A DNA stretch of 52,889 nt from an uncultured Methanomassiliicoccales archaeon (GCA_949292635.1 CASEZY010000015.1:1-52889), one strand, 5' to 3'; counted from the first letter of the stretch, positions 1-52,889 are shown. The notes: a model not told the origin generated them from the letters alone. Made by a program: numbers and translations.

Positions 1-133
1 CAGGTGCCGCTGCGGGAGCGGCAGCCGGGGCGGCCGCGGGTGCGGCCTCCTTCTTCTCGGCAACGGGCTTAGCCGCAGGCTCCTGGGCCTTGTCTTTCTT
101 GAAGACACTCTTGATCTTGTCCATTATTCCCAT
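1..133 (-). CDS. Partial CDS, Ala/Pro/Lys-rich N-terminus of unknown protein
   Basis: The reading frame begins MGIMDKIKSVFKKDK and runs off the left edge of the window. A good Shine-Dalgarno sequence (GGAGGAG) lies just before the ATG. After a short basic amphipathic start the sequence becomes a low-complexity Ala/Pro/Lys/Glu linker. It directly follows mvhD on the same strand, so it is probably the next gene of the hdrA-mvhD operon. Only 44 residues are visible, too few to name a family. An Ala/Pro linker of this kind usually joins an anchor to a folded domain, but that domain is outside the window. Confidence 0.55.
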   Translation of the reverse strand, partial: MGIMDKIKSVFKKDKAQEPAAKPVAEKKEAAPAAAPAAAPAAAP

Positions 134-135
134 AT

Positions 136-552
136 TCACTCCTCCTTGACCAGCGGGGTGGGTCCGAGGGCCTTGATGGTGTCCACGAACTCGACAATGG
201 TCTTCTGGAACTTCTCTCCCTCGGAGGCGGAGACCCACTCGAGCTTGAGCCTCTTGGGGTCGAAGCCGTACTGCTCGAGGACCATCCTCAGCAGTGCGAT
301 CCTCCTCCTTGCCCTGTAGTTACCGCCGATGTAGTGGCAGTCGGCAGGGTGGCATCCGAGGACCACGACGCCGTCGGCGCCCTTGGAGAACGCCCTGAGG
401 ATGTGCTCGGGGTCCACACGGGCGGAGCACATGGTCCTGATGATGCGGAAGTTGGTGGGCATCTGCAGCCTGGCCACACCGGCGCCGTCGGCACCGGCGT
501 AGGAGCACCAGTTGCAGCAGAACGCGACGATCCTAGGTTCGAAATCAGCCAT
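136..552 (-). CDS. mvhD: F420-non-reducing hydrogenase iron-sulfur subunit MvhD
   Basis: 138 residues. In methanogens MvhD carries a [2Fe-2S] cluster and passes electrons from the MvhAG hydrogenase to HdrA in the cytoplasmic bifurcating complex. The N-terminal FCCNWCSYAGAD motif is the family signature, and further Cys residues occur in MCSARVDP and LGCHPADCHY. The length is normal for a stand-alone MvhD. The ATG at 552 was chosen over the much longer open frame upstream, because that extension is antisense-like sequence overlapping hdrA. It starts 6 bases after hdrA stops, so the two are co-transcribed and probably co-translated. Confidence 0.93.
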   Translation of the reverse strand: MADFEPRIVAFCCNWCSYAGADGAGVARLQMPTNFRIIRTMCSARVDPEHILRAFSKGADGVVVLGCHPADCHYIGGNYRARRRIALLRMVLEQYGFDPKRLKLEWVSASEGEKFQKTIVEFVDTIKALGPTPLVKEE

Positions 553-557
553 GGTGA

Positions 558-3500
558 TCACTCTCCTCCTACGGGGAAGTCCAGGCAGGCATCGATCTCG
601 GCCTGGATCTGGTTGTTCTTGAATCCCTTCTGCTCCATCGCACCGGAGGGGCAGGCGGCCACACAGCATCCGCATCCCTTGCAGAGACCGGCGTTGACGT
701 TGGAGACGGTGCGTCCGTCCTTCTCGATCAGGGAGATGGCCTTGTACTCGCAGCATCCCTCGCACACACCGCATCCGTCGCAGTAGTTCTCGTTGACGGA
801 GGCGACGATACCCTCGGAGGTGAGGTAGGGCTTGGAGATGATGGTCAGAGCACGGGAGGCGGCTCCGGATCCTTGGGCGATGCACTCGTCCATGTGCTTG
901 GGCCAGTGGGCCAGTCCGGCGACGAAGACACCCTCGGTGGCGAAGTCGACGGGCCTGAGCTTCTGGTGGGCCTCGAAGTAGTAGCCGTCCTTGCTGATGG
1001 GGACCTTGAGCATCTTGGCGATCTCCTCCTTCTCCTCGCGGTCGGGGGTGATACCGTTGCTCAGCACGACGCAGTCCACGGGCACGGAGACGTCCATTCC
1101 CAGGACGGTGTCGTAGGCGGTGACACTGCTGCCGTCGTAGGCGGGCAGGGGCGCGGCCTCGTCGTACCTCAGGAACCTGACGCCGACCTCGGAGGCCTTC
1201 CTGTAGAGCTCCTCGCGGAATCCGTAGGTCCTGATGTCCTTGTGGAAGATGGTCACGTTGGCCATGGGGTCGTTCATCTTGATCTGGATGGCGTTCCTCA
1301 GGGCACCGGTGCAGCACACACGGCTGCAGTAGGACACGGAGTCGTTCCTGGAGCCGACGCACTGGATGAAGGCCACGTTCTTGGCGTTGAACTTGCCGTC
1401 AGCGATGGCCTGCTCGGCCTCGAGGAGGGCCATGACCTTGGGGTCCTTGCCGTAGTTGAACTCGGTGGGCTTGTACGGGGAGGCTCCGACGGCCAGGATG
1501 ACCGCTCCGACCTCGTACTCGGCACCGTCCTTCAGCTGGAGCTTGAAGTTGCCCACGAAGCCGGGGATGTCCTTGACCTCGGTGTTGAGGTGGACGGTGA
1601 TCAGCTTGTTCTCCTGCACCTTCTTGATGAGGGACTGGACGAACTCCTGGGTGTCGATTCCGTTCTCCTTGTGCCTGAAGTTGAGCGCGTTTCCTCCCAG
1701 CTGTCCGGCCCTCTCGACGAGGTGGACGGGGAAGCCCTGGGCTACGATGTCCAGCGCGGTGGTCATACCGGTGATTCCACCGCCGATGACCGCTGCGGCG
1801 TTGGTGACGGGGATCTTGGATCCCTGCAGGGGCTCGAGCAGGCAGGCCTTGGCGATTGCCATCCTGACCAGGTCCTTGGCCTTCTTGGTGGCGGCCTCGG
1901 GCTCGTGCATGTGAATCCAGGAGCACTGGTCGCGGATGTTGGCCATGTTGAACAGGTACTGGTTCAGACCGCCCTCGCGGCATGCGATCCTGAACAGGGG
2001 CTCATGGGTCCTGGGGGTACAGGAGGCGACGACCACACGGTTCAGGTTGTGCTCGGTGATGGCCTCGGAGATGGCCTTCAGGGTGTCCTGGGCGCAGGCG
2101 TACATGGTGGAAGTGGAGTACACCACGTTGGGCAGGCCCTCGGCGTACTTGGCCACGGCGGGAACGTCGACGGTGGCGCCGATGTTGATACCGCACTCGC
2201 AGACCCAGACACCGACCCTGGGCTCCTGTCCGGAGACATCCTTCTCAGGGGGGTACTCCTTGGGGGCGCAGGGCTCGAAGTTGGCGTCCACGATGTAGGC
2301 GCCGGCCTTGGCGGCTGCACCGGAGGACTCCGCGACGGTGGTGGGGATGTCCTTCGGGGCGGAGAACGCACCGGAGACCAGGATACCGGGCCTGGTGGTC
2401 TCCAGGGGGTTGAACACGGAGGTCTCGCAGAATCCATATTCGTTGAGCTCGACTCCCAGGATCTGGGACAGCTTCTCGGCGTCCTCGGGCGGGTTCAGAC
2501 CGATGGACAGGACGACCAGGTCGTAGACCTCGGACTTGGGGTTGCCCTCCTTGTCGGCGAAGTTGACGGCGATCTTTCCGTCGGGCAGCTCGTCCAGGTT
2601 GGAGACGCGGGCTCCCCTGTGCATGTTGATCTCGTACTGGGTCTCGGCCCTCTTGATGTAGGCCTCGAACTCCTTTCCGTAGGACCTGATGTCCATGAAG
2701 TAGATGTCCTCCTGGACGTCGGCGTGCTCCTTGGTGATGATGGCCTGCTTGGTGGCGTACATGCAGCACACGGAGGAGCAGTACTTCTTCCAGTCCTTCT
2801 TCTCGGACCTGGATCCGCAGCACTGGATGAAGGCGATCTTGGCGGGTGCCTCTCCGGTGGAGGGGACCTTGATGTGTCCGTGGTCGGGACCGGAGGCGCA
2901 CATCATCCTCTCGAACTCCATGGAGGTGACCACGTTCTTGTACCTGCCGTAGCCGTACTCGGTGGCGATTCCGGCATTCCACAGCTGGAATCCGGCCGCC
3001 GCGATGATGGAACCGACCTCGAGGACCTCCTCGGTCTCCTTGTCGGTGTAGGAGATGGCTCCCTTCTTACAGGCGGTCTGGCAGAGTCCGCACTTGTCCT
3101 TGAGGATCTTGCGGCAGTAGTTGGGGTCGATCAGGGCGACCCTGGGAACGGCCTGTGCGTGGGGGATGTAGATTGCCTTCCTCGTGGTGAGTCCGTACTC
3201 GAACTCGTCGGGGATGCCCTTGGTGGGGCACTTGGCGATACAGTCACCGCAGCCGGTACACTCGTCGGGGTTGACGTAGCGGGGCTTCTTCTTGACCGTG
3301 ACCTTGAAGTCGCCAGCCTGTCCGTCCACCTTCACGACCTCGGAATAGGTCAGGACGGTGATGTTCGGGTGTCCGGCACAGTCCGCCATCTTAGGGGACA
3401 GAATGCAGGCAGAACAGTCGTTCGTCGGGAAGGTCTTGTCCAGACGGCACATCTTTCCACCGATGGTGGGGTCCTTCTCCACCAGGTAGACGTGGATGTC

Positions 3501-3572
3501 CCTGTCGGCAAGATCCAACGAAGCCTGGATACCCGCGATTCCTCCACCGATAACCAATGCAGATTTCGTCAA
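558..3572 (-). CDS. hdrA: Heterodisulfide reductase subunit A, long form with two Rossmann domains
   Basis: 1004 residues, well above the roughly 650 of classical HdrA. HdrA is the FAD-containing flavin-bifurcating subunit of the heterodisulfide reductase/hydrogenase complex, which couples CoM-S-S-CoB reduction to ferredoxin reduction. The sequence shows a GGGIAG dinucleotide-binding motif at residues 9-14 and a Cys-rich HdrA insert (CSACILSP, about 53-60). [4Fe-4S] motifs lie at about 105-115 and 153-168. A second Rossmann motif (GGGITG, about 600) begins a second HdrA-like half, and two further [4Fe-4S] motifs lie at about 931-942 and 964-974. The start is TTG at 3572, with GGAGGC seven bases upstream. 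mvhD follows at once. No hdrB or hdrC is visible. Confidence 0.93.
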   Translation of the reverse strand: MTKSALVIGGGIAGIQASLDLADRDIHVYLVEKDPTIGGKMCRLDKTFPTNDCSACILSPKMADCAGHPNITVLTYSEVVKVDGQAGDFKVTVKKKPRYVNPDECTGCGDCIAKCPTKGIPDEFEYGLTTRKAIYIPHAQAVPRVALIDPNYCRKILKDKCGLCQTACKKGAISYTDKETEEVLEVGSIIAAAGFQLWNAGIATEYGYGRYKNVVTSMEFERMMCASGPDHGHIKVPSTGEAPAKIAFIQCCGSRSEKKDWKKYCSSVCCMYATKQAIITKEHADVQEDIYFMDIRSYGKEFEAYIKRAETQYEINMHRGARVSNLDELPDGKIAVNFADKEGNPKSEVYDLVVLSIGLNPPEDAEKLSQILGVELNEYGFCETSVFNPLETTRPGILVSGAFSAPKDIPTTVAESSGAAAKAGAYIVDANFEPCAPKEYPPEKDVSGQEPRVGVWVCECGINIGATVDVPAVAKYAEGLPNVVYSTSTMYACAQDTLKAISEAITEHNLNRVVVASCTPRTHEPLFRIACREGGLNQYLFNMANIRDQCSWIHMHEPEAATKKAKDLVRMAIAKACLLEPLQGSKIPVTNAAAVIGGGITGMTTALDIVAQGFPVHLVERAGQLGGNALNFRHKENGIDTQEFVQSLIKKVQENKLITVHLNTEVKDIPGFVGNFKLQLKDGAEYEVGAVILAVGASPYKPTEFNYGKDPKVMALLEAEQAIADGKFNAKNVAFIQCVGSRNDSVSYCSRVCCTGALRNAIQIKMNDPMANVTIFHKDIRTYGFREELYRKASEVGVRFLRYDEAAPLPAYDGSSVTAYDTVLGMDVSVPVDCVVLSNGITPDREEKEEIAKMLKVPISKDGYYFEAHQKLRPVDFATEGVFVAGLAHWPKHMDECIAQGSGAASRALTIISKPYLTSEGIVASVNENYCDGCGVCEGCCEYKAISLIEKDGRTVSNVNAGLCKGCGCCVAACPSGAMEQKGFKNNQIQAEIDACLDFPVGGE

Positions 3573-3588
3573 ACTCTTTGCCTCCTAT

Positions 3589-3606
3589 ATTGTTACATGT
3601 AACAAT
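3589..3606. promoter_or_regulatory. Perfect 18-bp palindrome upstream of hdrA, candidate operator
   Basis: ATTGTTACATGTAACAAT is a perfect palindrome ending 17 bases before the hdrA TTG codon and touching the ribosome-binding region. A TATA-like TTAAAATA on the minus strand lies near 3637. The palindrome therefore sits in the 5' leader or around the start of transcription, where a repressor would act. The bound regulator is unknown. Confidence 0.5.
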
Positions 3607-3931
3607 GTTGGAACGGAACGAAAATGTCTAGGCGGTATTTTAACCGTTTCGACATTACATTGATATACTTCTACCACATTTATTATAGACAAATCGGTTC
3701 GGAGATAAGGAAATCCGAACAATTATTTTTAGGTACTCTGAAAAACACATAGCCAGCATTGTATAGTTGCTGTGTAGGATATCCGAAGTGTTACAGGTAA
3801 TGCTACCACATTTGTAGTAACTAAAAGTCATATATTTCGTATCGGAACGAAACAGTTTGGAGGGCATTACGGCCTATTTCCTAAAAAATGAGGGTCAATC
3901 CTTTAAATCCGCAGGGTCGATTCACAAGGAC
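3607..3931. other. AT-rich divergent intergenic region between hdrA and the RING-like gene
   Basis: No convincing gene. It holds the hdrA promoter, an inverted repeat GTTCGGA...TCCGAAC at 3697-3703/3714-3720, and a direct repeat CTACCACATTT at 3671 and 3803. A TATA-like CTTTAAA at about 3901 lies 25-30 bases before the ATG of the plus-strand gene, consistent with leaderless transcription of that gene. Confidence 0.4.
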
Positions 3932-4441
3932 ATGAACGGGATCGCCCTCGCCACCATCGCAGGACTGTCCGCAGCGGTCTGCGTGCTTGGTACTTTGCGT
4001 GCCCGCAGGACCGCCCGGGAGGCCGCCGAGAGGCGCCGCAGACTGGCAGAGGACACCTCCACCTACTGCTCCGATGACTACCACGCCGACGGGGACTGCG
4101 GGCTGTGCTTCGACCCCATCGGAGGCGAGGAGGTTGCCGTCTGTACATGCGGGAAGGTATATCACCGGACCTGCGCCGAACCCACCGGGGGATGCCCGTA
4201 CTGCGGAGCACCCTTCTCGGAGTTCGGGATCCGGGAGCCCAGGAGCATCACCTGCCCCCGCTGCGGTTCTGTGACGACGGCGGGGATCTGCGACTGCGGA
4301 GCGGTGATGCCCGACTCCAGGGGCCGCTTCCCCTGCCCCTGCGGCGAGGAGCTAAGGATAACGGCGGACAGATGCCCCTCCTGCGGTCGCACCTTCGAGA
4401 AGAAGGTGGTGGCCGCCGACAAACGGTTTATACCGAGATGA
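3932..4441 (+). CDS. Membrane-anchored RING-like (C4HC3 treble-clef) zinc-finger protein
   Basis: 169 residues. One N-terminal transmembrane helix (about 4-20) is followed by a basic helical linker (about 23-40). A cross-brace zinc pattern then reads C56-x2-C59, C71-x-C73, H78-x2-C81 and C88-x2-C91 (CTCGKVYHRTC and CPYCG), which resembles RING or RING-CH fingers. Further ribbon-like Cys pairs lie at 108/111, 120/122, 135/137 and 148/151. The ATG at 3932 is preferred because a TATA-like box lies about 25 bases upstream; a TTG at 3857 would give a longer form. RING fingers recruit E2 enzymes, so a ubiquitin-ligase-like role is possible, given the E2 gene at 47.9-48.4 kb. That role is inference. 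Family membership was judged by motif only. Confidence 0.65.
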   Translation: MNGIALATIAGLSAAVCVLGTLRARRTAREAAERRRRLAEDTSTYCSDDYHADGDCGLCFDPIGGEEVAVCTCGKVYHRTCAEPTGGCPYCGAPFSEFGIREPRSITCPRCGSVTTAGICDCGAVMPDSRGRFPCPCGEELRITADRCPSCGRTFEKKVVAADKRFIPR

Positions 4442-4453
4442 GGTAGCGGTGGC

Positions 4454-4759
4454 ATGACCGTCAAGTCCGTCAGAGGCCGCAGGAGGTACATCGCCTTCGT
4501 CTGCGACCCGTCGTTGGACCGCCCCGGTCTCATATCCCTTCTGAATGAGAGGGCGGGGGAGTCCGCGCCGTACGTGGTCCAATGCTCCGAGGGCTGGTGC
4601 ATACTGAGGTGCACCCCGACGCAATGCGACGATACGATAGCATTGATGTGCTCCGCCGACGGGAGTGCCAGATCACTCAGGACCTCCGGGACCCTCCGCA
4701 CCCTGAGGGCCCGCTATCCCAGGCTTCATGAGCTGCGCCCTCCGCCCAAGCGCAAATGA
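4454..4759 (+). CDS. rnp2: RNase P protein component 2 (Pop5/Rpp14 family)
   Basis: 101 residues. It would bind the RNase P RNA and help mature tRNA 5' ends. The N-terminus (SVRGRRRYIAFVCD) and the C-terminal GTLRTLRARYP segment match the Pop5 pattern, and the length is typical. Its place next to psmA and the exosome genes is the conserved archaeal arrangement. The last 34 bases overlap the 3' end of the opposite-strand Fic gene, which is unusual for a core gene. Confidence 0.82.
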   Translation: MTVKSVRGRRRYIAFVCDPSLDRPGLISLLNERAGESAPYVVQCSEGWCILRCTPTQCDDTIALMCSADGSARSLRTSGTLRTLRARYPRLHELRPPPKRK

Positions 4760-6057
4760 GGCCCTATGGCACCCCTTGCATTCTCCGTATCGACCATATA
4801 GAGACGTTTCTTCCGATCCTTCAGCACCTGTTTCACATAACCCAGATCTTCGAGATGCATCACGTACTTGCGGGCGGTCTGATACACGACACCGTATCTC
4901 TTCTCGATCTCTTTGATCGAGAACAGTACCGGCTCTTGTATATGGTCATAAAGTATCGACGCTTCAATTGCATTCAATCCCGTGTCGTCCCTCAGGAGTT
5001 CCAGCGCACCTCTGCCCTCTTCTGATTTGCGCTTCATATACGCCTGTAGCTCGTCGATGGACCGGCGGATACATTCCAGGTTGAACATTACGAAATATGT
5101 CAGATCCCCTCCGTCATGTTCGGTATACTGATACGCTTTTGCGTATGCGCCACGATGTCTGTAGATATCAGACGAGATCGATGTGAATTCGAATATCCTG
5201 TATCCATTTTTCAAACAGTACCAGTAGAACAAAGTCCGCGCGATACGACCGTTGCCGTCTATGAACGGGTGTATGAATCCGATCATGTAGTGGAGTATGA
5301 TGGCCTTGACGATAGGGTGAAGGAACTGTTCGGAGTCTGTATTGGCGAAACGACAGAGGTCCTCCATCATAGCCGGAACCTCCCTGTGGGAAGGTGGTAC
5401 ATGATATACCTCATCATCTTCGATGGGATTTCCGACAACTACACTGTCATCATCGCGGAAACGACCTTCCCATTGTGCACCATCGCGAAGAGTACCTGAT
5501 GTCATGGTCGAGTGAAGATCCAGGATGAGAGGTATGGAAAGATCTTCATCAACAATCTCTTTCAGCCTCTCCATCGCAAGATAATTGTTCATGATCATAA
5601 GTTCGTCATGATTGCGAGGCTTGGTGCCAGATCTTAACATGCGCTTTGCATCCATCCTAGTGACAGCTGCACCTTCAATCTGACTGGATGCGATGGCCTC
5701 TTCCATCAAAGAGCTCGTTGTGAACCTCTTGGACCCGCCATCGGGCAATCTCGTTTCTATCGCATCCAGCGCTTTCCGATCAAGGTAATATAATGTCTCT
5801 GAAACGCAATCAGGCATGCAGATAGACATTTTGAGCCCGCCTATGTTCACATCTACGGACATACCTAAACGAATGCCTTTCATCACATTCCATACGGCAA
5901 TGCGATCCTTGTCGACATCAATACGATATGACAAGTCTGCCCAGTGAAGATATCTCGCGTTGTACTCATTCACCTTTGCCATCATTTCGGTATCGCACCG
6001 AACATACCTATCGTCTAGGTCTGGGTCATATACAGGCGCATCTTCCATCCGGGCCAT
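4726..6057 (-). CDS. Fic-domain protein with C-terminal winged helix
   Basis: 443 residues. The Fic core motif HPFIDGNGRIAR is complete at about 263-274, so the catalytic His and the phosphate-binding loop are present. An upstream SSQIEG (about 124-129) matches the inhibitory (S/T)xxxE(G/N) helix of self-inhibited class II Fic proteins. The C-terminal part (about 380-430) looks like a winged helix, common in Fic proteins that regulate their own gene. Fic enzymes usually AMPylate target proteins. The ATG at 6057 fits a leaderless start from the AT-rich box about 25 bases upstream. Its base composition is clearly lower in GC than its neighbours, and it interrupts the exosome superoperon, so it was probably acquired. 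Confidence 0.9.
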   Translation of the reverse strand: MARMEDAPVYDPDLDDRYVRCDTEMMAKVNEYNARYLHWADLSYRIDVDKDRIAVWNVMKGIRLGMSVDVNIGGLKMSICMPDCVSETLYYLDRKALDAIETRLPDGGSKRFTTSSLMEEAIASSQIEGAAVTRMDAKRMLRSGTKPRNHDELMIMNNYLAMERLKEIVDEDLSIPLILDLHSTMTSGTLRDGAQWEGRFRDDDSVVVGNPIEDDEVYHVPPSHREVPAMMEDLCRFANTDSEQFLHPIVKAIILHYMIGFIHPFIDGNGRIARTLFYWYCLKNGYRIFEFTSISSDIYRHRGAYAKAYQYTEHDGGDLTYFVMFNLECIRRSIDELQAYMKRKSEEGRGALELLRDDTGLNAIEASILYDHIQEPVLFSIKEIEKRYGVVYQTARKYVMHLEDLGYVKQVLKDRKKRLYMVDTENARGAIGPHLRLGGGRSS

Positions 6058-6338
6058 ACGTAACAATCATGTTATTAATTAAAAACTATTTGCTTTAATT
6101 TAGTAATTCGTGACATTTACAAAAAACCCCCTATTCGTCCAGGGTGAATACCGATAGATGGTCACAAGTCGATGTTCGACAAACTCTGTCTTACCGAACA
6201 GATGATGTCCGCCGACAAGATATGTGCTGGCTATTGTGAAATCGGTGCATTGTTGGGATGAATGTCGCCCTCCATCCCTTACGCGCGTACGCTAAAGGTA
6301 CAAATAGTTCCGTGGTATAGCCCGCGCCGGAGAAGATC
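6058..6338. other. Intergenic region with divergent promoters for the Fic gene and psmA
   Basis: AT-rich next to the Fic start, with TTTTTAATTAAT as its likely TATA region. Near psmA, GTACAAATAG (about 6297) is a plausible TATA box, and GGAG lies six bases before the ATG. No further gene is seen. Confidence 0.4.
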
Positions 6339-7049
6339 ATGCAACCGGGACAAATGGCTTATGACAGGGGAATCACAGTGTTCTCCCCTGACGGAAGGCT
6401 CTTCCAGGTGGAGTACGCCCGCGAGGCGGTCAAGAAGGGAACCACCACCGTCGGACTGAAGTTCGACAACGGCGTGATCCTCATCGTGGACAAGCGCGTC
6501 TCCAGCAGACTCGTGGAGCCCGAGTCCATCGAGAAGATCTACGACATCGACAAGTACATCGGCTGCGCCACCTCCGGACTCGTCGCGGACGCCAGGATTC
6601 TGGTGGACGAGGCCAGGAAGAACGCGCAGGTCCACAGAATCACCTACGGCGAGAACATCACCGTGGGCGCCCTGGTCAAGAAGATCTGCGACATGAAGCA
6701 GAACTACACCCAGTTCGGCGGCGCCAGGCCCTTCGGCACCGCGCTGCTGATGGCTGGCGTGGACGACCTCGGCTGCCACCTCTTCGAGACCGACCCCTCC
6801 GGGGCCCTGGTCGCATACAAGGCAGGCTCCATCGGCGCCGGACGCCCGGCGGTGATGGACATGTTCGAGAAGGAATTCAAGGACGGCATGTCCTTCGAGG
6901 ACGCCATGCTCCTCGGACTGAAGGCCCTCTCGAACGCCATCGAGGAGAAGCTGGACCCCCAGAACGTCGAGTGCGCCGTGGTGGAGAAGGACAAGCCCTT
7001 CAGAAGGCTGTCCGACGACGAGATCGGCGCATTCATCGCAAAGCTCTGA
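6339..7049 (+). CDS. psmA: Proteasome alpha subunit
   Basis: 236 residues, normal length. The N-terminal MAYDRGITVFSPDGRLFQVE segment is the alpha-subunit signature that forms the gating H0 helix. The body follows the Ntn-hydrolase fold without the beta-type propeptide or catalytic Thr. It forms the outer heptameric rings of the 20S proteasome and docks the PAN or Cdc48 unfoldases. It leads the superoperon, with SBDS starting five bases after its stop. Its presence near a ubiquitin-like system is relevant, because archaeal Ubl conjugates can be proteasome substrates in other lineages. Confidence 0.97.
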   Translation: MQPGQMAYDRGITVFSPDGRLFQVEYAREAVKKGTTTVGLKFDNGVILIVDKRVSSRLVEPESIEKIYDIDKYIGCATSGLVADARILVDEARKNAQVHRITYGENITVGALVKKICDMKQNYTQFGGARPFGTALLMAGVDDLGCHLFETDPSGALVAYKAGSIGAGRPAVMDMFEKEFKDGMSFEDAMLLGLKALSNAIEEKLDPQNVECAVVEKDKPFRRLSDDEIGAFIAKL

Positions 7050-7054
7050 GTGAC

Positions 7055-7747
7055 ATGGTAGACCTGGACGACGCCATCGTCGCACGCCTGGAGACCCACG
7101 GCGAGACGTTCGAGATACTGCTGGACCCCGCGGTCACCGACCTGCTGAAGAGCGGGAAGGAGATCGACCTGGCGGAGTACATGGCGGTGGAGGACGTCTT
7201 CAACAACGCCGGCAAGGGCACCCGGCCTCCCGAGGAGAAGATAAGGGAGGCCTTCGGCACCTCCGACATCATGGAGATAGCCCGCAGGATCATCGAGAAG
7301 GGCGAGGTGCAGATAACCGCCGAACAGCGGAAGGAGATGCAGGCGGCGAAGAAACGCCAGGTGGTCACGTACATCGCGGCCAACGCCATCAACCCCCAGA
7401 CCAAGCTGCCCCACCCGCCGCTCAGGATCGAGCTGGCGCTGGACGAGGCCAAGTTCAGGGCGGACCCCTTCAAACCCGTGGAGAAGCAGGTGGAGGAGGC
7501 CATGAAGCTCCTGAAGCCCGTGCTCCCCATCAGGTTCGAGAAGACCAGGGTGGCAATCCGCCTCAAGGGCGACGCCTACGGGAAGTGCTATGACGACATG
7601 ATACACATGGGCGTCATCGAGCGCGAGGAGTGGCAGGCGGACGGGTCGTGGATCGGTGTCATGGAGATACCCGCGGGGCTCATCGACGAGCTCAGGAACA
7701 AACTGAACAGCCGGACCAAAGGCGCTGCCGAGGTCAAGACGCTGTGA
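7055..7747 (+). CDS. SBDS/Sdo1 ribosome maturation protein
   Basis: 230 residues. SBDS proteins help release the anti-association factor aIF6 from the 50S subunit. The N-terminal FYSH-like domain (YMAVEDVFNNAGKGTRPPEE, about 37-56) and the following helices match the family, and the length is typical. The ATG at 7055 immediately follows the psmA stop, and the longer in-frame extension into psmA was rejected. Position between psmA and rrp4 is the classical archaeal order. Confidence 0.95.
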   Translation: MVDLDDAIVARLETHGETFEILLDPAVTDLLKSGKEIDLAEYMAVEDVFNNAGKGTRPPEEKIREAFGTSDIMEIARRIIEKGEVQITAEQRKEMQAAKKRQVVTYIAANAINPQTKLPHPPLRIELALDEAKFRADPFKPVEKQVEEAMKLLKPVLPIRFEKTRVAIRLKGDAYGKCYDDMIHMGVIEREEWQADGSWIGVMEIPAGLIDELRNKLNSRTKGAAEVKTL

Positions 7748-7780
7748 TCATCTTTTCTCACATTCCAGAGAGTGATAGAA

Positions 7781-8479
7781 ATGGACAGAAGGAACGCCAA
7801 ACCCAAGCGCGAACTTGTGCTCCCCGGCGACGTCCTCGACGAGGACGGAGCGAAGGCGGGAGACTACGCATACGCCAGGGAAGGCAAGGTGTACGCCGCC
7901 GTTCTGGGGATAAAGAACGTGTCCCCGCTTGGCGTCGGGGTCATACCGCTGTGGGGCCAGTACATGCCCTCCGCCGGGGACCTCGTGATCGGGATCATAA
8001 ACGACATAGGATCGTCCAACTGGATGGTCGACATCAAGGCGCCCTACCCCGCCCCGCTGCACGTGAACGAGGTTCCGTGGAAGGTGGAGTTCGGCGACAC
8101 ATCAAGGTTCCTCAACATCGGGAACGTGGTGCTGCTGAAGGTGCTCTCAGTGGACGAGAGCAAGAAGATACAGGTGACCATGAACGACTCCGGCCTAAGG
8201 AGGCTGGAGGGCGGCATGCTGGTGGAGATCGCCCATTCCAAGGTCTCCAGAGTCATCGGCAAGAGCGGCTCCATGATACAGCTCCTGAAGGGACTGTCGG
8301 ACTGCAGGATAACCGTCGGTCAGAACGGAAGGATATGGATCGACGGGGACGAGGACAGGGCCGCCGTGGTGGCGGAGGCGATTAAGATGATCGAGGAGAA
8401 CGCCCAGTCCAGCGACCTGACTAACAGGATCAAAGATTTTCTCGAGGCAAGGCTGCCTGCTTACGATGAGGAGGAGTGA
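7781..8479 (+). CDS. rrp4: Exosome complex RNA-binding protein Rrp4
   Basis: 232 residues from the ATG at 7781; a GTG at 7772 would add three. The N-terminal domain starts at [12 protein letters not shown], followed by an S1 domain and a C-terminal KH domain with [15 protein letters not shown] (GxxG loop). Rrp4 forms part of the cap on the Rrp41/Rrp42 hexamer and feeds RNA into the phosphorolytic chamber. GAGTGAT at 7770-7776 acts as the ribosome-binding site for the 7781 start. rrp41 follows with two bases between the genes. Confidence 0.95.
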
Positions 8480-8481
8480 GC

Positions 8482-9228
8482 ATGAGCGGACACACTGACA
8501 TGATATTGGTTGACGAGAACGGCATGAGGATCGATGGCAGGACCGCCACCGAGCACAGGCCCATCAAGATAGAGGCGGGAGTGCTGAAGAACGCCGACGG
8601 CTCCGCTTACGTAGAGATTGGAAAGAACAAGGTCCTGGCGGCCGTGTACGGCCCCAGGGAGTGCCACCCCAGGCACCTGCAGAACCCCACGAAGGCCATC
8701 GTGCAGTGCAAGTACAACATGCAGGCCTTCTCCGTCAGCGACAGGAAGAGGCCCGGCACCGACAGGAGGTCCATCGAGATCTCCAAGATCACCGCCGAGG
8801 CGCTGGAGAACGTGGTCCTCACCGAGCTGTACCCCAGGGCCTCCATCGACGTCTACATCGAGATCCTGCAGGCCAACGCAGGCACCAGGTGCGCCGGCCT
8901 CACCGCCGCATCCGTGGCACTGGCCGACGCGGGCATCCCCATGAGGGACATCGTCCCCGCCATCGCCGCCGGCAAGGCGGACGGACAGGTCCTGCTGGAC
9001 CTCAACAAGGAGGAGGACAACTACGGACAGGCCGATGTACCCATAGCCATCGTGCCCTCCACCGACGAGATCGTCCTGCTGCAGATGGACGGCAACATGA
9101 CCCGCGAGGAGTTCGACAGGGCCATCAGCATGGCCATGAACGCCTGCCACGAGGTCTACGACCTCCAGAAGGACGCCCTCAAGAGGCGTTATTCCACCAC
9201 CAAGAAGGAGGATGATGCAGATGAGTAA
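8482..9228 (+). CDS. rrp41: Exosome complex exonuclease Rrp41
   Basis: 248 residues. This is the catalytic RNase PH-fold subunit of the archaeal exosome, degrading RNA 3' to 5' with phosphate. The [21 protein letters not shown] opening is split by family-typical residues; further markers are [11 protein letters not shown], an RNA-binding Arg-rich loop ([14 protein letters not shown]) and [15 protein letters not shown] near the active site. The ATG at 8482 has a strong GAGGAGGAG just upstream, which favours it over GTG 8476. Its 3' end overlaps the rrp42 start by eight bases. Confidence 0.96.
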
Positions 9229-10009
9229 CGAGGTCATCTCCGAGATCAAGCGCGACCACATCATGAACCTGCTCACCAAGGGCACCAGGACCGACGGACG
9301 CGGTCTCTCCGACATCAGGGAGATCCAGATCGTCACCGACTGCATCGAGTCCGCAGACGGATCCGCCAGGGTGAAGCTGGGTAACACCGAGGTCATCGCG
9401 GGGATCAAGATCATCCCCGGCAGCCCGTTCCCCGACACCCCCAGGTCGGGAGTGCTCACCACCGGAGCGGAGCTCATCCCCATGGCCCACCAGTCCTTCG
9501 AGTCCGGTCCCCCGGGCGAGGACGCCATCGAACTGGCACGTGTGGTGGACCGCGGCATCAGGGAGTCCGGCATGGTGGATGTGGATGCGCTGTGCATCAC
9601 CGAGGGCGAGAAGGTCTGGATGTGCTTCATCGACATCTATGCCCTGGACTACGACGGCAACCTGTTCGACGCCTCGAACCTGGCCGCAGTCTGCGCCCTC
9701 AAGACCGCCACCATCCCCTGGGTCCAGTACGGTCTGGGCGAGGAGGACACACCCCTGCCCATCACCTGCATGCCCATATCGGTGACGTCCTGCAAGATAG
9801 GAAACGCTTTAATACTCGACCCAAATTTCGACGAAGAACACATTTCCTCTGCACGCCTGACGGTCACCACCGACGACCAGGGCAACTTCAGGGCAATGCA
9901 GAAGGGCGGAAAGGGGTCCATCACCGTTGATGACCTCAACGACTGCCTGGACGCCGCCGTCGAGAAGGGCAAGGAGATCAGAGAGAAGATCGCACAGATC
10001 ATCGGGTGA
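9221..10009 (+). CDS. rrp42: Exosome complex protein Rrp42
   Basis: 262 residues. Rrp42 is the inactive RNase PH-fold partner of Rrp41; the two alternate in the hexameric ring. The signature [17 protein letters not shown] and the [13 protein letters not shown] segment fit the family. The ATG at 9221 has GGAGG about nine bases upstream, while two earlier ATGs (9212, 9215) lie too close to that site. The C-terminal part is typical of archaeal Rrp42. L37Ae follows with five bases between. Confidence 0.96.
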
Positions 10010-10014
10010 TACCA

Positions 10015-10266
10015 ATGGCAAAGAGAACTAACAAGGCCGGAACCTCCGGGAGGTTCGGGGCGAGATACGGTGTCGTCATCCGCAACAGGGTGAGGACCAT
10101 CGAGGCTGACCAGAAGAGGGCCCACGAGTGCCCGGTGTGCCACCACACCTCCGTGAAGAGGGTGTCCTCCGGCATCTGGGGATGCAGGCACTGCGGCGCC
10201 AAGTTCGCCGCCGGCGCATACAGCCCCGAGGCGAAGAGAGCCATCTCCAAGGTCTCCGAGAACTGA
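10015..10266 (+). CDS. rpl37ae: 50S ribosomal protein L37Ae
   Basis: 83 residues. A zinc-ribbon ribosomal protein with CPVC (about 39-42) and CRHC (about 57-60) as the metal ligands. The basic N-terminus (MAKRTNKAGTSGRFGARYG) is characteristic. GGTGAT overlapping the rrp42 stop serves as the ribosome-binding site. The gene lies between rrp42 and rpoP, as in most archaea. Confidence 0.96.
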   Translation: MAKRTNKAGTSGRFGARYGVVIRNRVRTIEADQKRAHECPVCHHTSVKRVSSGIWGCRHCGAKFAAGAYSPEAKRAISKVSEN

Positions 10267-10287
10267 TCTTCCCGCCGAGGCGATCGA

Positions 10288-10419
10288 ATGTACAGATGCG
10301 GTAAGTGCAACGAGCCCATCAGGGACGTCAAGACGCTGGGTCTTCAGTGCGAGAAGTGCGGTTCCAAGATCTTCTACAAGGAGAGGCCCAACGTCAAGAA
10401 GGTCCTCAAGTCCGACTGA
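10288..10419 (+). CDS. rpoP: DNA-directed RNA polymerase subunit P (Rpb12-like)
   Basis: 43 residues beginning MYRCGKCNEPIRDVKTLG, then a second zinc pair in CEKCGSKIFYKERPN. This is the small zinc-ribbon subunit P of archaeal RNA polymerase, equivalent to eukaryotic Rpb12. The four Cys ligands and the basic tail are all present. It sits between L37Ae and pcc1 in the usual order. It is short enough to be missed by automatic gene finding. Confidence 0.92.
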   Translation: MYRCGKCNEPIRDVKTLGLQCEKCGSKIFYKERPNVKKVLKSD

Positions 10420-10423
10420 TCGC

Positions 10424-10651
10424 ATGATGCGTGCGGTGCTCAAGGCGGAGACCCCCCTCGCGGGGACCATGCTCGCCTCCCTGGCCCCCGAGGCCGGGAG
10501 GGAGCCTCCGCGCACCCGGGTATCACTCTCCTGCGAAGGGGACACCCTCACCGCGGTCTTCGAAGCCTCAGACGCTTCGGCCATGCGGGCCGCACTCAAC
10601 TCTTATCTCGGATGCATGAGGATTACCGAAGACATATCGAAGGTGATTTAA
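10424..10651 (+). CDS. pcc1: KEOPS complex subunit Pcc1
   Basis: 75 residues. KEOPS makes the t6A modification on ANN-decoding tRNAs; Pcc1 is the dimerising subunit that binds Kae1. The C-terminal half (AVFEASDASAMRAALNSYLG) matches the family's helix, and the length is normal. The start may be either ATG 10424 or 10427. Its stop (TAA) shares a base with the prefoldin beta ATG, so translation is coupled. Confidence 0.85.
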   Translation: MMRAVLKAETPLAGTMLASLAPEAGREPPRTRVSLSCEGDTLTAVFEASDASAMRAALNSYLGCMRITEDISKVI

Positions 10652-10998
10652 TGAACAACATCAGCCCCCAGCTTCAGAACCAGATCGCGCAGTTCCAGCA
10701 GGTCCAGCAGCAGCTCCAGGCCATCGGCTCCCAGAAGATGCAGATGAACGCCCAGAAGAAGGAGATGGAGAGGACCCTGGAGGAGCTCGCCAAGGCCAAC
10801 GGTGACGTCTACAAGAACGTGGGTTCCCTGCTCATCAAGGTGGACGACAAGGACACCGTGAAGGCCGAGATCGAGGAGGCCATGGAGACGGTGGACGTGA
10901 GGATCAAGTCCATCGAGCGCCAGGAGAAGAGCCTCCGCGAGAAGTACGAGACGCTGCAGGAGACCATCAACAAGTCGATGGGCCAACAGCAGGCCTGA
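10651..10998 (+). CDS. pfdB: Prefoldin subunit beta
   Basis: 115 residues. Two long coiled-coil helices flank a beta hairpin (about 45-65, GDVYKNVGSLLIKV), the prefoldin beta architecture. With prefoldin alpha it forms the hexameric chaperone that hands unfolded protein to the thermosome. AAGGTGAT lies at the right distance upstream. It closes the tightly packed part of the superoperon. Confidence 0.94.
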   Translation: MNNISPQLQNQIAQFQQVQQQLQAIGSQKMQMNAQKKEMERTLEELAKANGDVYKNVGSLLIKVDDKDTVKAEIEEAMETVDVRIKSIERQEKSLREKYETLQETINKSMGQQQA

Positions 10999-11000
10999 AA

Positions 11001-11027
11001 CCCCTACCCCTGCCTCGGCAGGGGGTT
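11001..11027 (+). promoter_or_regulatory. GC-rich hairpin between pfdB and the DHH gene
   Basis: CCCCTGCC-TC-GGCAGGGG (11007-11024) forms an 8-bp perfect stem, followed by GTTTCT. It ends seven bases before the ATG of the DHH gene. It could be a weak terminator for the superoperon. It could also hide the G-rich stretch that would act as the ribosome-binding site of the next gene. Confidence 0.45.
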
Positions 11028-11031
11028 TCTC

Positions 11032-12012
11032 ATGAATTACGACAGCATCGCCGCCAAGCTCTCCGGCGGCAGGAAGCTCATCTACGTCCACGGCAACGCC
11101 GACTGCGACGCGGTGGGTTCCGCCTATGCTCTGGCACAGTGCTTCGGCGACTCCGTCGTCTGCGCCCCCGCGGGGGTGGAGAGGATCGCCCGCATGGTGT
11201 GCGACAAGCTGTCTATAGAACTGTCGGAGAATGAGGACCCGGCGTCCTTCGACAGGATAGTCGTGGTCGACTGCTCCTCCCCCGACCAGCTTGCCCCGGC
11301 GGAGGTACCGATGGAGCGGACGATCGTCATCGACCACCACCGCGTCAACGGCAAATGGGACGGTGCGGAACTATATTGCGACGACACCGCTGTCTCCTGC
11401 GCCCAGGTGGTCCGCAGGATCATAAAGACCACTGGATATGTGCCAGAGGGTGACTGTGCCAGGGTGCTGGCGGCTGCCATGCTCACAGACAGCGGCCGCT
11501 TCGCCTACGCGGATGCAGTGCTCCTCAGGGAGTTCGCCGACCTCCTGGACGAATCCGGACTGTTCATGGATGAGGCCCTGGACGTCATCAGGGCGCCCAT
11601 AACCATGTCCGAGAGGGTCGCGGACCTGAAATGCGTCGGCCGCTCCAGATTCGAGAGGGTGGGCGACATGCTTGTCGCGGTGTCATACGGAGGAAGCTTC
11701 GAGGCCTCCGGCTGCCACGCGCTACTCTCGTCGGGAGCGGATGTGGCGTACGTGGCCACCCAGAGGGACGGCACCTTCCGCATAAGCGGTCGCGCAACCC
11801 AACAGATTGTGCGCAGGGGCGTGCATCTGGGTCAGATACTGTCATCTCTGGGAACGGAGGTGGACGGGGACGGCGGAGGCCATGCGGGCGCCGCCGGGGT
11901 CTCCGGCACCGGGGACATGGAGGCCATGCTGAACATCTGCATGGCCAAGACCATGAACGTCTTCCGCGAAATAAAGAGAAGGGAAGAGGCCGGGACGAAC
12001 CCGACCGAATGA
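11032..12012 (+). CDS. DHH/DHHA1-family phosphoesterase
   Basis: 326 residues. Motif I is HGNADCDAVGSA (about 20-31), the DHH motif is VIDHHRVNGKW (about 98-108), and the C-terminal DHHA1 GGGHAGAAG motif lies near 285. Family members are nanoRNases, pAp phosphatases or RecJ-like nucleases, so the exact substrate cannot be told. A DHH gene downstream of prefoldin and KEOPS genes is common in archaea, and a role in RNA turnover beside the exosome is a reasonable inference. The 3' end nearly touches the convergent tyrS gene. Confidence 0.9.
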   Translation: MNYDSIAAKLSGGRKLIYVHGNADCDAVGSAYALAQCFGDSVVCAPAGVERIARMVCDKLSIELSENEDPASFDRIVVVDCSSPDQLAPAEVPMERTIVIDHHRVNGKWDGAELYCDDTAVSCAQVVRRIIKTTGYVPEGDCARVLAAAMLTDSGRFAYADAVLLREFADLLDESGLFMDEALDVIRAPITMSERVADLKCVGRSRFERVGDMLVAVSYGGSFEASGCHALLSSGADVAYVATQRDGTFRISGRATQQIVRRGVHLGQILSSLGTEVDGDGGGHAGAAGVSGTGDMEAMLNICMAKTMNVFREIKRREEAGTNPTE

Positions 12013-12013
12013 A

Positions 12014-13081
12014 TCACCTGAGCTTTCCCACGCTCTTGAGGATGGAGATCATCCTCTCGTAGTTCTCGGGCTTCTTTGCGAAGTACTCCGCCACCGGCTC
12101 CAGGCGCTTTATGATGCCTTCCGCGGTGCCCTTCTTCAGATCCATCGGGTGAAGCTTGCCGGCGAAGTAGTATTCCGTCAGGGCCTCGTAGGAATCGAAG
12201 GACACCGGGCCGCCGAACTTCTCCGGGCGGTCGAAGTCCATCCTGCCCAGGTAGGGGAACAGGATGTACCTGCAGATCATCAGCACGGGGTTGACGTCCT
12301 CGTCCTCCTTCTCCATGGGGCAGAATGCCTTGCCCATCTTCCTCCTGATCTCGTCGGGGGAATCGTGGATGTGGATACTGCTGTCGGGCTTGCTCTTGGA
12401 CATCTTGGATGCCGCCGGGTCCATACGGTCCCCGCCGGAGAGTCCGGGCAGAAGCGGGGTGTGAAGAGCGATGGGCTTGCGCCACTTGAGCTTCTCCGCC
12501 GCGTCCCTGGCGAGCATGTGGGCCCTCCTCTGATCCATTCCCGCGTAAGCGAGGTCCACATCCATGCAGAAGATGTCCGTTGCCTGCAGGATCGGGTAGA
12601 ACAGCTTGGAGGCATCCACCTCAGCCTCGTCCTCGGAGCGGCCCATGATGGTCATGGCCCTCTTCACCCTGGAGAGGGAGGTGGCCTTGGCGATCTTGAT
12701 CGCCTTCTCCCAGTAATCGATGCCGTCCAGGATCTGGGAGGCGTACTTGAACTCCACACTCTCCGCCGGGACACCCAAGGCGAGGAAGCAGTCCTCCATG
12801 TATGCGGCGCAGGCGCGGATGTTGTCCAAGTCCCCGCCCAGCTTGTCGTTGATGTAAGCGTGCCAATCCGCCCAGAAAACCGTGACCTTGAAGCCGGCCT
12901 CGGCCAGGTCGCGGATCTTGCCGGCCACCAGGGTCCACCCCATGTGGACCAGGCCGGAGGGCTCGAATCCGATATACGCGGTGGGCTGTCTGTCCTCGGC
13001 GAGGACGGCCTTCAGCTCTTCCTCGGAGATGAGCTCCGCGGAGTTCCGGGTCACCAGTGCATATCTCTGTTCGACGTCCAT
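12014..13081 (-). CDS. tyrS: Tyrosyl-tRNA synthetase
   Basis: 355 residues, typical for the archaeal enzyme without an added C-terminal domain. The class I HIGH-like motif is HMGW (46-49), and the KMSKS motif appears as SKMSKSKPDSS. ATG 13081 is the start; a long open extension beyond it is antisense to hpt and was rejected. A TATA-like TTTTATA on the minus strand lies about 30 bases upstream. The same AT-rich box (TATAAAAG, about 13110) lies upstream of hpt on the other strand. Confidence 0.96.
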   Translation of the reverse strand: MDVEQRYALVTRNSAELISEEELKAVLAEDRQPTAYIGFEPSGLVHMGWTLVAGKIRDLAEAGFKVTVFWADWHAYINDKLGGDLDNIRACAAYMEDCFLALGVPAESVEFKYASQILDGIDYWEKAIKIAKATSLSRVKRAMTIMGRSEDEAEVDASKLFYPILQATDIFCMDVDLAYAGMDQRRAHMLARDAAEKLKWRKPIALHTPLLPGLSGGDRMDPAASKMSKSKPDSSIHIHDSPDEIRRKMGKAFCPMEKEDEDVNPVLMICRYILFPYLGRMDFDRPEKFGGPVSFDSYEALTEYYFAGKLHPMDLKKGTAEGIIKRLEPVAEYFAKKPENYERMISILKSVGKLR

Positions 13082-13162
13082 TTGAATCGGAGACGCGGAT
13101 GCCCTGTATGTATAAAAGGGTTTGACGGCACCGTAATATCCGCGTGAGCCCATGCGGGTGAC

Positions 13163-13720
13163 ATGACCGACCGCATCAGGGATGCAGTGAACGGATGGCC
13201 CGTCATCGAGAGGAACGGGTACCCGTACGTGGTGAGCCCGCTGATGGACGGCGTCCCCCCGGTGGACCCGGAGATGCTGTCCGACGTGGTGGACCGCATG
13301 ATATCCCTGGGCGCCGGCGAGGGCGATCTGATCCTGGCACCGGAGGCCATGGGGATCATGTATGGCACGCTGATATCCCAGCGCACCGGGGTCCCGTTCT
13401 GCGTGGTCCGCAAGCGCCCCTACGGTCTCGAGGGGGAGGTGCACATCTCGGTGGACACCGGGTACTCCCATTCGGAGCAGTACGTGAACGGTGTGGTCAA
13501 GGGAATGCGCGTCACCATCGTGGACGACGTGGTCAGCACCGGCGGCACCTTGTCGGAGCTGGTACATGCGCTGAAGGAGGCGGGAGCGATCCCACTGAAG
13601 GCTGTGGTGGCCGTAGACAAGTCCCGGGACAGGGAAGCCGTGCAGAGGCTCGTCGGCATACCCGTGGATGCCGTCATGCGAATCGGCGTGGTGGACGGCA
13701 AGGCGGTAGTTCTGGACTAA
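13163..13720 (+). CDS. hpt: Hypoxanthine/guanine phosphoribosyltransferase, archaeal type
   Basis: 185 residues. The PRPP-binding loop is VTIVDDVVSTGGTL (about 117-130), and the N-terminal half resembles archaeal Hpt (PYVVSPLMDGVPPVDPEML, APEAMGI). It would salvage purine bases with PRPP. Closely related archaeal proteins of this fold are transcription regulators (GfcR), but those carry an added HTH, which is absent here. It is transcribed divergently from tyrS. Confidence 0.85.
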   Translation: MTDRIRDAVNGWPVIERNGYPYVVSPLMDGVPPVDPEMLSDVVDRMISLGAGEGDLILAPEAMGIMYGTLISQRTGVPFCVVRKRPYGLEGEVHISVDTGYSHSEQYVNGVVKGMRVTIVDDVVSTGGTLSELVHALKEAGAIPLKAVVAVDKSRDREAVQRLVGIPVDAVMRIGVVDGKAVVLD

Positions 13721-13763
13721 CTGTAGCAGAACCCCCGTTCATATACCGCGCCCATGTGCGCGT

Positions 13764-15035
13764 ATGGTCCCGGATCTGCTGCTGCTGACCTTCTACATGT
13801 GCCTGATAGGCGCGGCCATGGGCACCTTCACCGGACTGGTCCCCGGGATCCACGTCAACACCCTGGCGCTGCTGCTCATGGCGTTCAGCGGCCCCCTTAC
13901 CGATATCATCGCGATGTTCGCACCTTCCGAGTATGCGCCGCTGCTGCTGTGCGCCTGCGTGCTCTCTGCCGCGGTGGTCCATTCTGCGACGGACTTCGTG
14001 CCATCGGTGTTCCTGGGTGTCCCGGACCCCGATTCCGTGCTGAACATCCTGCCGGGACACAGACTACTGCTGGACGGTAAGGGCATGACCGCGGTCAGAT
14101 GCGCCGCCATCGGCAGCCTGGTTGGCGCCACGGCCTCGCTGTGCCTGGCGGTTCCCATGTATTACCTCCTATCGTCGGGACTGGGGGACTACCTGAACAG
14201 CATCACCGTGGGTTTCCTCATCGCGGTGCTGGCACTCATGATCATCACAGAGAAGGGCAATAGGGCGGTCGCACTGATCGTGATGCCATTATCCGGACTG
14301 CTGGGTCTTGCCTGCATGATCGATGTTATCCCCATGACCAACATCCTGGGCGGCGAGCCCGAGGTGATGCTCCCTCTGCTGTCCGGACTGTTCGGCGTTC
14401 CGGCCATGCTCATGCCCGCCGACGGCGGGAAGGTCCCGGATCAGACGGACGACGAGACCAGACCGGTGGGCGTCCTGCCGGGGTTGAAGGGGGTCCTCAC
14501 CGGAAGCATAACCGGATGGTTCCCCGGCGTCACCTCAACGACCGGTGCCGCCATGGCGGGGACGATATTCGGCGAGGAGGACGGCAAGGGGTTCATCTCC
14601 ATGGTGTCCTCCATCGGCACCGCATCCACCATGTTCACCTTCGTGACCTTCGCCGTCAACGGCAACGAGCGTTCGGGTACGATGACGGTGATCGGCGACC
14701 TGCTTTCCGGCACCCTGGTCGCTCCGGGCACGGATGCGTTCCTGGTGATGATGTTCGCCATGGCTGTGTCATCTGTACTGGCGTACCCGATAATGATCAA
14801 GGCGGGAAGGCTCATGTGCGTGCTGATGCAGAGGGTGGACATCCGCCGTCTGAACACCTGCGTGCTCGCGTTCATGATACTGCTGACGTTGGCATTCACG
14901 GGATACTGGGGGCTGGTGGTTCTGCTCGCCGCGGGACTTCTTGGTCTTGTGCCCGTGCTGTTCGGATGCAACCGCACACACCTCACGGGATGCCTGATAA
15001 TCCCGGTGCTTCTGTTTAAGCTGGGTCTGTTCTGA
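13764..15035 (+). CDS. TctA/DUF112-type integral membrane permease
   Basis: 423 residues with about ten hydrophobic segments. The N-terminal GTFTGLVPGIHVNTLALLL motif is characteristic of the TctA (tripartite tricarboxylate transporter large subunit, DUF112) family, and a second related GWFPGVTSTTGAAMAG lies at about 254. Bacterial TctA works with TctB and a periplasmic binding protein, but no such partners are seen nearby. Archaeal stand-alone members have unknown substrates. The stop is adjacent to the convergent nuclease gene. Confidence 0.8.
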   Translation: MVPDLLLLTFYMCLIGAAMGTFTGLVPGIHVNTLALLLMAFSGPLTDIIAMFAPSEYAPLLLCACVLSAAVVHSATDFVPSVFLGVPDPDSVLNILPGHRLLLDGKGMTAVRCAAIGSLVGATASLCLAVPMYYLLSSGLGDYLNSITVGFLIAVLALMIITEKGNRAVALIVMPLSGLLGLACMIDVIPMTNILGGEPEVMLPLLSGLFGVPAMLMPADGGKVPDQTDDETRPVGVLPGLKGVLTGSITGWFPGVTSTTGAAMAGTIFGEEDGKGFISMVSSIGTASTMFTFVTFAVNGNERSGTMTVIGDLLSGTLVAPGTDAFLVMMFAMAVSSVLAYPIMIKAGRLMCVLMQRVDIRRLNTCVLAFMILLTLAFTGYWGLVVLLAAGLLGLVPVLFGCNRTHLTGCLIIPVLLFKLGLF

Positions 15036-15815
15036 TCAGCGGCGCTTCCCGCCCTTCTGCTGCTTGGGCTTTGCCCTCAGATACTTCAGCAATTCCGCAT
15101 CCTTCTCGGTCCACGGAGGGGTGCAGCCGGTGCGGATGTACTCGTTGTACCAGTCCTCCGCCTCCTTCATGTACGGCGCCATATCCGGGCAGTCCATGGG
15201 GATGATGGCGGTGTTCTCCTCGGTGGGCACCCACTTGTTGGGTATGCGATAGTCGTCCTCCTCCAGGAACCCCACCACGAAGACGATCCTGTCCAATTTG
15301 GAGAGTGCGGCGTAGAGACCCGCCTGCAGGACATAGGACATGGGCACCTTGGTCACGTTGCCTTCGTCGTCCAGCCACTTGGAGCGGTCGCCGGAGGTCT
15401 TGATCTCCAACACACCGGCCCTCTTGCCGTTGCTGATGATGTATCCATCAACCATGCCGCCGAAGAGCTTCTCGTTGTGGAAGTGATCATACTGGCACAT
15501 CTCCGCCGGGGCCGGGTCCTCGATTGACGCCCCCGGGATCCCGGACAGGGAGGATATGTCGGAGATGCGCTTGCGGGCGTACTCCCTCAGGATGGGTTCT
15601 ATGGCGTTCCCCGCCTCTATGTACTTGTTGGATGGGTCCCCGGGATAAAGGCCGGCGATCTCGCAGGCCACCTTGAACGGGGTGGAGAATTCGCTGTAAC
15701 CAAGGATCCCGCCGATCCTGTGGCCGGTTATCTTCTTGGTCTTCCAGGTGTCGAAGATCACCGTGTGCTCTTCCTCGTCGAACTCGACGATGTTCATCCT
15801 GCCGTCGAACGCCAT
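15036..15815 (-). CDS. YqaJ-like PD-(D/E)XK nuclease
   Basis: 259 residues from ATG 15815, which has GGAGGA about six bases upstream; an earlier ATG at 15830 lacks this. The core GGMVDGYI...AGVLEIKTSG (about 122-145) is the D...ExK catalytic arrangement of the YqaJ/lambda-exonuclease group. The upstream HRIGGILGYSEFSTPF resembles the family's N-terminal helix-turn region. Such nucleases typically belong to phages, where they make single strands for recombination. Here it lies outside the integrated element, among housekeeping genes, so it may be a domesticated or stranded phage gene. Confidence 0.72.
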   Translation of the reverse strand: MAFDGRMNIVEFDEEEHTVIFDTWKTKKITGHRIGGILGYSEFSTPFKVACEIAGLYPGDPSNKYIEAGNAIEPILREYARKRISDISSLSGIPGASIEDPAPAEMCQYDHFHNEKLFGGMVDGYIISNGKRAGVLEIKTSGDRSKWLDDEGNVTKVPMSYVLQAGLYAALSKLDRIVFVVGFLEEDDYRIPNKWVPTEENTAIIPMDCPDMAPYMKEAEDWYNEYIRTGCTPPWTEKDAELLKYLRAKPKQQKGGKRR

Positions 15816-15878
15816 GATGTCCTCCAACACGGAGGATGATAAAAAACGATAGGCGGGGGAGGACCCCCGCCGACATGT

Positions 15879-17078
15879 TCAGAGGGATGCCATTATGGCG
15901 TCCGCCAGGGCGTCCAGGTCCTTCTCCTGCTCCGGCCCCATGGAGGACTTTATCACGAACGGTTCGCCCACCAACTCCATGTCCTTCATGCGGGCCTTGA
16001 TCTCATCCTCCATCAGCTTGTGGGCCCTGGGCGCCCAGGAGCCGTTGGCGATGAGGGAGAACCTCCTGCCCTGCACGCACATGTTGGCCATATCCTCGAT
16101 CACCGAGGTCATGGTGGGGTGGATGGCGTTGTTGTATGTGGGCGAAGCGAACACGATGTTGGTGTACCTGAACGCGTCCGAGACCACGTAGGATGGGTGG
16201 GTGCGGGTGACGTTGTACACGCTGAGGTTCTTGAGTCCGCGCTCGCGGAGCTTCATCGCCAGCAGGTCCGCCGCCTCCTCGGTGTTGCCGTACATGGACG
16301 AATACGCGATCACCACTCCCTTCTCCTCCGGACGGTAGGAGCTCCAGGCGTCATACTTCTCTATGATGTGACCGAGATCCTTCCTCCAGGCCGGGCCGTG
16401 GAGGGGACAGATCCTCTTGATGTCCAGGCCGGAGGCCTTCTGCAGCACCGTCTGCACGTTGGATCCGTACTTCCCGACGATATTGGCGTAGTACCTCCTG
16501 GCCTCGTCCAGGTACTCGGCGTCGAAGTCGCACTCATCGGCGAACAGCCTTCCACCCAACGCACCGAAGGTGCCGAACCCGTCCTCTGAATACAGGGTGC
16601 CGTCGTACTCGTCGTAGGCGAACATGACCTCCGGCCAGTGGACCATCACCGCCGCTATGAACCTGAGGGTGTGCCTGCCGGTGCAGAGAGTGTCCCCTTC
16701 CTTCACGGCGATGGTCTTCTCGGGACGGATGCCGTAGAAGTTGTACAGCATGTCCAGGGCACGCTCGCTGGCCACGACGGTGGCGCAGGGGTACGTCTCG
16801 ATGACCCTGCGCAGGCAGGCGCCGTGGTCCGGCTCCATGTGCCCGATGTACAGATAATCCAGGGTCCTGCCGTCAAGGGTGCCGGTCAGGTTGTCCCAGA
16901 ACCTGCTCTCGACGGATGCGTCCACGGTGTCCATCAGGATGGTCTTCTCATCCATGATCAGGTACGAGTTGTAGGACACCCCCTGGGGAATGGGGAACAT
17001 GCCTTCGAAGATCGAAGCGCTCCGGTCGTCCCCGCCCAGCCAGACGATGTCCTCGGTCACATTCCTAGTGGCTGTCAT
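15879..17078 (-). CDS. fprA: A-type flavoprotein FprA (F420H2 oxidase-like)
   Basis: 399 residues. An N-terminal metallo-beta-lactamase-like diiron domain carries HMEPDHGACL (HxExDH) and VHWPEVMFAYDEYDGTLYSED. A C-terminal flavodoxin domain begins at VVIAYSSMYGNTEEAA (about 260). In methanogens FprA reduces O2 to water with F420H2, giving oxygen tolerance. ATG 17078 fits a leaderless start from the CTTAAT box about 26 bases upstream, and the longer open frame to 17270 is rejected. The length matches methanogen FprA. Confidence 0.93.
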   Translation of the reverse strand: MTATRNVTEDIVWLGGDDRSASIFEGMFPIPQGVSYNSYLIMDEKTILMDTVDASVESRFWDNLTGTLDGRTLDYLYIGHMEPDHGACLRRVIETYPCATVVASERALDMLYNFYGIRPEKTIAVKEGDTLCTGRHTLRFIAAVMVHWPEVMFAYDEYDGTLYSEDGFGTFGALGGRLFADECDFDAEYLDEARRYYANIVGKYGSNVQTVLQKASGLDIKRICPLHGPAWRKDLGHIIEKYDAWSSYRPEEKGVVIAYSSMYGNTEEAADLLAMKLRERGLKNLSVYNVTRTHPSYVVSDAFRYTNIVFASPTYNNAIHPTMTSVIEDMANMCVQGRRFSLIANGSWAPRAHKLMEDEIKARMKDMELVGEPFVIKSSMGPEQEKDLDALADAIMASL

Positions 17079-17284
17079 GATGACCGTGTCCAGCCCATCA
17101 AGACAATTAAGTGTTTTGACCGGAGGCGGAGAAGAGGGCCCTTCGGAACGGATATCCTTAAGTATGCAACGCAGGACATCGGCATACACAATCATGCATC
17201 GTTGAATGCTTATGTCTACGTTCATAGCTGTTAAGATTGTTGCATAGTCAATAATGCTAAATAGATACAAAGTGAACGGGGGTC

Positions 17285-18487
17285 GTGGCGTCCGGAGGTG
17301 TCAAGCAGGTAGTGGAAGCGGTCTATTCTGCCATCGCAGCCGCAGGCTTCCCCCAACGCGTCCCCGAGATGTCCGCCGCCTTAGAGGGCACGTTCGGACT
17401 TGATCGGATGATCGAGATGAACCGCACCCTCGGCGCGGAGGTGTCCACCGATTATTGTGAGGTGGAGGGTCTCGATTCCGCATTGGCGGCAAACGGCGCC
17501 CCGCCCTACGAGGGCACCGGCCGCTTCGCCGGATCCTTCGGTCAGGTGGATCTGGAATTCGTCTGCGCCGACCGCCTCCCGGGAGAGGGGTTCGACCCCC
17601 ACGGCATGGCACTTGCCCCGGGTGTTTTCGGATGGAGGAGCAGACTGGCCGCGGAGATACTGATGCTGCAGTGCCAGCACATACTAGCCGAGAGCGGCGG
17701 GGACATCTTCGAAAGCACGTCCGAGATGATGAACCTCAGCGTCAGCGAACCCACCAACGAGAGCATACTGTCCGAGAGAGGTCTTAGAGCGCACCGTCTG
17801 GACGGCTTCACCAACTCAATGCGCACCATGGGCATCCTGAGGAAACAGCTGAACGTGCGCCCGGAGGACAAGATGCTCATCTCCGACAAGCGCAGGAAGC
17901 CCGCCGCCACCCGCAGGATGGAGGCGGAGACGCCGTTGAACGGATACTTCTCCAAGGTGGAGTTCGACGTGTCCGTTAGCAGGGAGGAGGCGGATGCCAT
18001 CGCCAACTGCTACATAGACATGGCCGAATCCAAGGCGATACATGTGTTCGGCAAGGACTCCGGCATGATCCTCCGCTTCAGGAGGTTCCCCGGGGACATC
18101 GAGCGCAGCTACTACACCTCGGCGCTGAACAACATCGTGGTCAACTCCCGTGAACCGGGAACGTTCATCCACGAGTACGGCCACGCGCTGGACTTCTCCT
18201 TCGGGATACTGTCCAAGAAGAACGCCTTCGACCACATCTACCGCATGTACAGGAAGGAGGTGACCGACCTGGTGGGCAGCAACCGCAGGTACGACCTGGA
18301 CTACTACTTCCGCCGCACCGAGGTCTTTGCCAGGGCCTACGAGCTGTACGTGTCGAAGACATACGGCACCTGCGTGCTACTAGAGGACTTCAGGGACGAA
18401 CGGGTCTACCCGGATTCGGAGGACTACATCTCCGAGGTCATGAACTACTTCAACGGGCTTGACAGCACCATCTTCAGGCATCACTGA
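17285..18487 (+). CDS. Zincin-type metallopeptidase-like protein, unknown family
   Basis: 400 residues. FIHEYGHALDF (about 295-305) is a clear HExxH zinc site. A conserved downstream RRTEVFARAYELYVSKT could supply a glutamate as third ligand, as in gluzincins. The N-terminal 200 residues are not recognised. No signal peptide or transmembrane helix is seen, so it should be cytoplasmic. The zincin part resembles those in phage and mobile-element polyvalent proteins. GTG 17285 fits a leaderless start from GCTAAATAG about 28 bases upstream. Confidence 0.65.
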   Translation: MASGGVKQVVEAVYSAIAAAGFPQRVPEMSAALEGTFGLDRMIEMNRTLGAEVSTDYCEVEGLDSALAANGAPPYEGTGRFAGSFGQVDLEFVCADRLPGEGFDPHGMALAPGVFGWRSRLAAEILMLQCQHILAESGGDIFESTSEMMNLSVSEPTNESILSERGLRAHRLDGFTNSMRTMGILRKQLNVRPEDKMLISDKRRKPAATRRMEAETPLNGYFSKVEFDVSVSREEADAIANCYIDMAESKAIHVFGKDSGMILRFRRFPGDIERSYYTSALNNIVVNSREPGTFIHEYGHALDFSFGILSKKNAFDHIYRMYRKEVTDLVGSNRRYDLDYYFRRTEVFARAYELYVSKTYGTCVLLEDFRDERVYPDSEDYISEVMNYFNGLDSTIFRHH

Positions 18488-18621
18488 GCCTTCTGCGCCT
18501 GTCCTCCAGTCCGGCGTCTATGCGGTCGGCCATGGAGTCCATCGGTCTCAGGGAGAACAAGCCCGAGTTCAGAGCGGTGATAAGGGACTTTATCCTCATG
18601 TGCATCCGCAGCAGACGCTGA

Positions 18622-19815
18622 TCACAGGTCGGCGTGCTCCTCCAGGTCGCGGGCACGCATGTACCTGAACAGGAAGAGGAAGCATATCGCCGCGGCGGCG
18701 ATCACGAACGCGGCCCCGAAGTATCCGATATCCGATATCGAGACGTTATCTGTGACCACCCCGCCCAGCAGCGACCCCAGGCCGATGCCCACGTTGAACA
18801 GTCCCGAGAACAGAGACATGGCGACGGCCTGCCCGTCCGCCGGGGTGCTGCGTATGAGCTCCGACTGGAATGATACGGAGTAGGCGGTCATGAAGGCTCC
18901 CCACACCACCAGCAATGGGATCAGGGTGAGGGTGTACGAGGACAGCGGAAGCAGAAGTGCCAGGCACAATGTCACCGCGATCATTATCGAGGAGATGAAG
19001 GCCTCCTTGTGACGGGCGTACAGCCTTGCGAACATCAGGCTGCCCAATATCCCCGCCGCGCCCAGTATGGCCAGCATCAGGGTGATCATGTTCTCCGACT
19101 GTCCCGCCACCTGGCCCAGGAAGGGCTCGATGTAACTGTATGCCAGATAGTGGCCGGTGACGAACACTATGGTGATGATGTAGATGCACACCAGGATCCT
19201 GTTGCCGATGACCCTGCGGGCGTCCCCCAGGGAGAAGTTGCCCTCGTTCCTGACGTGGGGGAACACCAGTGCCAGCAGCACCAAGGCGCCCAAGGCCATG
19301 AGGCCCACCACGGCGAAGGTCATCCTCCATCCCAATGCGAGTCCCACGGCCCTGCCGAAGGGTAATCCCACCACCATGGCGATGGAGGTCCCGGTGACCA
19401 CGGCGGACAGTGCCAGCGCCCTGTGCTCCGGGGCCACCACCCTCACCGCCAGCGGCGATGCGATGGACCAGAACAAGGCGTGTGCGCAGGCCACCCCCAC
19501 CCTGGAGATGACGAGCACCCAATACGAATCCGAAACCGCGGAGAGACCTTGGAACACCACGAACACTGCCACCGTCATGATCAATAAACGGCGGTAGTCG
19601 GTGTTCCTGAAGAGCAACATCAGCGGCAGGGACAGCAGTGCGACGACCCATGCGTATGCGGTTATCACCATACCCGCGGCGGATTCCGAGATGCCGAAGT
19701 CCCCGGCGATGTCGGTGAGCAGGGCCATGGGCATGAACTCCGAGGTGTTGAACACGAAGACCGCGATGACGATGCCCGCCAGCGGCAGCCAGCCATTCGC
19801 TCCCGTACTGCTCAT
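18622..19815 (-). CDS. Major facilitator superfamily transporter (DHA1-like exporter)
   Basis: 397 residues with twelve predicted hydrophobic segments. The opening NTSEFMPMALLTDIAGDFGISESAAG and the following LFRNTDYRRLL loop match drug-efflux or sugar-efflux members related to SotB and AraJ. Substrate cannot be inferred. ATG 19815 sits about 28 bases after a GTAAATA box, so the message is probably leaderless, and the longer open frame upstream was rejected. Confidence 0.9.
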   Translation of the reverse strand: MSSTGANGWLPLAGIVIAVFVFNTSEFMPMALLTDIAGDFGISESAAGMVITAYAWVVALLSLPLMLLFRNTDYRRLLIMTVAVFVVFQGLSAVSDSYWVLVISRVGVACAHALFWSIASPLAVRVVAPEHRALALSAVVTGTSIAMVVGLPFGRAVGLALGWRMTFAVVGLMALGALVLLALVFPHVRNEGNFSLGDARRVIGNRILVCIYIITIVFVTGHYLAYSYIEPFLGQVAGQSENMITLMLAILGAAGILGSLMFARLYARHKEAFISSIMIAVTLCLALLLPLSSYTLTLIPLLVVWGAFMTAYSVSFQSELIRSTPADGQAVAMSLFSGLFNVGIGLGSLLGGVVTDNVSISDIGYFGAAFVIAAAAICFLFLFRYMRARDLEEHADL

Positions 19816-19899
19816 CGATGCCGGCGATGCCTGCCCGGTATTTACGTCTGACCCATCCCCTGGACAGGTACTAAATAACCATTCGTTGTTCGAACACCC

Positions 19900-19938
19900 A
19901 TGAACTTCGACGTCAAGACCGCGGAGGTGCCCGCATGA
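19900..19938 (+). other. 12-codon leaderless micro-ORF overlapping the dapB start
   Basis: ATG 19900 opens a frame reading MNFDVKTAEVPA and stops at TGA 19936-19938, overlapping the dapB ATG in an ATGA. A TATA box (TACTAAATA, 19869-19877) lies about 25 bases before the micro-ORF ATG, so transcription should begin at or near it. The micro-ORF also contains the dapB Shine-Dalgarno sequence (GGAGGTG). It could couple or tune dapB translation; that is inference. Confidence 0.4.
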
Positions 19939-20717
19939 CCGCCAGGGTCGCCCTGGTGGGCGCATGCGGAAGGATGGGTACCCTCATCATCCGCCGCATT
20001 CTGGCCACCGAGGGCCTGGAGCTCTCGGCCGCATTCGACCTGGTGAACATCGGCAAGGACATCGGGGAGGTTATCAACGCCGGTACCCTGAACGTGAAGG
20101 TGTCCGACCCCAAGGACCTTGCATCCGTCCTCAAGGAATCCAAGACCGACGTGCTGGTGGACTTCACCGTGGCCCCCGCCACAGCGGCAAACGCCCCCGT
20201 GGCCGCCGCTGCCGGCGTGAACCTGGTCATCGGCACCACCGGACTGTCCCAGGAGCAGAAGGACGCCATCGCCGCCGCCGTGAAGGAGAACAACGTTGCA
20301 GCCGTGATGTCCACCAACTACTCCATCGGTGTGGGTGTGTTCAACAAGCTGATCAGACAGGCGGCGGAGCTCCTTGGTCTCGACTACGACGTGGAGATCA
20401 TCGAGGCCCACCACAACCAGAAGAAGGACGCCCCCAGCGGCACCGCCATGACCGCCGCGGAGATCGTCAGCGAGGCCATGGGCGGCAAGGAGTTCGTCTA
20501 CGGCAGGGAGGGCGTCTGCCCCAGGGGCAAGGAGATCGGCATCCACGCCATCAGGGGCGGGGACATCGTCGGCGACCACACCGTCATGTTCATCGGCAAC
20601 TCCGAGAGGATCGAGATCCGCCACCAGGCCCACTCCAGGGAGATCTTCGTGGCGGCCGGATGGGTCGTGAACCAGCCCAAGGGCAAGGTCTACGGCATGT
20701 CCGACGTCCTCGGATGA
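19935..20717 (+). CDS. dapB: 4-hydroxytetrahydrodipicolinate reductase
   Basis: 260 residues. The Rossmann motif GACGRMG (about 8-14), NADPH/substrate loop GTTGLSQEQ, NYSIGVGVFNKL, and the catalytic signature EIIEAHHNQKKDAPSGTA are all present. It makes tetrahydrodipicolinate for lysine synthesis. No dapA is adjacent; the gene stands alone after the micro-ORF. GGAGGTG lies correctly before ATG 19935. Confidence 0.96.
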   Translation: MTARVALVGACGRMGTLIIRRILATEGLELSAAFDLVNIGKDIGEVINAGTLNVKVSDPKDLASVLKESKTDVLVDFTVAPATAANAPVAAAAGVNLVIGTTGLSQEQKDAIAAAVKENNVAAVMSTNYSIGVGVFNKLIRQAAELLGLDYDVEIIEAHHNQKKDAPSGTAMTAAEIVSEAMGGKEFVYGREGVCPRGKEIGIHAIRGGDIVGDHTVMFIGNSERIEIRHQAHSREIFVAAGWVVNQPKGKVYGMSDVLG

Positions 20718-20742
20718 TCAAACGGCCCGAAAGGGCCTCCCC

Positions 20743-21936
20743 TCATTCTTCTGATAGCCAATCGGCCGCGGACCTCTCGATAATCCCGTCCTTCGTCACG
20801 GACCTGGGCCGGCCGTACAGCATTATCACGGTCTTCGGGAAGTTGTCGGCTATACCCCGTAACGGTGCCAGTTCCCTCTCCTCGACGCTTTCGTCAAGAT
20901 AACCCAGACAGACCTGGAAGTACTCTCTGGAGCCTGCTCTTTCGGCAACGAAGTCCACCTCGGAGACACCCCATCTGCCTACGGTGACGCTGTATCCTCT
21001 GCGCAGGAGCTCCAGGAACACTATGTTCTCCAGCACACGTCCCGCATCCCTGTTGCCGTACCCTACCGCCATCGATCTCAGGCCCGGGTCCACCGCATAA
21101 TATTTCGGTGTAGGCAGCAGAGCGGTCCCATGGATATCATAGCGGTCCGCACGGTACAGCAGGAAGGCATCCTCCATAAGACCCAGATACCTCTCCACCG
21201 TGCCTCTGTTGATGTCGCCCATGCCTTTGACCACATTGTTCAGAGACACCGGATTGCCCACATTCTCCATCATATACCTGAGTAGGCGGGATAACTCACC
21301 TATGTTGCGGATGCCTCCGCGCTCACAGATATCGTGCAATGCCACAGAAGCGTACAGATCCTGCAGCACGACCTGCGCAGCATTTCTGCCTTGAACGGGA
21401 TCGATGATGGGGAAGCCGCCGAATTCCATGTACTCTTCCAGCACCCTTTCCGCAGGCCTTCCCTCGCCCCTGAGTTCCGTATATTCGGAGAAGGATAGCG
21501 GAAGCACGCGAAGCGACACGTATCTGCCTGTGAGATATGTCGTCAACTCGGAGGAAAGGAGCCTGGAATTGGAACCTGTCAGATAGATGTCGAGATCTGT
21601 GTCCACCATCAGAGCATTGACCGCACGTTCCCATCCGTCCACCCTCTGGATCTCATCCAAGAACAGATATCCGGTACCCGATGACATCCGTGACATGACC
21701 TCATCATATAACGCCTTGTGATCCTTCAGCCCCATGAACTCCGCCGTCTCCATGTTCATGCGGACCACCTGTTCCGCAGGCACGCCGGAAGCTATCAGTC
21801 TCTCTGCGAACTGACCCATCAGAGTGGACTTGCCGCAGCGGCGTACCCCTTGGATCACCTTGACCAGTCCGTTGTTCCCCCGGAACATGTCCAGCCATTC
21901 CAAGTACCTGTGACGCAGGACCATCCTGTCTGCCAT
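20743..21936 (-). CDS. P-loop ATPase of the AAA_14/DUF4143 type
   Basis: 397 residues. Walker A is VIQGVRRCGKST (about 28-39) and Walker B is YLFLDEIQRV (about 88-97), followed by the sensor TGSNSRLLSSELTTYLTGRY. The C-terminal half carries the DUF4143 features, including a PD-(D/E)XK-like segment EVDFVAERAGSREYFQVC. This abundant archaeal family has no firm function, although links with mobile DNA and defence are often proposed. ATG 21936 follows an AT-rich promoter region shared with the next gene. Confidence 0.9.
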   Translation of the reverse strand: MADRMVLRHRYLEWLDMFRGNNGLVKVIQGVRRCGKSTLMGQFAERLIASGVPAEQVVRMNMETAEFMGLKDHKALYDEVMSRMSSGTGYLFLDEIQRVDGWERAVNALMVDTDLDIYLTGSNSRLLSSELTTYLTGRYVSLRVLPLSFSEYTELRGEGRPAERVLEEYMEFGGFPIIDPVQGRNAAQVVLQDLYASVALHDICERGGIRNIGELSRLLRYMMENVGNPVSLNNVVKGMGDINRGTVERYLGLMEDAFLLYRADRYDIHGTALLPTPKYYAVDPGLRSMAVGYGNRDAGRVLENIVFLELLRRGYSVTVGRWGVSEVDFVAERAGSREYFQVCLGYLDESVEERELAPLRGIADNFPKTVIMLYGRPRSVTKDGIIERSAADWLSEE

Positions 21937-22146
21937 AAAAACATATAAGCTCTGATTTATGATAAAAGTTATGTTATAATGTAAATTATTTTGTTAACAC
22001 AACTATACTGTATATTATAATGTAACTTTTTATCAAATTCGCGGGCATGTTATTCTAACTTTTCGCATTTTTTGCGCCAAAATATTTTTTTCTCAAAATT
22101 TGCGCCAAAAGTTACGGTTAAATAACGCGAAACGCATCGTTCGTTC
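21937..22146. other. AT-rich divergent promoter region with short repeats
   Basis: A very AT-rich stretch between two divergent ATPase genes. TTATAATGTAA occurs near 21975 and again near 22015, and TTTGCGCCAAAA occurs twice at about 22070-22110. They may be binding sites for a regulator of both ATPase genes. No gene is seen. Confidence 0.4.
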
Positions 22147-23559
22147 ATGGGGTTCGTTGGCAGACGGGATGAGCTGATGGAGTTGGAGGGCCTCCTGGGA
22201 TCCAACGGCAGGAGGGCCTGTGCAATATACGGCCGCCGTCAGACCGGCAAGACCTCCCTCATCGAGGAATTCTGCAAAGACAAGCGCAGCGTATTCCTAA
22301 TGATGGTCCCGGGATCGGAACGCCAGAACCTCGATCACATCCAGGATGCCATGAGCACAGTGTTGGGAAGGGATGTCTCATACGAAACATTCCCCCAGTT
22401 CATATCCGATCTGACCGACTATTGCAGACAGGAGCCGACGATAGTCGTATTCGACGAGCTGCCGTTCCTTCTCGACAAGGCGCCTCATGTCGCCGGATAT
22501 CTGCAGAACTTCATCGATATCCGGATGAAGGGGACGGAGACCACGCTCATCGTATGCGGCTCCTCGATATCCTCCATGGAGAAGGAGACCTCCGATCCCT
22601 CCAGACCTTTGTACAACAGGTTCCGTCTGCGCATGCACATCGAACCCATGTCCTTTGAGGACGTATGCATGTTCCACCCGACGATGTCGGATACCGACAA
22701 GGTGAGGATGTACCTCACATTCGGCGGGATGCCGGCGTACCACGAGTGGCTGACACAGGACACATACAAGGATGCGGTCATGGCCGGATACCTCGGCAGG
22801 AACGCATATCTCCGGGAAGAGACCCGTAACATGATGCTCGAGTTCAGGAACAGCGAACTGTGCATGTCGATACTCGAAGCGGTGTCGTCCGGAGCCTCCA
22901 GGCTCAACGAGATAGCCGACCGGGCCGGGGTGCAGAAGGATACCTGCAGACGCTGCATAGAGGAGCTGGAACATTTCGGCATACTATCCCGTATGACCTC
23001 TATGTGCGGTTCGCCGAAGCACCCCGTCTATTATATCCGGGATGCCGCTGTTCGGTTCTTCTTCGACGTGATCGACCGCAGCAGGACCGTGCGCATAAAC
23101 AGGGACCCGGAGGCCGTTTATTCCAACATCAAAGGGCGGATAGACACATTCCTGGGAAGGAGATTCGAGGACATGTGCTCCGAATACGTCGCCCGCAACT
23201 ATCCCTGTGTGAAGATAGGGCGGTGCTGGGGGACCTTCCTGAATGTGGACTCCGGGATCTCGGAGGACGGTGACATAGACATCGCCGCATCGGTACTGAC
23301 GGACAACGGCCGTGTGGACCTGTTCGGCGAATGCAAGTTCACCTCGAAACGGACGGGATTCACCGAATTCAAAAAACTGGAGACGAGGGTGTCGGGATTG
23401 GACGGTGACCTGGCGGTACGCTACATCATGTTCTCCATATCAGGATTCGAGGAGGACTTCGCGGAATTCGCTAGGATGAACGGCATCCTTCTGGTTGGTC
23501 TCGACGAGATCATGGGCCGTACTCCGGCACCGTCCCTGACGATGGCACGTGATGCCTGA
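22147..23559 (+). CDS. Archaeal P-loop ATPase with C-terminal DUF234 nuclease-like domain
   Basis: 470 residues. Walker A lies at AIYGRRQTGKTSLIEEF (about 26-42) and Walker B at TIVVFDELPFLL (about 98-109). A winged helix (about 255-290) and a C-terminal DUF234-like domain with EDGDIDIAA and FGECKF follow; these can be read as the D and ExK of a PD-(D/E)XK fold. This is the classical archaeal ATPase family PF01637/PF03008, of unknown role. It is the last chromosomal gene before the left attachment site of the element. Confidence 0.9.
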   Translation: MGFVGRRDELMELEGLLGSNGRRACAIYGRRQTGKTSLIEEFCKDKRSVFLMMVPGSERQNLDHIQDAMSTVLGRDVSYETFPQFISDLTDYCRQEPTIVVFDELPFLLDKAPHVAGYLQNFIDIRMKGTETTLIVCGSSISSMEKETSDPSRPLYNRFRLRMHIEPMSFEDVCMFHPTMSDTDKVRMYLTFGGMPAYHEWLTQDTYKDAVMAGYLGRNAYLREETRNMMLEFRNSELCMSILEAVSSGASRLNEIADRAGVQKDTCRRCIEELEHFGILSRMTSMCGSPKHPVYYIRDAAVRFFFDVIDRSRTVRINRDPEAVYSNIKGRIDTFLGRRFEDMCSEYVARNYPCVKIGRCWGTFLNVDSGISEDGDIDIAASVLTDNGRVDLFGECKFTSKRTGFTEFKKLETRVSGLDGDLAVRYIMFSISGFEEDFAEFARMNGILLVGLDEIMGRTPAPSLTMARDA

Positions 23560-23888
23560 GGTTGCCAAGTGCCAGATGCTTATTGACGACGACTCAACGT
23601 CAAGCCCTCCGTTGACCACGCAATCCATGTTGAGATATGTATCCCAGAGGGAGATCCGAAGATTTACTGAAACATCGGGGACAAGTGTGGATGAACACCT
23701 TGGTGACTCATACCGAGATAAGAGCGTTAAGGATGATGAACCCGCATCTTCGCGAATCTGGCACATCTCCGCCGTGGCAAGATATGCGCAAAGAAACCAG
23801 ACGATAGAACTGAGTAGGTGGGCCCGCCCAACAAGACGAAGTGATGAGCCAGACTTTCAGAAAATAAAAAGAATAGAGGTTGAAAAGG
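23560..23888. other. Junction region containing the short attachment-site copy
   Basis: No convincing gene; an open frame through it has no ribosome-binding site or recognisable protein. It contains the 14-bp tRNA-derived repeat at 23817-23830. A 10-base string CAGACGATAG at 23798-23807 is also found near the other end of the element (44048-44057). Confidence 0.45.
23817..23830. repeat. Short attachment site (attR-like copy of the tRNA-Pro 3' end)
   Basis: GGTGGGCCCGCCCA, identical to the 3' acceptor end of the tRNA-Pro gene at 44072-44085. It marks the end of the element distal to the tRNA and lies 58 bases from the integrase stop codon. Confidence 0.8.
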
Positions 23889-24913
23889 TCAATTATTGTT
23901 GTCTTTGATCGCGGTCTTCTTCCACGCTCCTTCCAGCTGCTTAGACGCCTGCGCGATGTCGAACGCAATGTAATACGACTCTGTGGTGGCGCTCTTCGCA
24001 TGCCTCATCTGACGGCTGATCGCGAATTTTAGCTCCGGAGATTCCGAGTATGTGATGGTCGCATACGATGATCTGAAGTCCTTGAGCTGGAATCGGACCC
24101 CGGAGATGGCCTCCACGTCCCCTTTGAAGGCACGCATGGTGTTGAGCGTCATAGGGAGTGATGTTTTCAGATTGACGAACAGGAATGGGCTATCCAGGCC
24201 TTTCTGCGACAGGTATTCCCTGCGCTCTGCGAGGAAGCGCTCGATGCGTGGGATCATATCCTCCCGGATTATTGGTATCCACATCCTCTGGCCATAGCTG
24301 CCCTCTCCCTTGGGATGACGGACGAAGAACCTCTTGCCTGCCAGATCCACATCGTCCACATGGGCCCGATGATCTCCTTCGGCCTTCCGGCTATCCCGAA
24401 TATGAGGGCCATGTACCCTCTGATCATGATGCCTCTGGGTCCTTCGATTACATCCGCTGCGTTGAAGATCCTTTGCAGCGAGTCCACGTCCAGAAAATGG
24501 ATGGGTTGCTGCTCTCCTTTGGTAGCGATGGCGATCTGCCCGGTCTCGCGCATGCGTTCTATGATGTCGTTGCCGAAGAATGTGAGGAATGAGTTCAGGA
24601 CCTTGATGTATGACCTCCGAGTGACCACGCTCAGCTCCCTGCGCCGCATAATCCCCATGAAGGCCTCTATCTCCTCCTCTCCTATGTGACGGGGATCTGT
24701 GGTAGCTATGATCCCTCTCTGCTTCATCTCGGTGAATATGCGTTCGAACTGCTTCAGTTTCCGGACGTTCTCGGTGACGGTGACGGGGGACATGAAGGTG
24801 CTCTTGCGCTCCTCATAGAGGGAGATGCCGTAGAGGAAGGGCCTGCGTCCGAATCGCATCTTCGTGAAGTCCGTTTTCCTTCTCCCTATACTTCTCCTTT
24901 CGATTTTGTTCAC
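23889..24913 (-). pseudogene. Tyrosine recombinase/integrase, split by a one-base frameshift
   Basis: Two overlapping minus-strand frames together give a normal archaeal integrase of about 340 residues. The first (24269-24913) holds the SAM-like core-binding domain and the first catalytic Arg in GIAGRPKEIIG. The second (23889-24359) holds KDFRSSYATITY, RQMRHAKSATTESYYIAF with the second Arg, the His and the nucleophilic Tyr. The frame changes at GGGCCC near 24362-24367; one extra C would restore it. GTG 24913 is the start and lies inside a GTGAAC repeat. It may be inactive, a sequencing error, or recoded. Position beside the short att copy supports it as the element's own integrase. Confidence 0.8.
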
Positions 24914-25034
24914 TTGTTCACCTTAATTTTATATATTAGTTCATGTGCCAGCGTGTACATAGAAAATTATGTTCTAGTTCACCCTAGACCCATTTTGTTC
25001 ACTTTTTACCTCATTTTCGGGCCTTCTTGTTCAC
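24908..25034. repeat. Cluster of GTTCAC (GTGAAC) repeats at the integrase/helicase junction
   Basis: GTTCAC occurs at 24908, 24916, 24977, 24997 and 25029, and GTTCAT at 24939. The region is otherwise very AT-rich. One repeat contains the integrase start codon, and another lies in the last codons of the helicase gene. The same motif in the opposite orientation forms a second cluster at the other end of the element (43849-43997). TAGTTCACCCTAGA here matches the inverse of TAGGGTGAACTAGA there closely. Likely a binding array for a replication or integration protein. Confidence 0.6.
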
Positions 25035-26525
25035 CCTGCGGACCAGAGCGTCGAAAACCGGCAGATTCTCCGGGTCATACTGTGCCAGATGTTGGCAGAA
25101 TATCTCCAGGAAGCCGTCGGCGTTCGGATCGATGGTACTTTGGCGTCCTCCGGACCCCCTTCCCATGAGATACGAAATACCCAGACTCTTCAATGTGTAT
25201 GTGACGGTCCGGGTGTGGATCATCTCGTAGATGTCCGCGTTCCCGTCGTCGTGCAGCCTCCGGTTGAGGGTGTCGGCCACATCCCGGGTGGTCACCCTGC
25301 CGGCTGCAGTCTTGAGTGTGTCCGCATCTATGGACCAGTCGCCGAAGCGGTCCATCGCTCCGATCTCCCGCTCACCCGTGTTGAGCTTAATGCAATCCAC
25401 GAGGCTCTTGAACACCTGGGCTTCCATGGAGGCCTCCGTGCTCTCCCTGTGCACGTTCTCCGCTTCGAGGATGACCTGCATCACGTCCCTCTCCACGCCT
25501 GTGGCCATCGCCACGGGAAGCAGTGTGGTGCAGATGTCCCTCAACCTGTTGGTGATCCTCGGCGCATCCTCTATGTCCAAGGATATGCCGTAGAGCCATT
25601 GTCCGGTCTTGGCATCCTGTGTGGTGATCATCCCCATGGCCTTCATGATCAGGAGCTTCCAATCCACCATGTCCTCCCTCTTCGGCCCGGAGCAGTAGCA
25701 TCTGAGATTGTACAGGTCGGTGCGGATGGACGAGGGGGTGATATCCGTACCGCGGTCGTCGTATTCCGCCCAGGACAGACTGCCCAGCTCCACTGCGGGA
25801 GGCTTGGTGACCATCTGCACGCGTATGCCCCGGTTGACTATGTCCGTGGGCATCTCCGCCCCCTTGACGGATATGGCCATGCTGGTGAACGGGTACGACA
25901 CCTCCACGTCGTCCTTCGTCTTGGGGACCGCACGGACGTACGGCGTCTCCTTGCTGGTGACGCTCTTGATCAGGTTGGCGAGGTCGGCCCCCCTGTCCCC
26001 TGCAAGATTGTCCAGGGATTCGTCCAGGCAGACGGTGATGTCATACTTCTTGATCAGACGCACCACTCCTGCTGAGCTGTAGTTGTTGGTGCAGAATCCG
26101 CGGTAGCTGATCTTCGCCAGGGCGTTCTGCAGCGTGCTCTTCCCGGCGACTGTCACCCCGTCGATTATGATCAGCGGCATGTAGGGCCACTCCTCCCGGA
26201 AGTACGATGCGATGACCCATACCGCCAGGAGGTTGTAGATCCTGTCGTCGCGGATGTAGACGTGCTTCTGAAGATACCTGTGGATCCTCGACAGCAGGCC
26301 GGGGATGTCGTGCAGCCTCGGTGCGTTGTGCAGATCTATCCTGTTCGGAAGGGGCCAGATCACCCCTTCAAGGAACTTCATCCATTCCTTGCGCTCCGCA
26401 TCGGAATACTTGTTGGTGTAGAGCTCGCTCTCGCGGATTATGTCCACACGGCCGTCCACATACTCGAAGATGCAGACCTCGGACCCGTCCAGGAAGGGTT
26501 CGGCGATGCGTGTCACTGTCTCCAC
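25011..26525 (-). CDS. P-loop ATPase, virus/plasmid replication helicase-like
   Basis: About 504 residues from GTG 26525, which overlaps the stop of the gene upstream; the exact start is uncertain. Walker A is GVTVAGKST (123-131) and Walker B is VCLDE (about 165-169). These resemble the phage/plasmid primase-helicase (P4-like, DUF927-like) type, with CTNNYSSAGVVRLIKKY between. The C-terminal 150 residues contain a probable winged helix. No primase motif is seen in the visible N-terminus. As the largest intracellular enzyme next to the integrase and repeats, it is the best candidate replication protein. Confidence 0.68.
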   Translation of the reverse strand: METVTRIAEPFLDGSEVCIFEYVDGRVDIIRESELYTNKYSDAERKEWMKFLEGVIWPLPNRIDLHNAPRLHDIPGLLSRIHRYLQKHVYIRDDRIYNLLAVWVIASYFREEWPYMPLIIIDGVTVAGKSTLQNALAKISYRGFCTNNYSSAGVVRLIKKYDITVCLDESLDNLAGDRGADLANLIKSVTSKETPYVRAVPKTKDDVEVSYPFTSMAISVKGAEMPTDIVNRGIRVQMVTKPPAVELGSLSWAEYDDRGTDITPSSIRTDLYNLRCYCSGPKREDMVDWKLLIMKAMGMITTQDAKTGQWLYGISLDIEDAPRITNRLRDICTTLLPVAMATGVERDVMQVILEAENVHRESTEASMEAQVFKSLVDCIKLNTGEREIGAMDRFGDWSIDADTLKTAAGRVTTRDVADTLNRRLHDDGNADIYEMIHTRTVTYTLKSLGISYLMGRGSGGRQSTIDPNADGFLEIFCQHLAQYDPENLPVFDALVRRVNKKARK

Positions 26526-26812
26526 CTCTGGAGGTCCAGGAGGACGTCGCGGAACATCCTGTCGCAGTGGCTTTGCAGAAGGTCGCGGAAACGCTCGTAT
26601 TCGATACGGGCGAAGCAATCCGACTGTGCCCTGTATGTCTCGGGATTGACCGAACGCTGTTGATGATCGAGGAGGGTGATCCACACGATCCTCGCTGTGA
26701 TCAGAGGGGATGGGCTATTCGTCTTATCAACGACTACCCCGATGCCGGTACAGCCTTCGGATGTGCTGAGGAGGACGAAGTCCCCGCGCTCCACAGTGTG
26801 TATGACGGTCAT
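26513..26812 (-). CDS. Small protein of unknown function, 99 aa
   Basis: The start ATG 26812 overlaps the stop of the DUF3846-like gene (ATGA), and its end overlaps the probable helicase start. The first 40 residues (RGDFVLLSTSEGCTGIGVVVDK) look like a small beta barrel, while the rest is helical and ends in a basic-aromatic tail. No family was recognised. The tight overlaps make it a likely real gene of the replication operon. Confidence 0.6.
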   Translation of the reverse strand: MTVIHTVERGDFVLLSTSEGCTGIGVVVDKTNSPSPLITARIVWITLLDHQQRSVNPETYRAQSDCFARIEYERFRDLLQSHCDRMFRDVLLDLQRWRQ

Positions 26813-27153
26813 CGGTCCACCTCCATCACGAGAACGGGTCTGCCGTCCCAGGTCTCCACGAGATTATCTGCAAGGTATTCCAGCTGTCCGGGGGTGAGGC
26901 TTCCCAGGTCCCTGCCCCCATCTCCGGTGATGAGGACGTTACCGACCAGGCATCTTTCGCTATCCGGCCACCATACAGTGGTCAGCGGATCGTCCTTCAG
27001 CAGACCCTCATCATCCACCACTGCGAACAATCCGTCGGCGATACGGACTATGTCGATGCACTCCACTTCCAGCAGAGCGTAGATCTCGTCCAAGGTGTCC
27101 TCGAAGTCCACCATGCCGGCGCGGCCGTCCGTCGTGATCAGGAATCCGATCAT
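26809..27153 (-). CDS. DUF3846-like small protein
   Basis: 114 residues from ATG 27153, which has GGTGAT just upstream. The pattern is an alpha/beta N-terminus with LDEIYALLEVECIDIVRIADGLFAVVDDEGLL, then a WWPDSERCLVGNVLITGDG core. This resembles DUF3846, a domain widespread in plasmids and phages. The function of that family is not established. It is followed by the 99-aa gene with an ATGA overlap. Confidence 0.62.
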   Translation of the reverse strand: MIGFLITTDGRAGMVDFEDTLDEIYALLEVECIDIVRIADGLFAVVDDEGLLKDDPLTTVWWPDSERCLVGNVLITGDGGRDLGSLTPGQLEYLADNLVETWDGRPVLVMEVDR

Positions 27154-27157
27154 CCGA

Positions 27158-27379
27158 TCACCCTTCCCGATCCGCATCCCCCAGGAGGGATTCCCCCAGG
27201 TATTCCGCCGCCTTCCGCATGACCGAGGAGCAATCCCTCGTAAGCAAACGGACGTGCGGTTCCGACAGAGCCTCCGGAACCTTCAGTTCCAGTTGGGCTA
27301 CCTGGTATCTCAGCCCGTTCGCTTCCAGATAGACGGATTCTTTGATCGTTCTGCATCTCGGCGGAGCTTCCGCTGGTCC
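27158..27379 (-). pseudogene. Degenerate copy of the 77-aa gene, lacking a start codon
   Basis: This frame is near-identical to the 77-residue protein at 27940-28173 (RTIKESVYLEANGLRYQVAQ and onward), up to a stop at 27158. The upstream part differs: a TAA stop (27380-27382) lies in frame just before the conserved region, and no good start codon follows until near the C-terminus. The copy is probably not expressed as a full protein. It belongs to the degenerate unit of a tandem duplication. Confidence 0.65.
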
Positions 27380-27402
27380 TTACTGAGCAAGATACTACCT
27401 GA

Positions 27403-27438
27403 CACCTATTTATAAGGCTCCGTAAGGCTCCGTCATAT
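27403..27438 (+). promoter_or_regulatory. Promoter of the first RHH gene with direct repeats
   Basis: ATTTATAAG (about 27407-27415) is a TATA box 24-32 bases before the ATG at 27439, predicting a leaderless message. Overlapping it, AAGGCTCCGT is repeated directly at 27413-27422 and 27423-27432. Such repeats are typical operators of ribbon-helix-helix proteins, so autoregulation is likely. Confidence 0.5.
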
Positions 27439-27597
27439 ATGGCGCGTAAGCCGTACATCACGGTCACCCTTCCGCAGGAATTGATTGAATACCTGGAATC
27501 AAAGGTTGAATCGAGAGATTTTGCCAATGTTTCCCATGGTGTTGAGCTCTGCATCCTCAGATACAAGCAGGCCGAAGAAAGAGGGGAGAGGCCCTGA
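27439..27597 (+). CDS. Ribbon-helix-helix DNA-binding protein, copy 1
   Basis: 52 residues. An N-terminal beta strand (KPYITVTLPQELIEYLE) and two helices ending FANVSHGVELCILRYK fit a CopG/Arc/MetJ ribbon-helix-helix fold. Such proteins are repressors and often antitoxins of PIN toxins. Its paralogue lies at 28262-28408. It stands on the plus strand, convergent with the ncRNA at 27639-27815, and divergent from the broken 77-aa copy. The small size and leaderless promoter are consistent with a real gene. Confidence 0.75.
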   Translation: MARKPYITVTLPQELIEYLESKVESRDFANVSHGVELCILRYKQAEERGERP

Positions 27598-27638
27598 GAT
27601 CTGGGAGATACGAATCCAGAATTGTGAACCCTCAGAGC

Positions 27639-27815
27639 CTCATTGTTTTCACATCCCGTACGGAGTACGGTCGGCTTAATCTTTATGAAAGAAGGAGGGC
27701 GCGTTACCGCGCCCGTCAGCGATTCATTGTTTAGGGTCGTAACGGGAGGCGCTACCCTGCTTACTCCTCCGGTAGGGTCCGACACGCGCTGACGTACGTG
27801 ATCGTCACGACCGCA
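27639..27815 (-). ncRNA. Structured RNA with pseudoknot, copy 1
   Basis: 177 bases, 166 of them identical to the copy at 28454-28630. On the minus strand a TATA box (ATTAAATA, 27836-27843) would place the RNA 5' end exactly at the edge of the conserved block. Predicted structure: a 5' hairpin CGTGA-CGA-TCACG (27797-27809); an outer stem CGTCAGCG/CGCTGACG (27787-27794/27714-27721) enclosing an H-type pseudoknot of GGAGG/CCTCC and AGGGT/ACCCT; GGGCGCG-GTAA-CGCGCCC, a GNRA-capped hairpin followed by a pyrimidine-rich tract; and a 3' hairpin CCGTAC-TCC-GTACGG. It has no convincing coding pattern. Confidence 0.72.
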
Positions 27816-27848
27816 CTTCAAATCCGCTCCGGGGGTATTTAATGGCAG

Positions 27849-27935
27849 TGTTTTTTTCTTGTCCCGAAGACATCTTATGCAGGAACGGATGACGTTCGCA
27901 TCGGGCATGACCCTTCTTCTGCGCCAGAATCTCAT
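27849..27935 (-). pseudogene. Truncated PIN-domain remnant
   Basis: The first ~20 codons (MRFWRRRRVMPDANVI) match the start of the complete PIN gene at 28666-29187 (MRFWRRRKIMLDTNVI), including the ribosome-binding region. After about 29 residues the homology ends and the ncRNA promoter begins. Most of the PIN domain, including the later acidic residues, is missing. This is the degenerate partner of the duplicated module. Confidence 0.65.
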
Positions 27936-27939
27936 GCGA

Positions 27940-28173
27940 TCACTCCTCCCGATCCGCATTCCCCAGGAGGGACTCCCCCAGGTATTCCGCCGCCTTCCGC
28001 ATGACCGAGGAGCACTCTCTCGTAAGCAGACGGACGTGCGGTTCCGACAGAGCCTCCGGGACCTTCAGTTCCAGTTGGGCTACCTGGTATCTCAGCCCGT
28101 TCGCTTCCAGATAGACGGATTCTTTGATCGTTCTGCATCTCGGCGGAGCTTCCGCTGGTGTATTTTCTTGCAT
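27940..28173 (-). CDS. 77-aa protein of unknown function (duplicated module, intact copy)
   Basis: The protein begins MQENTPAEAPPRCRTIKES and contains two likely amphipathic helices (YQVAQLELKVPEALSEPH and SSVMRKAAEYLGESLLG). No known family was recognised. ATG 28173 lies next to a palindrome shared with the divergent RHH gene. Its stop (27940) is followed directly by the truncated PIN remnant, whose ribosome-binding site overlaps its end. A second, start-less copy lies at 27158-27379. Conservation between the copies is spread over the whole C-terminal region, as expected for a real protein. Confidence 0.6.
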   Translation of the reverse strand: MQENTPAEAPPRCRTIKESVYLEANGLRYQVAQLELKVPEALSEPHVRLLTRECSSVMRKAAEYLGESLLGNADREE

Positions 28174-28185
28174 TTGTTCTCACAC

Positions 28186-28206
28186 CTATCGGATTTTGTC
28201 CGATAG
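28186..28206. promoter_or_regulatory. Palindrome between the divergent 77-aa and RHH-2 genes
   Basis: CTATCGGA-TTTTG-TCCGATAG, 8-bp perfect arms. It lies in the intergenic space between the 77-aa gene (minus) and the second RHH gene (plus), 13 bases before the 77-aa ATG. This is a plausible RHH operator; it is not conserved in the first copy of the module, which has direct repeats instead. Confidence 0.5.
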
Positions 28207-28261
28207 TTGCATCAATCATCATACGAGTATTAATGTGCGATGGTATGATTACATATGATAG

Positions 28262-28408
28262 ATGGACAAGACTAAGCCCAGGATCAGCATCACTGTCGAG
28301 CAAGAACTGCTTGATTGGATTGACGCGGAGATTGAGAAGAAGACCTTTGCCAATCGATCCCATGCATTCGAAGCGTGCGCCTTTTGGTTCAAAAACCGCA
28401 GGGAGTGA
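28262..28408 (+). CDS. Ribbon-helix-helix DNA-binding protein, copy 2
   Basis: 48 residues, KPRISITVEQELLDWIDAE followed by FANRSHAFEACAFWFKN, the ribbon-helix-helix pattern. It is a diverged paralogue of the protein at 27439-27597; the FAN.SH..E.C motif is shared. GTATTAATG about 30 bases upstream may be the TATA box. It is convergent with the ncRNA at 28454-28630 and with the PIN gene beyond it. Confidence 0.75.
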   Translation: MDKTKPRISITVEQELLDWIDAEIEKKTFANRSHAFEACAFWFKNRRE

Positions 28409-28453
28409 GCGGCCGCCCGTTTGGGTGTGAGAACCAAAATCTAAGGGCGGCAG

Positions 28454-28630
28454 CTCATTGTTTTCACAATCCGCAAAGAGTGCGGACGGCTTAATCTTTA
28501 TGAAAGAAGGAGGGCGCGTTGCCGCGCCCGTCAGCGATTCATTGTTTAGGGTCGTAACGGGAGGTGCTACCCTGCTTACTCCTCCGGTGTGGTCCGACAC
28601 GCGCTGACGTACGTGATCGTCACGACCGCA
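28454..28630 (-). ncRNA. Structured RNA with pseudoknot, copy 2
   Basis: 177 bases in the same register as copy 1. The minus-strand TATA (28651-28658) lies between the PIN stop codon and the conserved block, so the RNA can be made independently of the PIN message. Pairs visible: 5' hairpin 28612-28624; outer stem 28602-28609/28529-28536; pseudoknot stem 1 28581-28585/28560-28564 and stem 2 28569-28573/28548-28552; GNRA hairpin 28512-28529. The loop is GCAA here and GTAA in copy 1, a GNRA loop in both only on the minus strand. In the 3' hairpin (28471-28485) a U-A pair of copy 1 is replaced by C-G. Confidence 0.74.
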
Positions 28631-28665
28631 AGCAAGATTTGTCCCCGGAGTATTTAATGACAGCG

Positions 28666-29187
28666 TCATTTTCGCAGCCTCCAGGCCAATCTTTTGAAAC
28701 AATAAGTCCAGCGTTTTTCATCACGATAGTTGACAGGATGCATGAACACACATTTCTCGAGACGAGTTTCGCATCCATCCAGGAAGTCCTTGTCCCCTGT
28801 GATTAGTATCTCTGAACCTGTTATGTCTGCAGCATAGAGGATCTTCCGGTCCTTCTTGTCACGAATCGAATACATCTTTTCCAGTCTCGATTTTCTGGGT
28901 GGTTTGATTCTCTTGACCTCTCCACTTGGGGTCCTTGCGACAATGTCGTCCAATGCGTCCCTCATCTCATCTACAGTGATATCCGGCCTTCTTCCCTTCC
29001 GGCGCATTCTGTTTTGTTTGTCTCTTGTGGTTCCGAGACATTCGTTGTAGTTTATCGAGGTCATTTGCAAGTCGTCTTCTTCCAATGCCTTGTTGACAAC
29101 CTTTGCCATCTCTCCTTTCGGTGTTCTGACGCTACCGTAAATCACATTGGTATCCAACATGATCTTTCTTCTGCGCCAGAATCTCAT
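28666..29187 (-). CDS. PIN-domain ribonuclease-like protein (VapC-like)
   Basis: 173 residues. The N-terminal MLDTNVIYGSV (first acidic residue) and the later ILYAADITGSEILITGDKDFLDG (C-terminal acidic residues) are typical of the PIN fold. A central basic region (RMRRKGRRPD and KRIKPPRKSRLEKM) may bind RNA. PIN toxins cleave RNA and are usually neutralised by an antitoxin encoded just upstream. Here no RHH gene precedes it on the same strand; instead a small ORF overlaps its start, and a structured RNA follows its stop. GAGGTGG before ATG 29187 is a strong ribosome-binding site. Confidence 0.78.
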   Translation of the reverse strand: MRFWRRRKIMLDTNVIYGSVRTPKGEMAKVVNKALEEDDLQMTSINYNECLGTTRDKQNRMRRKGRRPDITVDEMRDALDDIVARTPSGEVKRIKPPRKSRLEKMYSIRDKKDRKILYAADITGSEILITGDKDFLDGCETRLEKCVFMHPVNYRDEKRWTYCFKRLAWRLRK

Positions 29188-29429
29188 GCGACCACCTCAC
29201 TTTGGACCCCGGAGGTCATGGACACAACAACCCTCCGGAGTCCGCGCGGGAGATCGTGGGATTGGCAAGCATCCCGCGCCTGATGGGGTGCCCGATACCC
29301 CGTCAGAGTGATGCCCCCTGCGCAACAGATGCCGGGGTAATGTGTTTCACACAGGTGTGGTGGAGACGTCCCTGTGTCCTCATGACCGTAGTCTATGAGC
29401 GTGATGTCCGTGTACACGGATGTCAACAT
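29184..29429 (-). CDS. Small protein, paralogue of the ORF at 29623-29832
   Basis: 81 residues from ATG 29429 with GGAGGCG six bases upstream. It ends in an ATGA overlap with the PIN start. The segment ITLTGYRAPHQARDACQSHD matches ITLTGLSHQARGPCLSQYD in the 69-aa ORF. The differences between them are mostly third-codon changes and gaps of three and six bases, and the C-termini (SGVQSEV/SGDKTEA) also align. This argues for coding. No family was recognised. Confidence 0.5.
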   Translation of the reverse strand: MLTSVYTDITLIDYGHEDTGTSPPHLCETHYPGICCAGGITLTGYRAPHQARDACQSHDLPRGLRRVVVSMTSGVQSEVVA

Positions 29430-29626
29430 GTTCGCTCGCCTCCCATCGTATCCCTGATGCTGGCTATCAGAAGCTCCGTGTCGGCCAGCAGCATGTTCAC
29501 ACTGACGGCGATGTCGGAGAAGGAACGGCAGAAATCCGTGTCGCAGAGTGCATCCGCTGTGTCGATCTCCCTGGCAGCGGCTTCTACCCTGTCGAGTATC
29601 CGAGGCAGCATGTCCCTGGGAGTCAT
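29423..29626 (-). CDS. Small helical protein of unknown function, 67 aa
   Basis: Begins MTPRDMLPRILDRVEAAARE after GGAGGCGAAGGT. It is Ala/Asp/Glu-rich and predicted wholly helical (SDIAVSVNMLLADTELLIASIRD). It overlaps the preceding ORF by an ATGA and the following one by seven bases. No family was recognised. Confidence 0.55.
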   Translation of the reverse strand: MTPRDMLPRILDRVEAAAREIDTADALCDTDFCRSFSDIAVSVNMLLADTELLIASIRDTMGGERTC

Positions 29627-29832
29627 ACCTTCGCCTCCGTTTTGTCCCCGGAGGACACCTGAGAATCCTCCGGGGGGCATCCCCGCACATGACCGGTGCC
29701 CGCTCCGTGGGCGTAGGGGATGCCGGAGCTACGCGGGGAATCGTACTGGGATAGGCATGGACCCCGCGCCTGATGGGATAAACCCGTCAGCGTAATCATG
29801 TGAAGGCGCGTCTCGATAGCCTCCACCATCAT
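29623..29832 (-). CDS. Small protein, paralogue of the ORF at 29184-29429
   Basis: 69 residues from ATG 29832, which overlaps the stop of the previous gene as ATGA. Shares ITLTG..HQAR..C and a Ser-Gly-x-x-Ser/Thr-Glu C-terminus with the downstream paralogue. The DNA also contains strong GC-rich inverted repeats (GGCATCCCC...GGGGATGCC and CCCCGGAGGA...TCCTCCGGGG), so an RNA-structure role is not excluded. Confidence 0.45.
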   Translation of the reverse strand: MMVEAIETRLHMITLTGLSHQARGPCLSQYDSPRSSGIPYAHGAGTGHVRGCPPEDSQVSSGDKTEAKV

Positions 29833-30167
29833 TCGCATTCCTCCTCGTCATACTCCTGCCAGGCATATTCCAGCAAATCCCAGAGATACGGCGATGTATC
29901 CTGCACCCCGAACTTTTGACGAATACGATCCATCCAGTCGTTTAGATCGTACCCGGTGTTTATGCCGGCCAGTTTCAGAGCATCCAGCATCTCGTAACCG
30001 CTGAACTCGTCATGCTGCACTCCATCGATGTACAATTTGAAAGTGAAGGACTTGTATCCGCGGTCCATCGCCTCGAACATCGTGATCACGCAATGCTGCA
30101 AGGATGCGATGTGCCCCTCACCATTGGGTGTCCCCGGCTTGTCAAAGGTGAGCAACCAATCGCTCAT
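29829..30167 (-). CDS. Acidic protein of unknown function, 112 aa
   Basis: Begins MSDWLLTFDKPGTPNGEGH; a mixed alpha/beta N-terminal half (CVITMFEAMDRGYKSFTFKLYIDG) is followed by an acidic helical C-terminus ending EEYDEEECE-like. ATG 30167 overlaps the stop of the zinc-ribbon ORF by an ATGA. No family was recognised. Confidence 0.6.
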   Translation of the reverse strand: MSDWLLTFDKPGTPNGEGHIASLQHCVITMFEAMDRGYKSFTFKLYIDGVQHDEFSGYEMLDALKLAGINTGYDLNDWMDRIRQKFGVQDTSPYLWDLLEYAWQEYDEEECE

Positions 30168-30343
30168 GCCTCGGCCTCCATCACCAAAGGGAGCTCGGAT
30201 GCGGGTATGACGCGCTCGGCCACGCAACGGTTGTCCAGGGCGCGGATGTTGACCTTATCGTTGCACTCAGGGCACAACAGCTTGCGGGTGTCGCTGCATC
30301 TGTGGAGGGTGGAGAAGCACCTGCGGCAGATGTAGACCTTCAG
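30164..30343 (-). CDS. Small zinc-ribbon protein, probable CTG start
   Basis: 59 residues with CRRC (6-9) and CPEC (24-27) as probable zinc ligands plus extra Cys at 16 and 40. No ATG, GTG or TTG precedes the first Cys pair in this frame. The reading frame instead begins at CTG 30343 in a CTGA overlap with the upstream stop, behind a good GGAGGCG. Elsewhere in this cluster the corresponding junctions are ATGA, so a CTG start is the simplest reading. Confidence 0.55.
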   Translation of the reverse strand: MKVYICRRCFSTLHRCSDTRKLLCPECNDKVNIRALDNRCVAERVIPASELPLVMEAEA

Positions 30344-30528
30344 AGGATCGCCTCCCAGGTGTATATGGTCCTGTTCCCGTCGATCCTGCGGATATCCCCC
30401 GATTCCACCAGATTGGCAAGGACGAACAGCGCCGTTCCCAGGGGGATGTCCGTCTCGGACAGGACATCCTCCAAGGTGAAGGCGATCCTTCCGGATGCGT
30501 AATCCCTGAGCCTGTCCTCGGGGGTCAT
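30340..30528 (-). CDS. Small winged-helix-like protein
   Basis: 62 residues. FTLEDVLSETDIPLGTALFVLANLVESGDI followed by a beta hairpin (RRIDGNRTIYTW) fits a compact winged helix. GGAGGCG precedes ATG 30528, which shares a base with the TAA of the AbrB-like gene. Likely DNA-binding; target unknown. Confidence 0.6.
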   Translation of the reverse strand: MTPEDRLRDYASGRIAFTLEDVLSETDIPLGTALFVLANLVESGDIRRIDGNRTIYTWEAIL

Positions 30529-30704
30529 TACGCCTCCTCCCTGCGGACACACGATATCAGAGGCTTTCCGAGGGCGATCTCACCGGAATCGGTCTCGTAG
30601 ATCGCTACGTAATCACCCTTGGACAGCTCCATCTTCCTGCAGACTTCCCTGCCCAGAGGGATCCTGCACCCCTGGGCCACCTTCACTATTGCGATCTGTT
30701 TCAT
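30528..30704 (-). CDS. AbrB/MazE-like swapped-hairpin DNA-binding protein
   Basis: 58 residues. The sequence IAIVKVAQGCRIPLGREVCRKMELSKGDYV carries the SpoVT-AbrB pattern of beta strand, basic loop, helix and Gly-Asp turn. Such proteins are transcription factors or antitoxins. It heads the string of tiny overlapping minus-strand genes. The ATG at 30704 is preferred over the upstream frame. An inverted repeat TTAGC-AATTA-GCTAA lies just upstream and could be its operator. Confidence 0.7.
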   Translation of the reverse strand: MKQIAIVKVAQGCRIPLGREVCRKMELSKGDYVAIYETDSGEIALGKPLISCVRREEA

Positions 30705-30823
30705 GGTATCATTTGGTTTTAGCAATTAGCTAACAAATACAGAACTCTGCATAAATGGTTTTCGTTATAAGATAATAACTAAAACCAACTTTGATTTAAT
30801 GTTCTTCATTCCGATGGCGTTAC
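30705..30823. promoter_or_regulatory. Divergent promoter region between AbrB-like and wHTH genes
   Basis: AT-rich. Contains TTAGCAATTAGCTAA (30719-30733) and the pair GGTTTTAG (30715-30722) / CTAAAACC (30779-30786) in inverted orientation. GATTTAATG near 30795 is a likely TATA box for the plus-strand GTG start at 30824. Confidence 0.45.
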
Positions 30824-31177
30824 GTGGCAGAATCGGTCGATATCAAAGAGGTGGAGATGCAGCACCTGATGTCAATCGTCCTTTTCCTCTATCGCAGGGG
30901 GCGCTGTAAAAAGACCGAGGTCTACAATCACGTCTCCCGCACCAACAACATGCCTCGGAAGATCGCCCGCCTTGTAGAGCTGAATATCGTGGAGGAGGCA
31001 GTGGACGTCTTCGATAACAATACAAAATATCTGCAACTGACCGAATCGGGTCGCAGCATAGCCGTAAGATTGGATGAGATAGAGATGCTGTTCAACGGGA
31101 ACGTTCCCGAGGAGCGGGAAACGAATCATAGCACACCTGAGACGGTTAGGGCTGATGTGACCTCCGGGAAGACATGA
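30824..31177 (+). CDS. Winged-helix transcription regulator
   Basis: 117 residues. QHLMSIVLFLYRRGRCKKTEVYNHVSRTNNMPRKIARL is a typical winged-helix core, followed by the wing TKYLQLTESGRSIA. GTG 30824 fits a leaderless start; an internal ATG at 30869 would remove the first part. It lies 46 bases before the GHKL ATPase gene on the same strand and probably controls it. Base composition is lower in GC than the chromosome. Confidence 0.72.
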   Translation: MAESVDIKEVEMQHLMSIVLFLYRRGRCKKTEVYNHVSRTNNMPRKIARLVELNIVEEAVDVFDNNTKYLQLTESGRSIAVRLDEIEMLFNGNVPEERETNHSTPETVRADVTSGKT

Positions 31178-31223
31178 ATGTGACGGTCTTTGAGACGATT
31201 CTGATGACAGAGGCGATTGAAAT

Positions 31224-33128
31224 ATGAACCCTGAACACAAGGTGTTGGAGGCGGATTTCGATGAGAGATTTCTCTCTGATTATTTGGGGTCGGTGAAGAA
31301 TAATCCGTCCGTCGCTGTTATAGAGGTGATCGCCAACTCGTGGGATGCGGGTGCCGAGCATGTTGTGATACAATGGCCCGAAATGGATGATACCGATGGA
31401 ACGATTGTCATCGAAGATGACGGTTGCGGGATGACTGCCGAAGAATTCGAAGATATATGGCCGACAGCCAGCTATGACCGTTCCAAAACTCAGGCGCCCG
31501 AGATTGTGCTGAGCGACGGTTACAGAAGAAGGGTTTATGGCCGTAACGGTGTCGGGCGCTTCGGTATGTTCTGTTTTTCAGATTCTTACTCGGTAGAGAC
31601 TTGGAAGGACGGTAAAACCAATCTGTATGAGGTTAAAACCGGTAAGCCGTATACTATCGAACTGATCGGATCGGAACTCAGAAACGGTCACGGGACCAGA
31701 GTGCAGTGCGTCCGGAAGGGGCTGTCTGCTTTCATCGACGCAGACGGTCTTGCTGAGCTCATACAGGCAAAATTCAACAACGGACATCTTTTTAGTGTAG
31801 AGATTAACGATAAAGACGTGGATTTAGCAAAAGAAGATCCGCTTTGGGGTCCGAAGACCGTGGATACGCAATACGGTCCTGTGACATTGACACGTTATTC
31901 CGGAAGGGATGGGAAGGGGGTTGTTCTCAGAGTGGACGGAAGGCCCGTCGGAGAACCTTCCTGGAGACTGCTGGATGAATGGGTGGACTCTCGCAGGAAA
32001 ACCTTCAATTTCCAGCTAGTCGCCGATGTGGACTTCATGCGACCCCTCGTTCTGAAAGATTGGACGTGGTTCGAAAAGAGCGATGTCTGTGACGACAAGA
32101 TTGATTGCGTCGTATCGATTCTTCGTAAATCCCTTGCCGACGTATTCGAGGCCGACCAACTGGAACGCAAAAACGGAGCGGTTAGCGCCAATCTACCAAA
32201 GCTGCGCAATCTGACTTCGTCATCCAAGAGAAAACTGGGAACGATAATGGATGACATTCTGAAAACATGTCCGAAAATGAAGGAGACGGATTTTTTGAAT
32301 GTAGTCTCGGTAATTGCAAACTGTGAAAATTCAGAAAGCGGATATGAGCTTATGGACAAGCTGGCATCCGTCAACCCCTCGGATATCGACACCCTGAACT
32401 CGATACTGAGCGACTGGTCGATCCGGGAATTGAAGGTTGTCCACGACGAGTTGAATCGCAGGATTGACGTTGTGAAGAAACTGCGGGGGCTGGTCAACAA
32501 TTCCAAGACCAACGAACTGCACATGCTGCACCCGATCTTCAGGGACAATCTGTGGATCTTCGGTCCGGAGTATGATTCATGCGCATTCCATAGCAACAGG
32601 ACCATAACCGGGATACTCAGGGAGAGCCTGGGCGTCGAAAGCTCCGAATTCGATCCGAGGCGTCCTGACATAGTCATGTTTCAGGACTCGTCGCTGTGTG
32701 CATACTGCGCCGATAAATTCAACGTGGAGAACGAGGCGGAAGGGTATTACAAAATCGTGATCGTCGAACTGAAGAGAGGCGGTTTCGAGATCAAATCGAA
32801 GGAAAAGCACCAGGCCAGTGATTATGCGACGGAGATACTCAACAGCGGCAAGGTGAACTCGGACGTCAACATAATGTGCTACGTTCTGGGGAGCAGGGTT
32901 GACCCGAAGATCTCCGGGGACGGGACCGAGGGCAACGGTCGCATCATCATACGTCCGCTGGCGTATGATATGTTGCTCCGCAAAGCAGAACTGAGACTTT
33001 TCGATCTCATCAGGAAGATGGAGGATGCCAATCCGGAGGTCGTGTTCGCCGGCGATCCCGCCATCGAAGAAGCTCTTTCTAGGATTCCCGATATAACCTC
33101 ATTCGGTTCTGACGGCAAAGATGATTGA
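31224..33128 (+). CDS. GHKL (Hsp90/MORC-like) ATPase with C-terminal PD-(D/E)XK nuclease-like domain
   Basis: 634 residues. The ATPase motifs are clear: N-box EVIANSWDAGA (34-44), DDGCGM (65-70) and GVGRFG (109-114). The C-terminal part has RRPDIVMF (about 480) and VIVELKRGGFEI...KHQASDYA (about 515-535), the D...ExK...Q arrangement of a restriction-type nuclease, rather like the Shedu (DUF4263) group. Such ATPase-nuclease fusions are typical of antiviral defence. The low GC, mobile setting and dedicated regulator upstream fit cargo. The substrate is unknown. Confidence 0.8.
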   Translation: MNPEHKVLEADFDERFLSDYLGSVKNNPSVAVIEVIANSWDAGAEHVVIQWPEMDDTDGTIVIEDDGCGMTAEEFEDIWPTASYDRSKTQAPEIVLSDGYRRRVYGRNGVGRFGMFCFSDSYSVETWKDGKTNLYEVKTGKPYTIELIGSELRNGHGTRVQCVRKGLSAFIDADGLAELIQAKFNNGHLFSVEINDKDVDLAKEDPLWGPKTVDTQYGPVTLTRYSGRDGKGVVLRVDGRPVGEPSWRLLDEWVDSRRKTFNFQLVADVDFMRPLVLKDWTWFEKSDVCDDKIDCVVSILRKSLADVFEADQLERKNGAVSANLPKLRNLTSSSKRKLGTIMDDILKTCPKMKETDFLNVVSVIANCENSESGYELMDKLASVNPSDIDTLNSILSDWSIRELKVVHDELNRRIDVVKKLRGLVNNSKTNELHMLHPIFRDNLWIFGPEYDSCAFHSNRTITGILRESLGVESSEFDPRRPDIVMFQDSSLCAYCADKFNVENEAEGYYKIVIVELKRGGFEIKSKEKHQASDYATEILNSGKVNSDVNIMCYVLGSRVDPKISGDGTEGNGRIIIRPLAYDMLLRKAELRLFDLIRKMEDANPEVVFAGDPAIEEALSRIPDITSFGSDGKDD

Positions 33129-33212
33129 CCCGTGGGTCGCTTGTCCGGAATATGATAATCGAGGGCTATTCACACGATATTTTCAGACAGATCAGCCCGC
33201 AGAAGATACGCC

Positions 33213-33222
33213 TCTATTTATA
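33213..33222 (+). promoter_or_regulatory. TATA box of the candidate ncRNA
   Basis: CTATTTATAG, 21-30 bases before the predicted 5' end of the RNA described at 33243-33345, which is the usual archaeal spacing. Confidence 0.45.
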
Positions 33223-33242
33223 GTGCCAAGATAATGACATAG

Positions 33243-33345
33243 GCGAAGCGGCAGGTACTAGACCGGTACATAGGAGGCCGGCTCAGTTGGATTGCAGTCC
33301 TTAAGTGGAAAAGAATCAGATGCTGCCTGCTTCTCCTACTTTCTT
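33243..33345 (+). ncRNA. Candidate structured ncRNA between the GHKL and DUF3800-like genes
   Basis: The predicted 5' end from the TATA box falls two bases before GAAGCGGCAG (33245-33254). This pairs with CTGCC-T-GCTTC (33323-33333) as two 5-bp stems with one bulged T, closing an RNA of about 100 bases. A pyrimidine-rich tract (TTCTCCTACTTTCTT) follows as a likely terminator. The interior contains a self-complementary GTAC...GTAC pair. No coding frame was found. The 3' end overlaps the convergent DUF3800-like gene by a few bases. Confidence 0.45.
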
Positions 33346-33983
33346 GACGACTTTATTCTCCGTTTGAAAGATTTCCATAGGTGTGTATTGCCTTCAGCGT
33401 TCTCCTTTGCTGCATAGGTCACGTAATCATGCGTTGCTAAAGCCTGGTCTTTGGAGGATCTCCGCTGTTCCGCATCATGGATGCGTTGGTCGTCAGGCAT
33501 ATATCTTGTGATGTTGCAATCGGACCTCCACGCACTGTGCTCGTCGACGATGATGTGTACCGCTTCATTCCTGGGAACAGATTTCAGAGCCTTTCGTATG
33601 GTGGCAACGGCAACATCGCGATATGTCGCGGATCCACGGAATTCTTTTCTTTTGCTCTTGTCCACATCCGTGCAAACGGCAGCCTTGGTATGTGCCGAAG
33701 TACGCGACAGTACGGCCATACGATCGTCGTCGGTGTTTTTTCTATCAGATGCTTTCCTCTCTTTTCCATTGGGCCATTTCGTGTATCCTTCACCGCTTTT
33801 CTTGAAAGCCTCCAGATCGTCGGTCACAGATACGACGTATCCGAAATGATTCGAATCCTTTTCGTTCTTGCCGAGCACTCCGTACTCGTCGCCGATCATG
33901 TATGTGTCAAGGAGCACGGTTCCACCCTTCGACCTGGGTTCGGTGCGGTTTCTTGATTTTGTGGTGCTGTTTTTCCGTTTCAT
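33336..33983 (-). CDS. DUF3800-like protein A
   Basis: 215 residues. A basic N-terminus precedes VLLDTYMIGDEYG. The closing motif ALATHDYVTYAAKE and the middle VHIIVDEHSAW match the paralogue at 38509-39303 (IIIDEVGN, VYVVVDDSR, LLQTHDYVASA). These are the conserved acidic positions of DUF3800, a family of probable RNase H-like nucleases common on mobile elements. The usual first DESG is less complete here (LDTYMIG), so activity is uncertain. The start ATG 33983 has no strong ribosome-binding site. Confidence 0.6.
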   Translation of the reverse strand: MKRKNSTTKSRNRTEPRSKGGTVLLDTYMIGDEYGVLGKNEKDSNHFGYVVSVTDDLEAFKKSGEGYTKWPNGKERKASDRKNTDDDRMAVLSRTSAHTKAAVCTDVDKSKRKEFRGSATYRDVAVATIRKALKSVPRNEAVHIIVDEHSAWRSDCNITRYMPDDQRIHDAEQRRSSKDQALATHDYVTYAAKENAEGNTHLWKSFKRRIKSSRK

Positions 33984-34197
33984 GGGCTTTTGTGTCGTAT
34001 TACGGACGGTTGATTTTGGTACACCCCCATAATCGAACGGAAATGCCCCTTCCTGCGATTAGGTCCATGAGAGGATCCAGGTATCGGGCGGGCAATCGAT
34101 ATTGCGTTCTAAGGGTGTTTGCGGAGGTGTTTTTCCGCGGCGTCCGGAATTTGATATTCGACTAATGTCGAATATCAAACCCGCTCACTGTGACGGG
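33984..34197. other. Intergenic region with hairpins
   Basis: No gene seen. It holds a GC-rich hairpin next to the end of the zincin gene (CCCG-TCACAGTGAG-CGGG, then TTTG on the minus strand), suitable as a terminator. It also holds the long inverted repeat at 34150-34179. Confidence 0.4.
34150..34179. repeat. Perfect 13-bp inverted repeat
   Basis: TTTGATATTCGAC-TAAT-GTCGAATATCAAA. The arms are perfect and the loop is four bases. It lies between the zincin gene stop and the DUF3800-like A start. A terminator is possible but there is no T-run; a protein-binding or recombination site is equally likely. Confidence 0.6.
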
Positions 34198-35238
34198 CTA
34201 CTTCCTCCGAATCCAACCGAGCACGGCCTTCTTCCCGGACTTCGTGGAGGCATTCTTGGATCCGGATCTCTTCGTGGAGGCCTTCCGTTTCTTCGGTTCT
34301 CCGCCCCTTGCCTTTGCCAATGCCCGGTTGGCGTGTGCCTTGATCTCCGGGCTGGCATCCGCAAGTACGTTAATGGCCATCCTCCTGGACTTGTACCGCA
34401 ATCTGGCTATGTGGCTGTCCGCCCAGTTCTCCTCCACCGAACGCAACGCGTCCTCTCCCTTGAGACCCTTGCCGCGACCGTAGGTGAAGATCTGATGATC
34501 CTCCTTCGCCATCCTGAGCGCCTCGGCCTCGGTGGGTTGTCTCCACCGTCTGGTCTTCTCATCGAAGACCGGGACGCTGAGGTAGTATCCGCTGATCGCG
34601 GGGGTGGAGGACCTTGCCTGCGATTCGGCCACCGTGCACGACTCCTCCACGCCGATCTTCTCCGCCTCGGTTAGCAGGATCCTGTTATCGCGGCTCCTGT
34701 CCCTGGCGCGCATGGCGTGTGCCGACTCGTGGGCGACAACCGGGACCTCCATCCCCTTTTCCCTGGAGAGGCTTACCCCTTCGCCGTCATACCATCCGGC
34801 CGTGCCGGGATGCATGGGCCTGGCCGTGTAGGAGAGACCGGACTTGGTCAGCTTCTCCCTTTCCTTCCTGTTCAGCGCCCCGTCCACCAGCACCGACATC
34901 CGCGTGGCCTCGGCCTCGGTCCCGTAGAATTTCATGCCCTTGCGGATCTTCGGCCTGCCGGGTGCGTCGATGCCCTCGATATCGTACTCCGCCGGGCGGT
35001 CCCACCAGATGGCTGCCTGTCTGGGGGTGAGCTTCTCCGGCAACACCACGTCCGCCCGTTCGTCGTAATCCTTGACGGGGTCCCGGAACGTCTTGCCGTC
35101 CGAGACACCTTCCCCCGATTCGAAGCGCTCCAACAGTTTGCTGACGGGGACATACCCGTCCTCGTCCACAGGGATGTCGTACTCCCTGCCGTTGGCCAGG
35201 ATGACATGCTGCGTCCGCCTACTGCTTCTTCCCGCCAT
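34198..35238 (-). CDS. Zincin-like metallopeptidase of the element
   Basis: 346 residues. VPVVAHESAHAMRARD (about 168-183) is an HExxH site, and VEESCTVAESQARSS downstream may supply the third ligand. The C-terminus is a Lys/Arg/Ser-rich tail (KKRKASTKRSGSKNASTKSGKK), typical of nucleic-acid-binding or virion-internal proteins. The first 150 residues are not recognised. ATG 35238 lies inside the end of the coiled-coil gene, suggesting coupling; ATG 35277 is an alternative. A second HExxH protein is at 17285-18487. Confidence 0.65.
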   Translation of the reverse strand: MAGRSSRRTQHVILANGREYDIPVDEDGYVPVSKLLERFESGEGVSDGKTFRDPVKDYDERADVVLPEKLTPRQAAIWWDRPAEYDIEGIDAPGRPKIRKGMKFYGTEAEATRMSVLVDGALNRKEREKLTKSGLSYTARPMHPGTAGWYDGEGVSLSREKGMEVPVVAHESAHAMRARDRSRDNRILLTEAEKIGVEESCTVAESQARSSTPAISGYYLSVPVFDEKTRRWRQPTEAEALRMAKEDHQIFTYGRGKGLKGEDALRSVEENWADSHIARLRYKSRRMAINVLADASPEIKAHANRALAKARGGEPKKRKASTKRSGSKNASTKSGKKAVLGWIRRK

Positions 35239-35512
35239 CCTTCCTGCCCCCTGACTTCCTGCTCCTGCAGCTTTCATCCTTCATCTTTCTGGGAACGCGC
35301 ACGCGTTCCCCGTCGGACAGGACGATGTCGTAGAAGCGTATCTGTACCCCCGCACCTCCGTTCTGCTCCCTGATCTTGGTCTGTGCCCGGTAGCGGTCGG
35401 TCTTCGCCTGTTCCCTCTGTGCCCTTGCCTGTTCTTTCGCCGCCTTGCTGCGGCGGCGGTCCGTCTCTATCTCGTCCTCGTCCTTCTTGCTGAACCATCC
35501 CTTCTTCGCCAT
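35219..35512 (-). CDS. Charged coiled-coil protein, 97 aa
   Basis: A strong ribosome-binding site, GGAGGTGA, precedes ATG 35512. Residues 15-50 (RRRSKAAKEQARAQREQAKTD) form a highly charged helix, followed by a small beta segment (VQIRFYDIVLSDGERVRVP) and a basic tail. No family was recognised. The gene overlaps the zincin start. Confidence 0.62.
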   Translation of the reverse strand: MAKKGWFSKKDEDEIETDRRRSKAAKEQARAQREQAKTDRYRAQTKIREQNGGAGVQIRFYDIVLSDGERVRVPRKMKDESCRSRKSGGRKDGGKKQ

Positions 35513-35691
35513 GGTGTCACCTCCGGTGTGCCGCCGTATCGGCCCGGCGGCGGGCCCCCTTAGATATTACGTGCGCGCATGGCGCGCGCGTGCGCGACCA
35601 GCGGTGCCGGCCGCTCCCCCTCGTTCGACCGTTTTTATCGGCCGGGAATCCATGCCTTATCACCCTGTTATCGACCCTTTATCGCCCCCTT
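35513..35691. other. GC-rich intergenic region with alternating GC palindromes
   Basis: Contains GTGCGCGCATGGCGCGCGCG-type alternating purine/pyrimidine sequence near 35572-35596, and the phased TTATC repeats at 35635-35684. No gene seen. Confidence 0.4.
35635..35684. repeat. TTATC repeats phased at 11 bp
   Basis: TTATC(G/A) occurs at 35635, 35657, 35668 and 35679, with a degenerate copy (GAATC) at 35646, so all positions fall on an exact 11-base period. Each is followed by a C-rich stretch. Helically phased short repeats are typical of iterons or cooperative operators. They lie just after the stop of the P-loop ATPase gene. Confidence 0.55.
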
Positions 35692-36645
35692 TCACCGCTT
35701 CTCCAGCAGCTCCTTCACCTTCCGGATGGAGTCTGATACGTACCCCTGCCGCACCCCGAGCCTGGCGGCTATGTCGGTCTGCTTCAGCCCTTCCAGGGAC
35801 AGCTCGTAGCACGGGATCCTGCGGTCCCATGGCGGCTTGTCCCGATACTGATCCAAGATGTCCTCTGCCGCGTCCTCGTTGCGGAAGTGGTCGTCGTGCG
35901 TGATCATGGGAGGCAGCGGAACGTCCGCCACTCCCGAACGGTATAGTCCCGCACCCCGTTCGGGGCTCATGGAGCAGATGCACCCCATGGACATGCCCAT
36001 CATGCGGTTGCCGGCATCACCCCCGCGGGCGATGCGGTCCCAGATCGTCTCGTAGAGGTAGCGGGTGCAGTAAGGACCGAGAAACTGCTCGATCGTCCGC
36101 CGTTCGGTCTGGCCGGCCATGCCGGTCTTGAAGATCATGATGTCCCCCTGCCTGAACGCGGGATCCAGTTCCCCGAAGCGCTGCCATGCCCAGTCGTAGA
36201 GGATCAGTCCTGGACGGCCATGCAGCTTCTCCTCGAACACATGCCTGCTGCGGTTGTACGTCTTCACGATCTCCGTCTGCTCGAACACCTGTCTGGATGA
36301 CGCGTAGGTCATGGCGTCGTCGATGATGATGTACTGTACCGGCGTGTCGTCGATGAGGTCCAGCGCGACGCGGATGTCGTCGGTGTGGATGATGTGTACG
36401 TTCTCCTCGCCATAGGTCTCTCTGGCCCTCTGAGCCCTCCAGGCAAGCAGTACGCTCTTCCCGGAACCCTGTCCGCCGACGATGCATGCGGAGCTCTTCG
36501 CCACCTGATTTCCCTTGGGCAGCGGTATGTAGAAGCGGGCATCCATCTCCGCGGTGATGTCCCGGATCCTCCACGTGGGGAAGAGCTCGTCCATGGATAG
36601 TCTGGCCGGAGCTCCGTTGAGAGACAGCCTGGCGGATGATGTCAA
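35692..36645 (-). CDS. P-loop ATPase with C-terminal HTH
   Basis: 317 residues. Walker A is VGGQGSGKSVLL (56-67) and Walker B YIIIDDA (105-111), and a helix-turn-helix-like segment (QTDIAARLGVRQGYVSDSIRKV) closes the protein. An RNRSRH-like basic helix follows Walker B. It could be a packaging, DNA-transfer or transcription-related ATPase of the element. The start TTG 36645 overlaps the upstream stop as TTGA, with GGAGGAGGG before it. Family assignment is uncertain. Confidence 0.65.
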   Translation of the reverse strand: MTSSARLSLNGAPARLSMDELFPTWRIRDITAEMDARFYIPLPKGNQVAKSSACIVGGQGSGKSVLLAWRAQRARETYGEENVHIIHTDDIRVALDLIDDTPVQYIIIDDAMTYASSRQVFEQTEIVKTYNRSRHVFEEKLHGRPGLILYDWAWQRFGELDPAFRQGDIMIFKTGMAGQTERRTIEQFLGPYCTRYLYETIWDRIARGGDAGNRMMGMSMGCICSMSPERGAGLYRSGVADVPLPPMITHDDHFRNEDAAEDILDQYRDKPPWDRRIPCYELSLEGLKQTDIAARLGVRQGYVSDSIRKVKELLEKR

Positions 36646-37169
36646 TCCCAGCCCTCCTCCGGTTCGGAATCGATCTCCACGCCGGACACCGCGAAGGATG
36701 TCAGGTAGCGGTCCCCGCGGATGATGTCCCGGAGCTCGCTCATGCCCCTCAGCGTGCGGTCGTTGTCGAGATCCGCGAGCTGTTCGTTCGTCTCCGAGAT
36801 GATGCGGCGGTAGATCGGCATCATGTGCACCGAGAAGAACAACCCCATGATTCTGCGGACGGTGTCCCGCTTCCCCTTCATACCGGATATGAAATAGTCG
36901 GTCACTTCGCCGTCTTCGTCATAGGAGACGCTGAGGGTCACTCCGTCCAGGGAGACGTCGTAGTGTTCCTCGTTAAGGGCGATCTCCCCGCCGTCATCGA
37001 AGAACGTGTCGATGTCCCGCTGCATCCGTCTCATGCGCTGATTGAGCAGCGAGATCTTCGAATGCAGGAATTGGTACACGGTCATGTAGTCCTCGTATCC
37101 ATCCCCGGAGTGGACAGCCTTCCTCAGCTCACGATTGAGCTTCTGCTGAGGGGTCTTCCTTACAACCAT
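36642..37169 (-). CDS. Unknown protein, 175 aa, same operon as the P-loop ATPase
   Basis: The N-terminal half is helical (QQKLNRELRKAV, KISLLNQRMRRMQRDID), the middle is a beta-rich segment (HYDVSLDGVTLSVSYDEDG), and the end is acidic. GGAGG precedes ATG 37169; ATG 37175 is an alternative. It overlaps the membrane gene upstream by about 40 bases and the ATPase gene downstream by four. No family was recognised. Confidence 0.6.
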   Translation of the reverse strand: MVVRKTPQQKLNRELRKAVHSGDGYEDYMTVYQFLHSKISLLNQRMRRMQRDIDTFFDDGGEIALNEEHYDVSLDGVTLSVSYDEDGEVTDYFISGMKGKRDTVRRIMGLFFSVHMMPIYRRIISETNEQLADLDNDRTLRGMSELRDIIRGDRYLTSFAVSGVEIDSEPEEGWD

Positions 37170-38007
37170 CCTCATCACCTCCTTCTTTCGATTTCCCGGT
37201 ATCCCTTGTCTTCACCGGTTCCTTTTTCTTCGGTCTTGCCCGCTGGATGTTGATCAGGTCATACATGCGGTTCACCGGACTGGTGCCCTCGATCCCCTGT
37301 TCCATGCGCAGGACCATCTCCATCAATGCCGGGCCCTGTCTGGCCTGGAAGTCGCGCAACTCGCTGACCAACTGTGCGTTCTGACGCTGCAACACCCGCA
37401 GGAACATCTCGTCGTGTGCGAGTTGCATCTTGGATACCGTGCCCGCATACGCCACGTCCACCGTGGTCACGTATCTGCGGACACCGAATTTCCAGAACCA
37501 ATGCTCCATCGACCAGTTGGTGTCGATGCTCTCGACTACGACGGTGGGTCTCACGAACTCCGGGAAAAGAGGATACTTGGCCTCCACGACCCATTGTGTG
37601 TCCAACGGAACGTCAGAGATGACCTCATGTTTCACACCGCAGATCAGCCGACGTAGCAGGGCACGTTGCGTCTGCTCTTGGATATATGTCCTCCCGGACT
37701 CCTCCCACAGGACCCACGGGTGCATCTGAACACGCTTGTTCGCCAGCGAGGTCTCCCACACCATGACATAGGAGGTGCGTCCGACGACCAGGTACCCCAC
37801 TGCGTAACCCAGGCCGAAGGGGACGTACCAATACGCATCCCACGGTGCGATGCGGATTGTCGCATCGGCCATCATCACAGCGATTATGCCGATGGTCATC
37901 AGGTCCACCGGGTAGATGAATCTCGCCGCCTTCTGCACTTTCGCCCCGACGAGAACACCGCCTAGGGCGACCGCGGTACTGACCGCTATGACGGTGAGGA
38001 GGTCCAT
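37129..38007 (-). CDS. Membrane protein with N-terminal TM helices and a soluble domain, 292 aa
   Basis: Two to three hydrophobic segments lie in the first 90 residues (LLTVIAVSTAVALGGVLVG, MTIGIIAVMMADATI, VPFGLGYAVGYLVV). A cytoplasmic or external domain of about 200 residues follows, with a charged coiled-coil end. The start ATG 38007 overlaps the stop of the small multi-TM gene (TGATG). No family was recognised. Together with its neighbours it suggests a membrane-associated complex. Confidence 0.65.
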   Translation of the reverse strand: MDLLTVIAVSTAVALGGVLVGAKVQKAARFIYPVDLMTIGIIAVMMADATIRIAPWDAYWYVPFGLGYAVGYLVVGRTSYVMVWETSLANKRVQMHPWVLWEESGRTYIQEQTQRALLRRLICGVKHEVISDVPLDTQWVVEAKYPLFPEFVRPTVVVESIDTNWSMEHWFWKFGVRRYVTTVDVAYAGTVSKMQLAHDEMFLRVLQRQNAQLVSELRDFQARQGPALMEMVLRMEQGIEGTSPVNRMYDLINIQRARPKKKEPVKTRDTGKSKEGGDEDGCKEDPSAEAQS

Positions 38008-38318
38008 CAGATCAGCCCCGCGAAAGCAAGTACGGAGATCGACAGCAGGAATGCGTGCAGGACCGCCTTCCACACGACCTTGTGCACCGTGAGGTGATAG
38101 ATCACATGCACACCGAACACGCACATGCCGAAGAGCGACCAAGTCTCCTCGTTGAGGATACCTCCCACGTTCAATGCGACGACCAACGCGGCGAAGCATC
38201 CGATGCCGTATATCACGGCGCGGGAGGCGTCGTTGCGGAACATCGCCCACGCCAGATTCGCTACGCACCAGATCGTACCGATATACCCGCACAGATCACC
38301 CAAGGGGATGTCGATCAT
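38007..38318 (-). CDS. Small multi-TM membrane protein, 103 aa
   Basis: Three to four hydrophobic helices fill almost the whole protein (IGTIWCVANLAWAMF, VIYGIGCFAALVVALNVGG, LFGMCVFGVHVIYHL, LHAFLLSISVLAFAGLI). GGAGG precedes ATG 38318. It is the first gene after a TATA box at about 38358-38366 (minus strand GTATAAAAC). Size and topology resemble small virion membrane proteins, but no sequence family was recognised. Confidence 0.65.
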   Translation of the reverse strand: MIDIPLGDLCGYIGTIWCVANLAWAMFRNDASRAVIYGIGCFAALVVALNVGGILNEETWSLFGMCVFGVHVIYHLTVHKVVWKAVLHAFLLSISVLAFAGLI

Positions 38319-38357
38319 AGGGGCCTCCGTGTGGACGAATCGGGTCTCGGTACGATG

Positions 38358-38366
38358 TGTTTTATA
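38358..38366 (-). promoter_or_regulatory. TATA box of the membrane-protein operon
   Basis: GTATAAAAC on the minus strand, about 40 bases before ATG 38318; transcription would start around 38335, leaving a short leader with GGAGG. The 47-bp tandem repeats lie directly upstream. Confidence 0.5.
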
Positions 38367-38392
38367 CCAGCGATTTGTACTATAAGCTGACT

Positions 38393-38496
38393 AATACCGG
38401 AAACAAGGCCCGTTCTCCGCAATGGTGCGGTCCTCCGGTGGTCCAGGCCAATACCGGAAACAAGGCCCGTTCTCCGCAATGGTGCGGTCCTCCGGT
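38393..38496. repeat. Two perfect 47-bp tandem direct repeats
   Basis: Copies at 38393-38439 and 38450-38496 are identical, with a 57-base period. Each can fold: ACCGGA pairs with TCCGGT at its ends, and CCGCA-ATGG-TGCGG forms an inner hairpin. They lie between the end of DUF3800-like B and the promoter of the membrane-protein operon, where an upstream binding site or small RNAs would sit. Confidence 0.7.
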
Positions 38497-38508
38497 AGCC
38501 TGTCATTT

Positions 38509-39303
38509 TTACCTGGACCTCCTGCCGGGAAACTTCCTGACGATCATTCCCAGGATAGAAATCCCTTCCTTGTCACCGGAAAAAATGTGATGGTGGAACG
38601 CAGACGCCACGTAGTCGTGGGTCTGGAGAAGATCGCCGTATGTCTCATCCTTCGAATCGTATCTGTCGCCGTCAACCTTCTTATCGGCGGTGCTTTTGTT
38701 CCTGATGAGGTCTCTGATTCCGCCCTTGTAGTTTCTGCTGTCGTCTACGACGACATAAACATTCCCGTTCGTGTCGGGAACGACATCATCCAATACCTTA
38801 TCCAGAATGACCTTGACGGATTTCGGACGATCATCGCCCTCCCACTCCGGCGGCGGATTCTTCTTGTTGACGTAGTATCCGTATGTCTTCGTTCCGAGGC
38901 CTCTGACGCCTCTGAGGATCCTTTTACGGTTGCTCGCACTGGTATCATCGCGTGCCTTCAGCTCCCCTCCTTTTTTCCAGCGGTTCGTATCGGTCAGGGC
39001 ACCGAACTCATCCGGTTTCGATGTAACCGAGACCGCGAAGCCGAAGAATTCTTCGTGCTCCCTGGATTTTTTTCCGCTGTTTCCTACCTCATCTATAATG
39101 ATTACCGAGCGATATCCTCTGAAGCGCCCTACCGGGCGAGTATCGGAAATGGTGTTCTCCCTGCGGGTTCCGCATCTTCCGGAGACGTTGCTTTTGTCGA
39201 ACTTCGTTCCTATCTTGTCCGATCGGCCGAACTTGTCTCTCCTCTTTTCCGAAGATGGTTTTCTGAAAGGGGAGGACTTCCGTCCTCCGTTGTTTTCGCG
39301 CAT
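38509..39303 (-). CDS. DUF3800-like protein B
   Basis: 264 residues. After a basic N-terminal extension the conserved SVIIIDEVGNSGKK (about 70-83) matches the DUF3800 DExGN motif. Acidic VYVVVDDSRNYKGG and the closing LLQTHDYVASAF follow. Probably a nuclease-like protein. ATG 39303 shares a base with the stop of the large membrane protein (TGATG). It is a paralogue of the 33336-33983 protein. Confidence 0.68.
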   Translation of the reverse strand: MRENNGGRKSSPFRKPSSEKRRDKFGRSDKIGTKFDKSNVSGRCGTRRENTISDTRPVGRFRGYRSVIIIDEVGNSGKKSREHEEFFGFAVSVTSKPDEFGALTDTNRWKKGGELKARDDTSASNRKRILRGVRGLGTKTYGYYVNKKNPPPEWEGDDRPKSVKVILDKVLDDVVPDTNGNVYVVVDDSRNYKGGIRDLIRNKSTADKKVDGDRYDSKDETYGDLLQTHDYVASAFHHHIFSGDKEGISILGMIVRKFPGRRSR

Positions 39304-41132
39304 CAGAACACCCTCGACAACAATCTGCCCACCATGTCCGATCCGAATACGGCGATTGCCGCCACGATTGCCGCAAGCAGCAGGAATGTCGGGTTGCGGG
39401 TATACAGCCCGACGAGCATGAGACAGGCCGCGGTTATCGCAAGGATCAACGTTGCGATGGACCCCCAATCCGTAGTCTCCGGTATGGGTTCGGGAACATA
39501 TATGTCCTCGAACTCGGAAAGGACCAGCTCCATGCTCTCGACCTCCAAGGTGACGGAGCTCACGGATTCGCCCTTGTATGTGATGCTGTCCGCACGCAAC
39601 GCACATCCGGAATCCAACGGAATGACGGACATCTTGGAGACCTCCGTCTGACCGTCCCATTCCGAAACAGAACCCCAAACTATCGCAAAGCCGGACTGTT
39701 GCCAGGGGGATCCTCCGACGGTAACGGTCTGATCCCTCACATAGCAGAATGGCGTGAACACCACATCCTCCGCCAGCATACTGCCGTCGGCACCGAGGAT
39801 GTCCCCTGTGACCATCAGTTCCATGGACGCCCCGGAGATCTTCATGTCAGAACTCGTGATGTTATCCATACCCGCTTCCACAAGGTCGGACGCCTGCAGC
39901 ATGGAAAGCAAAGCGATTGCATAACGCTGCTCCGCCGTCAAGTCCAGGTTCTCAAGGTCAGGTGTCCACACGGAGACCGGTAGCTGGGAATCTGATGTTC
40001 CAAGGGAATCATAGAGCATCCATGCAGCACGAATGTTCTCCGCTGTGGAGCTCAGGATGGATGCGTATGTATGGAGCAGACCGTCCCATGCATCCAGAAC
40101 CCCAGTGAGTGTACGGTCATCCGTGACAGTACCATCGTCTCCGGGGTAGCGGGAATACATCCCCGCATCCTGTGCCTGAACGACAGTGTCGCCCAGGCGG
40201 AACGTGTATCCCGAATCTGTTGGAATGATGTACCCGTGAACACCGTCGATATCCAAGGCCATCGCTCCGATCACATCGGCAGAATTGCGTCCCACGGGGA
40301 TGAACGGCCCTACCGCTTCACCTCCGGCCAGAGAATATATGCCATCGCTGAAAGAGGAGATGGAATAGACTCCCGGTGTCAGTATGGTCCTCTGTCCGGA
40401 CTCGTGAATCAGGGTCATGGTCTCGAAGACGTAGATCCTGTTCATCGACTGGTTGGAATCTGAACCGATGGTGGACAGATACACAGTGTTGTTCGCCCCG
40501 TAGGGCCTCACATAGGACCCGGAATCCACCAGGAAGTTGTATTCCGATACGTAGTGGGCATCATCAGCATAGATGCCCCATTCCATCTCAGTATATCCGG
40601 CCGCGTCATTCAGGACGGGAATATCGGACATCCCATACAGCGGAACATCTATGACACTCTCCCAGGAACGGTATATTGCCATCATGGACGACAGGACCTG
40701 AGCATCGTCAAGAATCGCATTGATTAACGTCTCGACATCTGCAGCGGGCTCCCAAATGGATGCCGCGGAAACCTCTGCCACTCTGTCCCAATACATCTGG
40801 GTGAACTCCCAGACCTGTGTGTCTATCGCCAGCCCACCGGAGATGTCGGCAAAATGAGTCTCCGCGAACAGAGCAAAATCCATTGCCTGTTCCTGATACT
40901 CGGACGACGGGTCGATGTTAGAATCGCCGCCGTCTCCGTCGTTCAGGAAGTGGGCGATGAGGGAGGCGACGAAGAACCCCGCGGCGAAGGCCAACGGTAC
41001 AGGGATCTCCGTCGTTGCGACAATGGATTTGGGGTCGTTGGAATTCGCCTCATCATAAAAAAAGGGGACTGCGGCGATGACCAGCATCGCCGCAAGTCCG
41101 ATAGTCAACAGTGTCCTGGCGCGGTCATTCAC
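39303..41132 (-). CDS. Large surface/virion-like protein with N- and C-terminal TM segments
   Basis: 609 residues. A signal-anchor-like N-terminus (TLLTIGLAAMLVIAAVPFF) and a second hydrophobic segment (PLAFAAGFFVASLIAHFL) precede an acidic, Ser/Thr/Gly-rich ectodomain of about 460 residues. The C-terminus has two to three transmembrane helices (SIATLILAITAACLMLVGLY, PTFLLLAAIVAAIAVFG). Composition fits an exported protein. It may be a spike or cell-surface protein; no family was recognised. GTG 41132 follows GGGTGATC, immediately after the preceding gene. Confidence 0.68.
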   Translation of the reverse strand: MNDRARTLLTIGLAAMLVIAAVPFFYDEANSNDPKSIVATTEIPVPLAFAAGFFVASLIAHFLNDGDGGDSNIDPSSEYQEQAMDFALFAETHFADISGGLAIDTQVWEFTQMYWDRVAEVSAASIWEPAADVETLINAILDDAQVLSSMMAIYRSWESVIDVPLYGMSDIPVLNDAAGYTEMEWGIYADDAHYVSEYNFLVDSGSYVRPYGANNTVYLSTIGSDSNQSMNRIYVFETMTLIHESGQRTILTPGVYSISSFSDGIYSLAGGEAVGPFIPVGRNSADVIGAMALDIDGVHGYIIPTDSGYTFRLGDTVVQAQDAGMYSRYPGDDGTVTDDRTLTGVLDAWDGLLHTYASILSSTAENIRAAWMLYDSLGTSDSQLPVSVWTPDLENLDLTAEQRYAIALLSMLQASDLVEAGMDNITSSDMKISGASMELMVTGDILGADGSMLAEDVVFTPFCYVRDQTVTVGGSPWQQSGFAIVWGSVSEWDGQTEVSKMSVIPLDSGCALRADSITYKGESVSSVTLEVESMELVLSEFEDIYVPEPIPETTDWGSIATLILAITAACLMLVGLYTRNPTFLLLAAIVAAIAVFGSDMVGRLLSRVF

Positions 41133-41136
41133 ATGA

Positions 41137-42282
41137 TCACCCGCTCACGTAGATGATCAGACCGTTGGACGGGGCATTGGTCGGCGCGAGCTCCGACAAG
41201 ACAGTGATGGTGATGACCACCGTCGTCGGCTCGGCGTTAGATCCCGTCACCGTCAGTGTGACATCATACGTTCCGGGAGACGGGGCTATACCTGACACCA
41301 GATTTCCCGTCACACTCAGCCAATCGACATCGACGGCAATCGTGGCGTCAGAAGCGGCGGTGGGTGTGAAGCTCACAGCATCTCCGGTAACCACAGTCAT
41401 GTTGTTGGCGTTGACTGCAGTGGACCACTTGGCCGTCAGGGTCTTATCCTCGTAGAAGGTCACCTCCTGACCGGCAAACCCGACGAAGGTGTTGCCGTCA
41501 TACCATCCCGCGAAACTGTAGTTGTCCCTCGTTGCAACGGGCAGCTTAATCGAATCGCCCCAGCCGCAAGGTGTGTAGCTGTTGGGAGTAGAGCCCCCAT
41601 TCGCGTTGAATGAGATGGTATGGCTGACCTCCGTGACCCTGATGGTGAAGTTGAACGAACCCTTAGATGTGGATGCTGTGAATGTGTGCGAGCCCGCAGG
41701 CAGCACACCTGCCCAGTGATCCCCGACATTCACAAGCCCGAAATCGCCGCCGTTGACAGACACGGCCAGAGTCTCTGTCCACCACATTCCGGAGAACTTG
41801 AACCCATAGGATCCCTCATAGATCCAAACGGCCTGATTCTCGGCAACGGTGTATGTCTGACCCTGTGCGTTGGCATCGGGGGTGACCTTCAAGCCAGGAT
41901 TATTGAGATCGACCTGCGGGGCAGAAATGACATTGATCACAACGGTTATGTCTGAATAGATAACAGTGGGACTATAATCCTGATTAGCGCCCATGGTTAT
42001 GGTGAAAGTGAACGATTCACCAACAGAATCGGGGGCGGTTCCGGTGAGCGTAGAAGTACTGCCCCTGGAGACCCATGAAGGTGCGCCACTCAGAGACTCG
42101 ATTCCACCATAATCCTTTGTCAGTTGGATGGAGAAGCTCTGCCCGGCATACACGCTGTATGTCCAAGTTCCCTTGTTAGGATTAGCAGCCTCCGATTCAT
42201 CGGTTGGGATGATGGCCACTGCACAAAGGGCCATCAGCACCGCCGTGGCAACGACAAGGGATTTCTGGAACCCGGAGCTCAT
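41137..42282 (-). CDS. Secreted Ig-like/InlB-repeat protein
   Basis: 381 residues. A signal peptide (SLVVATAVLMALCAVAII) leads into an Ig-like putative cadherin domain, an extended beta-rich region, and an InlB-type repeat (SFAGWYDGNTFVGFAGQE...LTAKW, about 260-290). A further Ig-like domain ends the protein at LAPTNAPSNGLIIYVSG. This last segment is nearly the same as the tail of the 43072-43773 protein. Probably exported to the surface or virion. Its start overlaps the end of the next gene (ATGA). Confidence 0.75.
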   Translation of the reverse strand: MSSGFQKSLVVATAVLMALCAVAIIPTDESEAANPNKGTWTYSVYAGQSFSIQLTKDYGGIESLSGAPSWVSRGSTSTLTGTAPDSVGESFTFTITMGANQDYSPTVIYSDITVVINVISAPQVDLNNPGLKVTPDANAQGQTYTVAENQAVWIYEGSYGFKFSGMWWTETLAVSVNGGDFGLVNVGDHWAGVLPAGSHTFTASTSKGSFNFTIRVTEVSHTISFNANGGSTPNSYTPCGWGDSIKLPVATRDNYSFAGWYDGNTFVGFAGQEVTFYEDKTLTAKWSTAVNANNMTVVTGDAVSFTPTAASDATIAVDVDWLSVTGNLVSGIAPSPGTYDVTLTVTGSNAEPTTVVITITVLSELAPTNAPSNGLIIYVSG

Positions 42283-43085
42283 AGGAGAACCCCCATGTAT
42301 ATCAGAACGGCGAGTGCGATCACCGCTGCGCCGATGATCATGATGACGGGTCTGCGCATGTACAGAGCTGCGCCAAGAACAACAGCTCCGACGGCACCGA
42401 TGATAAGTGCAAGGGTGGCCGGAGGCTCATCAGACACGGGGGAGTGCCCAGGGTCGTCAGGGTCATCAGAACCGGGTCCGGCAGGGTCATCAGAACCGGG
42501 TCCGGCAGGGTCATCGGGCTCAACAGTCCCATCGGCGGGAATCCACCCGGCATAGACGGTGAGCGGGGCGGTGACCTGCATCGAGAGGTTCAGAGGAGTT
42601 GTGCACTCGGGGTCGAGGTACCAGCCGTCAAAGGTGTATCCGGTACGGATCGGAGTCTGAGGTAGCTCGGGAGTGTTGTTGTGAGTGGATTGGGTAACGG
42701 TCATCTTGATGCCGCCGTACCCGTAATCATACACAACCTGGGGGTATCCCATGATCTCCACGCGATACTTGGCGGTGGAACTCACACCGTCATCATTGGT
42801 GGCCGTCTGAGTGATGATATAGACGCCGATAGACTCGTACCTATGCGTCACGGTCATACCCTCGGCAATCTCGGATCCATCACCGAAGTCCCAAGTGACC
42901 TTGGAGGCATTGGATCCGGAGAACACCAGAGTAAGCTCGTAGCCGTACATGGCACCGTAATCCTGATCATACTCAGCCTCGTCGCCGTCGGCAGCATCCG
43001 CTCCGGGTATGAAAAGGAAGAAGGCGGATGCTGCCAGACACACGGTCAGCAGCATCGCCATAAGTTTGTTCTCAGCCGGTGACAT
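42279..43085 (-). CDS. Secreted PKD/InlB-repeat protein with C-terminal TM helices
   Basis: 268 residues. A signal peptide is followed by a PKD domain (VTWDFGDGS...THRYESIGVYIITQTATND), one InlB repeat (YTFDGWYLDPECTTPLNL), a Asp/Pro/Gly linker with tandem DDPAGPGS units, and two transmembrane helices at the end. The linker corresponds to a 24-bp tandem DNA repeat at about 42463-42515. Predicted to be anchored in the membrane with its folded domains outside. Confidence 0.75.
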   Translation of the reverse strand: MSPAENKLMAMLLTVCLAASAFFLFIPGADAADGDEAEYDQDYGAMYGYELTLVFSGSNASKVTWDFGDGSEIAEGMTVTHRYESIGVYIITQTATNDDGVSSTAKYRVEIMGYPQVVYDYGYGGIKMTVTQSTHNNTPELPQTPIRTGYTFDGWYLDPECTTPLNLSMQVTAPLTVYAGWIPADGTVEPDDPAGPGSDDPAGPGSDDPDDPGHSPVSDEPPATLALIIGAVGAVVLGAALYMRRPVIMIIGAAVIALAVLIYMGVLL

Positions 43086-43773
43086 AGATGATCACTCCGT
43101 TGGTCGGACTGTTGGTTGGCTCCAGTCCGCTCACAACCTTGAAAGTCACAACTAGATCTGCCGTCTCTCCGTAGCTGGAGGTCGCGGTCAGGTAGATGGT
43201 GTAAGTCCCGGCAGTGCTGATGGTTCCGGTGACCTTTCCGGTGGCCGCGTCAAGGGACAGACCAGTGGGCAGGGAATGACCGGAAGTCACAGCCCAGGTG
43301 ACATCTCCCATACCTGTGGCCGTGGGGGTCATGTTCACGGATCCGCCGGCGACGATGTTGGCCTGGGAACCGGAAACGGAGAGGTTATCGGTGACTGTGA
43401 ACGTGATGTACGTGTAGTTGGTCTGAGTGGGGTTAGTCGTCTGCGCCTTCATGACGACATGATAGACGGTTCCCGCCGAAGCATCGGACGGGATGTTGAC
43501 GATCAGAGTCTTGCCGGAAGAGATCGATGCGATGTTGACATCGGTGCCGGAAAGGCTGCCGGACTTCTGGACTTCGATAGAAAGTGTGGGGTTGAGATCG
43601 GACGGCCAGGTAGGGGTCCATGTGTACCTCATACCGGGCGCGATCTCGATGTTCGTCGGATTGCCGTAGGTGTCGTCCGCATAGGAGTCGGAAGCGACCA
43701 TGGCGATACCGGCGAACACTCCCAACGCCATCATGGTGACGGCGAGGAGGGTCAGCGTCTTGTTGTTGTTCAT
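43072..43773 (-). CDS. Secreted Ig-like protein with conserved C-terminal tail
   Basis: 233 residues. Signal peptide (TLTLLAVTMMALGVFAGIAM), one beta-rich domain, then a putative Ig domain (He_PIG-like: LPTGLSLDAATGKVTGTIS). The tail LEPTNSPTNGVIIYVTG ends exactly at the stop and resembles that of the 381-aa protein. First gene of a four-gene minus-strand secreted/membrane cluster, with a TATA-like TTTTAACC about 65 bases before the ATG. Its end overlaps the PKD-protein start by 14 bases. Confidence 0.74.
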   Translation of the reverse strand: MNNNKTLTLLAVTMMALGVFAGIAMVASDSYADDTYGNPTNIEIAPGMRYTWTPTWPSDLNPTLSIEVQKSGSLSGTDVNIASISSGKTLIVNIPSDASAGTVYHVVMKAQTTNPTQTNYTYITFTVTDNLSVSGSQANIVAGGSVNMTPTATGMGDVTWAVTSGHSLPTGLSLDAATGKVTGTISTAGTYTIYLTATSSYGETADLVVTFKVVSGLEPTNSPTNGVIIYVTG

Positions 43774-43848
43774 GAACGATTTCCTATGTCCCGGACTCCA
43801 GCCGGAACACCGGATAACGTCTGCGCGTATGTGGTTAAAAGGCGTCAG

Positions 43849-43997
43849 GTGAACAAGGGTGAAGTAGGGTGAACTAGAAGGTGAACTAGAATGGGCTTTA
43901 GGGTGAACTAGATTTTTGACACTAGTAATATCCGTAGGATATTACTAAGGCCGATTCTTCGGAACATCTTTTATAAACGCAAGGTGAAAAAGTGAAC
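43849..43997. repeat. Cluster of GTGAAC repeats near the tRNA-proximal end
   Basis: GTGAAC occurs at 43849, 43869, 43881, 43903 and 43992, usually as GGTGAACTAGA, with a degenerate GGTGAAGTA at 43858. It mirrors, in opposite orientation, the cluster at 24908-25034. The array is intergenic and ends about 75 bases from the tRNA. Confidence 0.6.
43923..43947. repeat. 11-bp perfect inverted repeat inside the GTGAAC array
   Basis: TAGTAATATCC-GTA-GGATATTACTA. Perfect arms and a 3-base spacer, in an AT-rich stretch between GTGAAC copies. This could be a replication origin element, or a recombinase or regulator site. Confidence 0.55.
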
Positions 43998-44070
43998 TAA
44001 TTTCTGTTTGTTCAAAAGACTGAATAACCGCACAATCAAAAACTATTCAGACGATAGCCAGACATCAAAA

Positions 44071-44146
44071 TGGTGGGCCCGCCCAGATTTGAACTGGAGT
44101 TACTTGCACCCCAAGCAAGAAGGATACCAAGCTACCCCACGGGCCC
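44071..44146 (-). tRNA. tRNA-Pro (anticodon GGG), CCA encoded
   Basis: The acceptor stem GGGCCCG/CGGGCCC is perfect, the anticodon stem is CTTGC/GCAAG with loop TTGGGGT (anticodon GGG), and the T-stem/loop TCCAG-TTCAAAT-CTGGG is normal. Discriminator A is followed by a genomic CCA. This is the integration site of the element: its 3' end forms the long attachment site copy. The gene remains intact. Confidence 0.92.
44072..44085. repeat. Attachment site within the tRNA-Pro 3' end
   Basis: GGTGGGCCCGCCCA, identical to 23817-23830. It contains the encoded CC(A) end, the discriminator base, the acceptor strand and part of the T-stem. Confidence 0.8.
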
Positions 44147-44181
44147 TTAGAGGGGGGTGAAATTGTTTTTATTTAAAAAGT

Positions 44182-44373
44182 TTAGCCCAGAGGAGAGATC
44201 TCCTCTATCAGGTCGGCATGGGAGATGATCATCCTGCGGCAGCAGTACCTCTCCAGGCCGAGGTCGTCCAGGACCTTCTGGGGGTCCTCTCCCATCTCGA
44301 CACGGGTCTTGTACTTGACGTAGGCGGATCCGACCACCTTCCCGCATGTGAAACATCTTACCGGTATTATCAT
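44182..44373 (-). CDS. rpoN: DNA-directed RNA polymerase subunit N (Rpb10-like)
   Basis: 63 residues. [14 protein letters not shown] and [10 protein letters not shown] are the zinc-bundle motifs of subunit N, an assembly platform of archaeal RNA polymerase. It ends the conserved archaeal operon rpl18e-rpl13-rps9-rpoN. GGTGATG precedes the ATG, four bases after rps9. Confidence 0.95.
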
Positions 44374-44377
44374 GCCA

Positions 44378-44776
44378 TCACCTGTAGGACTTCTGCTTCT
44401 TGGCGCGAGCTCCGCGGCCCAGCGGGTTCTTGGGGAGCTTCCTGCGGTCGTCGTTGATTATGAGCGACCTGTCGTAGGCCCTGAACATGGCCTCCAGCTC
44501 GTCGTCCTTGAAGTAGTCCACCATGCCCCTGGCGATGGCGGTCCTGATGGCCGCGGCCTGTCCCATGACGCCGCCGCCCTTCACGTTGACGGCCACATCG
44601 ATCTTGGCTGCCATCTCGGGAGCGAGCTCCAGAGGCTCCTTGATCTTGAGCTTGGCCAGCTCGGGGGTGTAGACCTCGATGGGCACCTTGTTGATGGTGA
44701 CCTTTCCGGTCCCCTCCTTGACGACCGCCCTGGCGATTGCCGTCTTCCTCTTTCCGCTTGTGTTGACGCACTCCAT
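44378..44776 (-). CDS. rps9: 30S ribosomal protein S9
   Basis: 132 residues. Opening [20 protein letters not shown] and the basic tail [13 protein letters not shown], which reaches toward the P site, are characteristic. GGTGAT lies before ATG 44776. Longer open frames upstream overlap rpl13 and were rejected. Confidence 0.95.
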
Positions 44777-44781
44777 CGGGA

Positions 44782-45207
44782 TCACCTCACCTTGGATCCG
44801 AGGAAGCCGGACACGGCTCCCAGGGTAACGTACTTGCCTGTAATCTTCTTCGTCGAGAACTCCACGGTCTCCGCGGGGGACTCGGCGAACTGCTTGGGGA
44901 CACCCACGAAGACGTGCAGCCTCCTGTAGGCCTCTCTGCCGGAGGTGGAGGTCCACGGGATCATGCCCCTGACCGCCCTCTTGAACAGAAGGTCGGATCT
45001 GCGGGGGTAGAACGGACCCTTCCTGGACTTGCACTCTCCGCGGTCGACCTTCGCCTTGAAGTCGGCGAATACCGCGTCCCTCTCGCCGGTGATGAGGATC
45101 TGCTCGCAGTTGAGCACGACGATCTCCTCGCCGTTCATGATCCTCTTGGCCACCAGGCTTGCCAGCCTGCCGTAAACAGCGTTCTTTCCGTCAATGACCG
45201 TAACCAT
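44782..45207 (-). CDS. rpl13: 50S ribosomal protein L13
   Basis: 141 residues. DGKNAVYGRLASLVAK and PRRSDLLFKRAVRGMIPWTS fit archaeal L13. GAGGTGAT lies before ATG 45207. Placed between rpl18e and rps9. Confidence 0.95.
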   Translation of the reverse strand: MVTVIDGKNAVYGRLASLVAKRIMNGEEIVVLNCEQILITGERDAVFADFKAKVDRGECKSRKGPFYPRRSDLLFKRAVRGMIPWTSTSGREAYRRLHVFVGVPKQFAESPAETVEFSTKKITGKYVTLGAVSGFLGSKVR

Positions 45208-45212
45208 TCGAA

Positions 45213-45575
45213 TCACCTCATTATCCTGACGTTGGATCCCTTGGGGTTCTCGGCCATGAGGTCCCTGATGGAGACGGCCTTTCCTCCGGCCGCCTCGATC
45301 CCCTCGGCCGCCGCAGCGGAGAAGCTGTAGGCGGCGACGGTCAGTCTCTTGCTGATGCTGCCTGCGGCGAGCACCTTACCGGGGACGATGATCGTCTCCC
45401 CGTCGTTAGCGTATCTCTCGAGCTTGCTCAGGTTCGTCTCGGCCCAGTTCCTGCTGGGCTTCTCGAGCCTGACAGCAATGTCTCGCCAGATGGCGGATCC
45501 GGTCTCCCTCTCCGCCTTCTTCAGGTCGCTGATGAGAGCGACCAGAACAGGGTTGGTCTTCCTAGTTCCCTTCAT
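45213..45575 (-). CDS. rpl18e: 50S ribosomal protein L18e
   Basis: 120 residues. KTNPVLVALISDLKKAERETG and the GKVLAAGSISKRLTVAAYSFS segment are the L18e pattern. First gene of the operon; ATG 45575 has no strong Shine-Dalgarno, consistent with a near-leaderless start from an AT-rich box near 45605-45625. Confidence 0.94.
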   Translation of the reverse strand: MKGTRKTNPVLVALISDLKKAERETGSAIWRDIAVRLEKPSRNWAETNLSKLERYANDGETIIVPGKVLAAGSISKRLTVAAYSFSAAAAEGIEAAGGKAVSIRDLMAENPKGSNVRIMR

Positions 45576-45825
45576 ATTCTGACTCTCCCGACATCGGGTG
45601 TCTCTCTCGAATAAAGAGGTCATACATAAAGGTATCCACTTCCGACGGTCTCCCCTCATAAGGGTAAAATACGGCGCGTATTCCCGCGGAAGGAGGCCGG
45701 ATGTCATGGATGTGCATGTCTGGCTCATTCGCATTCCCACATACGGATGGATGACGGTGGGCCTAAACGGGCTCAGCTAGTTAAATATAATACCTGGGGC
45801 ATCCCCGACCTCGGAGAATCCAGAC
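45576..45825. other. Intergenic region between rpl18e and the TIM-barrel gene
   Basis: Divergent promoters. GTTAAATATAATAC (about 45779-45792) is a clear TATA region for the plus-strand gene, with transcription expected near 45806-45810. CTCTTTATTCG near 45605 may serve rpl18e. No gene seen. Confidence 0.4.
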
Positions 45826-46875
45826 ATGATCAGATTCGGGCCGGCCGGCATCCCCCTGTCCTGCAAAGGACGCACCCTCAGAGACGGAATCGATGACGTT
45901 CACAACCTCAGCCTCACCGCTATGGAAGTGCAGATGGTCCGTGCGGGCACGTTCACCATCTACATCGACGAGGAGGACGCCGGGAAGACCATGAACACCC
46001 TGGACGGGGGCATGGCCGTGGAGATCATCAGGGACGACGAGCCCATCACCGACCCGAACGAGCCCTTCCAGGAAGAGGATCAGGTCGTGATGATGAACTC
46101 CGGCATCGTGGACTGCTTCGGAGACCTGGGACCCCTGGGCCGCATGGCCAAGCGCCTCGACATCGCCATGAGCCTCCACACCCCCAACTACATGGACCTG
46201 GGATCCAACGACGGCCTCACCGAGATCTGCTTGGACAACATCCGCCACGCCGGCCTGGTGGTCGACGCCCTGCAGGGCGACCTTGTGGTGACAAGCCTGG
46301 GACTCTACGACGGCAACCACTCCGAGGAGAAGATCGAGGCAAACATCTACGACAACGTGGCCATGGTCATGGACTGGTGGCACGACCAGGGACTGAAGCC
46401 GAAGCTCGGTGTGGAGATCACCGGCCAGCAGGAGGTCTTCGGCTCCCTGGACCAGGTGCTGGACATCTGCGACCAGATCGACGGTCTGGTCCCCGTGATC
46501 AACTTCCCCCACCTCCACTCCCGTACCATGGGCTCCCTCATGGAACCGATGGACTTCGCCAACGTGATCGAGCAGGTGGCGCCGTACTGCGACAACGGCA
46601 GGCTTTACGCCAACTTCGCCGGCGTCGAGCACATGGATGGCAACGAGCTCAGGCTCACCCCCATCAAGAAGGGCGACCTGAAGTTCGAGACCCTGGCAGA
46701 GTGCCTGGCGGACGTCCGCCCCGAGGCCACGATCATATCCTCGTCCCCGCTGTTGGAGCACGACGCCATGTACATGCGCGTCATCTACGAGAGGGTCATC
46801 AACAAGCGTGTGGGCAAGTACCTCCGCGCCAAGCGCAAGGAGGCCGAGTCCGCGGCGGCCGAGGCGGCTGAGTGA
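45826..46875 (+). CDS. TIM-barrel protein, endonuclease IV/xylose-isomerase-like
   Basis: 349 residues. The beta/alpha pattern with DIAMSLHTPNYMDLGS, GLYDGNHSEEKIEANI, LGVEITGQQEVFG and VINFPHLHSRTMG contains the His and Glu metal ligands expected in AP-endonuclease-2-like (sugar-phosphate isomerase/nuclease IV) barrels. The N-terminal RFGPAGIPLSCKGRTL opening is typical of archaeal members. The substrate could be DNA abasic sites or a sugar phosphate. An Ala/Glu-rich tail ends the protein. hxlB starts with a TGATG overlap. Confidence 0.75.
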   Translation: MIRFGPAGIPLSCKGRTLRDGIDDVHNLSLTAMEVQMVRAGTFTIYIDEEDAGKTMNTLDGGMAVEIIRDDEPITDPNEPFQEEDQVVMMNSGIVDCFGDLGPLGRMAKRLDIAMSLHTPNYMDLGSNDGLTEICLDNIRHAGLVVDALQGDLVVTSLGLYDGNHSEEKIEANIYDNVAMVMDWWHDQGLKPKLGVEITGQQEVFGSLDQVLDICDQIDGLVPVINFPHLHSRTMGSLMEPMDFANVIEQVAPYCDNGRLYANFAGVEHMDGNELRLTPIKKGDLKFETLAECLADVRPEATIISSSPLLEHDAMYMRVIYERVINKRVGKYLRAKRKEAESAAAEAAE

Positions 46876-47417
46876 TGGACGGATACGGTGACAGTCTCGA
46901 TTCCCTCCTGGAGCGCATCCGGGAGGTGGCGGGTTCCGCCGACCCCACCACGCTTTCCAAACTGGCGGACGCCCTCGTGGAGAGCAGGAAGGTCTTCATC
47001 TACGGATCCGGCAGGTCCGGCCTGGTGGGGCAGTGCTTCGCCGTGAGACTGGTGCAGATGGGTCTTGATGTCCATTTCGTGGGTGACATGACCACGCCGA
47101 TCATCGGCAAGGACGACCTCACATTGATCATATCCAACACCGGCGAGACCATGTCTGCCGTGCAGACTGCCAACATCGCCAGGCGCATCGGCTCCCACGT
47201 GGCATGCATCACCGGTTCCCGCTACAGCAAACTGGCACATGCTTCCAACACCGCCATCGTTTTGCGTACGGTTGGCAACGACGGAGCCGCCATGCCTCTG
47301 GGAACGCTGTTCGAGGATGCGGCCATGCTCATGTTCGACTCCATGGTGCCCGTGCTGATGAAGAGACTGGGCATAAGCGAGGACGACATGCGCAAGAAGC
47401 ATGCCATCTGGGTCTAA
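46875..47417 (+). CDS. hxlB: 6-phospho-3-hexuloisomerase (SIS domain)
   Basis: 180 residues. VFIYGSGRSGLVGQCFAVRL (about 37-56) and ISNTGETMSAV are the SIS-domain phosphosugar motifs; the size matches Hxl isomerases. In archaea this enzyme, with hexulose-phosphate synthase, makes ribulose 5-phosphate. No hps is adjacent. ATG 46875 overlaps the upstream stop. Its 3' end overlaps the convergent JAMM gene by four bases. Confidence 0.85.
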   Translation: MDGYGDSLDSLLERIREVAGSADPTTLSKLADALVESRKVFIYGSGRSGLVGQCFAVRLVQMGLDVHFVGDMTTPIIGKDDLTLIISNTGETMSAVQTANIARRIGSHVACITGSRYSKLAHASNTAIVLRTVGNDGAAMPLGTLFEDAAMLMFDSMVPVLMKRLGISEDDMRKKHAIWV

Positions 47418-47917
47418 TCGGTGACGATCATCCTGGCCGTTTCTATCCCGTCCCCGACGGATGCGTATATCATGAACTCCCTGCGGACCGGATCCACCAC
47501 CGCGGCGTAGCCGAATCCTTTGAACAATGAGGTCTGGGTCTTTATGTCGATGTCCGAGAGTACGCATCCGAAGTCCAGATGGGAGTGGTACCACCCCACT
47601 ATCGACTCCCCTTCCTCGAGGGAATCGACAGCATCTATGAACGCATCCGGGGAATCGGTGTCGAAGCGCACCCCCACCCTATCGGCGATCAGGTCCCCGG
47701 TGATGGTGCGATGAATCTCCGCATAGACGCCGCGGGCGTCGCGATACACCCGTCCTATCAGAAGGCCCAGCACCTCGATGTCATCCGCCAGGCCGTCGTC
47801 CGCATGGTCGGTCATCTCCTGCAGTACCGACTCGCGAACGAACACGTCCGCCGCCGGGACCCTGCGCGTCCTCTCCGCGATCTGCGGATCGTCGCAGGAA
47901 AGGACCTTCGGGCTCAT
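47414..47917 (-). CDS. JAMM/MPN+ metalloprotease (deubiquitinase-like)
   Basis: 167 residues. The full JAMM motif is present: Glu48 in IEVLGLLIGR, and H111-S-H113 followed by S121 and D124 (HSHLDFGCVLSDID, H-x-H-x7-S-x2-D), which bind zinc and catalyse isopeptide cleavage. Rpn11-type enzymes of this fold remove ubiquitin and process precursors. It is the last gene of a four-gene operon and overlaps E2 by ATGA. Its role is probably to mature the Ubl or to take conjugates apart. Confidence 0.92.
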   Translation of the reverse strand: MSPKVLSCDDPQIAERTRRVPAADVFVRESVLQEMTDHADDGLADDIEVLGLLIGRVYRDARGVYAEIHRTITGDLIADRVGVRFDTDSPDAFIDAVDSLEEGESIVGWYHSHLDFGCVLSDIDIKTQTSLFKGFGYAAVVDPVRREFMIYASVGDGIETARMIVTD

Positions 47918-48396
47918 TGCTCCGCCCCGTACTCGATCTTGGCGTTGAAACGGGAGCCGTTGTCCGAGAAGTAGCGGGCGGCGGCCATACAGGTCTCGGT
48001 GCCGAAGGGGCTGTTGGGATTGGGTTCGCTCACCAGCGTCTCAACCCCCTTCAGGAAGTTCAGCAGGCTGGTCTCGAAGGTCCACTCGTTGAGCATCTTG
48101 ATGCATACGTAGCCGCCGTCCTCGGGACCGAGGATGTTGGGATGGAAGATCGGGGACCTCCACCGCACCTCCGGCTTACGGAAGCCGTACTCCTCCGTCA
48201 GGATGATCACGAAGTCGTGCTCCATTCTGATATGGTCCGGCGCATCGTAACCGATGACATTGCTCATGTGCATGTCTATGCGGATGGGGAACTCCGCCTT
48301 CTCCGGATCGAAGTCGAAATCTGAACCCAGATACTCCCGGCAGTCCCTCAGCTCCTTGGATATCCTGCGCATCAGCACAGGGCGGGGAAGTCCCAT
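47914..48396 (-). CDS. E2-like ubiquitin-conjugating enzyme (UBC fold)
   Basis: 160 residues. The core reads RSPIFHPNIL (HPN at 85-87), then GGYVCIKMLNEW with the active-site Cys98 and the conserved Trp105. LLNFLKGVETLVSEPNPNSP follows, which is the ordinary E2 arrangement. The N-terminal helix MRRISKELRDCREY is also E2-like. The ATG at 48396 follows a GGAAGGCGGG stretch; ATG 48372, sharing a base with the Ubl stop, is an alternative that removes eight residues. E2 would accept the Ubl from E1 by thioester transfer. HPN and Cys are intact, so activity is expected. Confidence 0.92.
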   Translation of the reverse strand: MGLPRPVLMRRISKELRDCREYLGSDFDFDPEKAEFPIRIDMHMSNVIGYDAPDHIRMEHDFVIILTEEYGFRKPEVRWRSPIFHPNILGPEDGGYVCIKMLNEWTFETSLLNFLKGVETLVSEPNPNSPFGTETCMAAARYFSDNGSRFNAKIEYGAEQ

Positions 48397-48638
48397 CGGC
48401 ACCCGCCTTCCGGATCCGGGATCATCTCCAGCACGTCATCCGTGACCAGGTTGATCTCGGCGACGGTATCCGAGCCTCTCAGGAGCTTCTTGCCCTTCTT
48501 CAGGACATAGGCGCCGGCATCCTTGCTCCAGAAATCGGCGGCGCTGTCGATTATGTCGCAGACCTTGTCCGTGGGCTCCACCTCCATGCGGATGGTGGCC
48601 CCGTTGGAAACGTTCCTGACCGTGATCTTTATCGGCAT
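48372..48638 (-). CDS. Ubiquitin-like protein with Gly-Gly and short tail
   Basis: 88 residues. The pattern IKITVRNVSNGATIRMEVEPTDKVCDIIDS, then YVLKKGKKLLRGSDTVAEINLVTDDVLEMI, is a beta-grasp fold as in ubiquitin. Gly78-Gly79 is followed by nine residues CRWDFPALC. A precursor with a removable tail is the natural reading, but the tail is also encoded by the stretch that overlaps the E2 start. GGGGTGACG is the ribosome-binding site, four bases after the E1 stop. Confidence 0.85.
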   Translation of the reverse strand: MPIKITVRNVSNGATIRMEVEPTDKVCDIIDSAADFWSKDAGAYVLKKGKKLLRGSDTVAEINLVTDDVLEMIPDPEGGCRWDFPALC

Positions 48639-48642
48639 CTCG

Positions 48643-49404
48643 TCACCCCGTATGGTTCGGGCAGCCGGGATCGATGTCCGCGGCCACTGTGAACGAATCG
48701 CATAGGGTTCCGTCGTAATAAGAAATGTTCGAGATGCAGAGCTCCGGATGACCGGAGGCGATCTTCATGGCCTCCCTGACCTGCATGGCCGCGATGACGG
48801 CGGTGGTGGTGATGTCCGAGGCCATCCTCGGCACGTACACGGTACCGCCGCCGGTGCAGCTGAACCTGCGCTCCGCCTCCCGGACATGGCTACGGTTCAT
48901 GGCGCATTGGAGGCAAGGACCTCCTGGAAGGACGGTCTGCACCTTACCGCGCATGCCGTCGGTGCCGCCGTCCACATACGGTATGCGGTAGAAACAGCAG
49001 TGGGAGTTCACATGCAGCCGGGCGGCGATGTTGTCCAAACATCCCAGGACGATGTCGTAGTCCCATGAATCCAATTCCTGCACACCGCCCTCGATGGCCC
49101 GCACGTCCGCCTTCGGATCCAACGTACCTGCACGCTCCGCCACCAGGACGCTCTTGGAAAGACCTCTGTCGTCTGCGGAGAAGAACAGGCAGCGGCTCAG
49201 GTTCGACATGTCCACGGTGTCCATATCGATCACGTCGATCCTGCGGAACCCGGAGAGCACCAGGTTCTTGACCGCCTCATTGCCCAGCGCTCCCGCACCC
49301 ACAACCAGGACCCTGACGGAACGGATGCGGTCCATGTCCACCCATTCTATCCGCTTCTGACGGTCGTGACGGTCACCGTCGGCCTGCCCGATGCTGCGGT
49401 CCAT
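48643..49404 (-). CDS. E1-like activating enzyme (ThiF/MoeB/UBA fold)
   Basis: 253 residues. The Rossmann ATP motif is GAGALG (36-41). IDMDTVDMSNLSRCLFF holds the acidic Mg/ATP residues and the SNLSR arginine (R71). GCLDN (121-125) and the zinc Cys pair CLQC (164-167) follow; CPNH at the C-terminus (248-251) may complete the zinc site. Cys183 (RFSCTGGG) is a candidate thioester Cys. It is a compact single-fold enzyme without a separate ubiquitin-fold domain. First gene of the operon; a TATA-like box (TTATTTATT) about 25 bases upstream makes a leaderless start at ATG 49404 likely. Confidence 0.9.
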   Translation of the reverse strand: MDRSIGQADGDRHDRQKRIEWVDMDRIRSVRVLVVGAGALGNEAVKNLVLSGFRRIDVIDMDTVDMSNLSRCLFFSADDRGLSKSVLVAERAGTLDPKADVRAIEGGVQELDSWDYDIVLGCLDNIAARLHVNSHCCFYRIPYVDGGTDGMRGKVQTVLPGGPCLQCAMNRSHVREAERRFSCTGGGTVYVPRMASDITTTAVIAAMQVREAMKIASGHPELCISNISYYDGTLCDSFTVAADIDPGCPNHTG

Positions 49405-49423
49405 GCCGTTCGGATGATGTCAG

Positions 49424-49436
49424 GCAATAAATAACC
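49424..49436. promoter_or_regulatory. Shared AT box between the E1 and DUF2116-like genes
   Basis: CAATAAATAACC lies about 20-30 bases before both ATG 49404 (minus) and ATG 49456 (plus). One AT-rich box could serve both directions, or two overlapping TATA boxes may be present. Both genes would be leaderless. Confidence 0.45.
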
Positions 49437-49455
49437 GCATCAGGATACTCGGGGC

Positions 49456-49656
49456 ATGGCGGTAGTCAGGCTGCCCGATCATTCCCACTGCGAGTTCTGC
49501 GGGGACCCCATACCCTTCGGAGAGGTCTACTGCGACGAGAAGTGCAGGAAGGGTGCCGAAGAGGCGACGAAGAAGGACAAGTGGAAGGACGTCGCATTCT
49601 ACGGCGTGGTGGCCGTGGCGATCCTTATCTTGGTCTACGGCGCCATCTTCAGGTGA
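49456..49656 (+). CDS. DUF2116-like zinc-ribbon protein with C-terminal TM helix
   Basis: 66 residues. HCEFCGDPIPFGEVYCDEKCRKGAEE holds four Cys of a treble-clef or zinc-ribbon, and a C-terminal transmembrane helix (FYGVVAVAILILVYGAIF) follows. Common in archaea with unknown role. It is divergent from the ubiquitin-like operon and shares its promoter region. Its last 22 bases overlap folP from the other strand. Confidence 0.82.
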   Translation: MAVVRLPDHSHCEFCGDPIPFGEVYCDEKCRKGAEEATKKDKWKDVAFYGVVAVAILILVYGAIFR

Positions 49657-50399
49657 ATCTCCATTATGGCTTCGGTGCCGTGCACCCGCACCATATCCGC
49701 GCCCGCGTTCAGAGCACGCAGGCTGGCAAGGACGGTGGCCTCCTCGGGATCAATGCCGGGATAAAGATGTGCCAGCACCCTCTTCCTTGACACGCCGATA
49801 AGCACCGGGCATCCGAACGAGAACTCGGATGCCGAATCCATCAGGCGCACGTTGTCGTCCATGGTCTTCCCGAATCCCACCCCGGGATCCAGGATGATAC
49901 AATCCTTCTTCACGCCCGCGTCCAAGGCATGTGCCAGCCTCTCCTCGAGGAAGTCGCGGACGACGACGACCGCATCCCCTTCCACCGGGCGGTGCAAATC
50001 CGGATACGATCCGCCGGAGTGCGCTATGATCAGCCCGCAGCCGGTCTCGGCGGCCAGTTCGGCCATCCCCGGAGCCAAGATGCCGTTCATGTCGTTGATC
50101 ACATCCGCTCCAGCGTCCAAGGCGGCCCGTGCCGCTTCCGGCTTCACCGTGTCGACCGATATCGAAGCGTCGGTGACGTCCCTGATCGCCTCTATGGCGG
50201 GGACCAGACGGCGTATCTCCTCGTCCACCGGTACGGGAACGAAGTTGGGGCGGGTGGATTCCGCCCCGATGTCGAGGACGGAGGCTCCCGCCTCCACAAG
50301 TGCCAGCGCCTGGCGCGCCGCTTCTTTCGGGTCGGTGAACCGTCCGCCGTCGGAGAAGGAATCGGGGGTGACGTTGATCACCCCCATGATGGCTTTCAA
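49635..50399 (-). CDS. folP: Dihydropteroate synthase family protein
   Basis: 254 residues from TTG 50399 (TTGA overlap with the upstream stop), or 250 from ATG 50387. MGVINVTPDSFSDGG, VLDIGAESTRPN and LDPGVGFGKT are the signature motifs. It would join a pterin diphosphate to p-aminobenzoate or a related aryl compound. In methanogens with methanopterin, homologues may use another substrate, so folate synthesis should not be assumed. Confidence 0.93.
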   Translation of the reverse strand: MKAIMGVINVTPDSFSDGGRFTDPKEAARQALALVEAGASVLDIGAESTRPNFVPVPVDEEIRRLVPAIEAIRDVTDASISVDTVKPEAARAALDAGADVINDMNGILAPGMAELAAETGCGLIIAHSGGSYPDLHRPVEGDAVVVVRDFLEERLAHALDAGVKKDCIILDPGVGFGKTMDDNVRLMDSASEFSFGCPVLIGVSRKRVLAHLYPGIDPEEATVLASLRALNAGADMVRVHGTEAIMEIHLKMAP

Positions 50400-51493
50400 A
50401 GGAGATCGTCCACCAGTTCCATCAGGTCGACCACTTTCTTGTCCTTCCTGTCGCCCAGACCGAGGGTCAAGTTGCTGACGCAGAAGGGGCAGGTGGTGAT
50501 GATATAGTCGGCGAAGTCCGCCTCGTCGATCCTGGTCTTGGCGATGGCCTCGGACTCTTTGGGGTACGCGGACCTTACTCCTCCGCCTCCGCCGCAGCAG
50601 TGCGCCACGGAGCGGTTGAACTCCATCTCCCTGAACTCCAGGCCGGGGATCCTGGCGATGATGCTCCTGGGCTCCTCGTAGACTCCCGCGTGCCTTCCCA
50701 GGTGGCAGGGGTCGTGGTAGGTGGCCACGCCGCTCATGGGCTTGAGCTCGAACTTCTGTTCCGCCAGGAACTCGGTCATGTGCAGCACCCTGAAGGGCAC
50801 GTCCACGTGCTTGGGGTACTCCTTCTTGAACATCCTGTAGCATCCGGCGCAGGAGAGCACCAGGGTCTCCACGCCCAGTGACCTGATGGCGTCCACGTTC
50901 CTCTTCATGAGGGCCACGATGTCCTTCTCGTCCCAGCCGATCCTCTGCATGACAGACCCACAGCAGACCTCGTCCACGGTGGTGAAGTCCACGCCCAGCT
51001 TCTTCAGGATGGAAAGCGAGGCCTGGGAGGTCTTCTTGGAGCGGTAGGTGGCGGTGCATCCGGCGAAGTATCCCACCTTGGCCTTCTTGGGCTGGATGCC
51101 CAGGGTCTCGACGACGGACTTCTCCTCGCCGAAGGGGTTGTTGTACTTCAGCACGTTCTCGCAGACGGCCTTATGCTTGGGCAGGATGTGGCCCGCCTTC
51201 ACCAGGTCGGCGCGGCAGAGCTCGATGATGTCCACGATCTTGACCTTGGATGGGCAGCGGCGCTCGCAGTCCGCGCAGGTGGTGCAGGTGTACATGTTCT
51301 CCACCACCGAGTCGTCCGGCTGCAGGTCCCCGGTCAACAGACCGTAGGACAGGATGATACGACCTCTGGAAAGGGCCGAATCCCAGCCGATCGCCTTGAA
51401 CGAAGGGCACACACTCTTGCAGAACCCGCACATGGTGCAGACATTGACCGCGTTCCTCACGGCCTCCAGGTTGACTGTCTCGAATCCGCTCAT
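50396..51493 (-). CDS. HdrD/GlpC-like iron-sulfur protein with two CCG domains
   Basis: 365 residues. Two [4Fe-4S] motifs lie at C19-x2-C22-x2-C25-x3-C29 and C70-x2-C73-x2-C76-x3-C80. Two CCG domains follow: GCTATYRSKK...VDEVCCGS and HDPCHLGRHAG...VAHCCGGGGG. HdrD reduces heterodisulfide in methanogens with methanophenazine, and related proteins work with lactate or glycolate dehydrogenases. The next gene upstream is larA, so a lactate-linked role is possible. ATG 51493 has GGAGTGAG upstream. Confidence 0.86.
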   Translation of the reverse strand: MSGFETVNLEAVRNAVNVCTMCGFCKSVCPSFKAIGWDSALSRGRIILSYGLLTGDLQPDDSVVENMYTCTTCADCERRCPSKVKIVDIIELCRADLVKAGHILPKHKAVCENVLKYNNPFGEEKSVVETLGIQPKKAKVGYFAGCTATYRSKKTSQASLSILKKLGVDFTTVDEVCCGSVMQRIGWDEKDIVALMKRNVDAIRSLGVETLVLSCAGCYRMFKKEYPKHVDVPFRVLHMTEFLAEQKFELKPMSGVATYHDPCHLGRHAGVYEEPRSIIARIPGLEFREMEFNRSVAHCCGGGGGVRSAYPKESEAIAKTRIDEADFADYIITTCPFCVSNLTLGLGDRKDKKVVDLMELVDDLL

Positions 51494-51494
51494 C

Positions 51495-52736
51495 TCACTC
51501 CACCTTCGGTATCGTAACGCTCCCGTCGGACAGGACGATGATCCTCGCATCGGGGTTCTCGTCCAGCATCCTCTTGACCGCATCGCCCACGGACGGGAAC
51601 GGGGTGATGTTGGCCGCGGAGATTATCTCCGGGTCCAGGTCGGTGACCGCCCAGATGTCCGCCCAAACGGCAATCTCCGCCATCTTCGCGGCCTTGTGAT
51701 ATCCGAGCTTGTACTCCAGCTTCAGATTCTCCAGCACCTGCTTCGGATCCTTCGAGGAGGACAGCTGCTGCAGGAATGTATCGTGACCGATGCCCTCGCG
51801 GCACTTGGACACCATGAGGATCCTTCCGCCCTCTTTTAGTGCCCACTTGCCGTTGTCCAGGGCCTTCTGCGACTGGTAGAGGTCCACATCCATGGGATAC
51901 GGGGCCACGGAGATCACCATGTCCGCCTTCTCCGGGACGGGGACGCAGAACACGCCGTTCGCCCACTCCACCGCCTGCGCGAACGCTTTGTTCAGATCGC
52001 CGGCGGCGGCCTTGTAGATCTCCTGGTGCCTGTCCAGCACCAGCTGGATGGAGAAGATCTTCTTCCCCTTCACCTGGGCCAGGGCATCCATCATGTCCTC
52101 GTGGACCGGGTTGCCCTCCAGCACCAGGGACTGGGCCTCCATGTTCATGGCCAGTTTGTGGTTAGCCTCGATGGTCTTGAACGACGCCACTCCGGGGAGG
52201 AAGGACTTCCTGCCGCCGGTGTATCCGGCGAAGTAGTGGGGCTCCACGCTGGTGATGATGACCAGCCTGTCCGCGTCCACGGCGATCTTGTTAACCTCCA
52301 TGGGGGTGCCGTTCTTGGACTCGCCAAGGTAGACGCACTCGGACTTCTTGGCGTTGTGGCAGACGATCCTGTCCTTCAACTCCTGATAGTGGGAGCCGAA
52401 GACGAAGTCGTACTCCTCCGGGGTCATGTCCCGGTGGTTGCCGGTGGCGATCAGGTATCTGGCTCTGCGCAGGTCCATCCTGGATGCGAGCACGTCCAGG
52501 ACCTTGGCGGTGGGGGTGGGCCTGGTGCCGTCGTTCACGATGAAGACGATGTCCTCTCCTCCCTCCAGGAACTCCTCGAGGGAGCCGCATCCGATGGGGT
52601 TGTCCACAGCAGCGCCCAGCACTTGGAAGGGGTCGCCGATAGGGACGTCGGTGGGCGCGAACACACCGACCAGGTTCCTCTCGGGGATCTCTACCTTCTG
52701 TACACCGTCACGGCCGTACCTGATGTCCACGTTCAT
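51495..52736 (-). CDS. larA: Lactate racemase-like protein (LarA/DUF2088)
   Basis: 413 residues. VNDGTRPTPT, ATGNHRDMTPEEY (His-rich) and HYFAGYTGGRKSFLPGVASF are the LarA family motifs around the nickel-pincer cofactor site. No larB, larC or larE is present in the window, so the cofactor source is unknown. ATG 52736 fits a TATA box (CTAAATATG, 52763-52771) about 30 bases upstream. The HdrD-like gene follows after one base. Confidence 0.83.
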   Translation of the reverse strand: MNVDIRYGRDGVQKVEIPERNLVGVFAPTDVPIGDPFQVLGAAVDNPIGCGSLEEFLEGGEDIVFIVNDGTRPTPTAKVLDVLASRMDLRRARYLIATGNHRDMTPEEYDFVFGSHYQELKDRIVCHNAKKSECVYLGESKNGTPMEVNKIAVDADRLVIITSVEPHYFAGYTGGRKSFLPGVASFKTIEANHKLAMNMEAQSLVLEGNPVHEDMMDALAQVKGKKIFSIQLVLDRHQEIYKAAAGDLNKAFAQAVEWANGVFCVPVPEKADMVISVAPYPMDVDLYQSQKALDNGKWALKEGGRILMVSKCREGIGHDTFLQQLSSSKDPKQVLENLKLEYKLGYHKAAKMAEIAVWADIWAVTDLDPEIISAANITPFPSVGDAVKRMLDENPDARIIVLSDGSVTIPKVE

Positions 52737-52889
52737 GTTAACCGACGCATAATCCCGGCCTGCATATTTAGGGATTATCTGCGCGTGCGTGGGCTTTGTC
52801 GAATAAATAATTCCGAGGCTTTGTGGACCGGATGCGGACGACCGAGGGGGGATCTCCGCGCGTTTTTATTTTAATATTTAATTATAATT
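52737..52889. other. AT-rich end region upstream of larA
   Basis: Holds the larA promoter. A further AATAAATAATT near 52805 may be a TATA box for a gene beyond the window. A T- and A-rich tail runs to the edge. No gene seen. Confidence 0.35.

Follow-up and report, generated by a model that had tools for sequence, protein, structure and literature searches.

The window, by which we mean the whole stretch of DNA that was analysed (52,889 nucleotides, an entire contig), belongs to a 1.48 Mb genome of an uncultured Methanomassiliicoccales archaeon with 99.9% completeness and 0.13% contamination. Between 47414 and 49404, on the minus strand, it carries four genes that overlap or nearly touch, in the order E1, ubiquitin-like modifier (Ubl), E2, and JAMM. 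These genes and their conserved neighbours are the following.

48643-49404, minus strand: E1-like activating enzyme, 253 amino acids, ThiF fold (Pfam ThiF, 1.9e-48)
48372-48638, minus strand: Ubl modifier precursor, 88 amino acids, beta-grasp model and profile match to ubiquitin
47914-48372, minus strand: E2 conjugating enzyme, 152 amino acids, UBC-fold model (UQ_con, 2.6e-13)
47414-47917, minus strand: Rpn11-like JAMM protease, 167 amino acids (JAB, 3.3e-13)
46872-47417, plus strand: HxlB-like SIS isomerase (Pfam SIS; RuMP_HxlB match of 1e-44, slightly below the cut-off), convergent neighbour of the JAMM gene
45826-46875, plus strand: AP_endonuc_2/TIM-barrel protein (Pfam, 5e-11), second conserved neighbour

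The Ubl stop and the E2 ATG share one base (TGATG), with a GTG at 48402 as an alternative E2 start, and the E2 stop likewise overlaps the JAMM ATG. The original prediction of a four-gene ubiquitin-like conjugation operon in a probable methanogen agrees with these data: all four genes are present where they had been placed, the operon structure holds, and their identities are upheld by profile searches and by AlphaFold/PDB fold matches. The assignment of the host to Methanomassiliicoccales holds. Named relatives of the E2 come from this order and from other Thermoplasmata/Thermoplasmatota records, and Candidatus Methanomethylophilaceae is the closest among them. Contamination, which the original prediction had listed, together with absence from related genomes, as an outcome that would count against it, is ruled out by the completeness and contamination values and by the presence of the operon in most of the order; a chance origin is also excluded, since genomes across the order share the operon, the sequence of its genes, and the catalytic residues.

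The E1 contains a GAGALG nucleotide loop, an SNLSR motif, and CLQC and CPNH motifs of the zinc type, and its best PDB matches are Uba2, Uba1, and Uba3, followed by MoeB, ThiF, and Uba5. Five residues are invariant in 47 of 47 E1s, of which C164, C167, C248, and H251 look like a zinc set, whereas C183 (codon 48858-48856) is the likely thioester cysteine, judging from its invariance, its position, and the ThiF/Uba architecture. The enzyme had originally been recognized by GAGALG, SNLSR, and CLQC; that identity stands, with CLQC now read as half of the zinc-type set and not as the thioester site. The protein has neither a Cys domain of its own nor a ubiquitin-fold domain, and the PDB alignments cover the adenylation domain only. 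The E1 is a bare adenylation domain; with its ATP-binding ThiF domain, candidate catalytic cysteine, and zinc-type set it belongs to the ThiF/Uba superfamily, but it stands apart from canonical eukaryotic E1s, and transfer from E1 to E2 would therefore need another docking route.

On its own, the Ubl matches Pfam models below threshold (ubiquitin 0.014, Rad60-SLD 0.027). A profile of 35 Ubls searched against the PDB returned, at E up to 0.01, ubiquitin-type chains and one Rad23, with no MoaD or ThiS among these matches. The AlphaFold model is a beta-grasp, of low confidence C-terminally from residue 79, and the 50 PDB fold matches listed for it comprise ubiquitin, SUMO, NEDD8, ISG15, engineered ubiquitin variants, and Caldiarchaeum ubiquitin (CsUb). 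The motif PDPxGG is invariant in all 35 Ubls, many of which continue for 1-10 residues after the Gly-Gly; in the window, G78-G79 (48407-48402) is followed by the nine-residue tail CRWDFPALC. The beta-grasp fold and the Gly-Gly are therefore as originally described, except that the Gly-Gly is internal and becomes terminal only after removal of the tail. A tryptic search for Gly-Gly remnants is unsuited to this Ubl, which ends in PDPEGG once trimmed, because trypsin would leave a remnant of 25 residues; Glu-C, on the other hand, would leave a Gly-Gly remnant.

The E2 has HPN at residues 77-79, Cys90 (codon 48105-48103), and Trp97. In addition to the UQ_con match, it matches Rad6 at 4e-11, and its AlphaFold model (mean pLDDT 89) adopts the UBC fold, with matches to Rad6, Ube2N, and Ubc9, so that the non-UBC fold on which the prediction could have foundered was not seen. 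HPN and Cys90 align with those of true E2s, and HPN and the catalytic cysteine are invariant in 49 of 49 E2 loci. The JAMM protein has E48 and the complete motif claimed for it (H111-S-H113-x7-S121-x2-D124) within an Rpn11-like core; its profile finds Rpn11 first (5.7e-26), then CsRpn11 (2.6e-22) and CSN5, and, one genus (g7) apart, almost every locus has the motif intact. All active-site residues are kept, as had been noted; that the system also conjugates, as had been expected, is something we infer. A sulfur-carrier pathway of the ThiS/MoaD/Urm1-like type with the E2 as a bystander would agree with an E1 of MoeB/ThiF size that matches ThiF and MoeB models, albeit well below their cut-offs, but it is highly improbable given that the Ubl profile and fold are those of ubiquitin and not of MoaD/ThiS among the matches listed, that the best solved relatives of the E1 are Uba2, Uba1, and Uba3, and that HPN and the cysteine of the E2 do not vary.

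Across genomes, the E2 was found in 96 of 147 Methanomassiliicoccales and in 83 of 390 genomes sampled across the phylum. The order E1-Ubl-E2-JAMM is kept in all 40 loci examined within Methanomassiliicoccales; the SIS gene adjoins the operon in 46 of 49 loci, as does the AP_endonuc_2 gene (46/49), with ribosomal genes beyond, and the same SIS/AP_endonuc_2 neighbourhood occurs in several loci of the class that lie outside the order. Such a location is stable and of the core, housekeeping type, unlike that of a mobile island of defence genes. The survey across the order that the original prediction had called for thus showed conservation in relatives and, at the same time, overturned the notion of an exceptional operon, which is instead the usual state of the group. 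The best reading is that it is ancestral in Methanomassiliicoccales. Single-gene trees of E1 and E2 group broadly by family, yet leave some families unrecovered, and thus give weak support to vertical descent. The operon could also be read as antiphage defence, either of the Bil type, with which it had been compared, or of the CBASS/E1-E2-JAB type: its gene content resembles that of Bil operons, and the E1 shows partial PADLOC E1-E2 and weak BilD matches. Such a role is nevertheless very unlikely: PADLOC gave no match for the Ubl or the E2 and only 0.003 for JAB, the genes are broadly present at a fixed position beside ribosomal genes across the order and beyond, and neither this distribution nor the linkage of the RING-like gene described below to core proteasome/exosome genes resembles the patchy islands expected of defence.

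A search of the host genome with zf-RING_2 gave a match in the window itself, at 4094-4204, within the first of the following genes.

3932-4441, plus strand: candidate E3, RING-like protein (zf-RING_2, 1e-4; eight conserved zinc ligands)
4454-4759, plus strand: gene that we take to be Pop5-like, at a conserved position between the RING gene and psmA
6339-7049, plus strand: proteasome subunit (PF00227, 1.3e-61), start of a PsmA-SBDS-Rrp4-Rrp41-Rrp42 block

The match scores 24 bits against a Pfam cut-off of 27.3 in the window genome, whereas 11 other Methanomassiliicoccales have a match that passes this threshold. The ligands C56, C59, C71, C73, H78, C81, C88, and C91 (C4HC3, in the order C-C-C-C-H-C-C-C) are invariant in 19 of 19 sequences. 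Ligands 1 and 2 enclose a hydrophobic residue, the spacing from ligand 6 to ligand 7 is short, and an invariant proline follows ligand 7. The protein also has an N-terminal hydrophobic segment and zinc-ribbon-like motifs after the RING-like domain, and the best PDB matches of the family profile are the RING E3s RNF165/Arkadia (1.9e-7). The full block reads HdrA, then RING, Pop5-like, PsmA, SBDS, Rrp4, Rrp41, and Rrp42; the Pop5-like gene had no Pfam or NCBIfam match, and the host genome has two proteasome-family genes. The RING gene lies in the Pop5-like/PsmA/SBDS/exosome block at 18 of 20 loci, the other two lacking psmA in the stretch examined. The block as it stands in the window is interrupted by a Fic gene. 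The original prediction had dealt with the four-gene operon and had missed this RING candidate, as well as the tail to be processed, the ancestry across the order, and the series of decay stages described below. The DUF2116 treble-clef gene next to the operon (49456-49656) was considered as an E3, but it persists in genomes without E1 and E2 and is therefore uncoupled from the cascade. An apparent RING/Ubl fusion at another locus (L100) is actually a zinc-ribbon/Ubl fusion.

The RING-like gene is distributed together with the E2. Counted with Pfam only, the 147 genomes divide into 80 with both, 16 with E2 only, 4 with RING only, and 47 with neither (P = 6e-20); when the RING family profile was used to control for sensitivity, the numbers became 90, 6, 3, and 48 (P = 3e-28), and omitting the largest of the loss genera gave 90, 6, 3, and 17 (P = 9e-13), all of these P values being calculated irrespective of phylogeny. 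Among high-quality genomes (completeness at least 90%, contamination at most 5%), RING is present in 49 of 49 with E2 and in 1 of 25 without. The family profile recovered RING in 10 of the 16 E2-only genomes, and the remaining six are 68-87% complete. As for the RING-only genomes, the contig of one (G011) stops at the SIS gene, another (G068) is 68% complete, and the third (G122, the one high-quality exception) has a weak SIS match alone, its operon region probably missing from the assembly. A weak partial match in G102 (a 39-residue frame) was discarded as spurious, and many further matches to the family profile (A5) in E2-less genomes span the zinc-ribbon part only and were excluded from the counts. 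Inspection of 15 genomes without E2 showed, in all 15, an intact superoperon from which the RING gene alone is missing; because these RING-less genomes span the genera g10, g7, g20, and g22, the loss happened several times.

These data make the RING-like protein a candidate E3 of the cascade. The alternative is that the four genes form an E3-free cascade, with the RING-like protein a separate proteasome/exosome accessory lost in parallel for other reasons, e.g. genome reduction. This would be in line with the position of the RING gene, which lies in a separate operon about 43 kb from the Ubl operon in the window and is non-adjacent to it in the order, with haloarchaeal SAMPylation, which runs without E2 or E3, and with the short loop, the C4HC3 ligands, and the sub-cut-off score, by which the domain could be a non-E3 zinc domain. 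It is, however, unlikely in view of the nearly perfect co-occurrence of RING and E2 and of repeated RING losses, spread over several genera, that leave all neighbouring genes in place. In addition, two genomes of another class (L111 and L113) encode a giant protein with the same type of RING at its end, directly upstream of Ubl-E2-JAMM.

The genera in which the system has come apart bear on the tail. In g7, the seven genomes that have the E2 carry a JAMM without the metal motif, and each of the six readable Ubls ends exactly at the Gly-Gly; tails are confined to loci where JAMM is intact or cut by a contig end. This pattern is consistent with JAMM being the processing enzyme, as a matter of consistency and not of proof because it comes from one clade only. 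Two g7 genomes (G034 and G040) retain degenerate E1 and JAMM-like genes. In g10, which lacks E1, E2, and RING, the same site keeps a Ubl-like gene without Gly-Gly, and several genomes have a JAMM-like gene without metal ligands at the operon site, an assignment with weak scores (1e-4 to 7e-3) and partly based on position. In the less saturated g10 pairs, dN/dS (NG86) is about 0.2 (0.20 for the Ubl pair G101-G076 and 0.21 for the JAMM-like pair G083-G078), and these remnants are therefore apparently under purifying selection. Although related genera without E1, E2, and RING hold inactive remnants, it is extremely improbable that the operon of the window is itself a decaying, non-functional relic, as every active-site residue is kept in the host genome and in most of the order.

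Together, these data indicate that Methanomassiliicoccales likely inherited from their common ancestor a full set of components for conjugating a ubiquitin-like protein to other proteins, and that this system is linked to the proteasome. Sequence and comparison establish the identities, folds, and active sites, the operon and the tail, the conservation across the order, the co-loss of RING, and its gene linkage to the proteasome; we infer every catalytic step, the contact between E2 and RING, the substrates, and the proteasome outcome, as follows. JAMM would trim the Ubl after Gly79, exposing the Gly-Gly; the minimal E1 would adenylate the Ubl and load it onto Cys183, from where it would pass to Cys90 of the E2; the RING-like protein, probably membrane-anchored and encoded next to the gene of the proteasome alpha subunit, would act as E3 and guide the Ubl to lysine residues of target proteins, perhaps those of the membrane; and the tagged proteins would go to the proteasome, with JAMM removing or recycling the tag. 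A more far-reaching and still tentative reading is that the ancestor of the order already had a proteasome-coupled system with a membrane-anchored RING E3, distinct from the known ones of Asgard archaea and Aigarchaeota, and that this system was dismantled in several genera, where a Ubl without Gly-Gly and a JAMM without metal may have been kept by selection for a new role other than conjugation.

Full ubiquitin cascades of prokaryotes that include a RING protein have been reported mainly from uncultured Aigarchaeota and Asgard archaea. The Caldiarchaeum E1/E2/RING cascade has been reconstituted, and its pro-ubiquitin has a nine-residue tail that is removed by its Rpn11 (PMC5654768). The system described here resembles that of Caldiarchaeum subterraneum in having a Ubl with a nine-residue tail after the Gly-Gly, an E1, an E2, a RING-type protein, an Rpn11-like JAMM, and clustered genes (PMC5654768, PMC6043591). 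It differs in the placement of the RING gene, which belongs to the proteasome/exosome superoperon and not to the ubiquitin operon, so that the arrangement is not the Caldiarchaeum-type operon with Ub, E1, E2, and RING together; in the N-terminal hydrophobic segment and zinc ribbons of the RING protein; in an E1 of minimal form, 253 residues without added domains; in the location of the JAMM gene inside the operon; and in its host, a methanogen order. Prokaryotic Rpn11-like JAMMs, including JAMM-3, are known from operons that also encode homologues of Ub, E1, and E2 (PMC6043591), and the Methanomassiliicoccales system may belong to this JAMM-3/Rpn11-near group, although the text of that paper does not name the order and reports E3 RINGs in Caldiarchaeum and Asgard archaea only. 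An Rpn11/PSMD14-like protein of Methanomassiliicoccus luminyensis, very likely of the same JAMM family and from the same order, was noted in 2015 (PMC4453063); the passages on this species report the JAMM alone, with no mention of E1, Ubl, E2, or RING. A survey credited one environmental euryarchaeal genome with ubiquitin-system genes (PMC4327156). Bil operons likewise combine Ubl, E1, E2, and a JAB deconjugase, whereas the present system has a housekeeping location, a RING candidate, and a Ubl and an E2 without PADLOC family matches. The haloarchaeal SAMP system (UbaA, SAMPs, HvJAMM1) likewise conjugates Ubls in archaea and has a MoeB-like E1 as well as a JAMM, but according to a review SAMPylation needs neither E2 nor E3, in contrast to the ubiquitin-type Ubl and E2 found here. 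Full-text searches of the freely readable literature, main texts only, turned up no account of the operon or the RING in Methanomassiliicoccales. On this basis, whereas related archaeal systems (Caldiarchaeum, Asgard) are already known, the order-wide ancestry, the RING gene in the superoperon and its co-loss, and the retention of inactive remnants appear to be new.

From a biological point of view, Methanomassiliicoccales, methane-producing archaea of guts and sediments, carry a pathway that looks eukaryote-style and complete. In this order, which includes cultured methanogens, having the toolkit is the rule, and its candidate ligase gene sits beside proteasome genes; an E2/E3 route of archaeal Ubl tags to the proteasome is therefore testable in culture. 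The repeated losses with kept remnants provide natural knock-outs and a view of how a ubiquitin system is dismantled.

In the predicted ubiquitin-like conjugation operon, the E2 carries a second cysteine, C128, whose invariance equals that of the catalytic cysteine across 49 loci. Divergent from the E1 lies a gene for a DUF2116 protein, which often adjoins the operon within the family and is retained where the operon has been lost. A Fic/DOC gene sits elsewhere in the window, within the proteasome/exosome superoperon, in a gap that is too small for such a gene in most relatives examined.

Features in the window and in fetched loci (L-numbers; positions within each locus)
Window 47914-48372 (-), E2, 152 aa
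Window 49456-49656 (+), DUF2116 treble-clef membrane protein
Window 4726-6066 (-), Fic/DOC protein, between Pop5-like and psmA
L100:6611-7681 and L102:6617-7750, zinc ribbons and another domain ahead of Ubl
L107:7808-8494 and L108:6330-7007, Ubl-E2 fusion
L235:5856-6113 and 6149-6514, Ubl-like gene without Gly-Gly and JAMM-like gene without metal ligands

Ubl fusions occur in other lineages of the class (L100, L102), and in L100 a long coiled coil is fused to JAMM. In the Ubl-E2 fusion of L107 and L108, the Gly-Gly is missing, as is the position where the catalytic Cys usually stands. The fusion adjoins a divergent gene whose product, about 1450 aa long, contains a RING-like domain; the pair is UEV-like and probably inactive. 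Further E1-E2-JAMM systems of the phylum (L109, L110, L112, and L114), whose E1s and E2s are longer or differ otherwise, are possibly Caldiarchaeum-like or bacterial-type.

At the old operon site of E2-less genomes (L223-L240), Ubl-like genes that lack Gly-Gly persist, as do JAMM-like genes that have no metal ligands, with reading frames still open (e.g. L235), and these remnants are apparently under purifying selection.
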